NCBI GenBank assembly: GCA_030680795.1
Contig: JAUXUL010000010.1
Coordinates: forward strand, 1-64,000
Direction of reading: 5' to 3'
Origin: Anaerolineales bacterium
Lineage (GTDB): Bacteria > Chloroflexota > Anaerolineae > Anaerolineales > Villigracilaceae
Length of the DNA: 64,000 bases
In this document: positions 1 through 64,000 of the stretch, piece by piece
Position numbering within the stretch: position 1 is the first letter of the stretch
Layout: each line of letters opens with the position of its first letter
The notes under the pieces: model-generated
What the model was told of the DNA's origin: nothing
Databases searched by the model: none
The model's input: only the letters and a program-made list of their open reading frames with translations
Position numbers and translations under genes: made by a program

Positions 1-433
1 TCCGCTCTTTGCATATCTTGAGATTATACTCCGTCAGGCGAAACATGTTGAAGTCTGAAAAGAAGCGAGGACCTTGATTCAGCATTTTGATGGCCTGCGC
101 CATACGCGTCGGCATTCCAGACCCGTTCAGCGAATCCTTCGACATGGTTTTGCCATTCAAAAATTCAAGCACCATTACATTGTATTCAGGAAGATGATAT
201 ATCACTTTCGGTCCAACACCTGCCTCGGACGCAGCTTTACTATTGTGATATTCATTGTTTCGATCAATTGCAAGGAGTTCCGTGCTTTCACCCGGCACAC
301 GGACAAAGTATGGCAGGCCGTCCACCTCCACTTTGAAGTTGGTGTTGGTCAAACCACCTGAAAGCGGGTGAATGGAAACATTTTTCCCTTTCCAATCTTC
401 AATTTTATTTACCGCTTCTTCAATCACGGACAT
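1..433 (-). CDS. Choline/aminoglycoside-kinase-like phosphotransferase, C-terminus cut by window edge
   Basis: Translating the minus strand from the ATG at 433 gives about 144 residues with no stop before the window edge. The N-terminus (MSVIEEAVNKIEDWKG, then a glycine-rich SGGLTNTNFKV and a PYFVRVPG strand) is the nucleotide-binding lobe of the APH/choline-kinase superfamily. It closely parallels the start of the complete kinase at 8752-9687, which has SGGITNLNFRI and SYVIRLAG, so the two are paralogues. The catalytic HxD and DWEYAG-type motifs would lie beyond the edge. Such enzymes transfer the ATP gamma-phosphate to a small amino alcohol in the cytosol. Its position next to an amino-acid-type permease suggests it acts on the imported compound, which is inference. 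Confidence 0.8.
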   Translation of the reverse strand, partial: MSVIEEAVNKIEDWKGKNVSIHPLSGGLTNTNFKVEVDGLPYFVRVPGESTELLAIDRNNEYHNSKAASEAGVGPKVIYHLPEYNVMVLEFLNGKTMSKDSLNGSGMPTRMAQAIKMLNQGPRFFSDFNMFRLTEYNLKICKER

Positions 434-458
434 ACGAACTCCTGAATTCCAAACAGTC

Positions 459-493
459 AATCGCAGGTCACGCTTAAAGCGTGACCTGCGATT
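459..493. repeat. Perfect palindrome, 17-bp arms, 1-nt centre
   Basis: Arms 459-475 (aatcgcaggtcacgctt) and 477-493 pair perfectly around one base. The palindrome lies just downstream of the minus-strand permease stop at 515 and upstream of the partial kinase start at 433. It could terminate the permease transcript, although no long U run follows. The core aggtcacg recurs in hairpins at 5904-5930 and 49568-49592, so this also belongs to a dispersed palindrome family. Confidence 0.75.
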
Positions 494-514
494 ATTGCAT
501 ATTCAAACCTGATT

Positions 515-2119
515 TTATTCGGGCGGAATTTCCTTGAAGGCAAAGTCCACGTTGATGCCTTTGGATTTCTGGGCATTCTTGACAAAGAAATACCAAATAG
601 CGGATACCGCCAAAACGCCAAATACAACTGTATATGCAAGCGAGCTTGTAAGTCCATATAGCGGATTGAGCATGAACAACATCAGCATCACGCCGCCGAG
701 GATGAAGCCGACCACGCCAAGGATGGTCACAAGCGGAATGTTCCCGACTTTATAAGCCGCACCCGGTGATGATTCGTATACATCCTTTGCGCGGTATGGC
801 AAAAGTGCGCCAGCCAAGCAGGTGACGACGAATACGTATCCACACGCAAAGGTAACGCCCAAGGTCAAGTCGTACCATGCGCCCCATAAGTTATAGACCA
901 GTATGACCGGAATGCTGGCAAGGAAATAGATCCAATGCGCGTTTACTGGAGTATGGCGTCTCTCGTCCACCTTGCTGACAGATTCGGGAAGCAAGCGGTC
1001 GAGAGACATGGCGACCATGACGCGGGTCATGCCAATGTAGCAGTTGTGCACGATCTGGTGTGAGTTGAGAATGTAGCCAAGGCCAATGATGAGGACAACC
1101 AACGGGCTAGCTGTGAGAGCTACAGTGATCAAAGGCGGCCATAGATAAAAATCTCCCATGGTTGCTGAAGCGGCTACAGCTAGGAAATCAGGGCCAACAG
1201 CCTTTTCCAGCGCTACTGCAAGCAACGCTAATAACACTCCAGTGAGAATCAAAGAACCGACAATGATGAACATCTGGTTTTGGAAGGAGCGGGCGTTTTT
1301 AATCTCACCATTCTGTTGTGCGCTATAGGTTGCCCATTGTAATGATGTCCAAGCATAGGGGGCAATTAATATTGTAGCCAACAAACTAAAAGGCGGGTTT
1401 AGATCCACACCAGCCGCTATTGTTGCATCCCGCGCAGTTTGGACAAAGTTTTGGACACCACTGATCTTGAGGGCAAAATCATCGAGTTTAACCATTGATG
1501 TCGCAGGATTACCAAGGAAGAGCACAACCAGCATCGTCACAAAAGCAAGAAGCGTAAATGTAATCATCACATTCTGGAAACGGACGTAGTTCTTGAAACC
1601 GCTGATCAGGATCATCATTGCAACGAACGCATTCAAAATACTGGTGATGATGATGCCGGTCGAGCTAAAAAACCAAACGCCCAGGCTTGTAATGGCCGCG
1701 CTGCCCAATGTGGCACCCAACCCAAGGAACAAAGGCGCAAATCCGAGATAGGATAACAACCATCCCGAAAGCGCAACCCATTGCAGGATCCAGATCACAT
1801 AGCCGGACATCACAACGGTGAACGCAACGCCGCCGCCGAACACGCGGCTTTGGAAGACATAGTCACCGCCAGAGCGCGGCAGAGCTGTGGATAACCAAAC
1901 ATAAACGAGCGCAATGGGAATTTCGATCACCATCGCGAGCAAAATTCCCCAGACAAGTTTTCCGCCAGGCAGTGCGCCCGGCGCCCAAAGATATGTCCAG
2001 GGGAAGATCAAGCCCATCGTCAAAATATTGTAGACGAAGGCAGAGAACGGGGACATGACACGTACGAGCCCGGAGGCTTTTCGAGTAAAGACTTCTGGTC
2101 TTGCCGTAGCGGTAGCCAT
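515..2119 (-). CDS. APC-superfamily amino acid/amine permease
   Basis: A 534-residue polytopic membrane protein with about 12 hydrophobic segments. The first helix region carries a glycine-containing unwound stretch, followed by ALPRSGGDYVFQSR near residue 80, which matches the P-[RK]-[SA]-GG-x-Y signature of the amino acid-polyamine-organocation superfamily. Length is normal for the family. The start has a strong Shine-Dalgarno (aaggag) seven bases upstream. It should import an amino acid or amine by ion symport or exchange across the cytoplasmic membrane. Its neighbours are a choline-kinase-like gene, a phosphoesterase and a DeoR regulator on the same strand, so it is likely the uptake step of that locus. 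The substrate is not predictable. The last 25 residues are a charged cytosolic tail. Confidence 0.88.
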   Translation of the reverse strand: MATATARPEVFTRKASGLVRVMSPFSAFVYNILTMGLIFPWTYLWAPGALPGGKLVWGILLAMVIEIPIALVYVWLSTALPRSGGDYVFQSRVFGGGVAFTVVMSGYVIWILQWVALSGWLLSYLGFAPLFLGLGATLGSAAITSLGVWFFSSTGIIITSILNAFVAMMILISGFKNYVRFQNVMITFTLLAFVTMLVVLFLGNPATSMVKLDDFALKISGVQNFVQTARDATIAAGVDLNPPFSLLATILIAPYAWTSLQWATYSAQQNGEIKNARSFQNQMFIIVGSLILTGVLLALLAVALEKAVGPDFLAVAASATMGDFYLWPPLITVALTASPLVVLIIGLGYILNSHQIVHNCYIGMTRVMVAMSLDRLLPESVSKVDERRHTPVNAHWIYFLASIPVILVYNLWGAWYDLTLGVTFACGYVFVVTCLAGALLPYRAKDVYESSPGAAYKVGNIPLVTILGVVGFILGGVMLMLFMLNPLYGLTSSLAYTVVFGVLAVSAIWYFFVKNAQKSKGINVDFAFKEIPPE

Positions 2120-2219
2120 TTTTTTCTCCTTTGTAATGAACTAATTCAATTCATGACACGTTCTTAGCATTTCTTCCTCAAGATGAAAGTTTCACCTCCT
2201 TTCTCTACCTAATAAGGAT

Positions 2220-3215
2220 TTATCCACTGGTCATCTGATAACCCTGTACTTCACCGTCCATAAAAGTAATCAGACTCCCACGTAAGATACCTTCTGCATA
2301 TTCGCTTCCTGGATTGATGCAGGTTGTGCGGCCAAGTTTTGCCACCGATTGTGACTCGTGAATGTGACCGTGCAATCCAAGCATTGGTTTGTATTTTTCA
2401 ATCGCGTTACGGACGGAGACGCTTCCGGCACCGAACAAAACGACCTGCCCGCCCTGCGTGATCTGCTCGGGTGGGTCTTTGCTCCAATCCAACCTGGGAC
2501 AGGTATCCAGCGTGGAGTCTTTGGGCGGGTCGTGGAAGTTGAAAATGGCTTTGTTCATATCAGGGACTAAGGCCGCCATTTTATCGATCATCGCGCCAAG
2601 TTCCTCTTCTGATACCTCACGCGGAGTCTTCCAGGGGGTTGGCGTGCTTAGCCCGACTGAGATCATCGTGTGATCGTCGTCCACTTGAACCATTTCGTTT
2701 TCGCAGGCAAAGAATGACTTTGTGTCTTCGCGCTTCATGACATTTAACACCTCCCATTCGTCATCGTTGCCGCCTGTGACGAAGCACTTAATACCCGTGC
2801 CGTTCAGACGTTCTTCGGCGAGGTTCACCCAGTTGTCCAATTTTTTCTTTGCGAGTTCATTGAACAAAATTTCCACAGATTTTGGGTCAGCCTGCAAGGT
2901 GCGAAATTCGTCCTCTTCCATGATCTTGTGATAGAAACCCAGAATATCCAACTTGCCCGTCAGGGCTTTTAATTCCTCTTCAGTTGAAAGGTGCTCAACC
3001 CGCCCCTGCACTGTGGCGCGATGATGGCCATTCGATTCCTTGATGATTGGAATCATCAACTTCCCTTGAATATCCCCTCCCATGACAATGACATTGACTT
3101 CATAGAACTTCCCCGCGTTAATGAACTTGCGGAAGGTACGTTCCGAGCCGTGCAGGTCAGTGGCGAAGAGCAAACGGGTTGAGGACTTTTTTTGTTTCTT
3201 TGAAAAGAAGGACAT
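2220..3215 (-). CDS. Calcineurin-like metallophosphoesterase
   Basis: A 331-residue cytosolic protein containing the dimetal phosphoesterase signature in order: FATDLHGSE (Asp20, His22), VMGGDIQG near residue 48, GGNDDEWE near residue 149 (the GNHD/E block, here with Asp), a FHDPP histidine near 228, and LHGHIHES near 283 (GHxH). All metal ligands expected for two ions appear to be present. The family hydrolyses phosphomonoesters or phosphodiesters, and the substrate here is unknown. A good Shine-Dalgarno (tggaga) precedes the ATG. An array of thirteen 8-bp repeats begins 12 bp upstream of the start, between this gene and the DeoR gene, so it may sit in the promoter. The gene probably belongs to the same minus-strand transcription unit as the permease. 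Confidence 0.88.
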   Translation of the reverse strand: MSFFSKKQKKSSTRLLFATDLHGSERTFRKFINAGKFYEVNVIVMGGDIQGKLMIPIIKESNGHHRATVQGRVEHLSTEEELKALTGKLDILGFYHKIMEEDEFRTLQADPKSVEILFNELAKKKLDNWVNLAEERLNGTGIKCFVTGGNDDEWEVLNVMKREDTKSFFACENEMVQVDDDHTMISVGLSTPTPWKTPREVSEEELGAMIDKMAALVPDMNKAIFNFHDPPKDSTLDTCPRLDWSKDPPEQITQGGQVVLFGAGSVSVRNAIEKYKPMLGLHGHIHESQSVAKLGRTTCINPGSEYAEGILRGSLITFMDGEVQGYQMTSG

Positions 3216-3226
3216 CGGTTTCTCCA

Positions 3227-3330
3227 GGTAGGCAGGTTAACAAGTACGCAAGTACACGGGTACATAGGTACATAGGTTTTACATGTTTACATGTCTACGT
3301 GTTTACTTAACTACGTGTCTACATGTTTTA
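3227..3330. repeat. Array of thirteen 8-bp units with strict phase
   Basis: The forward strand can be cut into thirteen consecutive 8-mers with no insertion or deletion: ggtaggca, ggttaaca, agtacgca, agtacacg, ggtacata twice, ggttttac, atgtttac, atgtctac, gtgtttac, ttaactac, gtgtctac, atgtttta. The left units resemble ggtacata and the right ones atgtttac. The array fills almost the whole gap between the deoR-like gene and the phosphoesterase. A short piece of the same unit recurs near 21803-21820. Confidence 0.85.
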
Positions 3331-3346
3331 CGTTCCGCAAAAACCA

Positions 3347-4141
3347 TCAGGCAGGGACAGGCGTGGACGCGGCAAGCAGGCATTCAACGTTGTGAGTCGC
3401 AAGCGATTCTACAGATGAAGAATCGAGGCGTTCGTCAGATACGAGTTTGTCTATCTCATCAATATTTGCAATTTGGAAATTGGAGACCACGCCCCATTTG
3501 CTATGGTCTGCAGCAACGATGACCTGTCCTTTGGTGCGTTCGATCATTTTACGAACGACTTCGGCTTCGGGATTGGTTGGAACCGTGCAACCGTGTTTAA
3601 GACTGATCCCGTCCACGCCGAGGATCGTTTTGTTGGCATAGATCAGGCTCAAATTGTCCAGCGCGAAGCGGCCCGCCAGGGAGTTGGAACGTGACTGGAA
3701 TTCGCCCCCTGTCATATAGTAGTGAAAGCCCGGGTCACCGAGATCCATCACTGCACTGACATTGTTTGTAAAAACTGTGATGCGAGAATCACGGCGAATG
3801 TGTTGAAGGACTTGCGTTGAGGTGGTACCGCTGTTGATAAAAACAATATCACCCTCTTCGATCAGCGAGGCGGCAAGTTCGCCGATACGCCGCTTCTCTT
3901 CAGGGAGATGCTGAGCTCTTTGCTGGTATTCCTGTTCGAGGATCATGCGTTGATTTAGGATCGCGCCCCCATGTGTGCGTTCAAGAAATCCCTTTACCTC
4001 AAGCCATTCCAGGTCGCGCCGCACAGTCGCCTCGGAAGTTTCCAACAAGCCACATAAATCAACTGTTCGGGCGATTTGGTGGATTGCAAGAAAATCCTGA
4101 ATTCGTTCCCGCCGTTGGGCTGGAATGAGGGGTTTACTCAT
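3347..4141 (-). CDS. DeoR-family transcriptional regulator
   Basis: A 264-residue protein. Residues 5-60 form the DeoR winged helix-turn-helix (RRERIQDFLAIH, then SEATVRRDLEWLE and FLERTHGGAIL). Residues 75-235 are the DeoR sensor fold related to sugar-phosphate isomerases, with an INSGTTSTQ phosphate-binding loop and a conserved late GVD / VAADHSKWG segment. DeoR proteins usually repress catabolic genes and are induced by a phosphorylated intermediate. It faces away from the plus-strand genes starting at 4294 and lies upstream of the minus-strand phosphoesterase and permease, so it is well placed to control both arms. The Shine-Dalgarno is weak. The effector is unknown, but kinases on both sides would supply a phosphorylated inducer (inference). 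Confidence 0.92.
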   Translation of the reverse strand: MSKPLIPAQRRERIQDFLAIHQIARTVDLCGLLETSEATVRRDLEWLEVKGFLERTHGGAILNQRMILEQEYQQRAQHLPEEKRRIGELAASLIEEGDIVFINSGTTSTQVLQHIRRDSRITVFTNNVSAVMDLGDPGFHYYMTGGEFQSRSNSLAGRFALDNLSLIYANKTILGVDGISLKHGCTVPTNPEAEVVRKMIERTKGQVIVAADHSKWGVVSNFQIANIDEIDKLVSDERLDSSSVESLATHNVECLLAASTPVPA

Positions 4142-4213
4142 TAAATGGTCTTAGTTTGAAGATGAAGGAAGTTGCTCATTTTGATACCACATTATATAAG
4201 AATCTGATGAAAT

Positions 4214-4242
4214 TTGCAAGTTTTTGATTTTTTCATTATAAT
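4214..4242 (+). promoter_or_regulatory. Sigma70-type promoter for the 4294 gene
   Basis: A TTGCAA hexamer at 4214-4219 and a TATAAT at 4237-4242 are separated by exactly 17 bases. Transcription would start near 4249, giving a leader of about 45 nt that carries a cggaga Shine-Dalgarno before the ATG at 4294. The promoter is divergent from the DeoR gene. Confidence 0.7.
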
Positions 4243-4293
4243 AGCGTCCAATTCCTGGCAAATAAGAAAAGACTCGAGATTTCGGAGATTTGT

Positions 4294-5082
4294 ATGACAA
4301 ATAGTTCCATTGGGATGGGCGAACAAGATCGTTCTGAACGAGAGAAATTTGAGAACGAATTACAGGCGATACTAAAAGCCAGTGATGATGCGAATATCCT
4401 TTTACGGGTAATCGGCTCGCTGGCTTTTCAAATGCACTGTCCACAGTTTGGATATTTGCAAGCCGCGATGGGACGCGCCTATACCGATATTGATTTCGGC
4501 GCTTACAGCAGGCAAAACGACCAAATCACTAAAATGATGACAAAGATGGGGTACATGGAAATTCGCGAAATTTACATTGCGTCCGAAGGGGAGCGCGCCA
4601 TCTTCGATAAACCTGGAACTGGTTTGCATGTAGATATCTTCTACGAGAAACTGGATTTCTGCCATGCCATCTATTGGAAAGACCGCCTCGAAGTTGATGC
4701 CCCCACCATCCCATTGACCGAACTGCTTCTCGAAAAAATGCAGATCGTGCAGATCAATGAAAAGGATATTATTGACACGATCATGTTATTGCTCGAACAT
4801 ACTTTGGGTGATACTGACAAGGAAACCATCAACCTCAAATTGGCGGCGCAGTTGTGCGCGAACGAGTGGGGTTTATGGCGCACCACCACCATGAATCTTG
4901 AAAAAGTAAAACAACTTGCGCAACATTACACGCAACTGACGCCCGAGCAAAAAGAAAAAGTGACAACACAAGTGGATGAAATCATCGCGCATTTGAACAG
5001 CGAACCCAAACCGTTTGCATGGCGCATCCGTGACCGCGTGGGTGACCGCGTAAAATGGTACAGGGAAGTAGATGAAGTTTAA
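4294..5082 (+). CDS. Nucleotidyltransferase-fold protein of unknown role
   Basis: A 262-residue cytosolic protein. Residues 38-42 (RVIGS) and 61-67 (RAYTDID) match the Pol-beta-type nucleotidyltransferase pattern G-S, then D-x-D (Asp65, Asp67), with a candidate third acidic residue in LHVDIFYE (Asp114). The remainder, including a PLTELLLEKMQIV helix, resembles the minimal nucleotidyltransferases that modify proteins, RNA or small molecules, as in antitoxin-like or aminoglycoside-type families. No partner toxin gene is adjacent. The gene has its own promoter and ends ten bases before the CBS-domain gene, so the two are probably cotranscribed. The C-terminal 80 residues are helical and basic. 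The fold assignment is fairly safe and the function is not known. Confidence 0.6.
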   Translation: MTNSSIGMGEQDRSEREKFENELQAILKASDDANILLRVIGSLAFQMHCPQFGYLQAAMGRAYTDIDFGAYSRQNDQITKMMTKMGYMEIREIYIASEGERAIFDKPGTGLHVDIFYEKLDFCHAIYWKDRLEVDAPTIPLTELLLEKMQIVQINEKDIIDTIMLLLEHTLGDTDKETINLKLAAQLCANEWGLWRTTTMNLEKVKQLAQHYTQLTPEQKEKVTTQVDEIIAHLNSEPKPFAWRIRDRVGDRVKWYREVDEV

Positions 5083-5091
5083 GGAGTTATC

Positions 5092-5907
5092 ATGGCAAAA
5101 TTTGTAAAAGACTTAATGCACACGGGACTGATCACTTGTAAGCCAACAGCCACACTCGGGCAGGTGGCAATCTTGCTCAATCAACATCATGTCCATGCCT
5201 TAGTGGTAACAGACCGCGACGGACGCACACTGGGGCTTATTTCAGATTTTGATTTAATGGCCGGCGAGTGGCTTTCATCGGATTCTGAAAGCCTGACAAC
5301 CATGCGAAATTTGACCGCTTCGGATCTTATGACCCAGCCAGTTGCTTCTGTTGAAGCAAACATTCCCCTCGCTGATGCAGTAGCCCTGCTCATCGAAAAA
5401 GGTGTCAGCCGCCTGCTGGTGACGGATCACGAAAAACCTGTTGGCATTATTTCACTCTCCGATTTTGTAGCCAGCATTGCAAAAGAAATTAAATCAAAAC
5501 GCGAGACAGTTGGCGATGTCATGTCTGACGCGATTTTGGTTTGCCGCGGAAAAACCCCAGTCGCCTCTGCCGCACGCGCAATGACATCTTCAGGTTGGCG
5601 CTCTGTGCTAGTCGTGGACGCAAAAGGAAAAATCCTGGGCGTGGTCAGCGGACATGACCTTCTGCGCTTTGTCAAAGAGAGCGTGGACGAAAAACTGCTC
5701 GTCCGCGACGTGATGCACCCCGCATTGACCATTGACATCAAAGCCAGCCTGCGCGAGGCGGCGGATATGATGATCCAAAACTATCATCACAGGCTGGTTG
5801 TCATTGACAAAGACGACCCTGATTCCTTCCCCCTCGGCGCGATCTCCACTTTTGATATTGTGGCAGAAATGGCGCGTCCCGATTCTGTTTGGCAGAAAAC
5901 CCCGTAG
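5092..5907 (+). CDS. Four-CBS-domain protein
   Basis: A 271-residue protein consisting almost entirely of two Bateman modules: CBS domains at about residues 7-60, 75-130, 140-195 and 205-265. Each has the usual start (KDLMHTGLITCKP, SDLMTQPVASV, GDVMSDAILVC, RDVMHPALTID) and end pattern (GLISDFDLM, GIISLSDFV, GVVSGHDLL, GAISTFDIV). CBS pairs bind adenosine nucleotides and act as energy sensors. There is no attached enzyme or channel, so it probably regulates a partner in trans. It starts nine bases after the nucleotidyltransferase-like gene with an aaggag Shine-Dalgarno. The stop codon lies inside the left arm of the hairpin at 5904-5930. Confidence 0.92.
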   Translation: MAKFVKDLMHTGLITCKPTATLGQVAILLNQHHVHALVVTDRDGRTLGLISDFDLMAGEWLSSDSESLTTMRNLTASDLMTQPVASVEANIPLADAVALLIEKGVSRLLVTDHEKPVGIISLSDFVASIAKEIKSKRETVGDVMSDAILVCRGKTPVASAARAMTSSGWRSVLVVDAKGKILGVVSGHDLLRFVKESVDEKLLVRDVMHPALTIDIKASLREAADMMIQNYHHRLVVIDKDDPDSFPLGAISTFDIVAEMARPDSVWQKTP

Positions 5908-5930
5908 GTCACGTTTTGAACGTGACCTAC
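5904..5930. repeat. Palindrome (12-bp arms, 3-nt loop), possible terminator
   Basis: Arms gtaggtcacgtt (5904-5915) and aacgtgacctac (5919-5930) are perfect. The first arm contains the tag stop of the CBS gene. It is the same family as 459-493 and 49568-49592. It can end the upstream transcript, but no U run is present. Confidence 0.7.
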
Positions 5931-5949
5931 TTACATTTAATAAAACACT

Positions 5950-6046
5950 GTTGGTCGGGTAGCCTCGAATGTTTTTAGAGGGGCGTGCCGAGACCAACAA
6001 GTGACAGGTAAACATAATGTGACTTGCAACAACCGGTGGTCTCGAA
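5950..6046. repeat. Degenerate copy of the ggtggtcgag intergenic repeat
   Basis: The stretch 5950-5998 begins gttggtcgggtag and ends gagaccaac, forming an imperfect stem, and matches the layout of 10753-10799. A second half-site, ggtggtctcgaaa, lies at 6034-6046. This fills most of the 229-bp gap before the flavoprotein gene, and nothing else was seen in that gap. Confidence 0.5.
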
Positions 6047-6136
6047 ACTGCGGCGGAAGCAATATATTCTTCCAAAGATATAATTAATCCCGCCGCCTAC
6101 TTGACCAGCGCACATGTATGCTAACAGGAGCAAAGA

Positions 6137-8569
6137 ATGTCAGAATTTCCAACACAGGCGCAAGTTGTAATCATTGGCGGCGGGGTAGGCGGAGCGAGTA
6201 TCGCCTATCACCTCACACTCATGGGCTGGAAAGATGTCGTTATTCTTGAACGACATGAATTAACAGCAGGATCAACCTGGCACTCGGCGGGGCTTGTCGG
6301 TCAAATGCGTTCGGACGCAAATCTCACTCGTATGATGCACTACAGCACAGATTTGTACCGCAAACTCAAAGCCGAAACAGGCGTAGATACTTCCTGGCGC
6401 GAAGTTGGCGGTCTCCGCCTGGCTTCGTCCGCTGAACGCATGGAAGAGAATAAACGTCTCGTCGGCATGGCGCGTTCCTTTGGCGTGCCGATGGAATTGA
6501 TCTCGGCAAAAGAAGCGCAGGAAATGTTCCCACTAATGAATATTGATGGCGTGCTCGGCGCGGCATTCACGCCAAATGACGGCAGTATTGACCCGACAGG
6601 CATGACCAATGCGCTGGCGGCTGGCGCAAAGAATCGCGGGGCGAAGATATTCACAAATACCAATGTTGAAAAAATAAATCTCAAGGATGGCCGCGTCAGT
6701 GAAGTGGTCACAGATAAAGGCACTATCAAAACCGAAATTGTTGTCAACGCCTCAGGCATGTGGGGACGCGAAGTCGGCAAGATGGTCGGGTTGCATCTGC
6801 CCGTCGTCCCAATGGCGCATCTTTACATCATGACAAAACCGATCGAAGGCGTAACGAATAAATTCCCGAACCTGCGCGACCCTGATCTATTGGTTTACTG
6901 GCGCGAGGAAGTTGGTGGATTGATCACAGGCGGTTATGAGCGCCAGCCCGCGACCTTTGGCATGAACGGCATTCCCAAGGATTTCAAATTCCAATTGCTC
7001 CCGCCGGATTGGGAACGCTTTACTCCTTTGATGGAAAATTCGATCAGGCGCGTTCCTGCTATTGAAAATGCAGAAGTCGTTAAACTATTGAATGGACCTG
7101 AAGGCTTTACGCCGGATGGTGAATTTTTATTGGGACCCACATCCATCAAAGGTTTCTGGGTGGCATGCGCATTCTGCGCGCATGGTCTCGCAGGCGCGGG
7201 CGGCATAGGCAAGGTAATGGCAGAATGGATCATTGATGGAAGCCCTGAGTGGGATATGTGGCGACTCGATGTACGCCGTTTTGGTCCCAACTACAACAGC
7301 ATAAATTACACCGTGGCGCGCACGTTTGAAACCTACACACAATATTATGATATTCATTTCCCCGGCGATGAGCGTATGTCAAAACGCAATGTGCGCACCT
7401 CCCCAACCTATTACCGATTGCGCGATCTCGGTTGTTCCTTCGGCGAAAAAATGGGATGGGAACGCCCGAACTGGTTCAAGCCTTACGAAGAATTAGCAAC
7501 TCACGGGCACGAACCGAAGGGCTGGGCGCGCCATAACTGGTCACGCGCAATTGGCTACGAACATCTGATGACACGTGCGAACGCAGGTCTCTTCGATGAA
7601 ACCTCTTTCAATAAATTTGAAGTTCGCGGACCTGGCGCATTGAAATTCCTCAACCATGTTTGCGCGAACGAAATGGATCAACCGCCTGGCACGATCACAT
7701 ACACCCAATGTCTCAACACACGCGGCGGCATTGAATGTGATTTCACTGTCACGCGCCTTGCAGAAGATCGTTTCTTCATTGTGACGGGCACAGCCTTCGG
7801 TCAACATGATATGTCATGGCTCTCGCTTAACATGCCTGAGGATGGGTCTGTCACGCTTGAGGATGTCGGCTCATCCTATGCTTGTATCGGTATGTGGGGC
7901 CCGAAGGCGCGCAAGATCTTGGAAAAAGTTACCTTGGATGATGTGTCGAATGCGGGATTCCCATACATGACGAATCGCCGCATCACGATCGGAGACATCC
8001 CCGTTCTCGCTTCGCGCGTGACTTATGTTGGCGAGCTCGGCTGGGAATTTTACTGCCCGTCGGAGTACGGCCTCAAACTTTGGGATACACTCTGGGAAGC
8101 AGGCGCACTCGAAGGTATGGTGGCTGGCGGCTACAAAGCCATTGACACCTTGCGTCTCGAAAAGGGTTATCGCTATTGGAGCGGTGAGATTTCCCCTGAT
8201 TACACTCCATACGAGGCAGGCCTTGGCTTCGCAGTGAAATTGGATAAAGCGGAGTTCATCGGCAAGGATGCGTTGATTAAGCAGAGAGCAGAAGGTATAA
8301 AGCAAAAACTGTGCACGATCACACTTTCAGATGACCGCACGATTGTGCTTGGCAAGGAACCGATCCGAATTGGCGATAAGATCGTCGGTTGGGTGGCTTC
8401 GGGTGGATTTGGATATTCGGTGAATAAATCCATTGCGTATGCATATTTGCCAATGGCATATGCAAATGCCGGAACGAAATTACAGATCGAATGTTTCGGT
8501 GAGCAAGTCAGCGCGGAGGTGGTGCAGGCTGTGCTTTGGGACCCCAAAGCTGAGAGAATTCGTCAGTAG
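6137..8569 (+). CDS. Dimethylglycine/sarcosine dehydrogenase-like flavoprotein with GcvT half
   Basis: An 810-residue enzyme. Residues 9-40 hold a Rossmann FAD site (VIIGGGVGGAS), followed by ERHELTAGSTWHSAG. His49 is at the position that carries covalent FAD in dimethylglycine and sarcosine dehydrogenases. The DAO-type oxidase domain runs to about residue 370, then a FAO_M-like middle, then a GcvT aminomethyltransferase-like tetrahydrofolate domain (about 425-700) and a GcvT C-terminal barrel (about 710-800). The family oxidatively demethylates N-methylglycines and passes formaldehyde to tetrahydrofolate, giving 5,10-methylene-THF. Length is typical. The actual amine is uncertain because related enzymes take other N-methyl compounds. 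It lies upstream of a choline-kinase-like gene, which fits a methylated-amine theme, but a separate promoter is likely given the gaps on both sides. Confidence 0.85.
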   Translation: MSEFPTQAQVVIIGGGVGGASIAYHLTLMGWKDVVILERHELTAGSTWHSAGLVGQMRSDANLTRMMHYSTDLYRKLKAETGVDTSWREVGGLRLASSAERMEENKRLVGMARSFGVPMELISAKEAQEMFPLMNIDGVLGAAFTPNDGSIDPTGMTNALAAGAKNRGAKIFTNTNVEKINLKDGRVSEVVTDKGTIKTEIVVNASGMWGREVGKMVGLHLPVVPMAHLYIMTKPIEGVTNKFPNLRDPDLLVYWREEVGGLITGGYERQPATFGMNGIPKDFKFQLLPPDWERFTPLMENSIRRVPAIENAEVVKLLNGPEGFTPDGEFLLGPTSIKGFWVACAFCAHGLAGAGGIGKVMAEWIIDGSPEWDMWRLDVRRFGPNYNSINYTVARTFETYTQYYDIHFPGDERMSKRNVRTSPTYYRLRDLGCSFGEKMGWERPNWFKPYEELATHGHEPKGWARHNWSRAIGYEHLMTRANAGLFDETSFNKFEVRGPGALKFLNHVCANEMDQPPGTITYTQCLNTRGGIECDFTVTRLAEDRFFIVTGTAFGQHDMSWLSLNMPEDGSVTLEDVGSSYACIGMWGPKARKILEKVTLDDVSNAGFPYMTNRRITIGDIPVLASRVTYVGELGWEFYCPSEYGLKLWDTLWEAGALEGMVAGGYKAIDTLRLEKGYRYWSGEISPDYTPYEAGLGFAVKLDKAEFIGKDALIKQRAEGIKQKLCTITLSDDRTIVLGKEPIRIGDKIVGWVASGGFGYSVNKSIAYAYLPMAYANAGTKLQIECFGEQVSAEVVQAVLWDPKAERIRQ

Positions 8570-8580
8570 ATAATATGGTA

Positions 8581-8668
8581 TGCGAGGGCACACTTGTTCT
8601 TTGCCCGAAGCAATCCCCAACTCGATAGGAGATTGCTTCGTCGGGAAGATCGCCCTCCTCGCAATGAC
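8581..8668. repeat. Intergenic hairpin repeat
   Basis: An imperfect long hairpin: tgcgagggca (8581-8590) pairs with cgccctcctcgca near 8651-8663, and cccgaagcaatc (about 8604-8615) pairs with gattgcttcgtcggg (8631-8645) with a small bulge. The inner cttgttcttt motif also occurs at 49121-49130. It belongs to a dispersed repeat type and no coding signal was seen in it. Confidence 0.55.
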
Positions 8669-8751
8669 GGTATGAAGGCTGCCCTCTCAAATAATTTTCA
8701 TGGAAAACTTGCACGCAAGTTAAAATTCTAACCCTGTTTGGAGATAATGCC

Positions 8752-9687
8752 ATGTCAACACTCGCCATTGATAAAGCCATTGAAAAAGTTCCATTTCTCG
8801 CCGGGTCGAAGAATATAAAGAAGACTCCTTTGAGCGGCGGGATCACAAACTTGAATTTCAGGATCGATGCAGACGGCAGGTCGTATGTGATTCGACTCGC
8901 AGGCGAGGGGACAGACCAACTGGGTATTAAACGTGACGTAGAATATGCAGCGAACTACGCGGCGGGTCAACTGGGAATCGCGCCTGAGGTTGTGTATTTT
9001 ATCGAGCCTGAAAATTACATCGTGACACGCTTTATAACTGGAAAGGTCATTCCACCCGATGTGATCAAGCAGTCTGATTATCTTGCGCGTATTGCAAAAA
9101 AGATCAGACTCTTTCACAGACGGGGACCAAAGTTAAAAGGTGAGTTCAATGTCTTCCGACGTGTGGAGATGCTGGAGAAGATTTCCAGAAAAAATAACGC
9201 CAAATTTCCGTATGACTGGGATTGGATCATGCAAAAGACAAAGGATGTCGAGAAGGCTTTGGCGAAAGATCTGTACACGCCAACCCCTACACACAATGAT
9301 TTGCTGAATTTAAATTGGCTCGAAGAAGACGTACCTGGTGATATTGGCGAGATCCGATTGCTTGATTGGGAATATGCGGGTATGGGCGATATCTTCTTTG
9401 ACCTTGCCAACTTCTCACACCACCATCGTTTGAATGAAGAACAGGTGGATAGCTTCCTGTATGAGTACTTCGGAGAAGTGACTGATAAGCAATATGCGCG
9501 TTTGCGCCTGATGTGGCCCATGTCTGAGTTGCACGAGTCCATGTGGGGCACGACACAAACAGGTATTTCCAAATTGGAAGAGGATTTCCAGGGATATGCA
9601 GACCTGTGGTTTGCGCGTTTCCGCCAGCATGTGACGGATTATCGCTGGGAACAGTGGTTGAAGGATGCAGGGAAGAAGAAGAAATAA
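8752..9687 (+). CDS. Choline/ethanolamine-kinase-like phosphotransferase
   Basis: A 311-residue cytosolic kinase of the APH/ChoK superfamily. The N-lobe has LSGGITNLNFRI (27-38) and SYVIRLAG (44-51). The catalytic loop is THNDLLNLNW (His181, Asp183, Asn188) and the metal-binding segment is LLDWEYAGMGDIFFDLAN (Asp205), which is the DWEYAG form seen in choline and ethanolamine kinases rather than antibiotic kinases. It would phosphorylate an amino alcohol with ATP. It is a paralogue of the partial gene at 1-433. A ggagat Shine-Dalgarno precedes the ATG. The downstream aldolase, aminotransferase and HAD phosphatase suggest that the phosphorylated product is further metabolised (inference). The exact alcohol is unknown. 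Confidence 0.85.
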   Translation: MSTLAIDKAIEKVPFLAGSKNIKKTPLSGGITNLNFRIDADGRSYVIRLAGEGTDQLGIKRDVEYAANYAAGQLGIAPEVVYFIEPENYIVTRFITGKVIPPDVIKQSDYLARIAKKIRLFHRRGPKLKGEFNVFRRVEMLEKISRKNNAKFPYDWDWIMQKTKDVEKALAKDLYTPTPTHNDLLNLNWLEEDVPGDIGEIRLLDWEYAGMGDIFFDLANFSHHHRLNEEQVDSFLYEYFGEVTDKQYARLRLMWPMSELHESMWGTTQTGISKLEEDFQGYADLWFARFRQHVTDYRWEQWLKDAGKKKK

Positions 9688-9697
9688 TTAAGGAGAA

Positions 9698-9754
9698 ATG
9701 ATGAAGGAAGAATGTGGTTGCAGGTCAAATGTCAAAGATCTTCATCCTTTTTAA
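9698..9754 (+). CDS. Possible 17-18-aa peptide between kinase and aldolase
   Basis: An aaggag Shine-Dalgarno at 9690-9695 is followed by two adjacent ATG codons (9698, 9701) and a frame reading MKEECGCRSNVKDLHPF, then taa. Spacing is ideal and the peptide has two cysteines. No known family is recognised. It may be a leader peptide, a degraded gene or chance. It occupies the gap between the kinase and aldolase genes. Confidence 0.25.
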   Translation: MMKEECGCRSNVKDLHPF

Positions 9755-9801
9755 AAGTTTGACAATTTCAATAAAACCAAAACTAGCATAAGGAGAAAAC
9801 T

Positions 9802-10677
9802 ATGTCAATCGTAAATGCAAAAGAGATCATGGTTGAAGCGCTGAAGGGCGGGTATGCTGTCGGCGCGTTCAATATCACGGATTTGCTTCAATTTGAAGCG
9901 GTGATAGATGCCGCCATCGAAAAGAAAGCACCCGTGATCGTTCAGACTTCCGTCAAGCCGTCGCAATTTTTAGGGACGGATATGATGGTGGCGATCTATC
10001 GGACTCTCGCCGCTTCCGCCCCCGTGCCTGTCTGCCTGCACCTAGATCATTGCACCACCATTGATTACTGCAAGAAGTGCGCGGATGCCGGCTATACCAA
10101 CATCATGATTGACGCTTCGAAGCAATCCTACGAAGAGAATATCCGCCAGACCAAGGAAGTTGTGGATTACTGCCACAAGGTCGGCAACATCTCTGTGGAA
10201 GGCGAGCTGGGAACTGTGGGTGGCGTGGAAGACCAGATCAAAGTTGCAGAAGATGAAGCGCAGTTGGCGAATCCCGAACAATCCATAGAGTTCGTCGAAC
10301 GCACAGGCGTGGACATTTTCGCCCCCGCTATCGGCACAGCGCATGGCGTGTATAAGACCAAGAACCCGAAGATCGATTTCGAGCGCATGGCAATCATCAA
10401 TAAAATGTTGAATGGCAACGGAATCAAGACACCGCTGGTTGTTCACGGTGGGACGGGCTTGCCCGATGATTACATCAAGAAATTGCTGGAAGCTGGCGGC
10501 GCGAAGTTCAATGTGTCCACTGAATTAAAGCACACACTGATTGACGCGAAGTTTGAGTATTTGTCCGCTCACCGCGATGAGTACGATCCCGGCAAACTGG
10601 ATGTCTTCGTCCGAGATGCAACGCGCAAGGCTGTGATGCACTGGATGGATAAGTTGGGTTGTGAGGGGAAGGCGTGA
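9802..10677 (+). CDS. Class II (zinc) ketose-bisphosphate aldolase
   Basis: A 291-residue member of the FbaA/GatY/KbaY family. Seen in order: NAKEIM start, GAFNITDL (22-29), VCLHLDHCTT (catalytic Asp82, zinc ligand His83), VEGELGTVGG (132-141, metal-site glutamate), GTAHGVYK (zinc ligand His181), VVHGGTGL (His215) and KFNVST (235-240, phosphate binding). All key residues are present. The enzyme cleaves a ketose 1,6-bisphosphate, or a related phosphate, to dihydroxyacetone phosphate and an aldehyde. The context (kinase, aminotransferase, HAD phosphatase, DeoR regulator) argues for a peripheral catabolic role rather than central glycolysis, but fructose bisphosphate cannot be excluded. Shine-Dalgarno aaggag precedes the ATG. 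Confidence 0.88.
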   Translation: MSIVNAKEIMVEALKGGYAVGAFNITDLLQFEAVIDAAIEKKAPVIVQTSVKPSQFLGTDMMVAIYRTLAASAPVPVCLHLDHCTTIDYCKKCADAGYTNIMIDASKQSYEENIRQTKEVVDYCHKVGNISVEGELGTVGGVEDQIKVAEDEAQLANPEQSIEFVERTGVDIFAPAIGTAHGVYKTKNPKIDFERMAIINKMLNGNGIKTPLVVHGGTGLPDDYIKKLLEAGGAKFNVSTELKHTLIDAKFEYLSAHRDEYDPGKLDVFVRDATRKAVMHWMDKLGCEGKA

Positions 10678-10681
10678 GGGC

Positions 10682-10740
10682 AAGAGATTAGAGAATTAGA
10701 GATTAGGCATTCGTAATTCGTGACGCGTAATGAGTAATAT
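10682..10740. repeat. 8-bp periodic intergenic stretch
   Basis: After the aldolase stop the sequence divides into 8-mers gattagag, aattagag, attaggca, ttcgtaat, tcgtgacg, cgtaatga, gtaatatc. The periodicity matches the array at 3227-3330 although the unit differs. Confidence 0.5.
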
Positions 10741-10750
10741 CATAGATAAT

Positions 10751-10888
10751 CTGGTGGTCGAGTAGGGCGAGTGTTCTTCGAGCCTGTATCGAGACCACCG
10801 AGTAATATTAGCAACGAATGGTTACATGAGAATGTAGTAGTTTCGATATGTCCTTCGCACAGTATGCTCAGGGCTACTCGACCACCAG
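10751..10888. mobile_element. MITE-like element, 15-bp perfect terminal inverted repeats
   Basis: The 15-mer ctggtggtcgagtag (10751-10765) is repeated exactly in inverted form at 10874-10888, giving a 138-bp element with no coding capacity. Internally ggtggtc (10753) pairs with gaccacc (10793-10799), and a second hairpin includes the tccttcgcac...gctcaggg segment. The same 15-mer occurs once more at 49099-49113. No transposase gene with matching ends was seen in the window. Confidence 0.6.
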
Positions 10889-10917
10889 CATATAAAAAAA
10901 TCAAGGAGTTTTAAAGC

Positions 10918-12024
10918 ATGAAAAAAGTTGAGGAATATTACGCCCCGTGGGTTAAGGGCATTCCGATGTACATCTCGGAGCATATTGAAAAAGCATGGAG
11001 AGACCCGAAACTACACCGCATGATGTCCAACGAGAATCCGCTGCCACCCTCGGATAAAGTTTTGGAAGCAATGGCAAAGTACTCAAAGATGGCGAATCGC
11101 TATCCCGATCAAGGGCTGGTTGTCCGCAGCAAAATCGCGGAGATGAACAACGTAGACGGTCCCGGTAACGTGATGATCGGCAATGGTTCCAGCGAAGTAT
11201 ATGACAATATCTTCCGTATGTTTATCACGCCCGATGATGAAGTCATCCAGCACACGCCTTGCTTCGGCATTTACGGCTTGCGCGGAACTTTGCTCGGCGC
11301 AAAGATGGTCTCTGTGCCGATGATCTACAAAGATCATCTCATGCACTACGATCCAGATGCTATTTTGAAAGCCGTCACCGACAAGACCAAGATCATCGTC
11401 GTTGCCAACCCGAACAACCCCACCGGCAACTTCATGGATGCCAAGCACTTCATCCCGATTGCCGAAACGGGCATTCCGTTCGTTGTTGATGAAGCCTATG
11501 TTGAGTATGCTGGACTGGGCATGTCCCAAGTGCAGTTGACCAAGAAATACAAGAACGTGTTGATCACACGCACCTTGTCGAAGGCGTATGGTCTCGCGGG
11601 AATGCGCTTTGGATACACCATTGCGGACAAGGAAGTGATTGACCAGATCGCCGGCTCGCTTCTTCCCTGGAACGTGGGCACGATCCCGATGTGGGCGGCT
11701 CTCGCGGCTTTTGAAGATACTGAAGGTCTGGCGGAACGCGTCAAGTTCAACAACAACGCAGTGGATTTCATCACCGAGTCCCTGAGCGTCATCCCCGGCT
11801 TCTACATTATGAACTCCAAAGCCAACTACATTCTCTTTGATTGCGGTGATACTGGCAAGACAGGCAAGGAAGTTCTGGCTTACGCAGAAACCAAAGGAAT
11901 CATCCTGCGCGGCGAAAGCAAGAAATATGGCAGTGATGGCTGGTTCCGCGTGACCGTCGGCTCAACGGAAGAAAACCAGTTGTTCGTGGATACCGTCCTT
12001 GAGTTTCTTGGAGTGAAAAAGTAG
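10918..12024 (+). CDS. HisC-like class I/II PLP aminotransferase
   Basis: A 368-residue fold-type I PLP enzyme resembling histidinol-phosphate aminotransferase. Visible are SNENPLPPSDKV (37-47), ANRYPDQG (59-66), GNGSSEV (88-94), VVANPNNPTGN (161-171), FVVDEAYVEY (188-197) and the Schiff-base lysine in TLSKAYGLAGMRFGY (Lys222, with Arg230 for PLP phosphate). HisC itself or a phospho-amino-alcohol-acting relative, including CobD-type decarboxylases, are all possible. No histidine or cobalamin genes surround it. It lies between a ketose-bisphosphate aldolase and a HAD phosphatase, so a role in the catabolic locus is favoured. An aaggag Shine-Dalgarno lies ten bases upstream of the ATG, after the MITE-like element. 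Confidence 0.82.
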   Translation: MKKVEEYYAPWVKGIPMYISEHIEKAWRDPKLHRMMSNENPLPPSDKVLEAMAKYSKMANRYPDQGLVVRSKIAEMNNVDGPGNVMIGNGSSEVYDNIFRMFITPDDEVIQHTPCFGIYGLRGTLLGAKMVSVPMIYKDHLMHYDPDAILKAVTDKTKIIVVANPNNPTGNFMDAKHFIPIAETGIPFVVDEAYVEYAGLGMSQVQLTKKYKNVLITRTLSKAYGLAGMRFGYTIADKEVIDQIAGSLLPWNVGTIPMWAALAAFEDTEGLAERVKFNNNAVDFITESLSVIPGFYIMNSKANYILFDCGDTGKTGKEVLAYAETKGIILRGESKKYGSDGWFRVTVGSTEENQLFVDTVLEFLGVKK

Positions 12025-12033
12025 GAAACATGC

Positions 12034-12066
12034 AGACCTGACAGGTTTCCAAAACCTGTCAGGTCT
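12034..12066. terminator. Perfect 15-bp stem, 3-nt loop hairpin
   Basis: Arms agacctgacaggttt (12034-12048) and aaacctgtcaggtct (12052-12066) pair completely around cca. It lies between the aminotransferase stop and the Shine-Dalgarno of the HAD gene. With only ttga after it, it is as likely an RNA-processing or dispersed palindrome as a true terminator. Confidence 0.6.
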
Positions 12067-12082
12067 TTGAATGGAGGAAACC

Positions 12083-12841
12083 ATGTCAAAAATTAAAGCA
12101 GTGTTCTTTGACCAGGACGGCGTGATCATTGATACCGAACGCGATGGTCACCGTGTGTCGTTCAACATGACCTTCAAAGAGTTTGGCTTCAGCGATGAAT
12201 GGAGCGTGGAGTATTACCACGAACTGCTCCAAATTGCGGGCGGCAAGGAACGCATGAAGCACTACTGGAAGACCAAGGGGTTTTCCAAACCTTTGACCGA
12301 GGAGGAAATTGACAACCTCGTCAAGGAAATGCACAAGCGCAAGACCGCGCTCTTCGTGGAATTGATCGAGACGGGGCAACTCCCCTTGCGCCCGGGCATT
12401 CATCGGTTTATGAAAGAGGCGATGGAAGCGGGTCTCAAAATCGGTGTCTGCACCACTTCCAATGAACAAGCCGCGAAGGCCATCACCGAAAATGTCCTTT
12501 CAGACATCAAATTTGAGATCTTACTGGCAGGTGATGTAGTTCAGAAGAAGAAGCCAGATCCAGAAATTTATAACCTGGCGCTCTCCAGGCTTGGGCTGAA
12601 ACCCGATGAAGTGATCGTGGTGGAAGATTCCAAGAATGGTGTCAAAGCCGCAAAAGCCGCGGGGACAAATATCATCGTCACGACCAATCACTACACTGAA
12701 AAAGAAGATGTAGATGCTGGCGATGTGATCGTTTCCTGTCTCGGTGATGCCGATGGCGAAAAAGCTGAACTCCGCAAAGGCGACATCAAAGGCTTCGATG
12801 GTGTTGTGCATGTCACGCAGTTGATGGAATTGTTCGGCTAA
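12083..12841 (+). CDS. HAD-superfamily phosphatase (beta-phosphoglucomutase/CbbY-like)
   Basis: A 252-residue protein when started at the ATG at 12083, which is preceded by a perfect ggagg. An ATG at 12071 overlaps that Shine-Dalgarno and is rejected. Motif I is FFDQDGVIIDTE (nucleophile Asp10, Asp12), motif II CTTSNEQ, motif III lysine in KKKPDPEIY and motif IV VVEDSKNG. A helical cap follows motif I, as in subfamily IA. These enzymes dephosphorylate sugar phosphates or phosphorylated small molecules, or isomerise hexose phosphates. It follows the aminotransferase by 58 bases and is probably the last dedicated gene of the locus. The substrate is unknown. Confidence 0.88.
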   Translation: MSKIKAVFFDQDGVIIDTERDGHRVSFNMTFKEFGFSDEWSVEYYHELLQIAGGKERMKHYWKTKGFSKPLTEEEIDNLVKEMHKRKTALFVELIETGQLPLRPGIHRFMKEAMEAGLKIGVCTTSNEQAAKAITENVLSDIKFEILLAGDVVQKKKPDPEIYNLALSRLGLKPDEVIVVEDSKNGVKAAKAAGTNIIVTTNHYTEKEDVDAGDVIVSCLGDADGEKAELRKGDIKGFDGVVHVTQLMELFG

Positions 12842-12921
12842 AGCAAACAAGTTGAGCAGGAAAATCGTCAAAGGTAAAAAATAGAATGTCCCCTGGATTT
12901 TGACTTTTACCTGGAATAATT

Positions 12922-13452
12922 ATGGATGAATTACTCGACATCGTAAATGACGAAGACATTATTACCGGACAGGAAATGCGCTCAACTGTCCATCAACTTG
13001 GCTTGCAGCATCGCGGCGCGCATGTATTCTTATTTACACAGGATGGAAAGATGCTTGTGCAAAAAAGAAGCGCAGATCGCGCCGCATCCTCCTCTGCACT
13101 GGATTGCTCAGTTTCAGAGCATGTCAAAGCTGGGGAAAGTTATCTCGAAGCGGCGGTGCGCGGCATGAAAGAGGAAATGGGCGTGGAGGGAGTTGAGATC
13201 AAAGCGCTTGTTCGATTTAGAATGAATTATGGCGTAAATGACAATGAAATCAGCACGCTGTACAAAGGCAGCATTGACCCAGACAAAATAAAATTTGACC
13301 CTGTTGAAATTGAAGAAGTTAATTATTACAGCGTGGATGAATTACAGGAAATGGTCAAAGACGACAATGTAAAATTCTGCGGGTGGTTTATAGAATTACT
13401 AAACTGGTATTTAGGCAAACCAGCAAAGATGAGCCTTGATTTTCGATCATAG
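12922..13452 (+). CDS. Nudix hydrolase (IDI/YfcD-like)
   Basis: A 176-residue protein. The Nudix box is AGESYLEAAVRGMKEEMGV. It keeps the leading glutamate and the EExG core, but the usual RE pair reads RG. The upstream VSEHVKAG and the N-terminal MDELLDIVNDEDIITG are typical of the isopentenyl-diphosphate-isomerase-like or YfcD Nudix branch. It probably hydrolyses a nucleotide-linked or diphosphate substrate in the cytosol. It starts 80 bases after the HAD gene and has no strong Shine-Dalgarno, so a separate weak start is possible. Whether it serves the catabolic locus is unclear. Confidence 0.8.
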   Translation: MDELLDIVNDEDIITGQEMRSTVHQLGLQHRGAHVFLFTQDGKMLVQKRSADRAASSSALDCSVSEHVKAGESYLEAAVRGMKEEMGVEGVEIKALVRFRMNYGVNDNEISTLYKGSIDPDKIKFDPVEIEEVNYYSVDELQEMVKDDNVKFCGWFIELLNWYLGKPAKMSLDFRS

Positions 13453-13469
13453 AAATAAGTACCGTTTAA

Positions 13470-13640
13470 AGGAGCCTTCAAGAAAATCTTTATGACTTTG
13501 GTGAAAACGGGGATATGCAAATGATCCGCTCGCTTCTCTTCAACGGCGGAGATTTGACGATTCATGGCAAAAATGGAAAAATGCCCGTAGATCTGGCAAT
13601 TGAGGCTGGATATTCCGATGCGGCAAAACTGCTCAAATAG
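13470..13640 (+). pseudogene. Ankyrin-repeat gene remnant
   Basis: The frame reading from 13470 to the tag at 13638 encodes one recognisable ankyrin repeat, including NGDMQMIRSLLFNGGDLTIH and GKMPVDLAIEAGYSDAAKLL, and then stops. An in-frame taa at 13467 precedes it, and the only internal start (ATG 13515) has no Shine-Dalgarno. It looks like the surviving 3' end of a larger ankyrin protein. From 13641 to 13778 nothing coding was seen. Confidence 0.6.
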
Positions 13641-13778
13641 GGAATCACGCGTCGGTTTCGTGCGATGCGTCCCACAGGTTAATAGTCAATAACAATCCGA
13701 GGAAAAATCAACAAAAAGCAACTTCCCAAGAGTAAAAACGTACATCCACCTTAGGAAGTATTAATCAAAGGAGAACCC

Positions 13779-15092
13779 ATGAAAACCCTATATAAATTTC
13801 TTTCCGTTTTTTCCCTGCTCGCTCTTCTAAGCATGACCATTACCACCCCCGCGCAAGCCTTCGACGGCCGCTCTGGCGAAAATATTGTGATCGAAACAGA
13901 TGAGGTTATTGAAGATGACGTGTACATCACCGCAAACGACTTCGTGTTGGATGGAACCGTCAGAGGTGACCTAGTCGTATTTGGCACAACCATCACCATC
14001 AACGGCACTGTGGAAGGCGACTTGATCGCCGCCGGACAAAGCATTGTCATCAACGGCACAGTCACAGACGATGCGCGCATTGCGGGCGCTGTTCTTCAAA
14101 TTGGCAAAACTGCCGCAATCGGCGGGGATGTTGTTGCCGCGGGCGCAAGCCTTGAAACGCAAGACAACAGCTCAATTGCAGGTGAACTCGTCGTTGGCGC
14201 CGGGCAGGTATTGCTTGGGGGGAACGTGACTGGCGATGTGCTCGCAGGTGTCGGCTCGCTGGAACTGCATGGTGAATTCGGCGGTAACGTCAATGCCCAG
14301 GTTGGCGATCCAAAAGCAGGCGGCCCGCCCCCTTCCATGTTCATGCCGCAATCCAATGTCAGTTTTCCAAAAGTAACCCCAGGTTTTTCCATTGTTGAAG
14401 GCGCAAAGATCAAGGGCAGTCTTGAATACACTCAATCCACAGATATAAAAATACCAGCAAATGCCGTAGATGGAAAAATAACGCGCACCAAACCAGTTGT
14501 TGATCCTGACGAAATGGAAGTTCCGCCAACTCCTGCGCAAGCCGCAATGAATTGGACCTTCGATTTGTTCCGCACGATCGCCACACTGATTGTTTTTGGT
14601 TTGTTGCTTGGCTGGCTTGCCCCCATGTTCATGAAAACGCTCATGGAAAAAATACAAACCACACCAGCCGCAACCCTCGGATGGGGTCTGGTAGCATACG
14701 CGGCATTTTTCTTCGCCATCCTTGTCATCCTCGTCGCAATGATCGTAGGCGGATTGCTCTTCGGCGCACTCACACTCGGCGGGTTAAGCGGCACGGTCAT
14801 TTCGGTCGGCATCCTTGCCCTTCTTGCGCTGATCGTTGGCTTTGTACTCGTCACAGTCTTCCTCACCAAAATCATTGTGTCATGGTTAAGCGGCAAGTTA
14901 ATCCTCGCCCGCATCAACCCCACACTGGCTGAACACAAAGTATGGCCGCTCGTGATCGGTGTGATCATTATCGCCCTGCTCATTGCTTTGCCCTACGTTG
15001 GCTGGCTATTCGGCATACTTGTCATGTTCCTCGGACTCGGCGCCCTCTGGATCTGGGGACGCGAAACCTGGCATGCGCTCAAAGCTACGTAA
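13779..15092 (+). CDS. Secreted/membrane bactofilin-like (polymer-forming) protein
   Basis: A 437-residue protein. A signal peptide (residues 1-28, ending TTPAQA-F) is followed by a right-handed beta-helix-like region at about 35-190 built of short repeats such as LDGTVRGDLVVFG, INGTVEGDLIAAG and INGTVTDDARIAG. This is the polymer-forming/bactofilin pattern. A proline-rich linker leads to four or five transmembrane helices (about 260-430). It probably forms an extracytoplasmic beta-helical scaffold anchored in the membrane. aaggag precedes the ATG. A hairpin at 15114-15139 follows. No partner gene is evident, and the role in cell envelope or stress is inference. Confidence 0.8.
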   Translation: MKTLYKFLSVFSLLALLSMTITTPAQAFDGRSGENIVIETDEVIEDDVYITANDFVLDGTVRGDLVVFGTTITINGTVEGDLIAAGQSIVINGTVTDDARIAGAVLQIGKTAAIGGDVVAAGASLETQDNSSIAGELVVGAGQVLLGGNVTGDVLAGVGSLELHGEFGGNVNAQVGDPKAGGPPPSMFMPQSNVSFPKVTPGFSIVEGAKIKGSLEYTQSTDIKIPANAVDGKITRTKPVVDPDEMEVPPTPAQAAMNWTFDLFRTIATLIVFGLLLGWLAPMFMKTLMEKIQTTPAATLGWGLVAYAAFFFAILVILVAMIVGGLLFGALTLGGLSGTVISVGILALLALIVGFVLVTVFLTKIIVSWLSGKLILARINPTLAEHKVWPLVIGVIIIALLIALPYVGWLFGILVMFLGLGALWIWGRETWHALKAT

Positions 15093-15113
15093 TATAAAAT
15101 CCAAACTCTTCCC

Positions 15114-15139
15114 GGGCGGGTCAATCTTATGACCCGCCC
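15114..15139 (+). terminator. Hairpin after the bactofilin-like gene
   Basis: gggcgggtca (15114-15123) pairs perfectly with tgacccgccc (15130-15139) over a 6-nt loop, followed by a short T-rich stretch. It is positioned between the stop at 15092 and the promoter at 15166. Confidence 0.7.
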
Positions 15140-15165
15140 TTAATGTTTAATCGGATGTTCTTTGT

Positions 15166-15171
15166 TATAAT
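15166..15171 (+). promoter_or_regulatory. -10 box for a leaderless radical SAM mRNA
   Basis: TATAAT lies six bases before the ATG at 15178. Transcription would begin at or next to the start codon, so the mRNA would have no Shine-Dalgarno. The same geometry recurs at six other genes in this window. Confidence 0.6.
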
Positions 15172-15177
15172 TTCTTC

Positions 15178-17124
15178 ATGCTTACCCCGGAACAAATCGA
15201 AACCAAACTCGACCGCATTCTTTTAAAGGTACAAAAGCCTGGCCGCTACGTGGGCGGCGAACTCAACAGCACCGTCAAAGATTGGGACAAGGTCCAGACC
15301 AGGGTTGCCTTCATCTTCCCTGATATTTACGATATCGGCATCTCGAACGTTGGAATAAAAATCCTGTATGACCAGGTTAATCAGCGGGACGACTCGCTCG
15401 CTGAACGCGCCTATGCGCCCTGGGTGGATATGGAAACGCTGATGCGCAAACATGGGATTCCACTTTACACGCTCGAATCAAAACGACCCTTGGCCTGCTT
15501 CGACCTAATCGGCTTTACCCTCCCCTACGAGACTCTCTACACAAACACCCTCAACATTCTTGACCTGGCAGGCATTCCCGTCCGCTCGGCAGACCGCGAC
15601 GAGACTCACCCGATCATCATCGCCGGCGGACATTCCGCCACCAACCCTGAGCCGATGCACGCGTTCATTGACGCATTCACAATCGGCGAAGGCGAAGAAG
15701 TTATTCACGACATCATCAATATCGTTCAAACGTTTAAACGTTCAATGTTCAAACGTTATGATTTGCTGGTTGCACTCGCAAAAATCCCCGGCGTGTATGT
15801 TCCTCAATTTTACGAGACCACTTATCTCGAAGATCGAACCGTAGCGTACACTCAACCGACCATCCCCGAAGCGCCCAATATAATCAACAAGCGCATTGTA
15901 GGGAAATTGCCTCCACCACCTGTTAAATTCATTGTGCCAAATATTGAAGTCGTCCACAACCGTGTGTCAGTGGAGATCATGCGCGGATGCACGCGCGGGT
16001 GTAGATTCTGTCAGGCGGGCATGATCACCCGTCCCGTAAGAGAAAGAAGCGTACAGGAGGTGGTGGATGCCGCCGATCAGGCAGTCCGCGCTACGGGGTT
16101 CGAAGAACTCGCGTTGATGTCACTGTCCTCCTCTGATTACACCTATGTCAACGAACTGGTGGATGCGATCAGCAAACGTTTTGAAGGACGCAAGCTGACA
16201 GTCTCGCTTCCATCCCTGCGAATCGAATCTGTCTCGGTTGACCTGATGGATAAATTAAAGCAGCATCGCTCCGGTGGATTTACACTCGCACCCGAAGCCG
16301 CCAGCGAACGCATGCGCCGCATCATCAATAAATTTATTCCCGATGAAGAGATCATCAATACCACGCGCGATATTTACAGCCGCGGCTGGAAGACGATCAA
16401 GTTGTATTTCATGATCGGGCATCCCAGCGAAACAATTGAAGATGTGCAAGCCATCGTGGATCTGTGCAAGCGCGTCATTGATGAAGGACGCAAAGCGGCA
16501 GGCTGGAAGGTTAAACTAAATGTAGGCGTAAGCACCTTTGTGCCAAAACCGCAAACTCCCTTCCAATGGGTTTCATGTGACACCAGAGATAGTATTTTAG
16601 AAAAACAAGCGTTGCTCAAACGTCAACTACTCAAAGATAAAAACATCAAGTTGAGTTGGACAAAGCCCGAAGATACTTTGCTCGAAGCCTGGCTCACGCG
16701 TGGTGACCGTAGAATGGCAGAGGTAATTTACAGCGCGTGGAAAAATGGAGCAAAATTCGACGCATGGGGAAATGAAGCCAAAATACAAGATGCCTGGCTG
16801 CCTGCATTTGAAGAGCATGGACTCGACCCCGCATTCTATACACACCGTCAACGCCGCACGGATGAAGTCTTCCCGTGGGAGCATATCACCGCCGCGGTAC
16901 GCAAGAATTTCCTGTTCCAGGATTTCCGCCAATCGCTCGAAGGGCAGATCCGTGTGGACTGCCGCTTGAATTGTTTCGCCTGCGGCATCCTGCCCACTTT
17001 TGCAAACCTGCGCCGCGAGAACCCTGGCAAGGGTTGGAAGTGCCCGGATGTGAAAAGCCCGGTTACAGTGACTACTAATCAATTGCCAGTGATCAGTGAT
17101 CAGGTGCCAGTTGTTGGAGACTAA
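15178..17124 (+). CDS. B12-binding-domain radical SAM protein (TIGR03960-type)
   Basis: A 648-residue cytosolic iron-sulfur protein. The N-terminal 200 residues form the B12-binding-like region (FPDIYDIGISNVGIKIL, then IIIAGGHSATNPEP). The radical SAM barrel carries RGCTRGCRFCQAGM with cluster cysteines 271, 275 and 278. The C-terminus has a conserved DCRLNCFACGI block. It pairs in many bacteria with the DUF2344 protein found here at 17838, sometimes as a fusion, and its substrate is unknown to me. Two short tandem-repeat tracts lie inside the gene: an 8-bp one at 15723-15754 and a 7-bp one in the last codons (17087-17114) that encodes a valine/isoleucine-rich tail. The start is set by the leaderless promoter. 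Confidence 0.9.
   Translation: MLTPEQIETKLDRILLKVQKPGRYVGGELNSTVKDWDKVQTRVAFIFPDIYDIGISNVGIKILYDQVNQRDDSLAERAYAPWVDMETLMRKHGIPLYTLESKRPLACFDLIGFTLPYETLYTNTLNILDLAGIPVRSADRDETHPIIIAGGHSATNPEPMHAFIDAFTIGEGEEVIHDIINIVQTFKRSMFKRYDLLVALAKIPGVYVPQFYETTYLEDRTVAYTQPTIPEAPNIINKRIVGKLPPPPVKFIVPNIEVVHNRVSVEIMRGCTRGCRFCQAGMITRPVRERSVQEVVDAADQAVRATGFEELALMSLSSSDYTYVNELVDAISKRFEGRKLTVSLPSLRIESVSVDLMDKLKQHRSGGFTLAPEAASERMRRIINKFIPDEEIINTTRDIYSRGWKTIKLYFMIGHPSETIEDVQAIVDLCKRVIDEGRKAAGWKVKLNVGVSTFVPKPQTPFQWVSCDTRDSILEKQALLKRQLLKDKNIKLSWTKPEDTLLEAWLTRGDRRMAEVIYSAWKNGAKFDAWGNEAKIQDAWLPAFEEHGLDPAFYTHRQRRTDEVFPWEHITAAVRKNFLFQDFRQSLEGQIRVDCRLNCFACGILPTFANLRRENPGKGWKCPDVKSPVTVTTNQLPVISDQVPVVGD
15723..15754. repeat. 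8-bp tandem repeats inside the radical SAM gene
   Basis: Four contiguous 8-mers, cgttcaaa, cgtttaaa, cgttcaat, gttcaaac, encode part of VQTFKRSMFKRYD. Reading frame and domain spacing are kept. Confidence 0.6.
17087..17114. repeat. 7-bp repeats forming the C-terminal tail of the radical SAM gene
   Basis: cagtgat twice, then caggtgc and cagttgt, give a low-complexity tail (SDQVPVV) after the last conserved motif. The pattern resembles short tandemly repeated heptamers known from other bacteria. The rest of the 17125-17310 gap holds a gcgagat/atctcgc stem and a ccacagag...ctctgtgg inverted pair. Confidence 0.55.
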
Positions 17125-17310
17125 TGTAGCGCGAGATTTATCTCGCCGCCTTGCGAGACATCGCAGTTTTCTCAATGTCTGAAAATAGCCACAGAGCGCG
17201 CAGAGACTATTTGGAAAAACCATTAATAACTCATTTTTTCTCAGTGAACTCTGTGGCAAAATTAATTTGAGAAAAACCTAAGCGCGACATATATCGCTGT
17301 ACAAAACAAA

Positions 17311-17835
17311 ATGGACAAAATCACTTTTCTGCCCCGCTTGCAGCGTGAGCGTGATAAATTTGAACTCCTCCTGAATCGAGTCGGTTTCACACGCCAACTG
17401 ACAATGGTGGGCGTACTGGGCAGATTGTCCATCAAGGATATGCTGGCAGATATTCTCACACGTGAGCAGTTCATTGCGGACCGCCTGAGTGAGATCCTGC
17501 ACGGCGATACTTACTCGCCCTGCGCATCGCATACCATGTTGGAAAATTTTCAAAATAAATACGGTTATCCAGATTACGAATCCCCATTATTGGATAAGGA
17601 AAAAACGAATCACCTCGTGATCTATAAGCACAAGAACATCGGTTTGGATGATATCATCGAGCAGGAACTGGCGGCGTACGCAAACATCCTTGCATCATTC
17701 CAAAAGCTGACGCATGACCAGTGCCTGGATCATGATCTTTTCCACCGTATTGCGGAACATACTTACAAATCATATCGTCGAACGAGCGTTGAAATTAATC
17801 GCTGGCTAAAATCAATTGCGGCGGAATCAAAATAA
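17311..17835 (+). CDS. DinB-like four-helix protein
   Basis: A 174-residue helical protein. Residues 1-60 (LQRERDKFELLLNRV, then LSIKDMLADILTREQFIADRL) and the late HDLFHRIAEHTYKSYRRTS segment, with histidines spaced as in metal-binding four-helix bundles, fit the DinB/YfiT superfamily. Some of the usual three metal histidines are not obvious, so it may not bind metal. Function is unknown. Its stop is two bases before the DUF2344 start, so it is translated from the same transcript. It sits between two genes that normally adjoin, which may mean a recent insertion. Confidence 0.6.
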   Translation: MDKITFLPRLQRERDKFELLLNRVGFTRQLTMVGVLGRLSIKDMLADILTREQFIADRLSEILHGDTYSPCASHTMLENFQNKYGYPDYESPLLDKEKTNHLVIYKHKNIGLDDIIEQELAAYANILASFQKLTHDQCLDHDLFHRIAEHTYKSYRRTSVEINRWLKSIAAESK

Positions 17836-17837
17836 CC

Positions 17838-18467
17838 ATGCGCGCACGGATCACATTTACAAAACAAGGCGCACTGCGATACACCGGTCACCTTGACCTG
17901 CATAGATTATGGGAACGCGCCATGCGCCGCGCGGAATTGCCCATCACCTACTCACAAGGGTTTCGTCCCCAGCCAAAGATCAACCTTGCCGCCGCGCTGC
18001 CGTTGGGATTTTCGTCTCGCGGCGAAGTGTTGGATGTCCGCTTGAATGAAGAAATTCCTGTTGAAGATATTTCGAAGCGATTAAAAGACAGCCTGCCGCC
18101 TGACATACACGTCATCAGCGTAGAAAGTGTGGATGAACGCGCGCCAGCGCTCCAAACTCAAGTCCTCTCAGCGGCGTATGATGTCCATTTGGCGGAACCA
18201 GTTGAAGGCTCTGAGTTGACACGCAAAGTCGAAGAGTTGATGATGTCCGAATCCCTTCCACGTGAACGTCGAGGTAAAACCTATGATCTGCGTCCGCTCA
18301 TCGAAGTGCTGTGCGTGGTCACAGAAGATGATGGAATAATATGGCTGCGCATGACGCTCTCTGCGCGTGACGGCGCAACAGGCCGCCCTGAAGAAGTTTT
18401 GAATGTGCTGGGTATTGAGCCGGAATACACGCGCGTGGAGAGAACACGCTTGATCTTTAAAGAGTAG
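17838..18467 (+). CDS. DUF2344 (TIGR03936) radical-SAM-linked protein
   Basis: A 209-residue protein beginning MRARITFTKQGALRYTGHLD and containing RAMRRAELPITYSQGFRPQP and LPLGFSSRGEVLDV, which are hallmark segments of the radical-SAM-linked DUF2344 family. The family usually follows or is fused to the B12-binding radical SAM protein, found here at 15178. The biochemical role is not established, as far as I know. It is close-coupled to the DinB-like gene and followed after 61 bases by a PrsW-type gene with a good Shine-Dalgarno. Confidence 0.9.
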   Translation: MRARITFTKQGALRYTGHLDLHRLWERAMRRAELPITYSQGFRPQPKINLAAALPLGFSSRGEVLDVRLNEEIPVEDISKRLKDSLPPDIHVISVESVDERAPALQTQVLSAAYDVHLAEPVEGSELTRKVEELMMSESLPRERRGKTYDLRPLIEVLCVVTEDDGIIWLRMTLSARDGATGRPEEVLNVLGIEPEYTRVERTRLIFKE

Positions 18468-18528
18468 ATATTCGTCTTCCCGAATCAGCATCGGGACGAT
18501 AAAGAATACAAATAACAGGAGAAACAAT

Positions 18529-19497
18529 ATGGCGCTGCTCGTATCCTTTTTTTTTGGTTTTGTCCCAATGTTTCTGTACGCCGCATTTATTTACTGGCTC
18601 GACCGTTACGAAAAAGAGCCCATAGTTCTATTAGGCGCGGCTTTTTTCTGGGGTGTGGTCATTGCCGCAGGCGGGGCTTTCATCATCAATACTGCTTTTG
18701 GCGTTGGCGTTTATATCTTCACCAGCTCAGACGCCGCCGCCGATTTTGGCACCACATCTGTTGTTGCGCCGGTTGTTGAGGAACTCCTAAAAGGCATGGC
18801 GGTTGGGATCGTTTTCCTTATGTTCCGCAAGGAATACGATTCAATCCTGGATGGCATCATCTATGGCGGCATTGCGGGACTGGGATTTGCCGCCACAGAA
18901 AACACCCTTTACATTTTTCGCAACGGCTATCTTGAAGGCGGCTGGGGTGGATTATTCCTGCTGGTCTTCATCCGCGTGTTCGTGGTCGGTTGGATGCATG
19001 CCTTCTTCACCGCATTTACTGGCATTGGATTCGCCATTTCCCGTTTAAACAAAAATGTGCTAATTAAAATCATTGCGCCGTTTGCAGGTCTGGGAGTTGC
19101 AATTACAATTCACGCTTTCCACAACACTTTTGGCGGCCTGATCGGTGGTTTGGAAGGACTTGTGATTAATTCGTTAATTGACTGGTTCGGCTGGGTGTTG
19201 ATGTTCGGCTTCATCGTCTGGATGATCATTCACGAACGCGACATTGTTAAGTACCAACTACTCGGGGAAGTATCCTCAGGTTTGATCTCAAAAGCACAAT
19301 ATCAAAAAGCATTATCACCCTGGACGTTGACCACAGCAGGCTTGAGCGGCAGGGCTGCATCCCGTTTCTATCATACCTGTGGCGAACTGGCTCATAAAAA
19401 AGAGCAGTTGAAAAAACTTGGCGACGAGGGCGGCAACACAGCGATCATTGTATCGCTCCGCAAGGAACTCGCAGGATTCGCGCCGCAAGTACGATAA
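18529..19497 (+). CDS. PrsW-family intramembrane metalloprotease
   Basis: A 322-residue polytopic protein with about seven membrane helices. The conserved PrsW/CAAX-protease-related motifs are VVEELLKG (Glu84, Glu85), GFAATENTLYIF (Glu124), FVVGWMHAFFTA (His157) and TIHAFHNTFGG (His195, His198), and all candidate zinc ligands are present. The first helix is followed by YWLDRYEKEP, as in PrsW. It probably cleaves a membrane protein within the bilayer, for example an anti-sigma factor, though no such partner is adjacent. The C-terminal 90 residues are a charged cytosolic extension. aggaga precedes the ATG, and a terminator at 19522 follows. Confidence 0.88.
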   Translation: MALLVSFFFGFVPMFLYAAFIYWLDRYEKEPIVLLGAAFFWGVVIAAGGAFIINTAFGVGVYIFTSSDAAADFGTTSVVAPVVEELLKGMAVGIVFLMFRKEYDSILDGIIYGGIAGLGFAATENTLYIFRNGYLEGGWGGLFLLVFIRVFVVGWMHAFFTAFTGIGFAISRLNKNVLIKIIAPFAGLGVAITIHAFHNTFGGLIGGLEGLVINSLIDWFGWVLMFGFIVWMIIHERDIVKYQLLGEVSSGLISKAQYQKALSPWTLTTAGLSGRAASRFYHTCGELAHKKEQLKKLGDEGGNTAIIVSLRKELAGFAPQVR

Positions 19498-19521
19498 AAA
19501 AATAGCTTCATTCTTAATCCG

Positions 19522-19552
19522 AAAGCTGGTGACTCTTTCATCAGCTTTTTTA
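19522..19552 (+). terminator. Rho-independent terminator after PrsW-type gene
   Basis: aaagctg (19522-19528) pairs with cagcttt (19542-19548), extended inward by tga/tca, followed by a run of T. Confidence 0.75.
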
Positions 19553-19578
19553 TGCCTATGGTAAAATTCCGTTCGCAT

Positions 19579-19650
19579 GCCCCCGTAGCTCAGTGGACAG
19601 AGCGTCAGCCTCCGGAGCTGAAGAGCGCAGTTCGAGTCTGCGCGGGGGTA
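19579..19650 (+). tRNA. tRNA-Arg (anticodon CCG)
   Basis: A 72-nt cloverleaf. The acceptor stem gcccccg/cgggggt has one G-U end pair. The D stem is gctc/gagc, the anticodon stem tcagc/gctga with loop ctccgga, and the T stem cgcag/ctgcg with loop ttcgagt. The anticodon CCG is at 19612-19614 and reads CGG arginine codons. CCA is not encoded. A terminator hairpin follows at 19661-19682. Confidence 0.96.
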
Positions 19651-19660
19651 CACAATATAG

Positions 19661-19682
19661 CCGCCCTAACAGGCGGTTTTTT
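19661..19682 (+). terminator. Terminator after tRNA-Arg
   Basis: ccgcc (19661-19665) pairs with ggcgg (19672-19676) and is followed immediately by six T residues. Confidence 0.8.
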
Positions 19683-19738
19683 GTCAAGACCCTTTTATCT
19701 CATTTCATTTTACTTAATTCCTGGATACAATAGACCCT

Positions 19739-20815
19739 GTGTATAATAAAAACGTCGCTCTTCTCATTGTATTGGTGATCGCAACTACAGGCTGCGATGT
19801 GGAACTGGAGAATCAAAATATGTTTACAGCAACTCCAGATTTTGTCACCGCCACTTTGCCTGCCACACCCATTCCACTTCCAACGCAAACGGCGCTCCCG
19901 CCTACACCTGTCCCTACCATCGCTCCCATTGAAGGGACAACCACCACCCAAGTCAACGTACGGGCAGAAACTTCCACAGCCAGTGAAAACCTGGGCATGA
20001 TCGCGCAATTTTCACCTGTGCAGATCATTGGAAAGGATGCAAGCGGAAGCTGGTATCAGATCATCTACACAGATTCGCGCACTGGCTGGGTTCGCGCGGA
20101 ATATGTGCAGGTGAAGGCCTCAGCGCAGGTCCCTGTTATTGAATCAGTATCAGGTAACGGATCCAACCTGAACGGGCTTGTCATCCAGAAAATAAATGTT
20201 CGCAATGGGCCTGGGATACTATATGAAACGCTCGGTGTATTAAATCAAAATGATGTGGTTTTCATGACCGGCAAAAACCTCAGCGGCGCGTGGATCCAGA
20301 TCGAGTATGCAAATGCGCCCGATGGAAAAGGCTGGGCGGCTTCTGAATTTTTAAAAATTGATAACGCTGATTCCCTGCAGGTGATCGGGGATGCAGAGCC
20401 ATCACCTCAAGCGCCGACCGATATTGTCCTAACCCCCGCCGCCATCATTTTGCCAGCCATGCTGGATGGAGATTCAATGGAAACTCCAATGGCAAAGGTG
20501 ACGATTGCGCCGAGGAGCGCTCGTGCTTTTCAGGTGAATGGCGATGTTTCTGCACCTGAAGGGGACGTTGAAGACTGGGTTGAATTTAATTCATATAGCG
20601 AGGCGGTTCTAATTCAAGTGTTATGTTCAAGCAATGTATTACAAGTGGAGTTATGGAATAACAGAGCAAGCGTTGATGACTTTTTACTCACCTGTGGAGA
20701 AAAGCGTGTCTTGAGCATCTCCCCCAACAGCGCCTATGTTTTGCGTTTATCCAACCCTGCTTCAGATGAATTCCGTTATACGAAGTATATTTTAAGCGTG
20801 GAGGCTGTCCGTTGA
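19739..20815 (+). CDS. SH3-domain lipoprotein
   Basis: A 358-residue protein starting with GTG, seven bases after a TACAAT (19726-19731), so probably leaderless. The N-terminus MYNKNVALLIVLVIATTGCD is a lipoprotein signal with Cys19. A threonine/proline linker follows. Then come two bacterial SH3 (SH3b) domains: about 62-127 (VNVRAETSTASENLG...GWVRAEYV) and about 143-215 (INVRNGPGILYETLG...GKGWAASEFL). A C-terminal beta domain (about 260-358) contains EGDVEDWVEF, as in pre-peptidase-like domains. It is likely a cell-surface protein binding wall or other polymers. It stands alone between the tRNA and rex. The start could only be this GTG or a later in-frame codon that would lose the signal peptide. 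Confidence 0.82.
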   Translation: MYNKNVALLIVLVIATTGCDVELENQNMFTATPDFVTATLPATPIPLPTQTALPPTPVPTIAPIEGTTTTQVNVRAETSTASENLGMIAQFSPVQIIGKDASGSWYQIIYTDSRTGWVRAEYVQVKASAQVPVIESVSGNGSNLNGLVIQKINVRNGPGILYETLGVLNQNDVVFMTGKNLSGAWIQIEYANAPDGKGWAASEFLKIDNADSLQVIGDAEPSPQAPTDIVLTPAAIILPAMLDGDSMETPMAKVTIAPRSARAFQVNGDVSAPEGDVEDWVEFNSYSEAVLIQVLCSSNVLQVELWNNRASVDDFLLTCGEKRVLSISPNSAYVLRLSNPASDEFRYTKYILSVEAVR

Positions 20816-21001
20816 AAATGTATCAGTCATACGGCCGTTGTTTCTTCGACGAACCCGTGCCAATCAAAGATCATGCTGTCCGCGCATTGCGGCTTTATTC
20901 AATTGATGTGCCGCTGCTTGATTGTGAAGTATTTGTGTGGAATTGTACTAAATCAAATTTTATGATACATTTACGGATAAATTTCACAAAGGTGAGGGCA
21001 C

Positions 21002-21619
21002 ATGAACGCAGAAAAAATACCGGATATCATCATTGGGCGGCTCCCTGTTTACCTGCGTGCACTGCAACGCATGGCAGATAATGGGCTCAAGACCACCTCC
21101 TCCCAGGAACTTGGGGAACATGTGGGTATTTCCGCCGCTCAGATCCGCAAGGACATTTCGCAATTCGGCGAATTTGGGAAGCAAGGCACTGGCTATTCAA
21201 TTGCCTACCTGCTCGATAAATTGCGTGAAATCCTCAAAGTAGATCGCATCTGGGATGTGGCGCTGGTCGGCGCCGGTGATATGGGGCACGCGCTCGCAAA
21301 TTATCCGGGTTTTCAAAATCGCGGCTTTCGCATTGTGGCGATCTTCGATAATAGCGATGAAAAGATCGGTCAAATAATTGGAGATTTTGTTGTCCAGGAC
21401 GCAGATAAAATGGCTGAAAGCATCAAAGCCGCCAATATAAAAGTTGCCATGCTCACTGTCCCTGCTACTGCCGCGCAAAGCGCTGCCGATAAACTGATCC
21501 AGGCTGGTGTGAGGGCCATCCTCAACTACGCTCCCATCAATTTGAACGTGCCAAATAACGTCAAAGTGCAATACATAGATCCAGCCACGCACTTGCAGAG
21601 AATGACTTATTATTTGTAA
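21002..21619 (+). CDS. rex: Redox-sensing transcriptional repressor Rex
   Basis: A 205-residue protein. The N-terminal winged helix (4-80) contains IIGRLPVYLRAL, TTSSQELGEHVGISAAQIRK and DISQFGEFGKQGTGY, the diagnostic Rex sequence. The Rossmann NADH-sensing domain begins VALVGAGDMGHAL (87-99). Family members usually read GAGNLG, so Asn-Leu is changed to Asp-Met. Rex represses fermentation or respiration genes and dissociates when NADH/NAD+ rises. Its position facing the ATP synthase block fits energy control. The upstream gap contains ttgtgaa at 20922 and ttcacaa at 20983, Rex-like half-sites too far apart to be a standard operator. aggtgag precedes the ATG. A strong terminator follows. Confidence 0.95.
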   Translation: MNAEKIPDIIIGRLPVYLRALQRMADNGLKTTSSQELGEHVGISAAQIRKDISQFGEFGKQGTGYSIAYLLDKLREILKVDRIWDVALVGAGDMGHALANYPGFQNRGFRIVAIFDNSDEKIGQIIGDFVVQDADKMAESIKAANIKVAMLTVPATAAQSAADKLIQAGVRAILNYAPINLNVPNNVKVQYIDPATHLQRMTYYL

Positions 21620-21635
21620 TGGATGTACAAACCTG

Positions 21636-21670
21636 ACTCGCCCGAATTCTTTCGCGGCGAGTTTTTTTTT
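21636..21670 (+). terminator. Terminator after rex
   Basis: actcgcc (21636-21642) pairs with ggcgagt (21656-21662) and is followed by a run of eight or more T. Confidence 0.85.
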
Positions 21671-21818
21671 GATGAAAACCCACTTCGCACACGCCGAAAC
21701 TTGCTCCTTCTCGATCAGCAGGATCAATATCTGAATCAGGATCCAACCAACCCCTTAAACCAAACGGGCGACTCGTTGTTGAGTCACCTGTCGGCTTGAT
21801 TACATGTTTACATGTATT

Positions 21819-22826
21819 CTACACCTGCGGCAAATTCCTGCGGATCACATTCAACATGCCAAAACTTTTTACTGCGCCTTGTACAACACAAGTCAGTGGG
21901 TTATCCACAAGATAAGCGGGAATACCGAGAGACTTGGTCAACAATTTGTCGACACCGCGCAACAACGCACCGCCACCGCACAAGGCAACACCACGGTCAA
22001 TGATATCTGAGACCAATTCAGGCGGGGTTTTTTCAAGCACTTTGCGGCCTGTTTCCACGATCTGCTTCAAAGGCTCCTGCAAGGCTTCCACGATTTCACC
22101 CGTGGTCAAAGTAACCGGGCGAGGCAAACCGGTGACTTGATCCTGTCCCTGCACTTCCATGCTATTTTCAATATCCTGCGGAACCGCCGCGCCAATACGG
22201 ATCTTAAGTTGCTCGGCAGTCACCTGCCCAATGATGACACCATATTTTCGGCGCACGTAATAGACAATGGCTTCATCCAAATCCAGGCCGCCTGCGCGCA
22301 ACGTATCTGCGGAAACAATGCCATACATGGCCATCACAGCGGCTTCGGTACACCCGCCGCCCAAACAGATGATCATATTTCCAGATGGAGAGTTGATGGG
22401 AAGGTCAATGCCAATGGCAGCAGCTAACGGCTGTTGGATGAGGAACGCTTCACGACTGCCCGCTTCCATGACTGCCTCATAAACTGCCCGGCGTTCCACA
22501 CTGGTCACCCCATAGGGAACAGAGACCATCACGCGCGGGCGAAAGATACGCATTGACCCGCTAACACGTTGTAATAAGTATGCAAGCAGGGTCTCGGTAA
22601 TTTCATAGTCAGCGATCACGCCATGTCTGAGCGGGCGCGCCACTTCAATATTTTCAGGAACTTTGCCTAACATGTCACGCGCCTCAAGCCCGGCCGCAAC
22701 CATCTTTTGATCGTCCACTTCGATGGCGACAATGGTCGGCTCTTCCAACAGCACCTGAGCGCTGTCAGCAAGACGTGTAAACATGGTACCCAGGTCTATG
22801 CCCAGGTCTTTTGAGAATAATGCCAC
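21819..22826 (-). CDS. Divergent MreB-like actin-fold protein
   Basis: A 335-residue member of the MreB/Hsp70 fold: phosphate-1 loop GIDLGTMFTRL, RPLRHGVIADYEIT, VMVSVPYGVTSVERRAV, QQPLAAAIGIDLPI, phosphate-2 loop IICLGGGCTEAAV and adenosine loop CGGGALLRGVD. MreB normally reads DIGGGTTE in the second loop. Here the catalytic-side aspartate is Cys154. Start is GTG at 22826, seven bases after the atpC stop, so it is translated with the ATP synthase genes. Cell-shape filament formation is the family role, but the altered site suggests weak or no ATPase. It may be a paralogue of a canonical mreB elsewhere. No mreC/mreD lies beside it. Confidence 0.82.
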   Translation of the reverse strand: MALFSKDLGIDLGTMFTRLADSAQVLLEEPTIVAIEVDDQKMVAAGLEARDMLGKVPENIEVARPLRHGVIADYEITETLLAYLLQRVSGSMRIFRPRVMVSVPYGVTSVERRAVYEAVMEAGSREAFLIQQPLAAAIGIDLPINSPSGNMIICLGGGCTEAAVMAMYGIVSADTLRAGGLDLDEAIVYYVRRKYGVIIGQVTAEQLKIRIGAAVPQDIENSMEVQGQDQVTGLPRPVTLTTGEIVEALQEPLKQIVETGRKVLEKTPPELVSDIIDRGVALCGGGALLRGVDKLLTKSLGIPAYLVDNPLTCVVQGAVKSFGMLNVIRRNLPQV

Positions 22827-22832
22827 GGGAGT

Positions 22833-23279
22833 TTAATTCTCCGAGGGCGGCATACGCATGCCACCTTTGCGGTATCGGCGGACAGCATCCAATCGAAGGT
22901 TGGATTTGCGTAATGCGGCTTCCATTGCAAGGTAGGTGTCAGTATCTACAGGTACGCCCCTGGCAAGCGCCTCATCGGCGCGCACACGCGCGGCATCTGC
23001 GCGAGCTGTATCTATGTCTTCCACATTTTCAGCGGCATCCGCAAGGACGGTAATGATATCGGGCTGTACTTCAGCAACACCACCCGCAACAGTAAATACT
23101 TCCTCGTTGCCGCCTTTGCGGACTTTAATAATGCCGAATTTCAAGGTGGTTAGTACAGGCGCATGTTTGGGAAGAATGCCCATCTCCCCGGCTGCGCCGG
23201 GCAAAACGACAATATCCACATCACCCGCGAATACAGTGCGGTCCTGAGAAACGATTTCACAACGAATGGTCATAATCAT
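22833..23279 (-). CDS. atpC: F1 ATP synthase epsilon subunit
   Basis: A 148-residue protein, slightly longer than usual. The N-terminal beta-sandwich (MTIRCEIVSQDRTVFAGDVD, then LPGAAGEMGILPKHAPVLT) is the epsilon signature. The C-terminal 60 residues form the two regulatory helices, with an alanine/arginine-rich DTARADAARVRADEALA segment and a basic tail. It belongs to the central stalk and can inhibit ATP hydrolysis. Two adjacent ATG starts (23279 and 23273) are possible. It follows atpD by 25 bases and precedes the MreB-like gene. Confidence 0.93.
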   Translation of the reverse strand: MIMTIRCEIVSQDRTVFAGDVDIVVLPGAAGEMGILPKHAPVLTTLKFGIIKVRKGGNEEVFTVAGGVAEVQPDIITVLADAAENVEDIDTARADAARVRADEALARGVPVDTDTYLAMEAALRKSNLRLDAVRRYRKGGMRMPPSEN

Positions 23280-23304
23280 CTATCCGTTTCAACGTTTAAC
23301 AATA

Positions 23305-25612
<2,308 letters not shown>

Positions 25613-25617
25613 AGGGT

Positions 25618-25655
25618 TAGTCCTTTAGTCTCTTAGTCTTTAGTCAGATAGTCTA
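25618..25655. repeat. Short 7-8 bp repeats between atpA and atpG
   Basis: Reading forward: tagtcctt, tagtctct, tagtctt, tagtcaga, tagtcta. The agtcagatagt core also occurs at 49080-49090. It overlaps the last codons or stop of atpA. Confidence 0.5.
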
Positions 25656-27317
25656 GGCTTGCCAGCCTGTGCGGAAAGCTTCGAGGGCTTTTACAAGTGC
25701 GGCACGGTTATCGTCAGAAATGGCTTTCGTCGCAATAATATCCTTGCCAACTTCGGGGTATGAAGTTGCCATGAAGCGAATGAGATCCGCCTGCCATTGA
25801 GCCATCTTATCAAGCGCAACACCGTCAGCAAAACCATTCGTCCCAGCAAAAAGTACAACCACCTGATTTACAAGCTCAGAAGGTTGGTACTGGGGTTGTT
25901 TGAGAATTTCCTGCATGTGCTGACCACGGCTCAACTGCTGTTGAGTTGACTTGTCAAGGTCGGAAGCCATGAGAGCGAACGCAGCCAACTCACGATAAGC
26001 TGCCATGTCGAGACGCAAACGACCCGCCACCTGTTTCATGGCTTTGGTCTGCGCATCACCGCCTACACGGGATACAGAAACGCCCACGTTCACCGCAGGG
26101 CGGATACCCGCATTGAAGAGGTTGCTCTCAAGGAAAATCTGTCCATCTGTAATTGAAATCACGTTCGTGGGAACATAGGCAGAAATATCACCGAGTAAAG
26201 TTTCAATGATCGGCAGGGAAGTGAGCGAACCGCCGGTGCCGGCAACCTTGATGATCTTGTGGTTATCCGCATCGTTCATGTGCTTGCGGGCTTCTTCGGC
26301 TTCATCTTTTGAGATCGGGCCGGTATAAACCTTCCCATCCACGCCGTCTTTTTCAGAAGCCAGGGCTTCTTTGAAATCTTTTTTAACGATAACGTATTGA
26401 TTCGCAAGGCGGGCGGAACGCTCCAACAAACGGGAATGCAGGTAGAACACGTCGCCAGGATACGCTTCACGCCCAGGTGGACGGCGCAAAAGCAGGGAAA
26501 CCTGACGATATGCCCATGCATGTTTGGAAAGATCATCATAGATGATCAGCGCATCGCGTCCGCTTTCCATGAATTCTTCACCAATTGAAGTTCCAGAGTA
26601 AGGAGCGATGTACTGCAAAGCAGCTGATTCGTCTGCCGCGGCAACTACAATGATCGTATGCTCCATCGCGCCGGCGCGTTCAAGAATGCCGAGCGTACGA
26701 GCGACAGCGGCTTTCTTCTGACCAATCGCCACATAAATACAAACCAGATCCTTGCCTTTTTGATTGATGATCGTATCAATCGCGATCGCGGTCTTGCCAG
26801 TCTGTCGGTCGCCGATGATCAACTCACGCTGACCGCGCCCGACCGGGATCATCGAATCAATGGATTTGATACCCGTTTGCACAGGCGTATCCACATCCTG
26901 ACGATAAATCACACCGGGAGCAATGCGCTCCACAGGGCGGAAGCCTGTGGTTGTGATCGGACCTTTGCCATCAATCGGCTCACCCAACGCATTGACCACG
27001 CGCCCGATCAACGCATCGCCAACCGGAACAGAAGCAATGCGATTTGTGCCGCGCACGGTCATGCCTTCGATGATCCCGTCGTATGCGCCCATCACGATCA
27101 CACCCACGCTATCTTTTTCAAGGTTGAACGCCGTGCCCATCACGCCGTTCGAGAACTGCACAAGTTCCTGCGCTTTAACATTCGCAAGACCCTGCACGCG
27201 GGCAATCCCATCACCCGCTTCAACTACAACACCGATATCACTGATGCTGAGTTCTGGATTAAAGCCTTCTATTTGTTTCTGCAAATCACCAGTGATCTGC
27301 TTAATCAGGTCTGACAT
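25653..27317 (-). CDS. atpA: F1 ATP synthase alpha subunit
   Basis: A 554-residue subunit. The P-loop is GDRQTGKT (169-176), and the [26 protein letters not shown] and [16 protein letters not shown] (413-428) blocks are conserved, including the arginine that contacts the beta site. It is about 40-50 residues longer than the common form: residues 308-362 form an insertion ([14 protein letters not shown]...HKIIKV) between the LLERSAR block and [11 protein letters not shown]. ggagg precedes the ATG at 27317. A promoter (27447-27475) and a hairpin (27354-27380) lie upstream. No atpB, E, F or H gene is adjacent, so the membrane sector must be encoded elsewhere. Confidence 0.97.
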
Positions 27318-27353
27318 TAGCTAGCCTCCACCAAAATTCGTTTTACATACAAG

Positions 27354-27380
27354 TACCCGGATAAGGGGCTTATCCGGGTA
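27354..27380 (-). promoter_or_regulatory. Perfect hairpin in the atpA leader
   Basis: tacccggataag (27354-27365) pairs with cttatccgggta (27369-27380) over a 3-nt loop. It would lie in the 5' untranslated region of the atpA mRNA if the promoter at 27447-27475 is used, ending 36 bases before the start codon. It may protect the mRNA, act as an attenuator, or be a dispersed palindrome. Confidence 0.55.
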
Positions 27381-27446
27381 TATTTGTTTTTCTCGGCTTG
27401 CACCCTCTCAGATATCGCCTTAGTGAGTAAGCGCACAAGCGAGCCA

Positions 27447-27475
27447 ATAATACCTGAAAGGCTACTGATTGTCTA
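27447..27475 (-). promoter_or_regulatory. Candidate promoter of the atpAGDC operon
   Basis: On the minus strand TAGACA (27475-27470) and TATTAT (27452-27447) are separated by 17 bases. Transcription would start near 27440 and read through the hairpin into atpA. Confidence 0.5.
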
Positions 27476-27581
27476 GCTAAAAACATCTTTTACCTTAAGA
27501 AATCCTGCTTCCCTTCTCATCTGCGCTATGATTGCGCATACGAAATGCCAATACCTTCATCAATTTAAGTAAGGAGAAGAA

Positions 27582-28724
27582 ATGTCCGAATCTCTTAATC
27601 GTGTGGAAGAAAAAACGCCACTTCGTCCTATGAAACGATACTGGAAAATAGCAGTCCTCGCCAACATAAAAGATGACAACCAACCCAAGCCTGAAGGGGT
27701 TCCACCTGACGCTTTTGCCGATTTCGACCATATCGAGACCATAGACTCGCTTCGCGCTGCGCTCGAAACTGATGGCCACAAAACTGCCTTTATCCAGGCT
27801 GACAGAAACCTGCCCTACGCCCTCCGCGAAGTAAAGCCGGATATTTGCTTCAACATCGCCGAAGGCCTCGGCGGTGACGCGCGCGAAGCGCAAGTACCTG
27901 CCCTGCTTGAAATGCTTGGCATTCCATACACAGGCTCGCGCGTTTTAACGAACGGCATCTCCCTCGATAAAACCCTCACCAAACGCATCTGGCGGGATCG
28001 CCGCCTGCCCGTCGCCCCCTTTCAGGAATTCAACATTGGCGATGAGCCCTTGCGCCCCGAACTGAAATTCCCGCTCTTCGTTAAACCAGCGCGCGAAGGC
28101 ACCGGCATGGGTGTGGATTTGAAAGCCATCGTCCAAAACGAAATAGAATTACGCGAACGCGCGCAATACATCATCAACGTCTATCACCAACCCGCCCTCG
28201 TGGAAACATTTTTACCGGGCCGTGAATTCACCGTCGGCATATTAGGCCGCGCAGATGCAAAATTATATTCACGTCACCCGGAATGGTACGAGAAAGACGG
28301 CTTCCACCGCTTCCCCATCCTCGAACTGGACAGCAGCCGCTCCGTCACACCCTGGGTTTATAGCCACGAAGCAAAATCAAAAGATGTCGGCGCAGACGGC
28401 GCGCCCGGCTATTTTTGCCCGGCCGAGATCGAACCCGAACTTGAAAAAAAATTAAAGTATTTCGCTTTGCGCGCCCATCAACTCCTCAATGCGCTCGACG
28501 TCTCCCGCACAGACATCCGCCTCGATCAAGAAGGCAACCCTCGCTTAATCGAGATCAACACCCTGCCAGGCCTGACACCCGACTATAGCGATCTTTGCCT
28601 GCAAGCCGCTGCAGAAAACATTCGCTACGAAGACCTCGTGCTGGATATTCTCTACCTCGGCGCGAGCCGCTGGGGAATGTTGGAAGCGCGCGAAAATGTT
28701 CCAGAAACGCCAAAGAAAAAATAA
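27582..28724 (+). CDS. D-alanine-D-alanine ligase-like ATP-grasp enzyme
   Basis: A 380-residue protein. A preATP-grasp region is followed by the ATP-grasp fold: FNIAEGLGGDAREAQVPALLEMLGIPYTGS (about 90-120), PLFVKPAREGTGMGV (about 165-180), QPALVETFLPGREFTVGIL (about 205-223) and metal-binding DIRLDQEGNPRLIEINTLPGL near 310-330. This matches the Ddl family, though the N-terminus and a roughly 40-residue insertion with HPEWYEKDGF differ from cell-wall Ddl. It may join other amino acids. No mur genes are adjacent. aaggag precedes the ATG. A strong bidirectional terminator follows. Confidence 0.8.
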   Translation: MSESLNRVEEKTPLRPMKRYWKIAVLANIKDDNQPKPEGVPPDAFADFDHIETIDSLRAALETDGHKTAFIQADRNLPYALREVKPDICFNIAEGLGGDAREAQVPALLEMLGIPYTGSRVLTNGISLDKTLTKRIWRDRRLPVAPFQEFNIGDEPLRPELKFPLFVKPAREGTGMGVDLKAIVQNEIELRERAQYIINVYHQPALVETFLPGREFTVGILGRADAKLYSRHPEWYEKDGFHRFPILELDSSRSVTPWVYSHEAKSKDVGADGAPGYFCPAEIEPELEKKLKYFALRAHQLLNALDVSRTDIRLDQEGNPRLIEINTLPGLTPDYSDLCLQAAAENIRYEDLVLDILYLGASRWGMLEARENVPETPKKK

Positions 28725-28736
28725 TTCAATAAATTA

Positions 28737-28766
28737 AACCAGGGTTGTCTCACGACAACCCTGGTT
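28737..28766. terminator. Strong bidirectional terminator
   Basis: aaccagggttgtc (28737-28749) pairs perfectly with gacaaccctggtt (28754-28766) over tcac. It separates the convergent ATP-grasp and cold shock genes. Confidence 0.85.
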
Positions 28767-28798
28767 GTTTCGCAAAACTTTAGCCATCAGGCCCAGCC

Positions 28799-29011
28799 TT
28801 AGGAGAGCAGGACCACATTGGCAGCTTGCAAACCTTTGGGGCCGTCTTCCACAGAAAACTCAACCTGCTGTTCGGCTTCCAGCTTGCGATAGCCATCGCT
28901 CTGAATGGCGGAAAAGTGAACGAACACATCTTCTCCACCATCGCGCCCAATAAAGCCATAGCCCTTAGTCGCATTGAACCACTTGACAGTTCCAATTAAT
29001 CGCTCAGACAT
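28799..29011 (-). CDS. Cold shock protein (CspA family)
   Basis: A 70-residue single cold-shock domain. [20 protein letters not shown] carries RNP1 (KGYGFI) and VFVHFSAI carries RNP2, followed by [18 protein letters not shown]. It is a nucleic-acid chaperone that binds single-stranded RNA or DNA in the cytosol. The gene stands alone between a terminator and the PHP gene. The 87-bp leader plus its flanking inverted tgcccg/cgggca segments could be a temperature-responsive leader, but this is not shown. Confidence 0.96.
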
Positions 29012-29185
29012 CTTTCACTACTCCTGCTGCGAAAAATTTATGCCCGTCCACCTTTACGCTTTCAAAGGCGATCCGGGCACAATGCACGCAAGATTATCAT
29101 GGCTAATTATCCGTGTCAAGATTTTCCTGCTTATTCTGCTCGTTGTATAAATAAACTTTCAAGCGCAAAAATATACAGTACTCTG

Positions 29186-29830
29186 TTATTTCTTCAGCAT
29201 GGATGCGTAACTCGAAATCAGATGAAACCACCAAGGCGACCATTTCAACCTAACCTTTGCCTGGCGAATAACCTTTCGCAACCCCTGCGGACCTTCAAAT
29301 TGGTCCAGCGACATAAGCGACCTCCCGACCTCAAAAGCGGCGTGTGCATCCGAGCCGACAGTGCCGGCCAGGTTGTGTTTCTCCGCAAACTCCCGTGCCC
29401 GGCGGTTAAAACGCGGCAACATGCAACGCGAGTTATACACTTCGATTGCATCCACTTGTGGAAGGATTTCAAGCAGATCATTTTCCTTCCAACCGCCCGC
29501 GCGGATATTATCAAATGGGTGGGATACACTGATAAACGCACCTTGCTCCTTCAAGAGTAAGATCGTCTTTTCAGGCGTAAGGTACGGTGGAATCTGCTCC
29601 TTTACAAACGCCGCGAGAATCTCTCCCCGGGTAGTCATAATCTCCTCGCCGACAATGACCAGCCCCGGGTCCAGAAGCTGAGCCGCCCGCGCGCCCTCAA
29701 TGGAGTTATGGTCAGTGATCACGACTCGGTCAATCCCTTTCCGACGACAAGCAGCAATCAATTTCGCCGGAGGCGTAAGGGAGTCTTTCGAGGCATTCGT
29801 ATGGCAGTGGAATTCTAGAAAAATCTGCAT
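29186..29830 (-). CDS. PHP-domain metal-dependent phosphoesterase
   Basis: A 214-residue protein. PHP motifs in order: FHCHTNASKDS (His8, His10), VVITDHNSIEGA, IVGEEIMTTRGE, ISVSHPFD and VGSDAHAAFEVG, giving the full set of trinuclear metal ligands. Relatives hydrolyse phosphoesters such as histidinol phosphate or nucleotides, and the substrate here is unknown. No signal peptide is present, so it is cytosolic. The start ATG at 29830 lacks a strong Shine-Dalgarno. It marks the left boundary of the accessory region. Confidence 0.85.
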   Translation of the reverse strand: MQIFLEFHCHTNASKDSLTPPAKLIAACRRKGIDRVVITDHNSIEGARAAQLLDPGLVIVGEEIMTTRGEILAAFVKEQIPPYLTPEKTILLLKEQGAFISVSHPFDNIRAGGWKENDLLEILPQVDAIEVYNSRCMLPRFNRRAREFAEKHNLAGTVGSDAHAAFEVGRSLMSLDQFEGPQGLRKVIRQAKVRLKWSPWWFHLISSYASMLKK

Positions 29831-30247
29831 TTACCTGTTGAAATCGGTTAATTTCATGTGAATAAAATGGTGGATAAGACTCTTTAGAGTTTAAAATGGA
29901 TCAACTTCAGGTGGTATAATTTGTTAAAGTTGGTCTTGATCAGCTCGACCTGGCAGAGTGTATCACAGGCGTAAAGTGAAATCTCATTCACTTTTTCGAC
30001 CTTCTTCAAATAACAGGAAAAAGTTTCCAGGGCATGTTCTTTTCTCCAAAGCGGTGGCAGTTATTGGGAATATCCCTTTTCTATTGGGATTTAGGTGGTA
30101 TTTTTCATACTCGGTACCAAAAATCCCGGCGGCCGCCCAAAAACAAATATGGAATAATTTTTGTAATATTTTCAGGTATAATAACTTCAACAATTAGCAT
30201 AACTCAAACAAGATAAACACCATGATAACTGTAAATAAGGGAAGCAA
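29831..30247. other. 417-bp AT-rich non-coding gap before the accessory region
   Basis: No convincing gene is present. Two TATAAT boxes are seen on the plus strand (29915-29920, in ggtggtataattt, and 30177-30182, in caggtataataac), both preceded by a cttcag-like word. Either could drive the plus-strand genes from 30248. No clear -35 hexamer accompanies them. Confidence 0.4.
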
Positions 30248-30760
30248 ATGGAGAAATCTACTGAGGAAAAATTAAGGACACCTAGTTCTTTTTCTCTGTT
30301 TCATACGAAAGAATTAGAACTTCCGGATTCCAATCGGGATATTTTACTGGAGCCTGTATATCCGGAATCTTACAATTTAAGTTATACCTGCTTGTTGATT
30401 CCTCGATTTCCGTCCCATCAGCTAAGAGGAGACTTGGCAGATTATTTACACCAATGGCTGCCACAAATCTGCATCTCCTACAGTTGGAGTTTGGAATTTA
30501 TTATTGTGTATCCAGACTATTTCCAATGGGCAATTTGCGTTCCCCCATCTACGCCCCGAGGTCTTTTTATGCAACAAATACGTGACGATACATCGGAAAT
30601 GATCTTTTCCACCTTTGGGCATATCAGAATGGAAAATTTATCCAACGATTTTTGGGCATTGGGTAATTTGGTAGTATTAGGAACGAGACCTCACCCAGAA
30701 GATATGATCAGTCAATACATTCGCCTAAAACGCCTTCAACAAGGTCTGAACACTTTATAA
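30248..30760 (+). CDS. IS200/TnpA-like fold protein with lost HUH motif
   Basis: A 170-residue protein with no exact match I recognise. From residue 42 it follows the outline of a Y1 (IS200/IS605-type) transposase: YTCLLIPRFPSHQLRG, a strand ending EFIIVYPDYFQWAICVPPST where Y1 enzymes have PDHxHLLxxxPP, then MQQIRDDTSEMIFSTF, NDFWALGNLVVLGT and DMISQYIRLKRLQQ. The two metal-binding histidines are replaced by Tyr and Gln, but the FW and terminal YI...Q-like helix with a tyrosine at the catalytic position remain. It would be inactive as a transposase and may be a domesticated DNA or RNA binder. It starts the accessory run, 21 bases before an Mrr-like gene. The fold is inferred by eye. Confidence 0.5.
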   Translation: MEKSTEEKLRTPSSFSLFHTKELELPDSNRDILLEPVYPESYNLSYTCLLIPRFPSHQLRGDLADYLHQWLPQICISYSWSLEFIIVYPDYFQWAICVPPSTPRGLFMQQIRDDTSEMIFSTFGHIRMENLSNDFWALGNLVVLGTRPHPEDMISQYIRLKRLQQGLNTL

Positions 30761-30781
30761 TTATCAGGATATGTCAACAAA

Positions 30782-31702
30782 ATGCAGCACGACATGCAAT
30801 ACTCTATTCAGGATCCCATATATGTTCTAGACAACCACAAAAAGAGTGGGCGAAATACTTTAACAATAGAAAGAGCGAGCGAACTGCTGCGATATGTATT
30901 TGAGATTCTTTGGGATAAACCCGATGGTTTAACTGCCAATGAGGTTATATCTCTCGTCCCTAGGGTGATGCATCTAACGGAATATGAATTAGAGTATTCC
31001 CCAAAATTTAACTCTCCAAGATATGAGAAAATCGTTCGAATCACCACAATTCCTCTTGCCTATACAGGTTGGTTACTAAAAAATGATAAAGGACGTTGGT
31101 ATATCACCGAAGCGGGGTATCAAGCTTGCAAACAATTCGTCAATGTTCATGAATTTTATCAAGAAGCTATTCGCTTGTATAACGAACACAAACAGCTTGC
31201 ACCTGAAAGTATCATGGCATTGGAAACTGCTCAAGAATCGGCCTGGGGACAAATAGAAAAACATCTTCTCCAATTGAAAAAAAGTGAATTACAAATCATG
31301 GCTGGAGAACTCCTGCGCGCAATGGGGTACTTCCCATCCTGGATGGCTCCTCCGGAGAAACAGCGTGGTCATGTCAATCTGATCGCATATACTGATCCTA
31401 TTGGAGCAAAAGGCCAAAGGATCCTGACTCAAATAATACAGAAAGGCCAATCTGTCACTCTTGAAGGGATCAAGAGTTTTCTAGCAATACTTGGAGCGAA
31501 TGACTTTGGTATGATTATCTCAATGAGCGGTTTTACCAATCAAGCAATTCAGGTATTAAGCACGGATAATTTTGAGAAAGTCAGCGTGCTGGATGCAGAA
31601 TCTTTTTTTGACCTTTGGAAAAAATATTATGCTGATATAAGTCAAGAGGTCCGCAATTTATTACCTTTAAAAGTCGTTCATTTTTTGTCGCAATTTGACT
31701 AG
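30782..31702 (+). CDS. Mrr-like protein with degenerate nuclease site
   Basis: A 306-residue protein. Residues 15-115 resemble the Mrr N-terminal winged helix (IPLAYTGWLLKNDKGRWYITEAGYQACKQF). Residues 175-300 follow the Mrr restriction-endonuclease outline: LQIMAGELLRAMGY, then GHVNLIAYTDP where active enzymes have DGGID, then ILTQIIQKGQ where active enzymes have QxK, then ANDFGMIISMSGFTNQAIQVL and a VSVLDAESFFDLWKKYY ending. The metal-binding aspartate is Asn and the expected QxK lysine is Ile, so cleavage is doubtful. It may bind modified DNA without cutting. It lies between two small genes in the same direction and is probably cotranscribed. Confidence 0.65.
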   Translation: MQHDMQYSIQDPIYVLDNHKKSGRNTLTIERASELLRYVFEILWDKPDGLTANEVISLVPRVMHLTEYELEYSPKFNSPRYEKIVRITTIPLAYTGWLLKNDKGRWYITEAGYQACKQFVNVHEFYQEAIRLYNEHKQLAPESIMALETAQESAWGQIEKHLLQLKKSELQIMAGELLRAMGYFPSWMAPPEKQRGHVNLIAYTDPIGAKGQRILTQIIQKGQSVTLEGIKSFLAILGANDFGMIISMSGFTNQAIQVLSTDNFEKVSVLDAESFFDLWKKYYADISQEVRNLLPLKVVHFLSQFD

Positions 31703-31714
31703 AGTCATAAGATC

Positions 31715-32212
31715 ATGAGCAAAGACTTGACTGGCAATGCTAAAAGTTTGTACAGCAAATCATTCAAAAATGGAATCGAAAATTTAAGGGATGAAATCCA
31801 ACTCGCATTTCAATGGAATAGACCCAGCATTTTATTTGCAATTCATAATTCAATAGTGGGGCAAATAAATTCTCAAAAAGCTTTGGAACAGGGGATCCTA
31901 AATTTCAATAAAAAAGTTAAGCGTATTGAAGCAGACGACAGAAGTATTAATTTAATCAGAACAATAATTAAAATACCAGATCGTGAGAACATCGTGTTTT
32001 TTATCTCAGGGTTTGAAAACACAAACAGTAATTCGAAGAATGATGTTTACAAGCTATTAAATATGCACCGTGAGTTTTTTGTTGAGAATCTCATACGTGC
32101 TGTCTTTTGGTTTACCAAAGAAGAAGCCGCAAAATTGCCTCATTTGGCACCGGATTTTTGGGCTTTTCGACATAGAGCAGTGGAATTCGCACCGACGCGT
32201 GGTTCGAAATGA
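31715..32212 (+). CDS. Stand-alone APDFW domain protein
   Basis: A 165-residue protein homologous to the first 155 residues of the TPR protein at 37938: FQWNRPSILFAIHNS aligns with IQWDRPSALLAVYDS, NIVFFISGFEN with HIFFVSGVTP, and LIRAVFWFTKEEAAKLPHLAPDFWAFRHRAVEF with the corresponding NIRAVFWITPK...APDFWDFRQRVIEF. The APDFW-x-[WF]-R segment is, to my knowledge, common next to TPR and NTPase domains in signalling ATPases of Chloroflexi and cyanobacteria. Alone it has no visible catalytic motif. After the tga stop the same frame stays open for about 70 codons, so the gene may be truncated. It starts 12 bases after the Mrr-like gene. Confidence 0.6.
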   Translation: MSKDLTGNAKSLYSKSFKNGIENLRDEIQLAFQWNRPSILFAIHNSIVGQINSQKALEQGILNFNKKVKRIEADDRSINLIRTIIKIPDRENIVFFISGFENTNSNSKNDVYKLLNMHREFFVENLIRAVFWFTKEEAAKLPHLAPDFWAFRHRAVEFAPTRGSK

Positions 32213-32344
32213 ACTCACTTATCCATTGGTATCCTTCTTTGGAAAGATGAAATCCCATGGATCGAGATTGAATTTCAAGGAAAAACACTTAATCCTTACC
32301 AAGCATGGGGTCTTTACGCAAAAGAAAATTTAACTTTTGAAAAT

Positions 32345-32350
32345 TATAAT
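32345..32350 (+). promoter_or_regulatory. -10 box for the histidine kinase gene
   Basis: TATAAT ends seven bases before the ATG at 32358, which gives leaderless transcription. This supports ATG 32358 over the in-frame TTG at 32337. Confidence 0.5.
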
Positions 32351-32357
32351 ATTGATA

Positions 32358-34490
32358 ATGCAACTTCAATCCCTGATTTTATTTCTTATCCTAATTACGT
32401 TTGCCGTTGGTGCAATATTGGTTTTATTAAAAAAAACTCCTGGGTCGGTTAGTCTTTGTGTTCTTGTAATTATTATTGCCGCTTGGCTCAGCGCTTATCT
32501 TTTTTACAGATTCTTAGCCACCCCTATTTCTTTACAGGTGTGGAGAGCAGTTCATTATTTTTCCCTGGCCTCCGCAGCGACTTCAGTGTATTACTTTTCG
32601 ATCTCATATACCAATCGTGCGTATTGGATAAATAAATCTACAATTACATTATTCCTTCTGGAACCTATTATTATTCAAATCCTTTTTTGGACAGAGCCTT
32701 TAAGGAGAATTTTTTTTGCTCCAGGATTTTGGCTTGGGGAACAAATAAACCTAATTTATGTTTTGATGATTCTTACTGGAAGCCTTGTACTGCTTGCAGA
32801 TACATTACTGAACAAACCTCGAATACACTTCCTTCATGCCGGCACAATGGTTCTTGGCACTTTATTTCCATTGTTTGGCAACATTTCTACAATTTTCATC
32901 CGCAATTTTGAGACCAATTTATTAATATTGATTTTCTCCTACTGCCTCGCAATCGTCGGCTTTTTGTATATTAAATTCAGTAGCTCATTAATTGAAACCA
33001 CACCGCTTACCCGTGAGATTGTCGTTGAAGATATGGATGATGGCTGGATGGTCATAGACGATCACGATAATATAATCGACCTAAATTCCTCAGCAGAAAA
33101 AATGGTCGGTCTATCGCGTGAAACCATCTATGGACAGCCAGTAACTCAGATCCTGACTGAATGGCCCAAAATATCAAAATCATCTGAGGGCATTCAAGAA
33201 ATGGAAATGCGCCGCAGCGTTAAATCACAAAGTGGCTGGCATTACTTGAACATTCGAATATCTCAATTAAGAGACAAGAAAAACGGGAAATTCGGCCATT
33301 TGATTGTCTGGCGTGATATTACCGGGAGAAAACTTGCAGATGATGCCCGCCAGAGGGCCCGGGATGAATTGTTCGTACTCTTAAATGCCATATCCAGTAC
33401 TGCCAACCGCTCGATAAATATGGAGGATTTTTTATCTGAAGCAAGCTATCAGATCTTATATTCTTTCCAAAGCCAGTCAGTTGCTGTTTTTTTAACTGAG
33501 GAAGAGGATGCCGGGAAACAAAAGCTTTCTCTCAAAACTCATTTTGGGTTAGAGCCAGAGTACCTAAAGGAATTAAACAGTAATACAGCCACTTCAAACC
33601 TTTATAATTGGTTGACGCATAACGATGAAAATCGCCCTTTGACAGTTGACAACTTTAATGATTCGTCTGACTATCCCCTTAGTTTAAAAAACATCGGAGC
33701 TGTTTTCGCTGTCCTGATACCCTTAATCACTTACAACCAGCATGAAAACAGCATTCTTGGTTGCCTGTACCTCAGTAGGAATGAAAACATACCTTTCAGT
33801 CAGGATGAAATAATTCGTCTCACAACAAGCGCGAATCAGATCGCAACCTTGATCGATAGCAATCGTCGGAGACAATTGGCAATCGCCCTTTCCGAAAGAC
33901 AGCGTTTGCTGCGCGACCTGCACGATTCGGTTAGTCAAAAATTATACGGGTTGGTTGCGCTGACCGAAGCAGCCCAAGCCGGAATCGAGGCCGGGTCCGA
34001 AATTGCCCCACTGCAAGTCTTAACCCGCATCGGGGAAAATGCCCGTCAAGCTGTCAAAGAAATGCGCCTATTTCTCTACGAAATGCAGCCGGTAGATCTA
34101 AAAGACGGTCTTGTCTCATCCCTGCACTTCCGCCTTGCGGCTGTTGAAGGAAGAGCGGACATAAGGGCCAGGTTGCTTTCAGATGAAAATATTCTACTTT
34201 CAAAAGAAAATGAAATTGCTCTTTATTACATTGCACAGGAGGCGCTAAATAATATATTAAGGCATGCCCGCGCAAAAAATGTAGTTGTCAACATAAAACA
34301 AACCCGTCAACATGTTATACTTGAAATTAAAGATGACGGGCAAGGATTTGATATAAAAAAGATAGACGATACCGGCTTGGGATTACGCAACATGAAAGAG
34401 CGAGTTCTGCTAATAAAAGGTAAAATTAAGATCTCATCCACTGTTGGTGCGGGAACAAAAATCACCGTAACTGTGAGTAAAAATAGCTAA
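32358..34490 (+). CDS. Membrane sensor histidine kinase (7TM-PAS-GAF, HisKA_3)
   Basis: A 710-residue kinase. Seven or so transmembrane helices occupy the first 220 residues, as in His_kin_7TM sensors. A PAS domain follows (about 235-330, DDGWMVIDDHDNIIDLNSS...HLIVWRDITGRK), then a GAF domain (about 345-505), then the NarX/DegS-type dimerisation helix with the phospho-acceptor histidine in RDLHDSVSQ, an N box ALYYIAQEALNNILRHARA, and G boxes DDGQGFD and GLGLRNMKERV. It should phosphorylate one or both adjacent NarL-type regulators in response to a membrane or cytosolic signal. The stop is four bases before the first regulator. Start is discussed with the -10 box. Confidence 0.92.
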   Translation: MQLQSLILFLILITFAVGAILVLLKKTPGSVSLCVLVIIIAAWLSAYLFYRFLATPISLQVWRAVHYFSLASAATSVYYFSISYTNRAYWINKSTITLFLLEPIIIQILFWTEPLRRIFFAPGFWLGEQINLIYVLMILTGSLVLLADTLLNKPRIHFLHAGTMVLGTLFPLFGNISTIFIRNFETNLLILIFSYCLAIVGFLYIKFSSSLIETTPLTREIVVEDMDDGWMVIDDHDNIIDLNSSAEKMVGLSRETIYGQPVTQILTEWPKISKSSEGIQEMEMRRSVKSQSGWHYLNIRISQLRDKKNGKFGHLIVWRDITGRKLADDARQRARDELFVLLNAISSTANRSINMEDFLSEASYQILYSFQSQSVAVFLTEEEDAGKQKLSLKTHFGLEPEYLKELNSNTATSNLYNWLTHNDENRPLTVDNFNDSSDYPLSLKNIGAVFAVLIPLITYNQHENSILGCLYLSRNENIPFSQDEIIRLTTSANQIATLIDSNRRRQLAIALSERQRLLRDLHDSVSQKLYGLVALTEAAQAGIEAGSEIAPLQVLTRIGENARQAVKEMRLFLYEMQPVDLKDGLVSSLHFRLAAVEGRADIRARLLSDENILLSKENEIALYYIAQEALNNILRHARAKNVVVNIKQTRQHVILEIKDDGQGFDIKKIDDTGLGLRNMKERVLLIKGKIKISSTVGAGTKITVTVSKNS

Positions 34491-34494
34491 AACC

Positions 34495-35145
34495 ATGAAA
34501 GCAATTCGCATTCTTGTAGCTGAGGATGAAAGTGTCGTGCGCGATGGTGTAGTAGCCATTCTATCCTTTCAATCTGACATGAAAGTTGTCGCTGAAGCAG
34601 AGGATGGCGTTAAGGCTGTAGAACTCGCGCGCCAACACAAACCCGATGTAGTGCTGCTCGATATGCAGATGCCCAGGCTGAACGGCTTAGAGTCCATTCC
34701 AAAATTAAAAGAAGCATCGCCAAAATCCCATATTTTGGTGCTTACTAGTTTCGCAGAAAGCGACCGCGTTTATCAAAGTATAAAAGCGGGCGCGCTGGGT
34801 TTTCTACTTAAAGATGCAACCAGAACACAGTTATTACAAGCCATTCGGGATGTAGCCAATGGGCAAGCATCCATTCAGCCTGCGATTGCAATGAAGGTAA
34901 TCAACGAAATTGATCATCCCGCTGAAATAATGTACACCGCAGACCCATTAACTCCTCGAGAGCTAGAAACTTTAAAGTTGATCGCGCGTGGTATGAGCAA
35001 TCAGGAAATCGCGCTTGACATGGTCGTGCATGAAAGAACGGTGGCTAAATATGTAAGCGGAATATTGGATAAGCTGCACCTTGCAAACCGTACACAAGCT
35101 GCCTTATATGCGATTCGCGAGGGTCTGACCGAGCCGAAAAAATAA
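34495..35145 (+). CDS. NarL/LuxR-type response regulator 1
   Basis: A 216-residue regulator. The receiver domain (4-125) has the acidic pair EDE, phospho-acceptor Asp near residue 57 in VVLLDMQMPRLNG, the TS switch residues in LVLTSFAES and lysine in GFLLKDA. The LuxR helix-turn-helix (about 150-212) reads LTPRELETLKLIARG then NQEIALDMVVHERTVAKYVSG. It is coupled to the histidine kinase by a 4-base gap and is the presumed cognate partner. About 60 percent similar by eye to the second regulator at 35869. A clean terminator follows. Confidence 0.95.
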   Translation: MKAIRILVAEDESVVRDGVVAILSFQSDMKVVAEAEDGVKAVELARQHKPDVVLLDMQMPRLNGLESIPKLKEASPKSHILVLTSFAESDRVYQSIKAGALGFLLKDATRTQLLQAIRDVANGQASIQPAIAMKVINEIDHPAEIMYTADPLTPRELETLKLIARGMSNQEIALDMVVHERTVAKYVSGILDKLHLANRTQAALYAIREGLTEPKK

Positions 35146-35166
35146 GTATAGGAAAAATAGTTTACC

Positions 35167-35196
35167 CACCCGCGCCTTTTCAGCGCGGGTGTTTTT
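35167..35196 (+). terminator. Terminator after response regulator 1
   Basis: cacccgcgc (35167-35175) pairs with gcgcgggtg (35183-35191), then five T. It ends the kinase-regulator unit. The following 200 bases to 35395 show no gene. Confidence 0.88.
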
Positions 35197-35395
35197 AATT
35201 AATGTCGTCACTAAATGGGGCATTCATTCAATTTCATGCGCAAATTGAGATGGTCATTTATATCCATGCCGCGCTGCAAACCATGTAATTTTTGGCTATA
35301 AGAAACTCCAGTTTTGTCCATTATGGAATAAAGGTCAACTTCGTATAATGCATCTATAAATGACTTGCACCTGAACGCTTCTTAGGAGATATAAA

Positions 35396-35833
35396 TTGTT
35401 CCTTGGACATTACTCAATACAGTTGAAAAGTTCAAACCGCCTCCATCTCCCGACAGAATGGAGAAAACTGATCTCAGGTGGCATCTACCTCACACGAGGA
35501 TTTGACCAAAATCTGCTAATTCTCAAAGCAGATGCATTTAAAGAGGTCTACACACGAATTTCCTCACTAAATATTGCAGACCCCCTTGCAAGATTACTTT
35601 TACGAATGTTCTTGGGAACCGCAAGCTACGAAGAAATTGATGAAAACGAGTCTATTCCCGTATCACCCATCCTGATGAACTACGCAGATCTTAAAGACCA
35701 GATAGTGATCATTGGGCAGGGTGAATATCTGGAAGTTTGGTCACCCATCCTTTGGGATCAGCAGAAAATTCAAATTCAAGATGCCCAGGCGAACGGGCAA
35801 CGATTCTCATCTTTCATAATATCCGCAAGTTGA
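35396..35833 (+). CDS. MraZ-like transcription factor
   Basis: A 145-residue protein starting with TTG, supported by a taggag Shine-Dalgarno seven bases upstream and by the MFLGHYSIQLKSSNRLHLPTEWR start, which matches the first MraZ/AbrB-like half (FxGxYxxxLDxKGRlxlPxxfR). The second half (IPVSPILMNYADLKDQIVIIGQGEYLEVWS) matches the repeat LxxYAxLxxxVvxiGxxxxxEiW. The DxxGR signatures are degenerate in both halves. MraZ normally heads the cell-wall/division cluster and forms ring-shaped DNA-binding oligomers. Here no mraW or fts gene follows. Instead the gene sits between two NarL regulators, suggesting a specialised paralogue. It probably controls local genes (inference). Confidence 0.75.
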   Translation: MFLGHYSIQLKSSNRLHLPTEWRKLISGGIYLTRGFDQNLLILKADAFKEVYTRISSLNIADPLARLLLRMFLGTASYEEIDENESIPVSPILMNYADLKDQIVIIGQGEYLEVWSPILWDQQKIQIQDAQANGQRFSSFIISAS

Positions 35834-35868
35834 TAAAAACAATCATACTATCAAGAATAGGTGCCCAC

Positions 35869-36534
35869 ATGAAAAAAATTCGCATACTTGTTGTAGATGA
35901 TCAAAATGTAGTCCGTGAAGGAATGGTAGCCATTCTCTCCCTGCAAAAAGATATGGAGGTTGTTGGGGAAGCGGTTAATGGGATTGAAGCCGTACAGCTT
36001 GCCTTGAGGACAAAACCAGATGTAATTCTTTTGGATATGGTCATGCCCCTACAGGATGGTCTCGCTACCATTCCAAAGCTAACTGAAATCTCACCAAATT
36101 TCCGCATCCTTGTACTTTCCAGTTTTGCAGAAAGTAATCGCGTTTACCAGGCTATCAAAACCGGCGCCATAGGATACATGCTAAAAGACACCCCGCGCGC
36201 ACAACTATTAAATGCCATTCGAGAAGTCGCCAAAGGTCAAGCATCTATACACCCATCCATCGCAATACAGGTAATTAAAGATTTCGACCTCCCGGTGACA
36301 AATCACAGCATTTCCTTCAATCAGCATCTCACCCGCCGCGAGATGGAAACCCTGCGTTTGATCGCACGCGGCTTGAGCAATCAGGAAATTGCATGCACCC
36401 TTGTCGTGAATGAAAGGACCATTGCCAAATATGTCAGCGGTGTTCTCAATAAGCTCCATCTAGCCAACCGCACTCAGGCTGCTCTGTACGCCATTCGAGA
36501 AGGATTAACTACAGTAATGACCCAGGCGAATTAA
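35869..36534 (+). CDS. NarL/LuxR-type response regulator 2
   Basis: A 221-residue regulator from ATG 35869. An in-frame upstream extension to 35737 would overlap the MraZ-like gene and adds no domain. The receiver (4-125) has VVDDQ, Asp in VILLDMVMPLQDG, LVLSSFAES and GYMLKDT. The LuxR domain (about 152-215) has LTRREMETLRLIARG and NQEIACTLVVNERTIAKYVSG. It is a clear duplicate of the regulator at 34495, and the two likely share the same kinase or have diverged in DNA targets. The gap to the MraZ-like stop is 35 bases. Confidence 0.93.
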   Translation: MKKIRILVVDDQNVVREGMVAILSLQKDMEVVGEAVNGIEAVQLALRTKPDVILLDMVMPLQDGLATIPKLTEISPNFRILVLSSFAESNRVYQAIKTGAIGYMLKDTPRAQLLNAIREVAKGQASIHPSIAIQVIKDFDLPVTNHSISFNQHLTRREMETLRLIARGLSNQEIACTLVVNERTIAKYVSGVLNKLHLANRTQAALYAIREGLTTVMTQAN

Positions 36535-36684
36535 AGCCACGCTTATGGGAATTCTACTTGGACATAATTGCCGACTTCATCGCCTGTAGTTTGGTCAATA
36601 GTTTCCTGCAAGAAACCATTCTTCTTGGCTACTGTATTAAGAACAGAAATTGTAAAATGATTTCAATATTCGATCAGAGGACTC

Positions 36685-37941
36685 ATGAAAAATTTTGAAT
36701 ATCTTAAGGCAAGAGATTTTGACAGGGCATGGTTAAATTTTGAGTTGGATCTGCCCCTTAAACCCGGACCAAATGGGAGGGCTAACCCCTTTTATATCAA
36801 CCGCCCTGGAAATCCGATCAATGAGTTGATTGATGCTCTGCTGGCTCCCTTTTACCGACCTCCAAAATTCTTTTTCTCGGGTCATCGTGGATGTGGAAAA
36901 TCTACAGAGTTACTGCACCTGCTCAGTAACAACGAAATACAAAAAAAATATTGGCCGATCAATTTCAGCATCCGTGAAGAGACAGACATTATTGATCTGG
37001 ATTTTCGCGATGTCCTGCTCTCAATTGGCAGCCGCCTATTTCGTGAATACCGCAGGAAAGGCGGGGATCTACCCGAACAATTACTCAAAGAATTGGACGG
37101 TTGGAAAGGAAAAGTGGAAAAACAAATCTCCACCATCCTGGATGGTCGTGTATCAGAATACGAACTCGGCGCCTCCATAGATGCTTTCTTTGTCAATGCG
37201 GGTCTCAAAATGAAATTGGAACCTGCCACCCGCGTGGAGTTGAGACAGATCGTTCAAACAGACATCACCGGATTGATAGCCATCATCAACAAAATTGCTG
37301 CTGCGATATACAACCAGGAACGACGAATCCCTTTGATCCTGATTGACGATATGGATAAACCAGATCTGGATCGTGCCCGTGCTATTTTTCATGACCACCG
37401 CGAGATCATGATACAACCAAATTGCGCCATCGTTTACACCGTTTCAAGCGCACTCTTTTACAGCAAGGAATTTGATGCAATCCGTGACCAGGCGCTTTTT
37501 CTCCCTAACATCAACTTGAGATCTTCTACTAATTCAGATCAGCATTTGGTTGAAGGTTATCGCATTTTGGAAAAATTTATCAATGTAAGAATGGATCCCT
37601 CTCTGATCCACCCATTGGCACTCGAACAGGCGATTACATACAGTGGTGGCGTCTTCCGTGAATTGGCTCGCATTATACGCACATCCATTGGAAGAGCAAG
37701 ACGGCGAAAAGCTACCCAACTTGAAATAGAGGATGTGGAATGGGCCGCTATCGAAATCCGAAACGAATACAGGCGTATTTTGGACACGGAGGATTTGAAG
37801 CTGCTGAAAAAAGTGCATGAAAGCAAAAAGCTCGAATTCAGCGACCGACTAAGGACACTCTTGCAAGTGCTTGCCCTGCTTGAATACCGCGATCAGGAAA
37901 ACTGGTGCGATGTGCACCCAATTTTAAGGAAGATCCTATGA
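36685..37941 (+). CDS. AAA/STAND-like P-loop ATPase
   Basis: A 418-residue protein. Walker A is GHRGCGKST (66-74) and Walker B is IPLILIDDMDK (215-225), followed by a sensor-1-like region (CAIVYTVSSALF). The helical and winged region ends with LLQVLALLEYRDQENWCDVHPILRKIL, as in ORC/STAND-type ATPases that act as signalling switches. The start of the mature region (RPPKFFFSGHRGCGKST) is typical of AAA ATPases paired with separate sensor or effector proteins. No transmembrane segment is present. Its stop overlaps the start of the next gene in an ATGA, so the two products are translationally coupled and probably work together. Target and effector are unknown. Confidence 0.8.
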   Translation: MKNFEYLKARDFDRAWLNFELDLPLKPGPNGRANPFYINRPGNPINELIDALLAPFYRPPKFFFSGHRGCGKSTELLHLLSNNEIQKKYWPINFSIREETDIIDLDFRDVLLSIGSRLFREYRRKGGDLPEQLLKELDGWKGKVEKQISTILDGRVSEYELGASIDAFFVNAGLKMKLEPATRVELRQIVQTDITGLIAIINKIAAAIYNQERRIPLILIDDMDKPDLDRARAIFHDHREIMIQPNCAIVYTVSSALFYSKEFDAIRDQALFLPNINLRSSTNSDQHLVEGYRILEKFINVRMDPSLIHPLALEQAITYSGGVFRELARIIRTSIGRARRRKATQLEIEDVEWAAIEIRNEYRRILDTEDLKLLKKVHESKKLEFSDRLRTLLQVLALLEYRDQENWCDVHPILRKIL

Positions 37942-40655
37942 CCAACCCGGGCATCATTCGGCATTCACAAACAAATACATTTGATGAGCGCATAGAGATC
38001 GCTATTGAGGAACTTGAACTCGCCATTCAATGGGATCGTCCATCTGCTCTTCTGGCTGTTTATGATTCAGAATATATTCGCAAGGATGCTGAAACCGCCC
38101 TCGAGAACCATTTAACCGAACAAAGGCAAAATATCGTTCATCTTAAAATGGACGAGTTGCCGGGTCTCAATCTGATAACCTTCCTGCTTGATTGTCCCTC
38201 AGCAACCAATCATATCTTCTTTGTTAGCGGCGTGACTCCCGATAATAGGGATGTTTTCTCCGAACTTGGACACCACAAAGACATACTAATAAATAAAAAC
38301 ATCCGGGCAGTATTCTGGATAACCCCAAAAACTCTATCAGAGTTGGCAATCAATGCACCGGATTTCTGGGATTTTCGCCAGCGTGTTATTGAATTTTCGG
38401 ACATGCCCAATCCTGATCAAATCCTCCAAACTGTTCTTGAGTCTGCATGGCAAGATATGGGCGAATATACCGACGATTTCGATGATACCGAGGAAAAAAT
38501 AAACCTGCGCGAGGCTATTCTGACTGAATTGCCCGAAAACGCGGAATCAACCTCAACGCGAGCCAATCTAATGCTCACGCTGGGAATTCTAAACTGGCGT
38601 AAAGGTAATTTTGAAAAGGCAAATGAATTTTTACAGAATGCAATCAAAGCCGCCATTCGGCTCGAGGATAACTGGTTCGAAGCAGAATGTCTCAACGCGA
38701 TTGCCCTCGTAAAATTTAGCCAGGGTAAAAATGATGAAGCCATCGATTCATACAAACAAGCTATCGCCATCGCCCCGGAACAAATTTTTATCTGGAACAA
38801 CCTCGGTAACCTGTGTATGAAGATCATGCGGAATGATGAAGCCATGCTTGCATTCAAAAAAGCATTACAGCACAATCCAAAGGATCCCATCGCTTGGAAC
38901 GGACTCGGCACGGTCTATTACAGAAACGGTTCCATTGACGATTCCATCAATGCCTACCGTAAAGCAATAGAATACGCGCCCTCCTATGCCAGCCCATGGA
39001 CAGGTTTGGGGGATGCCTACGCAAGTATCGGGCGTGAAATAGATGCCATCATCGGTTATCAAAATGCGATCGAGTTAAACAAAGACCTGGCCACACCCTG
39101 GCTGCACATCGCAAAGATTTATAACAAACAGGGACGCAATAAAGACGCAATCAAAACCTATCAACGCGCCTTGCTGGTCGAACCAGAAAATCATCAGACC
39201 TGGAATGAGCTTGGTTTGGTTTTCATGCAGGTCAATTCTTTTGAAGAAGCCAGGCAGGCTTTCTCAAAAGCCTGTGAATTGGACCGAAGTTATGGATGGG
39301 CCTATAGCAACCTTGCTCTCGCATACGCAAACCAGGGTAATTATCAAGAAGCCATAGAAGCGTGTCATCGAAGCCTGGAAGTTTTCACAGATGACAACGA
39401 CAAGGCCATCGCACTCGAGCGCCTGGCAAATTTCTACCGGGCCATCAACGATTATAACAATGCCATGCAAACATTCCAAATGGCAGACAAACTCAATGGC
39501 TCTGTCATGGCAACCCAACAGACAGCCGCTTCAGACTCCCCCAGGCTTGATCCTATTCAAATATCAGAATCAGCCCAGGAAGTTCGCCTCCCCACAGAGC
39601 CCGAGGAAGCCTCGCAAACCGAAGAAGGAATATCTATTGAAGAAATTAAACAAGAAAAACATGAAATGCCTGCATGGTTATTCCAATCCGAGACTTGGAA
39701 TCAAAACACCAACACATCAGTCACCTATTCAGATGATCTTTTCTGGAAGGAAGAACCAAAATCAATGACAAGGAAACAAATGGAGGAGTTGACTATGAAA
39801 ACACGATCAGCACGACAGCCCATGCACGAGTCTGTTTCTGGGCCCGGTCTTTCAGAAAATCAATTCTCAATTGATCTATTTGGGAACGAAGATGAGATCA
39901 CGGAGACTAAAAACCCTGAAGTCTGGAATGAAAAAGGAAACATCCATTTTCAGAATGGGGTCTATGACCAAGCCATAGCTGCCTACAACAAAGCCATCGA
40001 GCTTGACCGTTCCTTTGGTTGGCCTTACAGCAATCTAGCCCTCACCTATCTTACATTAGGCAAACTCGCAGAGGCTATTTTGCTCTATCAAAAGAGCGCC
40101 GCATTGCTGCACGATAGGGAAGAACAAGCTGCTTCCTGGAATAGTTTAGGCAATATCTATCGCCACCTGAACGATTACGAGAATGCCTTGAAAGCATATC
40201 AAAAAGCAGATGAACTCGACCCGCAAAACGCAGGTAAACGAGAAAAAGCGGATCTGGCCATCTCCGGTCCTAACTCTCAAAACGCCCAAGTGTGGCTTGA
40301 ATTGGGCAACCTCTTCTTCAAATCCGCATCCTACAACGAAGCCATGAACGCATTCGCCAATGCTGTAAAAATCGATCCCTCTTCAGGTTGGGCACATAGC
40401 AACCTGGCCATGTCCCTTGTTTATCAAGGCAAATACAAGGAAGCGATCCCTGTCTATTTGAAGAGCATTGAGCTGTTCACCAACGACAAGGACAAGGGCA
40501 CATCCTGGAATCGACTGGGCCATGTCTATCGAAAGTTGAATGACCAAACCAATGCCAGGAAAGCCTATCAAACTGCCGTAATCTTATCCAAAGAAAAAAC
40601 CAATTTACTCACACGCACCCGTTTCACCTTGTTGGAAAATTGTCATGCGAATTAA
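37938..40655 (+). CDS. APDFW-domain / TPR protein, 905 aa
   Basis: The ATG at 37938 overlaps the ATPase stop and is preferred over an upstream in-frame codon at 37905. Residues 1-155 are the APDFW domain (NIRAVFWITP, INAPDFWDFRQRVIEF). Residues 165-415 hold about seven TPRs. A recurring three-TPR module of about 100 residues, running from WNELGN through YSNLALAY to ADELDP, occurs at about 420-520, 661-762 and 784-885. A low-complexity linker (525-655) contains MPAWLFQSE. No catalytic motif or membrane segment is visible. It is best read as a scaffold or sensor partner of the upstream ATPase. Two further genes repeat the same module. Confidence 0.78.
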   Translation: MTNPGIIRHSQTNTFDERIEIAIEELELAIQWDRPSALLAVYDSEYIRKDAETALENHLTEQRQNIVHLKMDELPGLNLITFLLDCPSATNHIFFVSGVTPDNRDVFSELGHHKDILINKNIRAVFWITPKTLSELAINAPDFWDFRQRVIEFSDMPNPDQILQTVLESAWQDMGEYTDDFDDTEEKINLREAILTELPENAESTSTRANLMLTLGILNWRKGNFEKANEFLQNAIKAAIRLEDNWFEAECLNAIALVKFSQGKNDEAIDSYKQAIAIAPEQIFIWNNLGNLCMKIMRNDEAMLAFKKALQHNPKDPIAWNGLGTVYYRNGSIDDSINAYRKAIEYAPSYASPWTGLGDAYASIGREIDAIIGYQNAIELNKDLATPWLHIAKIYNKQGRNKDAIKTYQRALLVEPENHQTWNELGLVFMQVNSFEEARQAFSKACELDRSYGWAYSNLALAYANQGNYQEAIEACHRSLEVFTDDNDKAIALERLANFYRAINDYNNAMQTFQMADKLNGSVMATQQTAASDSPRLDPIQISESAQEVRLPTEPEEASQTEEGISIEEIKQEKHEMPAWLFQSETWNQNTNTSVTYSDDLFWKEEPKSMTRKQMEELTMKTRSARQPMHESVSGPGLSENQFSIDLFGNEDEITETKNPEVWNEKGNIHFQNGVYDQAIAAYNKAIELDRSFGWPYSNLALTYLTLGKLAEAILLYQKSAALLHDREEQAASWNSLGNIYRHLNDYENALKAYQKADELDPQNAGKREKADLAISGPNSQNAQVWLELGNLFFKSASYNEAMNAFANAVKIDPSSGWAHSNLAMSLVYQGKYKEAIPVYLKSIELFTNDKDKGTSWNRLGHVYRKLNDQTNARKAYQTAVILSKEKTNLLTRTRFTLLENCHAN

Positions 40656-40684
40656 CCAACATCTGATTAATTTTGGAGGTAAAA

Positions 40685-42346
40685 ATGTCTGAATATGAAT
40701 TATGGAATGACCTTGACAATATCTTTAACGCGGTCTTAAATTACCAGAAAAAGAATATTGAATTCAATGATCGTTTCATCAACCCTTGGGTACGGCTGGG
40801 AAATATCTATGGGCGTCAGAATCAGAACAAGGAAGCCGTACAAGCCTATCAACAGGCTACTGAAATAGACCCCGACACTGCTCAGAACTGGAAAGACCTA
40901 GGCGACTCTCAATTCAAGAACGGAGACTATCTTGACGCAAACAGTTCGTACAAAAAAGCAATCAGTTTGGATCCAAAAGCCGGCTGGCCACTAAGCAACC
41001 TGGCCCTCACTCTGGTCACTCAGGGCAAATATGAGGAAGCCATTCCACTTTATACCGCAAGTATTGAGTTGCTCTCTGAAGACAAGGACAAAGCGATTAT
41101 ATGGAATCGCCTTGGTAATGCATATCGTAAACTCAATAAATATGAGGATGCATATATAGCATTCCAAAAGGCGGATGAACTGGATGGCAAGAACACAGGT
41201 TTCAGTGATAAGTTGGATGAATACCCAGCCGGTGGCACTGTCATTGCTCCCGAAGAGATTCTTGAACAACTGGTCGTAGAGCAGCCTTTGGAAGGCAAGG
41301 AAACAACACCTGCTGAGGTTGATAAGGGGGCAGTGAATAATAAAGCTCGAGATGTTGATGGAGGCAATACTGAGGCGGCCTCGATGCAAAACCAGGTGAA
41401 AAAGAAAGAAAATTCCATCAAAGATAAGGCTTCACGCATTCCGTCCTGGTTGATCTTCAATGAAAGCGAGCAGTTAGAAAAAGAAGTTGCCAGCACTGGA
41501 AAGGCCATCACGATCAGCGAAGACGAAGGGGCCGATGGCAGCCAACTCAAGCAAGAAGTTATATTTAGCGAGCCAGCCATGACGAGGAATATTGTGGAAA
41601 CAGACACGGTACCCGTCCCTGCCCAGATGAACGCCGAAATGGTTGTGAATGAGAAAATTGTTGAAAAAATTGCTGATGCGCTAAAGGTTCAGAATGAGGC
41701 GTATATGGATATGGATCAGGAAGAATTCGCTCATGAGGAGTCAGTTCTCTGGACAGAATCCAAATCACCGAAAGAAGAATCCATCATTGACCCTAAAGAT
41801 GAGTCTAACGAACTTGCTTACGAAGAATACTTAAAGGATGTTGTTGAGCCTTCAACTATTTTGCCTGCTCATATAAATGAGATCCATAGTGAATCATCGC
41901 AAACCAAATTAAGCGCCAACGGCGAAGTCCGTATTGCAATGGATACAACAAACGCGCATGTGTGGAATGAAATGGGCAATGTCTATTTTAATTCCGGCTC
42001 ATATGATGATGCAATCGCATCCTTTAGCAAGGCAATCGAACTTGATCGGTATTTCGCCTGGGCTTATAGCAACCTTGCTTTGGCATATGTGCAAATAGAC
42101 CGTATCACGGAAGCGATTTTATTGTATCAGCGCAGTATAGAGTTGTTCATTTCAGAAAAAGACAAAGCTGTGACGTGGAACCGTCTAGGCAACGTGTATC
42201 GCCGATTGAACGATTATAGCAGCGCCATAGCGGCCTATCAAACTGCAGATGAACTTGACCCAGCAAACACCGCACTTTCCCTTCGTTCAAGTTTCGGTTT
42301 GCTGGGAAATATGTCCGCCGAACCAAAACCTGCCATCATTGCATAA
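40685..42346 (+). CDS. TPR-module protein, 553 aa
   Basis: Start at ATG 40685, seven bases after ggaggt. A TTG at 40673 lies within that Shine-Dalgarno region and is rejected. One TPR (34-66) precedes a full three-TPR module at 67-168 (NWKDLGDSQFKNGDYLDA to FQKADELDG). An acidic, probably disordered linker (170-420) includes RIPSWLIFNESE, which echoes MPAWLFQSE in the preceding protein. A second module fills 426-526 (VWNEMGNVYFNSGSYDDA to TADELDP). It is cytosolic with no enzyme motif. It lies 29 bases after the 905-aa gene and is probably in the same operon. Confidence 0.75.
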   Translation: MSEYELWNDLDNIFNAVLNYQKKNIEFNDRFINPWVRLGNIYGRQNQNKEAVQAYQQATEIDPDTAQNWKDLGDSQFKNGDYLDANSSYKKAISLDPKAGWPLSNLALTLVTQGKYEEAIPLYTASIELLSEDKDKAIIWNRLGNAYRKLNKYEDAYIAFQKADELDGKNTGFSDKLDEYPAGGTVIAPEEILEQLVVEQPLEGKETTPAEVDKGAVNNKARDVDGGNTEAASMQNQVKKKENSIKDKASRIPSWLIFNESEQLEKEVASTGKAITISEDEGADGSQLKQEVIFSEPAMTRNIVETDTVPVPAQMNAEMVVNEKIVEKIADALKVQNEAYMDMDQEEFAHEESVLWTESKSPKEESIIDPKDESNELAYEEYLKDVVEPSTILPAHINEIHSESSQTKLSANGEVRIAMDTTNAHVWNEMGNVYFNSGSYDDAIASFSKAIELDRYFAWAYSNLALAYVQIDRITEAILLYQRSIELFISEKDKAVTWNRLGNVYRRLNDYSSAIAAYQTADELDPANTALSLRSSFGLLGNMSAEPKPAIIA

Positions 42347-42358
42347 GAGAAAGCAAAG

Positions 42359-43888
42359 ATGAATAACTGTGAATTTTGGAATGAGTTGGGCAATTTATAT
42401 TTTATGCAAGGTGCATATGAACCTGCGATCCATGCATATTTACGCTCCATCGAACTGGAGATCGGGTTTGGCAGGTCATATAGCAACCTGGCCATGACCT
42501 TTGTTCAAATTGGCAAATACAATGAAGCGATTAAGTTATACCGCCGCAGCATTACATTATTGCCAAATGAAAGAGAGAAAGCCATCACCTGGAATAGACT
42601 CGGCATTCTTTATCGTCAGGTAAAAGATTATGGCAGTGCACTCGAAGCATACCAGCAGGCTGATCTGCTGGATCCCCAGCAGGAAAACGATGGATTCTCC
42701 GAAACAGTTCGCGAGAGCAAAATGCCTCTCACCGTTTCCAAACCTAGTATTGATATTGAATCACTCATTTCAGATGATCATGAATCACACGAATCAGACG
42801 ATTCTGAAAATAGGGATTTCCTGGAGATCAATGCAGAGTTGGAAATTACAGAGGAGGAGTCCAACATATCCTGGTCTAGCAGCGAATTTTTACCAGCTGA
42901 TCCTGACGACCATATCCTGGTAAAAGCGGTGCGCGAATCTATAGCCGGCATTCACAGCAAATGGAAACCTGCCACTAAAGATGAGACAGCATTTGTTGAG
43001 ATACCCGATCTGGTTAATAAGGAAAAGGAACTGGAAACAGTTGCTCTGGAAGACTTACCCCTTATTATTCCCATCGATCTCGAGGATATTCCACAGGATG
43101 AACTGGATGATAGGAATATGGATAGTAAAATCCCCACTGAAGAGAGCGGAAGACGACCCATGAGGTTTGAGATGATAGAGAAAAATGAGCCGGCACAAAG
43201 TGGAACTCAAAACGGACATGACAGCATGATCGAATCCATTGGCGCCTCTATTTCAAGCGAAACTGAATCAGAGTCGACCATAGGTTCACAGGTGGCAAAT
43301 CCATCTATGGAACTGTCTGAAACAGAGATGGATGCCCTTGAGCTCGATATTGTTATGCATCAGCAGGCTGCAAAAAATAATCCCCGAAACTATGCGGTTT
43401 GGGAGATGCTGGGTGATGCTTACAAATCGGCAGGTCAATATAAAGAGGCTCTTTTAGCGTATCAAAAAGCAATCTCTGTAAACTCCAACAAACCATCATG
43501 TTTCTACCGCCTAGGATTGATCTATGCCATAGAAAGAAATGATGCGGAAGCGGTCACGGCTTTTCAAAAAGTCCTGGAACTGGTTCCAGACCACGCACAG
43601 GCACACGCTTCATTAGCCAGTCAATATCTAAGAATGGGAATGGAAAAACTTGCCCAATCCCATATTGAAAAGGCTTTGAACACAAATATGGAAGATGAAA
43701 ATGATTATAACCGTGCCTGTCTCGAAGCCATCTGCGGAAACAATGAACGGGCTCTTGAATTACTAGAAATTGCCCTTCAAACCAAACAAACTTATGTTAA
43801 TTGGGTTAATAAGGATCCCGATCTTGATTCCCTGCGCCACGATCATCGCTTTCAAGATCTTCTCTCCACCTTTGCAACAAGCGCATAA
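42359..43888 (+). CDS. TPR-module protein, 509 aa
   Basis: Residues 5-106 form one copy of the shared three-TPR module (FWNELGNLYFMQGAYEPA, YSNLAMTF, AITWNRLGILYRQ, ADLLDP). An acidic linker of about 230 residues follows, then three or four TPRs at about 350-460 (AVWEMLGDAYKSAGQYKEA, CFYRLGLIYAIERNDAEA). The tail ends WVNKDPDLDSLRHDHRFQDLL, commonly found at the end of TPR enzymes and adaptors. It starts 12 bases after the previous gene. Same role as its paralogues, presumably a multivalent adaptor. Confidence 0.75.
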   Translation: MNNCEFWNELGNLYFMQGAYEPAIHAYLRSIELEIGFGRSYSNLAMTFVQIGKYNEAIKLYRRSITLLPNEREKAITWNRLGILYRQVKDYGSALEAYQQADLLDPQQENDGFSETVRESKMPLTVSKPSIDIESLISDDHESHESDDSENRDFLEINAELEITEEESNISWSSSEFLPADPDDHILVKAVRESIAGIHSKWKPATKDETAFVEIPDLVNKEKELETVALEDLPLIIPIDLEDIPQDELDDRNMDSKIPTEESGRRPMRFEMIEKNEPAQSGTQNGHDSMIESIGASISSETESESTIGSQVANPSMELSETEMDALELDIVMHQQAAKNNPRNYAVWEMLGDAYKSAGQYKEALLAYQKAISVNSNKPSCFYRLGLIYAIERNDAEAVTAFQKVLELVPDHAQAHASLASQYLRMGMEKLAQSHIEKALNTNMEDENDYNRACLEAICGNNERALELLEIALQTKQTYVNWVNKDPDLDSLRHDHRFQDLLSTFATSA

Positions 43889-43932
43889 TTACCATCGAGG
43901 CATAATAAAAACAAAAAACAAGGAGTATAAGA

Positions 43933-44214
43933 ATGGCCAAAGTATGGGAGCTATTGGATCAAGCATATTATTATATTGGCAAAAGCCATTACGCAGATGC
44001 CCAAAATATTCTCGACCAGGTTTTGAGCACAGATCCACAAAACGTAGAAGCATGGGATGCATATATTCGCATTTGTTCGACCCAAAGTGACCTGGAAGAT
44101 TTACGAAATCATATTGATAACATCTGGCAGACACGAGTCCGCGATCAGGACTATCTGCGAGCCAAACAACGTTTTGTCCTTCAGCGGCTGGATGAAAAAA
44201 TAAATAATCTCTAA
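43933..44214 (+). CDS. Small TPR-like protein, 93 aa
   Basis: A short helical protein with one clear TPR-like hairpin: LLDQAYYYIGKSHYADAQNILDQVLSTDPQNVEAWDAYIRI, followed by two more helices. Its first half aligns with the beginning of the next gene (LLERAYQLIKARQFENAALVLDAVVRVDTKNVDAWKAYLKI), so the two are paralogues, this one without a membrane part. caagga precedes the ATG. It may be a soluble competitor or partner of the membrane form. Confidence 0.65.
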   Translation: MAKVWELLDQAYYYIGKSHYADAQNILDQVLSTDPQNVEAWDAYIRICSTQSDLEDLRNHIDNIWQTRVRDQDYLRAKQRFVLQRLDEKINNL

Positions 44215-44248
44215 TTTCCTGCCCAAGGCCACAAAAGGAGAAGCGTTC

Positions 44249-44989
44249 ATGCCAATTTCATCACACTTACTTGAGAGAGCATATCAACTTATTAAAGCAC
44301 GGCAATTTGAAAATGCCGCGCTTGTACTTGACGCTGTTGTGAGAGTTGACACCAAAAACGTGGATGCGTGGAAGGCCTATTTGAAAATCCACCAAGATAT
44401 TAGCGATCTATACTGGCTAAAAGAGCGAATATTAAATACAAAAGATTTAAGTGCTACAGATAAAAATAATATTCTTGATTATCAAAACTACCTTCTTCAG
44501 CAATGGGCTGAAACCAAAGGTAATGATGTAGCAGAAGAAATCGAAAATACCCTGCCATACAAGGATTATGACAGCAAACAGAATGAATTTGTAACACTTG
44601 AACTGATAGATTTTTTTGATTATCCAGAACAAAAAGTTGAGAAGGTAAGGAAAAGAAAACCAAGACGAAGATATACACCCAGGGTTTCAGCTCCCAGCGG
44701 GTATGCAATCATTTTGTTCGCCTTATTTTTACTGGGTATCCGACTGCTTACCTTACAAAATCTATTAGGATACGCGCTATTGGGAATATTTATATATGGC
44801 GGAGCACTTTGGCTGCAAAATTTCAGCGTCCAGATGCCAACGACATTTATAAATGCCGGCCGCACATATTCACATGAAAATAATAACGAATTAACCATTG
44901 TGGATAAGTCACAAGACAAGAAAGAAGAAAACCAGCTAAACCATGAAAAGATTGATGACGTGAACATTGATTCGACCCATAAAAATTAA
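44249..44989 (+). CDS. Membrane-anchored TPR-like protein, 246 aa
   Basis: Residues 5-75 repeat the TPR-like unit of the preceding gene. A linker carries a strongly basic patch KVRKRKPRRRYTPR (about 131-145) immediately before two hydrophobic helices (about 150-195), consistent with a positive-inside membrane anchor. The tail is charged and asparagine-rich. aaggag precedes the ATG. It could tether the TPR system to the membrane where the two following SPFH-like proteins reside (inference). Confidence 0.65.
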   Translation: MPISSHLLERAYQLIKARQFENAALVLDAVVRVDTKNVDAWKAYLKIHQDISDLYWLKERILNTKDLSATDKNNILDYQNYLLQQWAETKGNDVAEEIENTLPYKDYDSKQNEFVTLELIDFFDYPEQKVEKVRKRKPRRRYTPRVSAPSGYAIILFALFLLGIRLLTLQNLLGYALLGIFIYGGALWLQNFSVQMPTTFINAGRTYSHENNNELTIVDKSQDKKEENQLNHEKIDDVNIDSTHKN

Positions 44990-45061
44990 TTACATTTGCT
45001 ACATCTTTCGCTCAAAACTCCAATGGCGGTTTGCCCGATTCTGCTTTAGAATCATCCCAAG

Positions 45062-46471
45062 ATGAGAAAAACCTTCATTGGCATTGGCTCGTTATTACAA
45101 ACTCCTGCGGGTGTGATCATAATTACAACGATCATTTGGCATGGCATATTGTGGGGATCGAAGATTCCTTTGAATTCCTATGTTAGTATCGCTATATTTT
45201 TCGCTGACCTGGGCATCGCCTTTTACCTGCTTGACCGCCTGGTTTATTTCTTTTCACAGTTCGTATTACCTATTCAAAACCCACAAGACAGGCAGGAGAT
45301 CTATTCCAGGGTAAAGCTATTCGAATCAGGCGACCGTGGGCCGACACTATTCATCAAGAATGGGCGTGTAATCGAACACGAGGGTGAAGCAGGTAAACGC
45401 GGTCCTGGCATTCTTGTTCTGGATACGGCCAGCGCAGCCGTTTTGCGGACCGATACCGAAATCAGCACTACAGTAGGGCCTGGGATCAAGTTCACGAAGG
45501 CAGACGAATATATTGCAGGGAGTGTTGATCTTCGGTCTCAGTGGCAGTTCATCGGTCCGCTTGTGAGCGACCAGCCATTCCTGAATCCTGCCCCAATCGC
45601 ATCATCAAAAAGTCATAACGAATTACAAAGCCGCAGCCAGAAAACCAGTGGGCTGACACGTGACGGTTTTGAAATCTCCCCGACCATCAGCATCAAATTT
45701 AGCATTAAGCGCCCAGTTGAAGATAAACCAACGGAAAGCGGTGTGACCTCACGATATGGATTTGATCCAACATCCGTCCGAAATGCCATCACGCGTGAAG
45801 TGATACGGCTGGGCGCCTCAGACAATAGCAAAGCCCGCATGGAGTGGAATAAATTGCCTGCGCATCTGGTGGTGAATCTCTGGCGCGAATACATTCGTAA
45901 ATTTAAATTTGAAGAATTATTCACGACCGAAGAGATCAGCGGATTACAAACCATTGAAGACATGATCAATAAGCGCGTTCGCCAACACCATGTCGTTGGA
46001 CTGGACGATACAGGCATACCCACTGGTGAATGGCTTGAAAGCCTGGAATACAAGCAATTGCAATTAAGAGGGCTTGAGATCAGGGAGGTGCGAATCCATA
46101 ACGTGCTTTTTGAACCTTCGATTGAAGAGCAAACCATCCAGCAATGGAGCGCGGAATGGATGAACATTGCCAAACAGGAAGAAAGATATTTGAATGAAAA
46201 AGAGTCCTTGATAGAAACCGCGGCCCGCGATGAGGCTGGCAAAAAATTTGCGCGGATCGTATCTGGGAAATTCGGGGGCAAGGTCACCATGCCACAACAA
46301 AACCCGTTCAAGACGCTTCAACTTTTGATCCAGCCGCTTAAGGATTTCATCCTTACGGAAAGCAACGCTAATAGCGACATGGAAAAAGAACTAAGGAAAT
46401 TGGACGAGATCTGGAAATGGCTTTTAGATCAAAGCATGGAGAGCACACTGAAAGAAGAAGAGGCAGGGTAA
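45062..46471 (+). CDS. SPFH/band-7-like membrane protein A
   Basis: A 469-residue protein. Two hydrophobic segments lie in the first 75 residues. Then a beta-rich region (LFIKNGRVIEHEGEAGKRGPGILVLD, VDLRSQWQFIGP) resembles the start of SPFH/prohibitin domains. A later YKQLQLRGLEIREVRIHNVLFEPSIEEQ and a helical segment ending KEEEAG resemble the SPFH-to-coiled-coil transition. A -10-like TAGAAT lies nine bases before the ATG, so this gene may start its own leaderless transcript. SPFH proteins build large rings or microdomains on membranes. The stop overlaps the next start in TAATG, so products A and B are coupled. Confidence 0.65.
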   Translation: MRKTFIGIGSLLQTPAGVIIITTIIWHGILWGSKIPLNSYVSIAIFFADLGIAFYLLDRLVYFFSQFVLPIQNPQDRQEIYSRVKLFESGDRGPTLFIKNGRVIEHEGEAGKRGPGILVLDTASAAVLRTDTEISTTVGPGIKFTKADEYIAGSVDLRSQWQFIGPLVSDQPFLNPAPIASSKSHNELQSRSQKTSGLTRDGFEISPTISIKFSIKRPVEDKPTESGVTSRYGFDPTSVRNAITREVIRLGASDNSKARMEWNKLPAHLVVNLWREYIRKFKFEELFTTEEISGLQTIEDMINKRVRQHHVVGLDDTGIPTGEWLESLEYKQLQLRGLEIREVRIHNVLFEPSIEEQTIQQWSAEWMNIAKQEERYLNEKESLIETAARDEAGKKFARIVSGKFGGKVTMPQQNPFKTLQLLIQPLKDFILTESNANSDMEKELRKLDEIWKWLLDQSMESTLKEEEAG

Positions 46472-48129
46472 TGAAAAGGCGTGCACAATACGACGAGATC
46501 AATTCTCTGCTCTTTGGTCCGACAGATAAAAGCGTTCAATTCAGAAAAAGGTGGCGCAGCATTGCCCTTCTGGCTGCCTGGCTCCTACTGAGCGGCTTTA
46601 CCATGATTCTTAATTTTTTTAGCGTCAAGGAAGATATCCATCTCGCAATCGTAATCGGCCTGAGTTTTGTAAAATATATTCCGTTGCTGATGGTTGTTTA
46701 CAGCCTGTCAAGAAGAATGGCGGCAAAATACCTTGACGATATATACGAATTACATGACAAATCTCTCGCAACTGATTTTCTCGAAGACATTGCCTTCGGT
46801 TTCGGGCGCGAACACGTCACGATCAACGAAGGCAGGATCTCCGAAAAGGATGAAAGGTCGCCCATCGTCCTGATCGGCGGACCTGGCACGGTACAAGTCA
46901 ACCTGGATAGCGTGGCATTGCTCGAAAAAGTAAATGGCGAACCAGAGGTCATTTACCCGCGCAGCGAAGCATGGAAACTCGGCAGATTTGAACGAATCCG
47001 CGAAATTGGCAAACATGACCAGGTCGGTAAACGTGAATACGCCATTATCAATCTCCGGGACCAATTTATAAGCGGTCTCTCTTTAAAATCACGCACAAAA
47101 GACGGCATTCCTTTAGAAGCGCAAGGGATCAAGGCCATATTCAGCATCCTGCGCGGAAAACATTCAGATGACGACCATGACGAAAACGGTGCATATCTGT
47201 TTGATGAGCGCGCTGTACAAGCGCTTGTCTATAACCAGACGATCATCACACCAGAGCCTGCCACACCGTCTGGCATCAACTTTCCGTGGGATACAACCGT
47301 TGTGCCGCTCATCATTTCGGAATTGGAAAAACTGATCACATCGCACACATTAAGTGAAATCCTTGCCAGCATCAGTCAAAAGGAAGTGGACCAGGTCTCG
47401 ACCAATGCACACGCCATAGCCCAAATGCGCGTGGAAATGACGGGCGAACAAACAAGAATAATCAATGGGAAAAATTCCCGTCCGCCCAATTTTGAATCGC
47501 GCTCAAAGATCACCGCTCAATTCTTTAACAGCCCATTCAAAGAGAAGGCCGCACAACTTGGTATCGCCCTTGAATGGATAGACATTGGAACCTGGCAACT
47601 TCCCTCCAGCCTGATCCTGGATAAACACAAAGAAGCATGGAACCAGGCGCGCGAAAATGAAAAAAAGCGCAATGCCATGGCGCGCTCAAGGAAACAATTC
47701 GAATTAACGGAAATCATCAAGTTAATAAACAACGTGGTAATTTCAAATTACGATAAATTGATGGCATCACGATCTTCCATTAACAAGGATAAAGAAATTT
47801 CAAACGAGGGATTGTTGGAGGAACTGGGTGAATTAATCCAGCAAAGACCTGAATTTAAAAAACATATCCATCTGGATGACCACACCACAGAATCCAGCGG
47901 ATTGTTATCTTCAAGACCTAAACTCGAGAACCAGGTTGCGCAAGGCGAAACCAACAAAAAGGATGCACACCTGGTTGCACTGGAAATATTAAAGGCATTT
48001 CGTCTGGAACTCGTTGCGGCAAAAATGCTGATCGAAAACGAAAGTAATTCTGCAGGAAAAAACAATAATGACCTGATAAAAATAGAAAAAGCATTATATG
48101 ACATATCTCAGCTTACACTTCATTATTAA
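46471..48129 (+). CDS. SPFH/band-7-like membrane protein B
   Basis: A 552-residue protein starting at the overlapping ATG 46471. A longer frame from 46417 lies inside gene A and is rejected. Two transmembrane helices (about 30-85) are followed by a domain parallel to that of gene A: IGGPGTVQVNLDSVALLEKV, REYAIINLRDQFISGLSLKSRTKDGIPLEAQGIKAIFSI, and a later LGIALEWIDIGTWQLPSSL. The C-terminal 120 residues are charged helices. Together with A it probably forms a hetero-oligomeric membrane platform. No protease gene (as in NfeD/SPFH pairs) is adjacent; the TPR proteins take that position. Confidence 0.65.
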   Translation: MKRRAQYDEINSLLFGPTDKSVQFRKRWRSIALLAAWLLLSGFTMILNFFSVKEDIHLAIVIGLSFVKYIPLLMVVYSLSRRMAAKYLDDIYELHDKSLATDFLEDIAFGFGREHVTINEGRISEKDERSPIVLIGGPGTVQVNLDSVALLEKVNGEPEVIYPRSEAWKLGRFERIREIGKHDQVGKREYAIINLRDQFISGLSLKSRTKDGIPLEAQGIKAIFSILRGKHSDDDHDENGAYLFDERAVQALVYNQTIITPEPATPSGINFPWDTTVVPLIISELEKLITSHTLSEILASISQKEVDQVSTNAHAIAQMRVEMTGEQTRIINGKNSRPPNFESRSKITAQFFNSPFKEKAAQLGIALEWIDIGTWQLPSSLILDKHKEAWNQARENEKKRNAMARSRKQFELTEIIKLINNVVISNYDKLMASRSSINKDKEISNEGLLEELGELIQQRPEFKKHIHLDDHTTESSGLLSSRPKLENQVAQGETNKKDAHLVALEILKAFRLELVAAKMLIENESNSAGKNNNDLIKIEKALYDISQLTLHY

Positions 48130-48140
48130 AAAAATACAAA

Positions 48141-49073
48141 ATGAAACATCCCAATATTCTCATCCCCCCCCATATCACAACCGCGCTTAATTTGGGCGCG
48201 CCCATCGTGGTGCTCGAATCGACCGTCATCACCCACGGACTTCCCCGCCCGCAAAACCTGGAATTGGCTCGGGATATGGAAAAAAAAGTGCGTGACAACG
48301 GCGCGACTCCCGCCACCGTTGCCCTCCTGGATGGAAAGATCCGCATCGGGCTCTCAGACGAGGAACTGGTTCGGCTTTCTGAGGCGGAAGCGGACGCCAC
48401 GCTGAAAGTGAGTCACCGTGACTTTGCCACAGCCATCGTCAAAAAAGTGAACGGCGGCACCACCGTGGCAGGGACGATGTTCGCCGCGCACATGGCGGGC
48501 ATCAAAGTCTTTGCCACTGGCGGCATCGGCGGCGTGCACAAGGAATCATCCTTCGATATTTCAACGGACTTGCACGCACTTGCAGAAATCCCCATGATCG
48601 TTGTCTGCGCAGGCGCGAAAGCGATTTTGGATCTACCTGCCACACTCGAATATCTTGAAACCATGGGTGTGCCAGTCATCGGCTACAAAACGGAGGAATT
48701 CCCCGCTTTCTACTCCCGCGAAAGCGGACTGGGTGTAAGCGCCCGACTAGACTCGCCCAAAGAAATAGCGGACTTCGCCAAAGCGCATTGGGACCTGGGC
48801 ATGAAAAGCGCTGTGCTCGTGACGAATCCTATTCCAGAAACAGAGGCAATTCCAAAGTCCCGGATGGAACCGATCATTGCCAAAGTGTCCGCTGAAGCCA
48901 TCGAGCAGGGAATCCATGGGCAGAAGTTGACTCCATTTTTATTGGGGCGCATCAGTGAATTGACAAAGGGAAAATCGCTGAAAGCAAACCTGGCCTTGCT
49001 TTTGAACAACGCACGCCTCGCCGCGGAAATTGCAAAAGAGATGAATGTTAACAAGAAGGAATGGGCGATTTAG
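48141..49073 (+). CDS. psuG: Pseudouridine-5'-phosphate glycosidase
   Basis: A 310-residue enzyme covering the whole PsuG family: VLESTVITHGLPRPQNLELA (about 22-42), GATPATVALLDGKIRIGL, GGTTVAGTMFAAHMAGIKVFATGGIGGVH (metal and phosphate region), VVCAGAKAILDLPATLE with the Schiff-base lysine near 155, and TNPIPETEAI. It cleaves pseudouridine 5'-phosphate to uracil and ribose 5-phosphate in the cytosol. No psuK kinase is adjacent in this window. It begins 11 bases after the accessory genes and marks the return to ordinary metabolism. A repeat tract follows the stop. Confidence 0.94.
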   Translation: MKHPNILIPPHITTALNLGAPIVVLESTVITHGLPRPQNLELARDMEKKVRDNGATPATVALLDGKIRIGLSDEELVRLSEAEADATLKVSHRDFATAIVKKVNGGTTVAGTMFAAHMAGIKVFATGGIGGVHKESSFDISTDLHALAEIPMIVVCAGAKAILDLPATLEYLETMGVPVIGYKTEEFPAFYSRESGLGVSARLDSPKEIADFAKAHWDLGMKSAVLVTNPIPETEAIPKSRMEPIIAKVSAEAIEQGIHGQKLTPFLLGRISELTKGKSLKANLALLLNNARLAAEIAKEMNVNKKEWAI

Positions 49074-49150
49074 TTTGGTAGTCAGATAGTTGGATAGTCT
49101 GGTGGTCGAGTAGCCGCGCTCTTGTTCTTTGCGGCATATCAAGACTACCC
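49074..49150. repeat. 8-bp periodic stretch joined to a copy of the MITE end
   Basis: gtcagata, gttggata, gtctggtg, gtcgagta occupy 49081-49112 in phase, and 49099-49113 is the exact 15-mer ctggtggtcgagtag found at both ends of the element at 10751-10888. cttgttcttt follows, shared with 8594-8602. Confidence 0.6.
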
Positions 49151-49172
49151 GCAATGATGAAAGCGAGATGAA

Positions 49173-49562
49173 ATGAAAAACGAATTTACCCTCACTGCCG
49201 CATTCAACACAAGCGCCGAAGCCATTTACAAGGCCTGGCTCACCACACAGGGACACACCTTGATGACAGGCAGCCCCGCAACAATAGACGGCCGCGAGGG
49301 CGGTGATTTCACCGCCTGGGACGGTTACATTTGGGGATCGTTTTTGGAATTGGAAGAATATAAAAGGATCGTGCAAGTCTGGCGCACAGGGGAATTTCCC
49401 GAAGAAGCAAAGGACTCGCGGGTTGAGGTTTTACTGGAAGAAGCAAATGGGGAAACAAAATTAAAACTATTTCATACAATCATCCCCGAGGGGCAGGCAG
49501 AAAGCTACAAACAAGGCTGGGATGATTTTTATTTCAAGCCGATGAAAGAGTATTTTGGGTAA
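49173..49562 (+). CDS. AHSA1/SRPBCC-domain protein
   Basis: A 129-residue START-like protein. AAFNTSAEAIYKAWLTTQGH at the N-terminus, REGGDFTAWDGYIWGSFLELEEYKRIVQVWRT in the middle and QGWDDFYFKPMKEYFG at the end are the activator-of-Hsp90-ATPase-1-like pattern. It is a single-domain ligand-binding or co-chaperone-type cytosolic protein with no known substrate. gcgaga precedes the ATG. It converges on the thioesterase gene, with a palindrome between. Confidence 0.85.
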   Translation: MKNEFTLTAAFNTSAEAIYKAWLTTQGHTLMTGSPATIDGREGGDFTAWDGYIWGSFLELEEYKRIVQVWRTGEFPEEAKDSRVEVLLEEANGETKLKLFHTIIPEGQAESYKQGWDDFYFKPMKEYFG

Positions 49563-49567
49563 CACTG

Positions 49568-49592
49568 TAGGTCACGTTTGAAACGCGACCTA
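49568..49592. terminator. Palindrome between convergent genes
   Basis: taggtcacgttt (49568-49579) pairs with aaacgcgaccta (49581-49592) with one mismatch. It is in the same family as 459-493 and 5904-5930 and probably terminates both convergent genes. Confidence 0.6.
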
Positions 49593-50072
49593 TTTATTTA
49601 ACAACTCCTTCACCAACTCATCCGGCACCTGCACAGCAACCAATTCGCCGCGCACGGTGATAATCCCATTCACGACAATCCATTCTTCGATCACAACTTT
49701 ACGTCCTTTTACTTCTTTTACCTTTGCGCGGATTTCGAGAATCGGACCCAGCGGTGTGGGCTTGAGATAATCCACATGCAAGGAAGCGGTCAGATAACGC
49801 AAGGGCGGCTCGGTATCCATGGCGCGATTTTCGGCGCGGTAGCCGGCCGCGGCGGCTGTGCCTGTGCCATGACAATCCACCAGAGACGCGAGCAAACCGC
49901 CATACACATACCCAGGAATGGCGGTGTGATACGGCTTGGGCTGAAAATGACATACAGATTCTTCGCCATCCCAAAAACTTTTAATTTGATGTCCGAGTTC
50001 GTTCATACTTCCACAACCATAACAATGTGCCATGTGATCGGGATAGTAATCTTGAAATGCTTTTTCGGTCAT
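49590..50072 (-). CDS. Hotdog-fold thioesterase (PaaI-like)
   Basis: A 160-residue protein. MAHCYGCGSMNELGHQIKSFW, then AIPGYVYGGLLASLVDCHGTGTAAA (the hotdog central helix with acidic residue), then LTASLHVDYLKPTPLG and GELVAVQVPDELV are typical of single-domain acyl-CoA thioesterases. The short CYGCG motif at the start occurs in a subgroup. It should hydrolyse acyl-CoA esters in the cytosol. No catabolic operon is attached. A long hairpin separates it from the upstream minus-strand gene. Confidence 0.88.
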   Translation of the reverse strand: MTEKAFQDYYPDHMAHCYGCGSMNELGHQIKSFWDGEESVCHFQPKPYHTAIPGYVYGGLLASLVDCHGTGTAAAAGYRAENRAMDTEPPLRYLTASLHVDYLKPTPLGPILEIRAKVKEVKGRKVVIEEWIVVNGIITVRGELVAVQVPDELVKELLNK

Positions 50073-50091
50073 GTGTGATTACCTAGTTGAA

Positions 50092-50130
50092 AAAAGGTGA
50101 CAGTCACTTTTAAAATGACTGTCACCTTTT
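50092..50130 (-). terminator. 15-bp hairpin terminating the 50137 gene
   Basis: aaaaggtgacagtca (50092-50106) pairs with tgactgtcacctttt (50116-50130) over a 9-nt T/A loop. It lies seven bases after the stop of the minus-strand gene and ends in T on the transcript strand. Confidence 0.7.
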
Positions 50131-50136
50131 AATAGA

Positions 50137-50955
50137 TTATGGGGTTGAATTTGAAGTAGCCGACGGCGTACCTGTTGGGATGGGTGTTGAAAGATCACCC
50201 AATACAATAAAACGCCCAACCACCTTCAATTCGTAACCCATGAAGATCTGCACTTCATAAGTCCCGGGCAGCCAGCCACCGATTGGGTCTGTGCTTTCAG
50301 TGTAACCGCCAATGCCACCCGTACTCCACTCTTCTTTCCACAGTTCGGTTTGAAAATCAACCAGTTTACCATCGCGATACCAGAGAACAGTCCATTGCAC
50401 ACCGGGGATGGTGTTGTTGTAATCGAAACCGCCAAACATGGTTGCAATGGGAAGTTCAAAAACAGTTTTCGGGTTGACCGGATTCAGGCCATCAAACTTT
50501 GTTGAAAATTGAATGGCAGAAAACACTGCATCTGGATTCGGCGTGACGGGTCCTTCGAAGAAGGCTTCAATGGCAAGGGGCAAAAAAGGCGTGAGCGTCA
50601 ATGTCGGCGTGTCGGAAACGGAAGGGGTTAAAGTAAGCGTCGGCGGGACTGTCATCGTTGGGGTCAACGTGATGGTTGGAGTAAGTGTAATGGTTGGAGT
50701 CAGTGATGGCGTGGGAGATGGCGGGAAATATACATAGATCATCGGCTCGCCGTAAAATGGAAGCCAGTAGGCAAATCCCATCAGGAACAAGGCAAAGAAA
50801 AGCAATCTCCAGGCTGTGACGTTTTGACGTTTTCGCAAACTATAGAACGACAACTTGCGTGCGCGTTGCATGATGTTGATGGCGGCACGTATCGAATAAT
50901 ATGCAGCCACCACTGCTAAAAGTGCAAGGGCAATCACGCCGGCGCGAATATCCAC
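50137..50955 (-). CDS. Membrane-anchored surface protein with Thr/Pro linker
   Basis: A 272-residue protein starting with GTG six bases after a TATAAT (minus strand 50967-50962), so probably leaderless. Two hydrophobic segments (about 5-28 and 45-68) are separated by a basic loop. A linker of repeated (L/I)TPT units (about 80-122), encoded by imperfect 18-bp repeats, is followed by a beta-sandwich-like C-terminal domain (WTVLWYRDGKLVDFQTELW and GGWLPGTYEVQIFMG). The pattern of membrane anchor, TPT linker and exposed domain is common in Chloroflexi surface proteins, from my general knowledge. Function unknown. Confidence 0.65.
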   Translation of the reverse strand: MDIRAGVIALALLAVVAAYYSIRAAINIMQRARKLSFYSLRKRQNVTAWRLLFFALFLMGFAYWLPFYGEPMIYVYFPPSPTPSLTPTITLTPTITLTPTMTVPPTLTLTPSVSDTPTLTLTPFLPLAIEAFFEGPVTPNPDAVFSAIQFSTKFDGLNPVNPKTVFELPIATMFGGFDYNNTIPGVQWTVLWYRDGKLVDFQTELWKEEWSTGGIGGYTESTDPIGGWLPGTYEVQIFMGYELKVVGRFIVLGDLSTPIPTGTPSATSNSTP

Positions 50956-51018
50956 AACGTGATTATAGCATGTGCAATGTGACTGTCGCTTTTTTATGTT
51001 TTTGAGTAAACTTGCAGT

Positions 51019-51858
51019 ATGTCAAAAGAAATTGTGCTCCTCAAACTGGGCGGATCGCTCATCACCGACAAAGATACTCCCTACACTCCCAGGCTCGAAA
51101 AACTAAAAGAACTCGCACAGGAAATAAAAACGGTTCTGGACTCCAGCCCGGACCTGCACCTGATCCTCGGGCATGGCTCTGGTTCGTTCGGACATGTCGC
51201 CGCGAAAAAGCACGGTACGCGCGATGGGCTTCCTGCTCAAGGCGGCGTCCTCGCCGCCGAGGACGGCAACGAGAACAAGGATTATTGGAAAGGCTTCGCC
51301 GAAGTCCGCTTTCAGGCGGCGGAGTTGAACCGCTATGTGATGGAATCTCTGTTGAATGCCGGAGTGCCGGCTATATCATTTCCGCCATCTTCTTCGATGG
51401 TTTCAAATGATCACAAAGTCATTCATCACAATGTAATGGCTATACGCAAAGCATTAGATGTACATCTGCTGCCTGTAGTTTACGGTGATGTGGTATTTGA
51501 CGAAAAGCTCGGCGGCACCATCCTTTCCACGGAAGATGTCTTTAGATTACTTGTTGACCAGTTCTCACCTTCGCGAATATTGCTCGCGGGTATCGAAACC
51601 GGGGTGTGGCAGGATTTCCCAGCGAGGACAAAGCTGGTGAAACAAATCCAACTGTCAGGTTATGAAAAGATGCGGGGAAGCATCGGCGGCTCGGCCAGTA
51701 CAGATGTCACAGGCGGGATGAAGGCCAAAGTGGAGGCAATGCTGGCATTGATCCAAAGAACGAAAGGATTGACAGTGCAAATCTTCTCGGCGAAGGAAAG
51801 CGGATTATTGGCACGCGCATTACGAGGGGAAAATGTTGGCACACTGTTGAAAACATAG
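51019..51858 (+). CDS. Isopentenyl phosphate kinase
   Basis: A 279-residue amino-acid-kinase-fold protein. KLGGSLITDKDTPYT (8-22) is the IPK form of the ATP-binding loop, LILGHGSGSFGHVAAKKHG contains the substrate histidine seen in archaeal IPKs, and VVYGDVVFDEKLGGTILSTEDVF and SASTDVTGGMKAKVEAML complete the pattern. It phosphorylates isopentenyl phosphate to isopentenyl diphosphate. IPK is a step of the alternative mevalonate route described for the chloroflexus Roseiflexus. A -10-like TAAACT ends six bases before the ATG, so it may be leaderless and divergent from the surface-protein gene. No other mevalonate genes are in the window. Confidence 0.88.
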   Translation: MSKEIVLLKLGGSLITDKDTPYTPRLEKLKELAQEIKTVLDSSPDLHLILGHGSGSFGHVAAKKHGTRDGLPAQGGVLAAEDGNENKDYWKGFAEVRFQAAELNRYVMESLLNAGVPAISFPPSSSMVSNDHKVIHHNVMAIRKALDVHLLPVVYGDVVFDEKLGGTILSTEDVFRLLVDQFSPSRILLAGIETGVWQDFPARTKLVKQIQLSGYEKMRGSIGGSASTDVTGGMKAKVEAMLALIQRTKGLTVQIFSAKESGLLARALRGENVGTLLKT

Positions 51859-52084
51859 AATTATCCTTCGACCCTTCGACCAGGTTTCGACAAACTTAAC
51901 CCAACGGCTCAGGACGACGCTACGCCACACAAAATCAAGAGCGTGCGGATCCGCTCATATCGTCCCTGTGTTCTTTCGAGAGGACGGAGTGTAGTAAAAA
52001 GACATGACGAATAACTCTTGCTTTTTTATGATTTATAAAGATAATAGAATAAGCAAAGATTATATATAATTTCAAGGAGATGAT
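51859..52084. repeat. Degraded intergenic repeat, no gene
   Basis: The 226-bp gap contains ccttcgacc, ggtttcgacaaactt and ggctcagg words and a gtgttctttcgag motif, resembling pieces of the element at 10751-10888. The last 15 bases hold the fhs Shine-Dalgarno (aaggag). Confidence 0.4.
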
Positions 52085-54124
52085 ATGGCAACCAAAGCAA
52101 AGTCCACAAAGAAAAGCGCGAGGGCAAAAGTCAAGCCAAAAAAAACAGTGGCTAAAAAAGTGATTGCAAAAACATTGGCAGCAAAAAAGGCTGTGATCAA
52201 GAGAGCCGCGCCCGCTAGGGCAAAAATGACTTTCAAGCCGACGAAATTAAAACTCGTCCGCCCTGTGCCGTCGGATATTGAGATCGCGCAAGCCGCAAAA
52301 CTCAAGCCCATTTTGCAGATCGCTGAAGAACTTGGCATTCGTGCGGATGAACTAGAATTGTACGGACCCTACAAAGCCAAGATAAAACTTGAGATTCTCG
52401 ATCGGTTGAAGAACCGCCCGAACGGCAAGTATGTTGACGTGACCGCCATCACACCCACGCCACTCGGAGAGGGGAAAAGCACAACAATGGTGGGGTTGAG
52501 TCAAGCATTGGGCGCGCATTTGGGTAAGCGGGTCTTCACGTGCATACGCCAACCCAGCCAGGGACCCACCTTCGGCATCAAGGGCGGCGCGGCAGGCGGT
52601 GGGTATTCGCAAGTCATCCCCATGGAAGATTTCAACCTGCATTTGACAGGCGATATTCACGCCATCACCGCGGCGCATAATCTGACCTCTGCCGCGTTGG
52701 ATGCGCGTGTGATGCACGAAAAAAAACAGGATGATGAGAAGTTGTTCAATGCGCTTTGCCCTGTTGATAAAAAAGGCAATCGCAAATTCTCGCCCACCAT
52801 GCTGCGCCGATTAAAGAAACTCGGCATCAACAAAACCAATCCCAACGATCTGACACCCGAAGAGCGCTCGCTTTTTGCACGGCTCGACATTGACGAGTCC
52901 ACCATAACCTGGCGCCGCGTTGTGGATATTAATGACCGCATGTTGCGTGAAATACAAGTTGGCTTGGGCAAAGATGAAGTCGGCTTCGAACATCGCTCCG
53001 GTTACGACATTACCGTCGCTTCCGAAATCATGGCTGTGCTGGCTCTGACTACAGACCTTGAAGATATGCGTGAACGTTTTGGAAGAATGGTCGTTGCCAC
53101 CAACAAACGCAGCGAAGCCGTAACTGCCGAAGACCTCGGCGTGGCTGGCGCAGTGACTGTTTTGATGAAGGACGCTATCAAGCCAAACCTGATGCAAACT
53201 CTTGAGGGAACGCCCGCCTTCGTTCATGCAGGACCGTTCGCCAACATCGCGCACGGACAATCATCCATCATCGCCGATAGGATCGCGCTCAAACTTGCAG
53301 ATTACGTCATTACTGAATCTGGATTTGGCGCAGACATCGGCATGGAAAAATTCTTCAACATCAAATGCCGTTACTCCGGCTTGATCCCCCAGGTGGTTGT
53401 GATGGTCGCCACTGTCCGCGCTTTAAAAATGCACGGCGGTGGTCCCAAGGTTGTCGCTGGCAAACCGCTCGCCGCGGAATATACCGACGAGAATCTCGAA
53501 CTGCTGCGCGCAGGTCTGCCAAACCTTGAACGCCATATTCAGAACGCATTGAAATTCGGCGTGAATGTGGTGGTGGCCGTCAACTCCTTTGCGACAGATA
53601 CACCAGCCGAAGTGGAACTTGTCCGCGAAGCTGCTATGAAGATGGGCGCCATGGATGCGGTCGTCTCCACGCATTGGGCGGATGGCGGCCTGGGCGCAAA
53701 GAAACTGGCGGAGGCGGTTGTAAAAGCGGCCGAAATGCCCAGCAACTTTGAATTCCTGTATCCGTTGGAGACAACCACCATTAAGGAAAAGATCGAAACG
53801 ATTGCCCGCGAAATTTATCGCGCCGACGGTGTGGATTACACCCCCGAAGCCGAAGAACAGATCGAGCGCTACACCCGCCTCGGTTTCGACAAACTTCCGA
53901 TGTGCATGGCGAAGACACACCTCTCCTTTAGCACGGACGCAAGCAAGAAAGGCGCACCCACTGGCTTCCGTGTGAGCATCCGCGAAATTCGCGCCTCGGC
54001 CGGCGCAGGTTTCCTCTACCCGATCCTCGGCGATATGAGAACCATGCCTGGCTTGCCCACCCGCCCCGTCTTCTATGATGTGGACCTGGACTTGAAAACC
54101 GGCAAAGTGGTTGGGTTATTCTAA
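52085..54124 (+). CDS. fhs: Formate-tetrahydrofolate ligase, eukaryotic-type
   Basis: A 679-residue enzyme, longer than the usual 550-560. Residues 1-50 are a lysine/alanine-rich extension ([18 protein letters not shown]). The P-loop is TPLGEGKST (125-133), followed by [20 protein letters not shown] and [13 protein letters not shown] segment at 210-268 ([19 protein letters not shown] then [12 protein letters not shown]) matches the form found in the C-terminal domain of animal MTHFD1 rather than the short clostridial enzyme. It makes 10-formyl-THF from formate, THF and ATP, feeding one-carbon metabolism. aaggag lies upstream of the ATG. A strong terminator follows. No folD is adjacent. Confidence 0.95.
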
Positions 54125-54151
54125 TTCAACCAACGGAAATGTAAACCATTT

Positions 54152-54192
54152 ATGCGCTATCAGGGCTCAGCCCCTCTGATAGCGCATTTTTT
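54152..54192 (+). terminator. Terminator after fhs
   Basis: atgcgctatcag (54152-54163) pairs with ctgatagcgcat (54176-54187), followed by six T. Confidence 0.9.
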
Positions 54193-54231
54193 ATCAGCAC
54201 TGACAGGCTATGGGATTAATAGCTCTTTGGA

Positions 54232-54237
54232 TATAAT
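54232..54237 (+). promoter_or_regulatory. -10 box for a leaderless amidase mRNA
   Basis: TATAAT ends eight bases before ATG 54246, and no Shine-Dalgarno can fit. Confidence 0.6.
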
Positions 54238-54245
54238 TGCACAGT

Positions 54246-55607
54246 ATGAACATTGAATCCTTATCATTGACTGACCTAGTAAAAAGCAGGGAGGTAAACG
54301 CATCTGACCTCGCTTCAGCCTGCTACCGTCAAATTGAGCGACTCAACCCGACGCTGAATGCCTTCATTACAGTGATCCCTCAAGATGAGGATGCGCCTCT
54401 TCCAACGGGAACGCGAAGCAAGCCACTTTACGGCATTCCGATTGCAGTGAAGGACCTGTACGATACAAAGGGCATCCGCACCACCAGCGGCTCGAAATTC
54501 TTCGCAAACAATTTCCCAGTGAAAGATGCCTTCGTGGTGCAAAAGATCAGGAAAGCGGGAGCGCAGATCGTCGGCAAGGCCAATACCCATGAGATCGCGC
54601 TCGGTGTCACCAATAACAATCCGCATTTCGGAGCATGTAGAAACCCCTGGGATGTGACCTGCACGCCCGGCGGTTCCTCCGGTGGGAGTGCAGTTGCGGT
54701 TGCCACGGGTATGGCGCTTGCTGCGCTAGGTACAGATACCGGCGGCTCGATCCGTATCCCGGCCGCGTTGTGCGGCGTGGTTGGATTGAAACCGACGTTC
54801 GGGCGCGTAAGCCTGCGTGGAATCTTGCCGCTTTCGTGGAATCTGGACCACGCGGGGCCGATCACGCGCAAGGTCGAAGATGCGGCCTTGATGCTGCAAG
54901 TGATGGGTGGATACGATCAGTTGGACCCTGTTTCGGTTAAGACACTGCCGGGCGATTATTCCGGCCACATACTGGGTGGGATGAAAGAACGCAAGATCGC
55001 TCTGGCGGTTGGAAAATATGTGGAAGCGGCTGATCCGGAAATACTGGCGGGGGTTCGCACAGCCGCGCTAGTGTTCCAGGAGCAGGGCCTGAGCATAGCA
55101 GAAGTAAATATGGATTTTCTGCGCGAAGCCGCGCTTGCAAATGGGATCATGACCCAGGCCGACGGTGCAGCCTTCCACCGCGAGAGGTTGCAGGAACACC
55201 CTGATTGGTTTGGCGCGGATGTTCGTCAGCGGCTGGAAGCGGGAGCCGCAGTCACCTCCAGCGAGTATGCGCTGGCAAGGCGTACACAGGCTGAGTTCAA
55301 AAGAAAATGCGATCTATTATTCGAACAATATGATCTGCTCATGCTCCCCACTACGCCCATCCCCGCGCCTTTTTTGGAGGGAGAAAATGCCATCGAACGC
55401 GCCCGTCAGTTGACTCGTTTCACAGCACCCTTTAATCTGTCAGGTCTGCCCGTGCTTTCCCTGCCTTGCGGGTTCACAAAAGAAGGATTGCCGATCGGTT
55501 TGCAGATCGCTTCGCGTGCATGGAATGAAGTGGGTGTGCTCAGGGCTGGTTACGCTTTCCAGGAAGCCACGGAATGGCATAAGATGAAACCTAAGATCGC
55601 TTTGTGA
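54246..55607 (+). CDS. Amidase-signature hydrolase (GatA-like)
   Basis: A 453-residue enzyme from ATG 54246. A TTG at 54237 is part of the -10 box and is rejected. The Ser-cisSer-Lys triad is visible: lysine in PIAVKDLYDTKG, serine pair in CTPGGSSGGSAVAVA and GTDTGGSIRIPAALCG. GLKPTFGRVSLRG and late LPVLSLPCGFTKEGLPIGLQI are further family marks. The family includes GatA and many amide hydrolases. No gatB or gatC is adjacent, so it is likely a stand-alone amidase of unknown substrate. The promoter directly upstream suggests independent transcription. Confidence 0.9.
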   Translation: MNIESLSLTDLVKSREVNASDLASACYRQIERLNPTLNAFITVIPQDEDAPLPTGTRSKPLYGIPIAVKDLYDTKGIRTTSGSKFFANNFPVKDAFVVQKIRKAGAQIVGKANTHEIALGVTNNNPHFGACRNPWDVTCTPGGSSGGSAVAVATGMALAALGTDTGGSIRIPAALCGVVGLKPTFGRVSLRGILPLSWNLDHAGPITRKVEDAALMLQVMGGYDQLDPVSVKTLPGDYSGHILGGMKERKIALAVGKYVEAADPEILAGVRTAALVFQEQGLSIAEVNMDFLREAALANGIMTQADGAAFHRERLQEHPDWFGADVRQRLEAGAAVTSSEYALARRTQAEFKRKCDLLFEQYDLLMLPTTPIPAPFLEGENAIERARQLTRFTAPFNLSGLPVLSLPCGFTKEGLPIGLQIASRAWNEVGVLRAGYAFQEATEWHKMKPKIAL

Positions 55608-55725
55608 GTAGGCTGACAAAAGCCTTTTTAGAATCAAACTGCCCCAAGGATTAAACTTGGGGTAGGTATTTAATGACAATGTTGGTGGATGAATGTACCA
55701 GCGGACCACACTGCGGGTGGAGCAC

Positions 55726-56094
55726 TCAATGGTTGTGCTCGTTGTCAACATGATGGCTAGGTGGGACATATATCCAGAAAGTGGAACCGCCAAAGGTCAC
55801 CACAACATTTTTGCCACCCACTTTTTTGGAAGTAGTACACTGAACTTTGTTCTCATCCACCTGTGAGCAGTGCAAAATGTAATTGGCATCCTCTCCCTGA
55901 ACCTGAACAAAGCCTTTTAACTCAGCCTTGGAAAAATGACCGCTGACACTGAAGACAAAGACTACGCTTCCGTGCATGTTACTCCTGACCCCGATCAGGG
56001 AGCTGGCAGTGCCTGCCAGCGGTGCGGCGGCTATGCCTGTGAGCATTGCCAGCATGGACAACAAAAGCATAAAATTAAATTGCATCTTTTTCAT
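55726..56094 (-). CDS. Small secreted protein, unknown
   Basis: A 122-residue protein with a clear signal peptide (FNFMLLLSMLAMLTGIAAA, cleavage near residue 24) and a mature part of about 98 residues, predicted beta-rich, with two cysteines (CSQVDENKVQCTTS) that could pair. The last residues are histidine-rich (PPSHHVDNEHNH), possibly binding metal. A perfect ggagga lies seven bases before the ATG, with a TATAAT (56155-56150) about 55 bases upstream. I do not recognise the family. Confidence 0.65.
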   Translation of the reverse strand: MKKMQFNFMLLLSMLAMLTGIAAAPLAGTASSLIGVRSNMHGSVVFVFSVSGHFSKAELKGFVQVQGEDANYILHCSQVDENKVQCTTSKKVGGKNVVVTFGGSTFWIYVPPSHHVDNEHNH

Positions 56095-56407
56095 TTCTTA
56101 TCCTCCGTTTTGTAGTTTGAAAAATATCAGTAAAGCTTACATTGAAAGGATTATAATCTGAATGCAATCTAAAAGATATAGCCGAATATTGATAATGAGA
56201 GCCGAGATGGCATTTTGATGACCCCATTGGATAAAAATATGGATTCCCAGCGGTTTATCTTCCGGAAATGGAAGGTTTGCGTTTTCCGTCACTTGCAGAT
56301 CGTTTCGTGTACGTCGTATGAAGAGACCGTACTGAGGGCTGTTTATACTCTTCAAGTTGTAACCGAATGACACATGCTGAAACCGAAACTGGCTGTGCTT
56401 TAAATTT
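56095..56407. other. 313-bp gap, promoter only
   Basis: Contains the minus-strand TATAAT at 56155-56150 for the small secreted protein. The rest shows no convincing gene or strong structure. Confidence 0.4.
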
Positions 56408-57946
56408 ATGAAGAAATCAGGGCTGACAATCTGGGTCTTATTGCGCCTGCCGATTCTTGCGGCAGGTTTGTATTTGTTCCGCTTTCAAATCGCCACGGTC
56501 ATTGACGACGCTTTTGGCTTGGGGACAGCCATAGATTTTGTTGTATTCTCCGCGAGCACATTTTGGACCCGCTTCATAATATATCTCGCCTGTGTCAGCG
56601 CGCTGACATTGGGAACCTGGCTGGTAAAAAAATGGATGACCCCTGAATTATTAAGTTACACCCTGTTGCTGATCGGTGCATTCATTGCAATTTATTTTTC
56701 ATTCGTATTCATATTTTTAACGCCTAATCCATTGATAAAAACATCCGTGGTTACTATCATTCTGGCGGTCAACACCATACCTGAGAAATGGCTCACGAAG
56801 TGGATGCCCAGGAGCGGGTTAATGAATTTGTTTTTCCTCGCAGGCGTCGGGTGGTGTGAGGCGTTTTTTCCGCAGGCTTATATTTTCTGGCTGGTGGACA
56901 AATTTCAGGCGGGGAATTCCATCAAAAAATGGTCCTGGTTAAGCGGCGTGATGATTGCACCGCTCTTCTGGATATTTTTGCTGACACCCTACGACAACCA
57001 GAGAATTTTAACGCTGGGTGAAAAATTACACGCCAGCCCGGCAGTGGAAAAGTTTGCACAGGGAGATTTCAACTGGATCGAGTTCAACGCCGAGTACAGG
57101 CTACTCTACGCGGTTGGGCGCGGAACCAATTTTTTACTGGCCTTTGACACAGAGCATCTCGACCAACCGCCGCGCAGGTCAAAAACGGATATTGGGAAAA
57201 CCCAGAGTTTTGCTTTCAACCCAGACCTTCAGGAGTTGTACGCTTATAAAGTTGATACAAACGAACTGCTTTATCTTGACGCGCTGACTTTGGAAACCAT
57301 TCGTTCTGTACCGATACCTGGTCTCTCCCCGGGCGATGTGTGGGTGAACTGGCAGCGCGCCACAGAAAGCATCACCATCGCCTCTGAAGCGGACCTGGAA
57401 ACTGGCATACCTTTCATGATGATTGACCGCTCAAGCGGCGACATCATTGCCACCATACCCCTGCCGCTGATCCCCACCAATGTCGCCTTTCACCCCGATC
57501 AGGATATCTTATATTTCAACTCGTTCCGAGACACGTATTTGATTTCATGGGATATGAACTCGCATGAAGTGGTACAGCGCGTGGAGACCAGTCCGCGCAC
57601 AGACAGGCTGATCTTTTCCCCCGCCACATCCGAAGTGTTGATCGCTTCGCCGCTGGAGGGGGCCATCCTGCGTTATGATGGACAGACCTTGGAATTCAAT
57701 GGCAGGATCAAAACCAGCCTCGGCGACCGCACGTTGACAATTGACCCGCAAAGAAATTTACTATTGGTTGGAAATTTTATCAACAATCAGATGCAGGTGA
57801 TCGACTTGAAGACCTACGAACCGGTTGCCAGTTTTTACATTGGGCCATGGATCCGCACGATCGCGCTGGATGTTGAGCAGGGAATTGCTTACATTTCAAC
57901 TGTGCGAAATCTGTTCAAGGTCAAGTATGTTACTGGTGAAAATTGA
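56408..57946 (+). CDS. Membrane protein with C-terminal beta-propeller
   Basis: A 512-residue protein. Five or six transmembrane helices fill the first 195 residues. From about 215 to 505 there are repeated strand units of the YVTN/WD-like type (RLLYAVGRGTNFLLAFD, DRLIFSPATSEVLIASPLEGAILRYDG, NLLLVGNFINNQMQVIDLKTYEPVASFYIG), which fold as a six- or seven-bladed propeller outside the membrane. It has no recognisable enzymatic motif. Convergent with the lipoprotein gene at 58143, from which it is separated by a strong hairpin and a cacggaaaa/ttttccgtg inverted pair at 57991-58029. Confidence 0.7.
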   Translation: MKKSGLTIWVLLRLPILAAGLYLFRFQIATVIDDAFGLGTAIDFVVFSASTFWTRFIIYLACVSALTLGTWLVKKWMTPELLSYTLLLIGAFIAIYFSFVFIFLTPNPLIKTSVVTIILAVNTIPEKWLTKWMPRSGLMNLFFLAGVGWCEAFFPQAYIFWLVDKFQAGNSIKKWSWLSGVMIAPLFWIFLLTPYDNQRILTLGEKLHASPAVEKFAQGDFNWIEFNAEYRLLYAVGRGTNFLLAFDTEHLDQPPRRSKTDIGKTQSFAFNPDLQELYAYKVDTNELLYLDALTLETIRSVPIPGLSPGDVWVNWQRATESITIASEADLETGIPFMMIDRSSGDIIATIPLPLIPTNVAFHPDQDILYFNSFRDTYLISWDMNSHEVVQRVETSPRTDRLIFSPATSEVLIASPLEGAILRYDGQTLEFNGRIKTSLGDRTLTIDPQRNLLLVGNFINNQMQVIDLKTYEPVASFYIGPWIRTIALDVEQGIAYISTVRNLFKVKYVTGEN

Positions 57947-58107
57947 ATGGTACTTTGGTCTTTGGACACGGATTACGCGGACGCTTCGCTCACGGAAAAA
58001 GCACGGATTTTTTCTTGGGGTTTTCCGTGCGAATCTGAAAATATTATTTCATTGCGTCTTATCTTTCGTTCGTTTTGAATTTTTCATCACCCAAAGGTTA
58101 TCAATTA

Positions 58108-58141
58108 TCAAATCCCGCAGGGGTTGCCCTGCGGGATTTGA
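58108..58141. terminator. Bidirectional terminator hairpin
   Basis: tcaaatcccgcaggg (58108-58122) pairs perfectly with ccctgcgggatttga (58127-58141) over gttg. It ends directly at the stop of the minus-strand lipoprotein gene. Confidence 0.85.
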
Positions 58142-58142
58142 T

Positions 58143-59909
58143 TTAGGGTTTTCTCAATTCGCAAACGTTGGTTTTTTGATTCCATTGACAGGCAAGATCC
58201 CCAACACAACGGGATTCGCTGTCATTGTAATTTGCGCACACATCAATAGGTTCGCTGCATTTCAATGTATTCACACGAACGGTGATACAGCCGTCGCCGC
58301 CGAGTTGTGTCTCAGTCGGCGCACAGGCTCCGATGTCCGTGCTGAAGGTGTAACCGGGTGCACAACCTGGATAGTTCCCCCCAGTGACAGCCTGGGAGCA
58401 CTGGAAGTTTTCGTTGTAGTTATATCCTGCTGCGCTTCCTGCGTAGGTTTGGGAGGCGAGAGCAGCATTGTCAATGCCATAAGGCGCAGAGGTCTCTCCA
58501 TTCGGAGGCACGCACATCCCAGCCAGTTCATCAAAATATAAACTAGCCGGGCACAAACCGTTTGCATCTTTTCCGACCACACAGGTTTGCTGTCCGCCTC
58601 TTTCTTTCATAATGTATCCAACAGGGCATCCAGCCGCATTTGCCTGTGAAAGTATGGGCGTGTAATTACAGTTACCCGTGGCTGGGTCGAGGGTATAGCC
58701 GGAGTCGCATGTGGGGCTGACACCCGCAGTTACCGGCGTATTGGTGTTGGGTGAATTACAAACCGTGATCTCACTCGTGGATTCTATACCTCGTGGTCCG
58801 CGGCAGATAAGCTGGCGAATGCCATTCTCGACCACTTCAGTACACTGCATTAAACTTCCGCGCACTTCATAGACCGAGCCAAAGGAAAGTTGAACCTTTG
58901 CATAACCATCGCCCGCCGAACAATACTGGCTGGTAACCACGCCTTCCGGCAAGGTGTATCCATTTGAAACAATAGGGCCGGCGGGAACAAAAGCCAGCAA
59001 CTGGCAATACGGAGCGATCGGCTGAGGTTCCGACACAGCACAGCGGAAACCAATATCGCGTCTGCTGTCGCCCTGTTCATTGAAGTGGCGAATTGTAGAG
59101 GCTATCTGGCTGGGAAAGGTCTCAAAAGAACTGCCGCGCACCACACGGTAGTCGCCGCTTTGCGGGCCTGTCGGGTTGGCAAGCGGGGATTCACTGTAAT
59201 AGTTCAGGTTGTACCAATCGCTCACCCATTCAAAGACATTGCCTGCCATGTCGAACAGGCCATATGAACTGACACCTTCAGGGAAGGCATCCACATCTGT
59301 GGTGCGCCTAACGCAATCGCCAAAGTTCAGCAGGTCACAAGCCGGCTTGGCATTGCCCCAGGGATAAACATTCTCATTCACGCCGCGCGCGGCTTTTTCC
59401 CATTGCGCTTCGGTCGGCAGACCCCCCTGAGTCCAGGCGCAATATGCCTGAGCCTGATCCCACGTCACACCGACGACAGGCTGGTTGGTAAATTGCGGGT
59501 TGCCAAAAACGGGTCCGCCTAATTCCGGTTTGGGTGTGGTACATGAGCCAACCTTTACACACTGCTCATACATACGGTTGGTCACCTTTGTCTCCTGGAT
59601 CCAATACCCATCCAATGTGACATCATGCGCGAACGCGTTAATACCGTCGCCCATGGTAAAGTCCCCAGCCGGGATGTAAATCAAGGTGCTGCCATCCACC
59701 CATTTCATCTTCGCACCGCTTTGCGGACCCGCGAGCGCAACCGGCTCCAACGAGGGAGTCGGCTGCACGGTCGGCGCTTGCGCAGCAGTCGGCGGCAAGG
59801 ATGTGGCTGTCACCACGATCACCTGCGGGGTCGGCTGAGCGCTGCAAGCCGACAAAAAGAATGCGAGCATCAAGGCATAGAAAAAGATCACATATCGAGC
59901 TTTATACAT
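58143..59909 (-). CDS. Lipoprotein with formylglycine-generating-enzyme-like domain and Cys-rich tail
   Basis: A 588-residue protein. The lipobox is LSACSA (Cys22), then a Thr/Pro linker. Residues 68-290 form a SUMF1/FGE-sulfatase fold: IPAGDFTMGDG, VTNRMYEQCV, PVVGVTWDQAQAYCAW, LPTEAQWEKAARG, GLFDMAGNVFEWVSDWY, GSSFETFPSQIAST and DIGFRCA. Active FGE has two catalytic cysteines in the GSSF...IRHF stretch and none is present here. The remaining 290 residues are cysteine-rich repeats with six or more Cx(n)C pairs and GYTLDPATGNC-like turns. It is surface-anchored and probably a binding protein. aaggag precedes the ATG. Confidence 0.8.
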   Translation of the reverse strand: MYKARYVIFFYALMLAFFLSACSAQPTPQVIVVTATSLPPTAAQAPTVQPTPSLEPVALAGPQSGAKMKWVDGSTLIYIPAGDFTMGDGINAFAHDVTLDGYWIQETKVTNRMYEQCVKVGSCTTPKPELGGPVFGNPQFTNQPVVGVTWDQAQAYCAWTQGGLPTEAQWEKAARGVNENVYPWGNAKPACDLLNFGDCVRRTTDVDAFPEGVSSYGLFDMAGNVFEWVSDWYNLNYYSESPLANPTGPQSGDYRVVRGSSFETFPSQIASTIRHFNEQGDSRRDIGFRCAVSEPQPIAPYCQLLAFVPAGPIVSNGYTLPEGVVTSQYCSAGDGYAKVQLSFGSVYEVRGSLMQCTEVVENGIRQLICRGPRGIESTSEITVCNSPNTNTPVTAGVSPTCDSGYTLDPATGNCNYTPILSQANAAGCPVGYIMKERGGQQTCVVGKDANGLCPASLYFDELAGMCVPPNGETSAPYGIDNAALASQTYAGSAAGYNYNENFQCSQAVTGGNYPGCAPGYTFSTDIGACAPTETQLGGDGCITVRVNTLKCSEPIDVCANYNDSESRCVGDLACQWNQKTNVCELRKP

Positions 59910-59962
59910 TCAATCTCCTTTTCCTTGCAGAAGCAAGTTCCTCTTATTATAAAAGAAAAATG

Positions 59963-59990
59963 CCCCGCAAAATTTCGAAATTCTTCGGGG
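59963..59990 (-). terminator. Terminator of the acyl-CoA synthetase gene
   Basis: ccccg (59963-59967) and cgggg (59986-59990) close a stem extended by aattt/aaatt, ending in a T-rich run on the minus strand. Confidence 0.6.
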
Positions 59991-59998
59991 TTATTCAA

Positions 59999-61978
59999 TT
60001 ATCCTATCTTTTTTATCTCATCCACCGCCGCCGGATTCACCAGCGATGAGGTATCTCCCAGTTCCAACCCCAGGTAGGCCGCCCGGATCATCCTGCGCAT
60101 CACTTTTGCATTACGCGTCTTCGGCAGATCAGAAACAAACAGGATGGCTTTCGGCGCGAGCGGCTTGCCCATTTCAGCGACAACCATCTCATGCAGCTGC
60201 CGACGAAGTACATCGCTTCGCTCCACCCCGGGCCTGGTCACGGCGAAAAGGACCAGTTCACTCCCTTTAACATCGTGCGGCACCCCAATCGCCGCCGCTT
60301 CCATAATTGCTTCATGTCTCACAAGGATCGACTCCACCTCGGCAGGCCCCAATCGCTTCCCGGCGATCTTGATCGTATCATCCGAGCGCCCTAGGATGTA
60401 CCAAAGTCCATCGTTATCAATTGCGGCAAAATCACCATGCACCCACACATTCTCCCAGCGCGACCAATAGGTATCGAGATAACGCTGCTTATCATTCCAA
60501 AAACCGCGCGTCATTCCGATCCACGGGGCTTTGATGATCAACTCCCCCACTGCATTTCGAATGGACTTTCCATTATCATCCACCACATCCGCATCCATGC
60601 CCGGACATGGTGCGGAAAAGGCGCAGGGCTTCAACGGAAGAAGCGGGTTGCCCATCACAATGCCGCCGGAGATTTCCGTGCCGCCTGAATAATTAATGAT
60701 CGGGCGTTTGCCTTCGCCCACTTTTTCAAACAACCACATCCACGGGTCGGGATTCCACGGCTCGCCAGTGGACGCAAAACATTTCAGCGAAGATAGATCA
60801 TGTTTCTTGAAATGTTCATCACCCTGCGGAATCAACGAGCGGATCAAGGTCGGCGAAACTCCCATTTGATTGATCTTATGCTTTTCGACCAAATCCCAGG
60901 AGCGATCAGGCGCAGGAAAATCCGGCGCGCCATCATAAAGGAACATCGTTGCCCCAAGCAGGAGACTCCCAAATACCAGCCACGGGCCCATCATCCAACC
61001 CATATCCGTCATCCAATAGATGACATCGCCCGCATGAACATCCGTCCCGAAAGCCATATCCTGTGCGGCTTTGACAGGGAATCCGCAATGCGTGTGGACT
61101 GCGCCTTTCGGCTTGCCTGTTGTACCGGAGGTGTAAATGATCATCAGCGGGTCTTCGGCGGAGGTAATTTCTGTCGAAGCAGAATCAGGCTGAGGCGCGA
61201 TCAGATCGTGCCACCAATGGTCGCGTTCGGCGGTCATGTTTACATCCTGCCCGGTCCGCTTCAAAACAATTATATGTTTCAACGATCCGACTTTTTCCGC
61301 CGCCTCATCTGCAATGGATTTCATCTCCAAAGCCTTGCCGCGCCGAAACGCGCCATCTGCCGCAAAGAGGGCTTTCGCTTCTGCATCTTGCAATCGAGAG
61401 ACGATTGCTCCCGCTCCGTAACCTGAGAACAACGGCAAAATAATGCCGCCGATCTTCGCAATAGCAAGCAAAGCGATTACGATCTGGGGAGTCATCGGCA
61501 TAAATATTCCAATCGCATCGCCTTTGCCCAACCCCAAAGATCGCAACGCATTAGCAGTTCTATTTACTTCTTTATACAACTCTTTATAAGTTAAAGATTT
61601 CGTCACCCCTTCTTCCCCCTCCCATACCACAGACAACTGATCCCCGATGACTGATGACTGAACCTTATCCACACAATTATGGACAATGTTCATCTTCCCA
61701 TCCAGGCACCACTTTGGAAATTGAATTCCTTCAGAAAGATCAACCACCCTGGAATACGGCTAGTAAAATTGAATGTCAAGATATTTCAAAACCGCATCTG
61801 TGAACCAGGCCACATCACTCGTCGATCTCTGCATAAGTTCATCAAAATCTTTGATGCCATGCGTACGCATAAATGCTGTTAAGTTCGCCCGCTCGATATG
61901 TCCCGCGGTTGGCTTCCAAACGATCTCACCACCGAAACTAGCGCTGAGCGGGGCCGATGTGTTAAATTGTCCTGACAT
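59999..61978 (-). pseudogene. Acetyl/acyl-CoA synthetase interrupted by an in-frame amber codon
   Basis: The frame from ATG 61978 encodes the N-terminal synthetase region (GGEIVWKPTAGHIERANL, then STSDVAWFTDAVLKYLDIQFY), meets TAG at 61762-61760, and continues in the same frame with [21 protein letters not shown] and the complete AMP-binding enzyme: [62 protein letters not shown] and the C-terminal catalytic lysine in [13 protein letters not shown]. Total length (about 659 codons) fits the AcsA family. The break could be a true nonsense mutation, a sequence error or readthrough. A 7-bp repeat tract (61625-61659) lies inside the gene. It makes acyl-CoA from acid, ATP and CoA if functional. Confidence 0.8.
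61625..61659 (-). repeat. 7-bp repeats inside the acyl-CoA synthetase gene
   Basis: On the minus strand: cagtcat twice, cggggat, cagttgt, ctgtggt, encoding part of [13 protein letters not shown]. The heptamer start cag and the tract type match 17087-17114. Confidence 0.6.
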
Positions 61979-62034
61979 GAGCTGGTCCTCTTGGTTTGGC
62001 TGGGTTGATTCTACCGCTTGTTACATAAATGTCT

Positions 62035-62175
62035 TAACTCACCTTACGCACCAAGCATGATTCCCTGAGCAGAGTGAAGGGTCTCTGAGATAGTTGTAGA
62101 GACCATCCCCTTCACTGTCGTTCAGAGTCTCAGGGCGACAGCCCTAAAAAGCGCGAATGTGCGTAAGGTGAGTTA
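62035..62175. mobile_element. MITE-like element, 17-bp perfect terminal inverted repeats
   Basis: taactcaccttacgcac (62035-62051) is repeated inverted at 62159-62175. The 141-bp element folds on itself: cctgag...ctcagg, and gtgaagggtctc against gagaccatccccttcac. It has no coding capacity. It fills half of the gap between the synthetase and oxidoreductase genes. Length and layout resemble the element at 10751-10888, but the ends differ. Confidence 0.65.
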
Positions 62176-62225
62176 CTTAACCTGCCGGTATCTTCTCAAA
62201 AAGAGGGGAATAAATATTTCTGTAA

Positions 62226-62265
62226 AAAAGGACTTCCGAATTCTACCGAACTTCGAAAGTCCTTT
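62226..62265 (-). terminator. Terminator of the aldehyde oxidoreductase gene
   Basis: On the minus strand aaaggactt... pairs with ...aagtccttt, and the stem is followed by a run of T. It lies just after the stop at 62269. Confidence 0.75.
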
Positions 62266-62268
62266 ATG

Positions 62269-63996
62269 TTATTCTATTCCATCAAAAATATGATCGAGCG
62301 TTTCCTCACTCACATCAAATACCGAGCCATTCTCAGGCAACGCCTCTATCGTCATCCATTCGGGCAGGCGGTCATCTTTGGCGGTGAAGCCTGCGCGTTT
62401 GTTAAATTCGCGTTCCATCTTGATGGTTTCTTTACCCAAAGCCTGTAATATATTATCGGGCAGGTCATCCCAACCATAGCGCGCTTTGAGCAAACGCTTC
62501 ACCACCCCATCGGGCGTGGCGGCGTAACCAAAGCCTGCAAAGATACAAGCGCCTAATGAGTCATACCCGCCCATATTTAGCTGCGCGTTCAACGAAGCAT
62601 CTTTTTGGGTATGCGGGTCAAGGTGATCTATTTTTGCGCGGATGGTGAGTCCGCATGTGTGGTCTGCGCCTTGTGGAGATGTCGCATACGTGACACCTGT
62701 ACCTTTGATCGAGCGCGGCTCATACGCGCTCATGGCTTGTCTTTTGACAACAGGCACACGTCCAATTCCATATTTGTCGCCCATATCCGCCGCACCATCG
62801 CCAAGCTTCCGTCCGAGTTCAGTGCCTTTGCGAATCTCGTCAATCAATTTCAGCGCGCTGTCGCCATCGCCCCATTTCATCAAGCCAGCTTCTGCGGCAA
62901 CACCGAGCGCCGCACCGACTTCAATTGAATCAAGTCCAAGATCATTCACTTGCCAATTCAAGCGTCCGATGGTGTCGAGTGAATCAATATCAAGGTTTGT
63001 TCCCATCAAGCCGATGGTCTCATACTCAAGCGGCGAGACGATGATCTTGCCGTCCTCTCCGCCAAAGACATTCGAGCACTTGATCGTGCAGCCCGCCATG
63101 CACGCGTGTGACGGATCAGACGGTTTGCCGCGCGTCAAAGTAAATTCACGCAATGCCTCGCCGCTGACATTTTCAATTTTATCAAAGGTTCCGCGTGAAA
63201 AATTATGCACGGGTATGCCTGCAAATTGCTGAGTCAACTGCGTCATCGCGGCTGTGCCATAATCGCGATACGTAACCGATTGCGGATGCTCCATCACCGA
63301 TTTGGTGTAATCTTTCTGTGCGACTTTAAACGCCTCGGGACTCACGATGGCAGGCCTCTGCCCACCAGCATGATCGAACACGATGGCTTTTAATCCCTTC
63401 GAGCCCATCACCGCGCCGAGTCCGCCGCGAGCGGCAATCCGCGCTGGGACCTTGTCTTTATCAATATTCTGGATCCCCGCGGACTTCATCAGCATTTCGC
63501 CGCCAGGACCAATCAACGCGATGGCAACTTTATCCCCATATTTTCCAAGCAATTTCAATGCGGTCTCATAGACACCCACACCTTCGAGGTCATCAGCCTT
63601 TTCCCACTTTGCGCCATTGAGTGAAAGATGCAAAACCCAGAAGCCATTTTCCTTGGGCTGATTTTCAATAATGAGCGCCTTCATGCCCATGAAGGCCATG
63701 TGATAACCAGTGCGTCCACCCGCGTTAGCTTCTTTGATGCCGCCAGTCAATGGGGATTTGCCACCCACCGAAATTCTATCCGTGGATGAGAGCATATGCC
63801 CCACCAGCAGGCCAGGTGCGAAGATGAGTTTGTTTCCCGCGCCAAGCGGATCACATTTCGCATCCACTTCATCAAGGAGGATACGCGCAAGCAGTCCGCG
63901 CCCGCCGAGTCGAATCCATGTTTCAGGGACATCCTCACGCTTAAGTATTTGTTCACGCACATTTACCCGCCAAACTTGAGATTTATATTCGGCCAT
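62269..63996 (-). CDS. Aldehyde:ferredoxin oxidoreductase (tungsten family)
   Basis: A 575-residue enzyme near the right edge, with start ATG at 63996 four bases from the window end. The N-terminal domain has RLGGRGLLARILLDEV, GHMLSSTDRISVGGKSPLTGG and ANAGGRTGYHMAFMGMKALII, the tungstopterin-binding pattern. The cluster cysteines are in SHACMAGCTIKCSN (about residue 300) and LGACIFAG near 495. It oxidises aldehydes to acids with ferredoxin in the cytosol and usually needs W or Mo pterin. A ribosome site cannot be seen because the upstream DNA is outside the window. It may cooperate with the adjacent acyl-CoA synthetase in acid/aldehyde conversion (inference). Confidence 0.92.
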   Translation of the reverse strand: MAEYKSQVWRVNVREQILKREDVPETWIRLGGRGLLARILLDEVDAKCDPLGAGNKLIFAPGLLVGHMLSSTDRISVGGKSPLTGGIKEANAGGRTGYHMAFMGMKALIIENQPKENGFWVLHLSLNGAKWEKADDLEGVGVYETALKLLGKYGDKVAIALIGPGGEMLMKSAGIQNIDKDKVPARIAARGGLGAVMGSKGLKAIVFDHAGGQRPAIVSPEAFKVAQKDYTKSVMEHPQSVTYRDYGTAAMTQLTQQFAGIPVHNFSRGTFDKIENVSGEALREFTLTRGKPSDPSHACMAGCTIKCSNVFGGEDGKIIVSPLEYETIGLMGTNLDIDSLDTIGRLNWQVNDLGLDSIEVGAALGVAAEAGLMKWGDGDSALKLIDEIRKGTELGRKLGDGAADMGDKYGIGRVPVVKRQAMSAYEPRSIKGTGVTYATSPQGADHTCGLTIRAKIDHLDPHTQKDASLNAQLNMGGYDSLGACIFAGFGYAATPDGVVKRLLKARYGWDDLPDNILQALGKETIKMEREFNKRAGFTAKDDRLPEWMTIEALPENGSVFDVSEETLDHIFDGIE

Positions 63997-64000
63997 TGTT

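Follow-up and report, generated by a model that had tools for sequence, protein, structure and literature searches.

The gene at positions 30248-30760 of the 64,000-nucleotide stretch of Anaerolineales DNA analysed here (the window) raises the question of what a transposase-like protein does once its active site has gone. The initial annotation had proposed a domesticated IS200-type transposase that kept its FW pair and terminal tyrosine helix, lost both metal-binding histidines, and was reused for binding nucleic acid at the head of an accessory region. We favour, with a probability of about 0.6, the reading that the protein keeps the TnpA fold without enzymatic activity and serves as a module in signal transduction.

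The plus-strand open reading frame starts with ATG, closely preceded by an AAGGGA stretch, and encodes a protein of 170 residues, hereafter Y1d, which consists of one domain and a short N-terminal tail, with neither a receiver (REC) nor a roadblock domain. Residues 41-159 match the Pfam family Y1_Tnp (35.6 bits against a cut-off of 23; 1.2e-8), and the score of 38 bits against the NCBIfam IS200 transposase is under the equivalog cut-off of 55. A phmmer search of the PDB gave 2fyx (E 4.7e-5) as the sole match below 0.001, and the matches up to an E-value of 10 comprise five TnpAs and one spurious weak row. Residues 88-94 read Y-P-D-Y-F-Q-W, which places Y91 and Q93 at the HUH positions, and F135-W136 and Y157 are present, exactly as first annotated. 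According to the accessible part of PMC6006769, the third metal ligand of Y1 transposases is a Gln four residues after the catalytic Tyr; the corresponding residue of Y1d is K161.

The AlphaFold2 model of Y1d, built from 57 sequences, has a pLDDT of 82.7, with residues 1-27 below 50. Structural similarity search using Foldseek revealed that it resembles the TnpAs of ISDra2 and S. tokodaii (E about 1e-9) and of IS608 (E 1e-8 to 1e-7), and comparison using VIA gave Z-scores of 13.8-15.6 against these three. The closest superpositions are with 2ec2_D (Z 15.6, rmsd 2.5, 108 aligned) and 2fyx_A (Z 15.4, rmsd 2.8, 125 aligned), compared to a weaker match with the REP-associated protein 4er8 (Z 7.9, rmsd 2.9, 107 aligned) and a Z-score of 7.3 for the best unrelated fold. 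Y1d is a true homologue of the IS200/IS605 TnpA, as its annotated Y1 ancestry implied, and is not a functional member of the TnpA family. It shares with the TnpAs of IS608 and ISDra2 (PF01797) the fold, the block order, the FW pair and the position of the tyrosine helix, but it lacks both HUH histidines and the third ligand, its tyrosine varies within the family, transposon ends are not seen, and the domain is fused to or encoded with signalling proteins. The solved structure 2fyx is a putative transposase of D. radiodurans (DR_0177), whose HUH motif aligns as Y-V-H; a Tyr in place of the first histidine is therefore not in itself unique to the family of Y1d.

Loss of the motif is common to the relatives, as the survey of orthologues showed. 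The best 80 of 204 relatives (16 standalone and 64 long forms) all have titles naming Chloroflexi/Chloroflexota or Anaerolineae/Anaerolineales, apart from one labelled Herpetosiphon sp.; the dead-TnpA relatives belong to Chloroflexota, mainly Anaerolineales, and mostly to uncultured bacteria. An HMM alignment of these 80 with 18 further standalone and 22 further long forms gave 120 rows besides the window, with at least six genomes counted twice, and the HUH motif and the Tyr occur together in none of them. The two histidine positions read YxQ in 97 of the 120 rows, and the other 23 show YxH, YxK, YxL, YxM, YxC, YxR, HxE, HxQ, FxQ, FxR, CxC, CxV and, once, HxH. The catalytic position is Tyr in 86 rows, Phe in 30, His in three and Ser in one, and Gln at Tyr+4 is found in only two. 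By sequence, the dead-TnpA family is catalytically dead. The only H-x-H row, L049 (4640-5215), has Phe at its tyrosine position.

Within the best-80 set, the pair is Y-x-Q in 78 rows, whereas it is scattered in the distant families; such near-fixation suggests that the pair has taken on a new structural role instead of drifting. Residues R53, W70, W80, W94, F135-W136 and R162 are invariant in the family, and could equally be markers of a retained nucleic-acid site. For comparison, 18 loci were taken from relatives and the window's own genome, 12 of which encode Y1 proteins outside the dead-TnpA family; HxH is kept in 10 of these 12. Among the proteins read, that of L192, from another part of the phylum, keeps HVH, and three other Y1 genes of the window's own genome likewise keep an HxH (HAH, HVH and HYH). 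The remaining loci are two members of the dead-TnpA family (L211 and L217), one polA (L218) and three without a frame (L197, L198 and L202). Two short Y1_Tnp proteins outside the family, L194 (HVR) and L207 (Y-V-H, aligned by eye), have partly lost the motif and are possibly further dead TnpAs.

Most relatives are not small proteins. The long form of about 550 residues consists of three parts: an N-terminal receiver, a middle MglB-like roadblock domain and a C-terminal dead TnpA domain. A match was found in 168 of 301 genomes sampled from the order, and among the genomes listed for the window's own family only G215 has none; among the matches listed, most sit in open frames of about 400-800 codons. 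Y1_Tnp is detected in all 34 aligned long forms and Response_reg in 25 (E<=1, best 6.1e-8), and D54 and K102 of the receiver-like domain are invariant in the 34. The pLDDT of the long-form model is about 90 in the receiver, about 70-90 in the roadblock and mostly 41-77 in the Y1 part, so the assignment of this last part rests on sequence. Compared by target, the model gave TM-scores of 0.76-0.79 against Spo0F receivers and 0.56-0.67 against M. xanthus MglB. A Pfam search of the long forms named no roadblock domain, and the middle domain is assigned to roadblock/LC7 by its predicted fold. The top rows of the roadblock fold search are Rag GTPase chains from Ragulator-type complexes (E 1e-8), long alignments with an rmsd of about 20, and the MglB rows follow from rank 15 on, most with an rmsd of about 3. 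By predicted fold, the long form combines both domains found in the MglB/roadblock-LC7 and REC partners of MglA GTPases. A linkage of roadblock and two-component parts in other bacteria is described in PMC4316618, the accessible portion of which mentions no dead TnpA domain. A search for a GTPase partner of the roadblock domain gave five Arf-family matches in the window genome and singled out no dedicated GTPase.

The long form usually lies beside polA. In the window's own genome it has 552 residues (L051:6625-8283), ends about 115 bp before polA, and shares 43% identity with Y1d (E 3.4e-43). In 52 of the 61 long-form loci compared, polA lies downstream on the same strand, 51 times at no more than 502 bp and once at 1331 bp; four of the other nine have less than 5 kb of contig left. 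The placement of a receiver-roadblock(-dead TnpA) gene directly before polA, seen at L051 8399-11230 and in the long-form loci of the best-80 set, is a conserved synteny, in which a TPR protein of about 770 residues often follows (45 loci).

Two trees were built, the first with seven canonical TnpAs and 29 standalone rows, and the second with ten rows left out (four canonical and six long-branch ones, including L168 and L175), retaining three canonical TnpAs. In both trees all dead domains form one group against the canonical TnpAs used (support 100/97). In the first, 27 of the 29 standalone rows, including that of the window, form one clade (100/99) inside the long forms, and the second again placed the standalone clade inside them. 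L168 and L175, standalone genes from another family, fall outside this clade and group with a 422-residue form. For the rows of the second tree, a topology that keeps all long forms together was still compatible with the data by the AU test (p 0.088). The standalone gene probably split off from the fusion; given the AU value and the position of L168 and L175, this descent is favoured, not proven.

The fusion itself seems to be old. Receiver-roadblock proteins without a TnpA part lie just upstream of polA in L187 (another order of the class) and L186 (the same order), suggesting that the fusion arose within the order. Against this stands L191, from another order of the class, which encodes a receiver, a roadblock and a Y1_Tnp domain (2.7e-9) with F-V-Y at the HUH positions, and has polA about 1.4 kb downstream; the fusion is either older or was lost in some lines. 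A receiver-roadblock protein is also found in L188, from another part of the phylum, with no polA within the 12 kb read. Domestication, as first annotated, is supported, but it is older than first supposed, and the loss of the HUH motif is not special to the standalone gene, being common to the REC-roadblock-TnpA fusion of the whole family. Neither finding that would have refuted the initial annotation was obtained: the predicted fold is that of TnpA, and no other row among the 120 has an intact HUH motif together with the Tyr.

Given its gene order across relatives, the "accessory region" headed by the gene is more aptly called a conserved gene cluster. The features of the window are as follows.

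30248..30760, plus strand: Y1d, standalone, catalytically dead TnpA (Y1_Tnp) domain protein, by Pfam, phmmer, fold and HMM alignment
30782..31702, plus strand: Mrr-like protein, Mrr_cat 33.5 bits over the cut-off, Mrr_N below the cut-off
31715..32212, plus strand: small protein G3, no Pfam family at E 0.1
32337..34490, plus strand: HisKA_7TM / PAS / HisKA_3 sensor histidine kinase by Pfam, with a relative in 12 of 16 standalone loci
34495..35145, plus strand: LuxR-type response regulator, by Pfam and cluster conservation
35167..35191, plus strand: intrinsic-terminator-like hairpin of 9 pairs, 8 of them GC, followed by a T run
35396..35833, plus strand: MraZ-family protein, Pfam MraZ 5e-18
35737..36534, plus strand: second LuxR-type response regulator, whose TTG start as listed overlaps the MraZ-family gene
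36685..37941, plus strand: P-loop AAA-like ATPase, AAA_14 below the cut-off, 79-92% identical in 10 relatives
37905..40655, plus strand: G3-domain and TPR protein, downstream end of the conserved cluster

The Mrr-like protein may truly start about 24 codons downstream, as in its relatives. Its PD-(D/E)xK residues are degenerate in the window, with D replaced by N and QxK by QII (K to I), and variably so in the relatives, the D and QxK being kept in six of 15 aligned proteins. The conserved G3 domain of about 160 residues (..APDFWAFRHRVVEF..), which has no Pfam family, occurs twice in the window (31715-32212 and 37905-40655); it is found alone, fused to TPR repeats in several relatives (proteins of about 440 residues), and, in relatives, again at the N-terminus of the TPR protein encoded downstream. 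The hairpin after the first regulator is a possible end of the operon, singled out by its strength and not by count, as six terminator-like sites were found compared to 6.8 expected in shuffles. The second regulator probably starts later than the listed TTG. MraZ is usually encoded in the cell-division cluster. Here the MraZ-family gene is instead part of a two-component cluster, and a gene family present in seven standalone loci of the best-80 set includes the MraZ-like gene of L056. Three consecutive TPR-repeat genes (37905-43888) occupy the cluster end and the region just beyond.

The neighbours of the other standalone copies, which are circumstantial evidence for a role, are also mostly signalling genes. 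Relatives of G3, the 7TM-type histidine kinase and the LuxR regulator follow the gene in 12 of the 16 standalone loci of the best-80 set, and the Mrr-like gene is present in 11. The same cluster of Mrr-like, G3, kinase and regulator genes is seen in L042, L043 and L046, and L045, whose contig ends within the kinase gene that follows G3, has no Mrr-like gene. Two tandem dead-TnpA genes (2551-2985 and 3733-4179) head one cluster copy in L043. A second setting is a chemotaxis or flagellar cluster, where the standalone genes of L044, L047, L048 and L049 lie beside MCP, CheW, MotB or FliM, and the 3.5 kb contig L050 has an MCP match. The copy in L067 adjoins a PAS kinase, that in L069 an OmpR-type regulator, that in L073 a cyclase-AAA-TPR protein and that in L058 transport-type genes; at these loci outside the main cluster the Pfam scan covered part of the neighbours.

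A signalling gene lies within 2.5 kb at 21 of 25 standalone loci compared to three of 64 long-form loci, a comparison biased by query proteins drawn from the window and the tested loci, and one in which the 21 are not independent but represent one conserved cluster, one chemotaxis setting and two singletons. Within 5 kb the counts are 23 of 25 and eight of 64, L058 and L073 having no signalling match in that range. As a background, 7.1% of positions in the window genome have a REC or HATPase gene within 2.5 kb and 12.3% within 5 kb, figures that cover these two domains only and not the chemotaxis copies, for the window genome gave no MCP match.

On this basis we propose a possible course of events. 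The ancestral setting would be a dead TnpA domain at the C-terminus of a receiver and MglB-like roadblock protein next to polA. The trees suggest that a copy of this domain later became a small gene of its own, which would have taken the first place in a histidine-kinase/response-regulator cluster, as in the window, and separately part of chemotaxis and flagellar clusters. Y1d would keep the TnpA fold, and perhaps its dimer, with the cutting gone, and may pair with other proteins of signalling, serving as a small adaptor or output domain. The switch would be supplied in the long form by the receiver/roadblock part, and in the cluster by the neighbouring kinase, regulator and G3/TPR proteins. 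A natural prediction is that standalone Y1d may pair with its counterpart domain in the long form. The free and the fused proteins could also differ in function. Extended to the whole order, this would make the REC-roadblock-dead TnpA protein by polA a core hub of Anaerolineales, with freed copies heterodimerising through the old TnpA interface and plugging into kinase clusters and chemotaxis arrays, a picture that we put forward tentatively and consider improbable in its full form.

The reading that survives best beside ours, a serious contender that we nonetheless hold to be unlikely, is close to the reuse originally annotated: the dead TnpA would bind hairpin ssDNA or RNA and regulate its operon or other genes without cutting. 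Y1d retains the TnpA fold, active TnpAs recognise folded ssDNA (as stated in the accessible parts of PMC6006769 and PMC8266576), and the adjacent gene encodes a Mrr-like protein that possibly binds DNA. However, the region around the window gene showed no conspicuous compact and conserved hairpin, which is a weak test on one sequence, and the REC/roadblock fusion and the chemotaxis contexts need no nucleic acid. The long-form domains are basic (median pI 9.10), a point in favour, whereas the window domain is acidic (pI 5.71). As a test of nucleic-acid binding, net charge or pI proved uninformative, the canonical TnpAs (median 7.01) being as neutral as the standalone dead domains (7.07). Judged by the fusion partners and neighbours, the balance points to a protein partner for Y1d as being at least as likely as nucleic acid.

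Quite improbable is an anti-phage or conflict system in which the dead TnpA, Mrr-like, G3/TPR and AAA-like proteins would act under the control of the kinase and regulator. The Mrr-like protein matches PADLOC PDC-S02 (7.1e-23), and weaker matches, as shared domains give, were obtained for the regulator and the TPR protein, but Y1d, the kinase and the AAA-like protein have none. Moreover, the degenerate Mrr site of the window and several relatives speaks against such a system, and the long form is near-universal in the family beside polA, unlike defence genes.

Still less credible is an active but unusual transposase or nickase that uses Y and Q in place of the two histidines. Some HUH proteins carry a HUQ motif, the window protein retains Tyr157, and 2fyx likewise has Tyr at the first HUH position. 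Against this, both histidines and the third ligand are absent, and the catalytic Tyr is replaced by F, H or S in 34 of the 120 rows. The window genome has one standalone copy and one fusion only. No convincing inverted repeats and no TnpA-type ends were seen at 29700-31000 (a weak test on one sequence), and the gene order is conserved across genomes. No convincing promoters were found around the gene, the total counts being equal to those of shuffles. A decaying relic without function, suggested by the lost catalytic residues, can be practically dismissed, as purifying selection acts on the gene (dN 0.136 and dS 0.518 against L056, the closest relative; NG86), in agreement with its annotation as a retained gene, its position and order are conserved, and the frame is open in nearly all relatives listed, with at least two matches having an internal stop.

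The preferred reading, a non-enzymatic module in signalling, has a parallel in TldR, an exapted nuclease-dead TnpB, in which a transposon protein lost its catalytic activity but not its fold and turned into a regulator. TldR is a different protein and is RNA-guided, whereas no guide is known for Y1d. Another host-kept TnpA relative is TnpAREP/RAYT, which is described as domesticated but active in the available text of PMC8266576; it processes REP hairpins, whereas Y1d lacks the HUH active site and matches 4er8 more weakly, as shown above. Domesticated TnpA has previously meant such an active enzyme, whereas here the fold survives without the catalytic residues in an apparent signalling role, either as a REC-roadblock fusion near-universal in the window's family and usually beside polA, or as free modules in sensor clusters. 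An annotation as "IS200-like transposase" in Chloroflexota can mark a conserved regulatory protein.

Among the papers listed from open PMC text, none describes the dead-TnpA family, and PMC8195603, as far as its text is available, has no bearing on it. A superfamily survey from 2018 was restricted to proteins having both the HuH and the Y motif and excluded unexpectedly long fusions (accessible text of PMC6006769), by which dead-TnpA proteins would be filtered out. In Chloroflexi bacterium 44-23, one Y1_Tnp gene lies beside a PDDEXK-like gene and a DEAD/DEAH gene, according to the available portion of PMC8756737.
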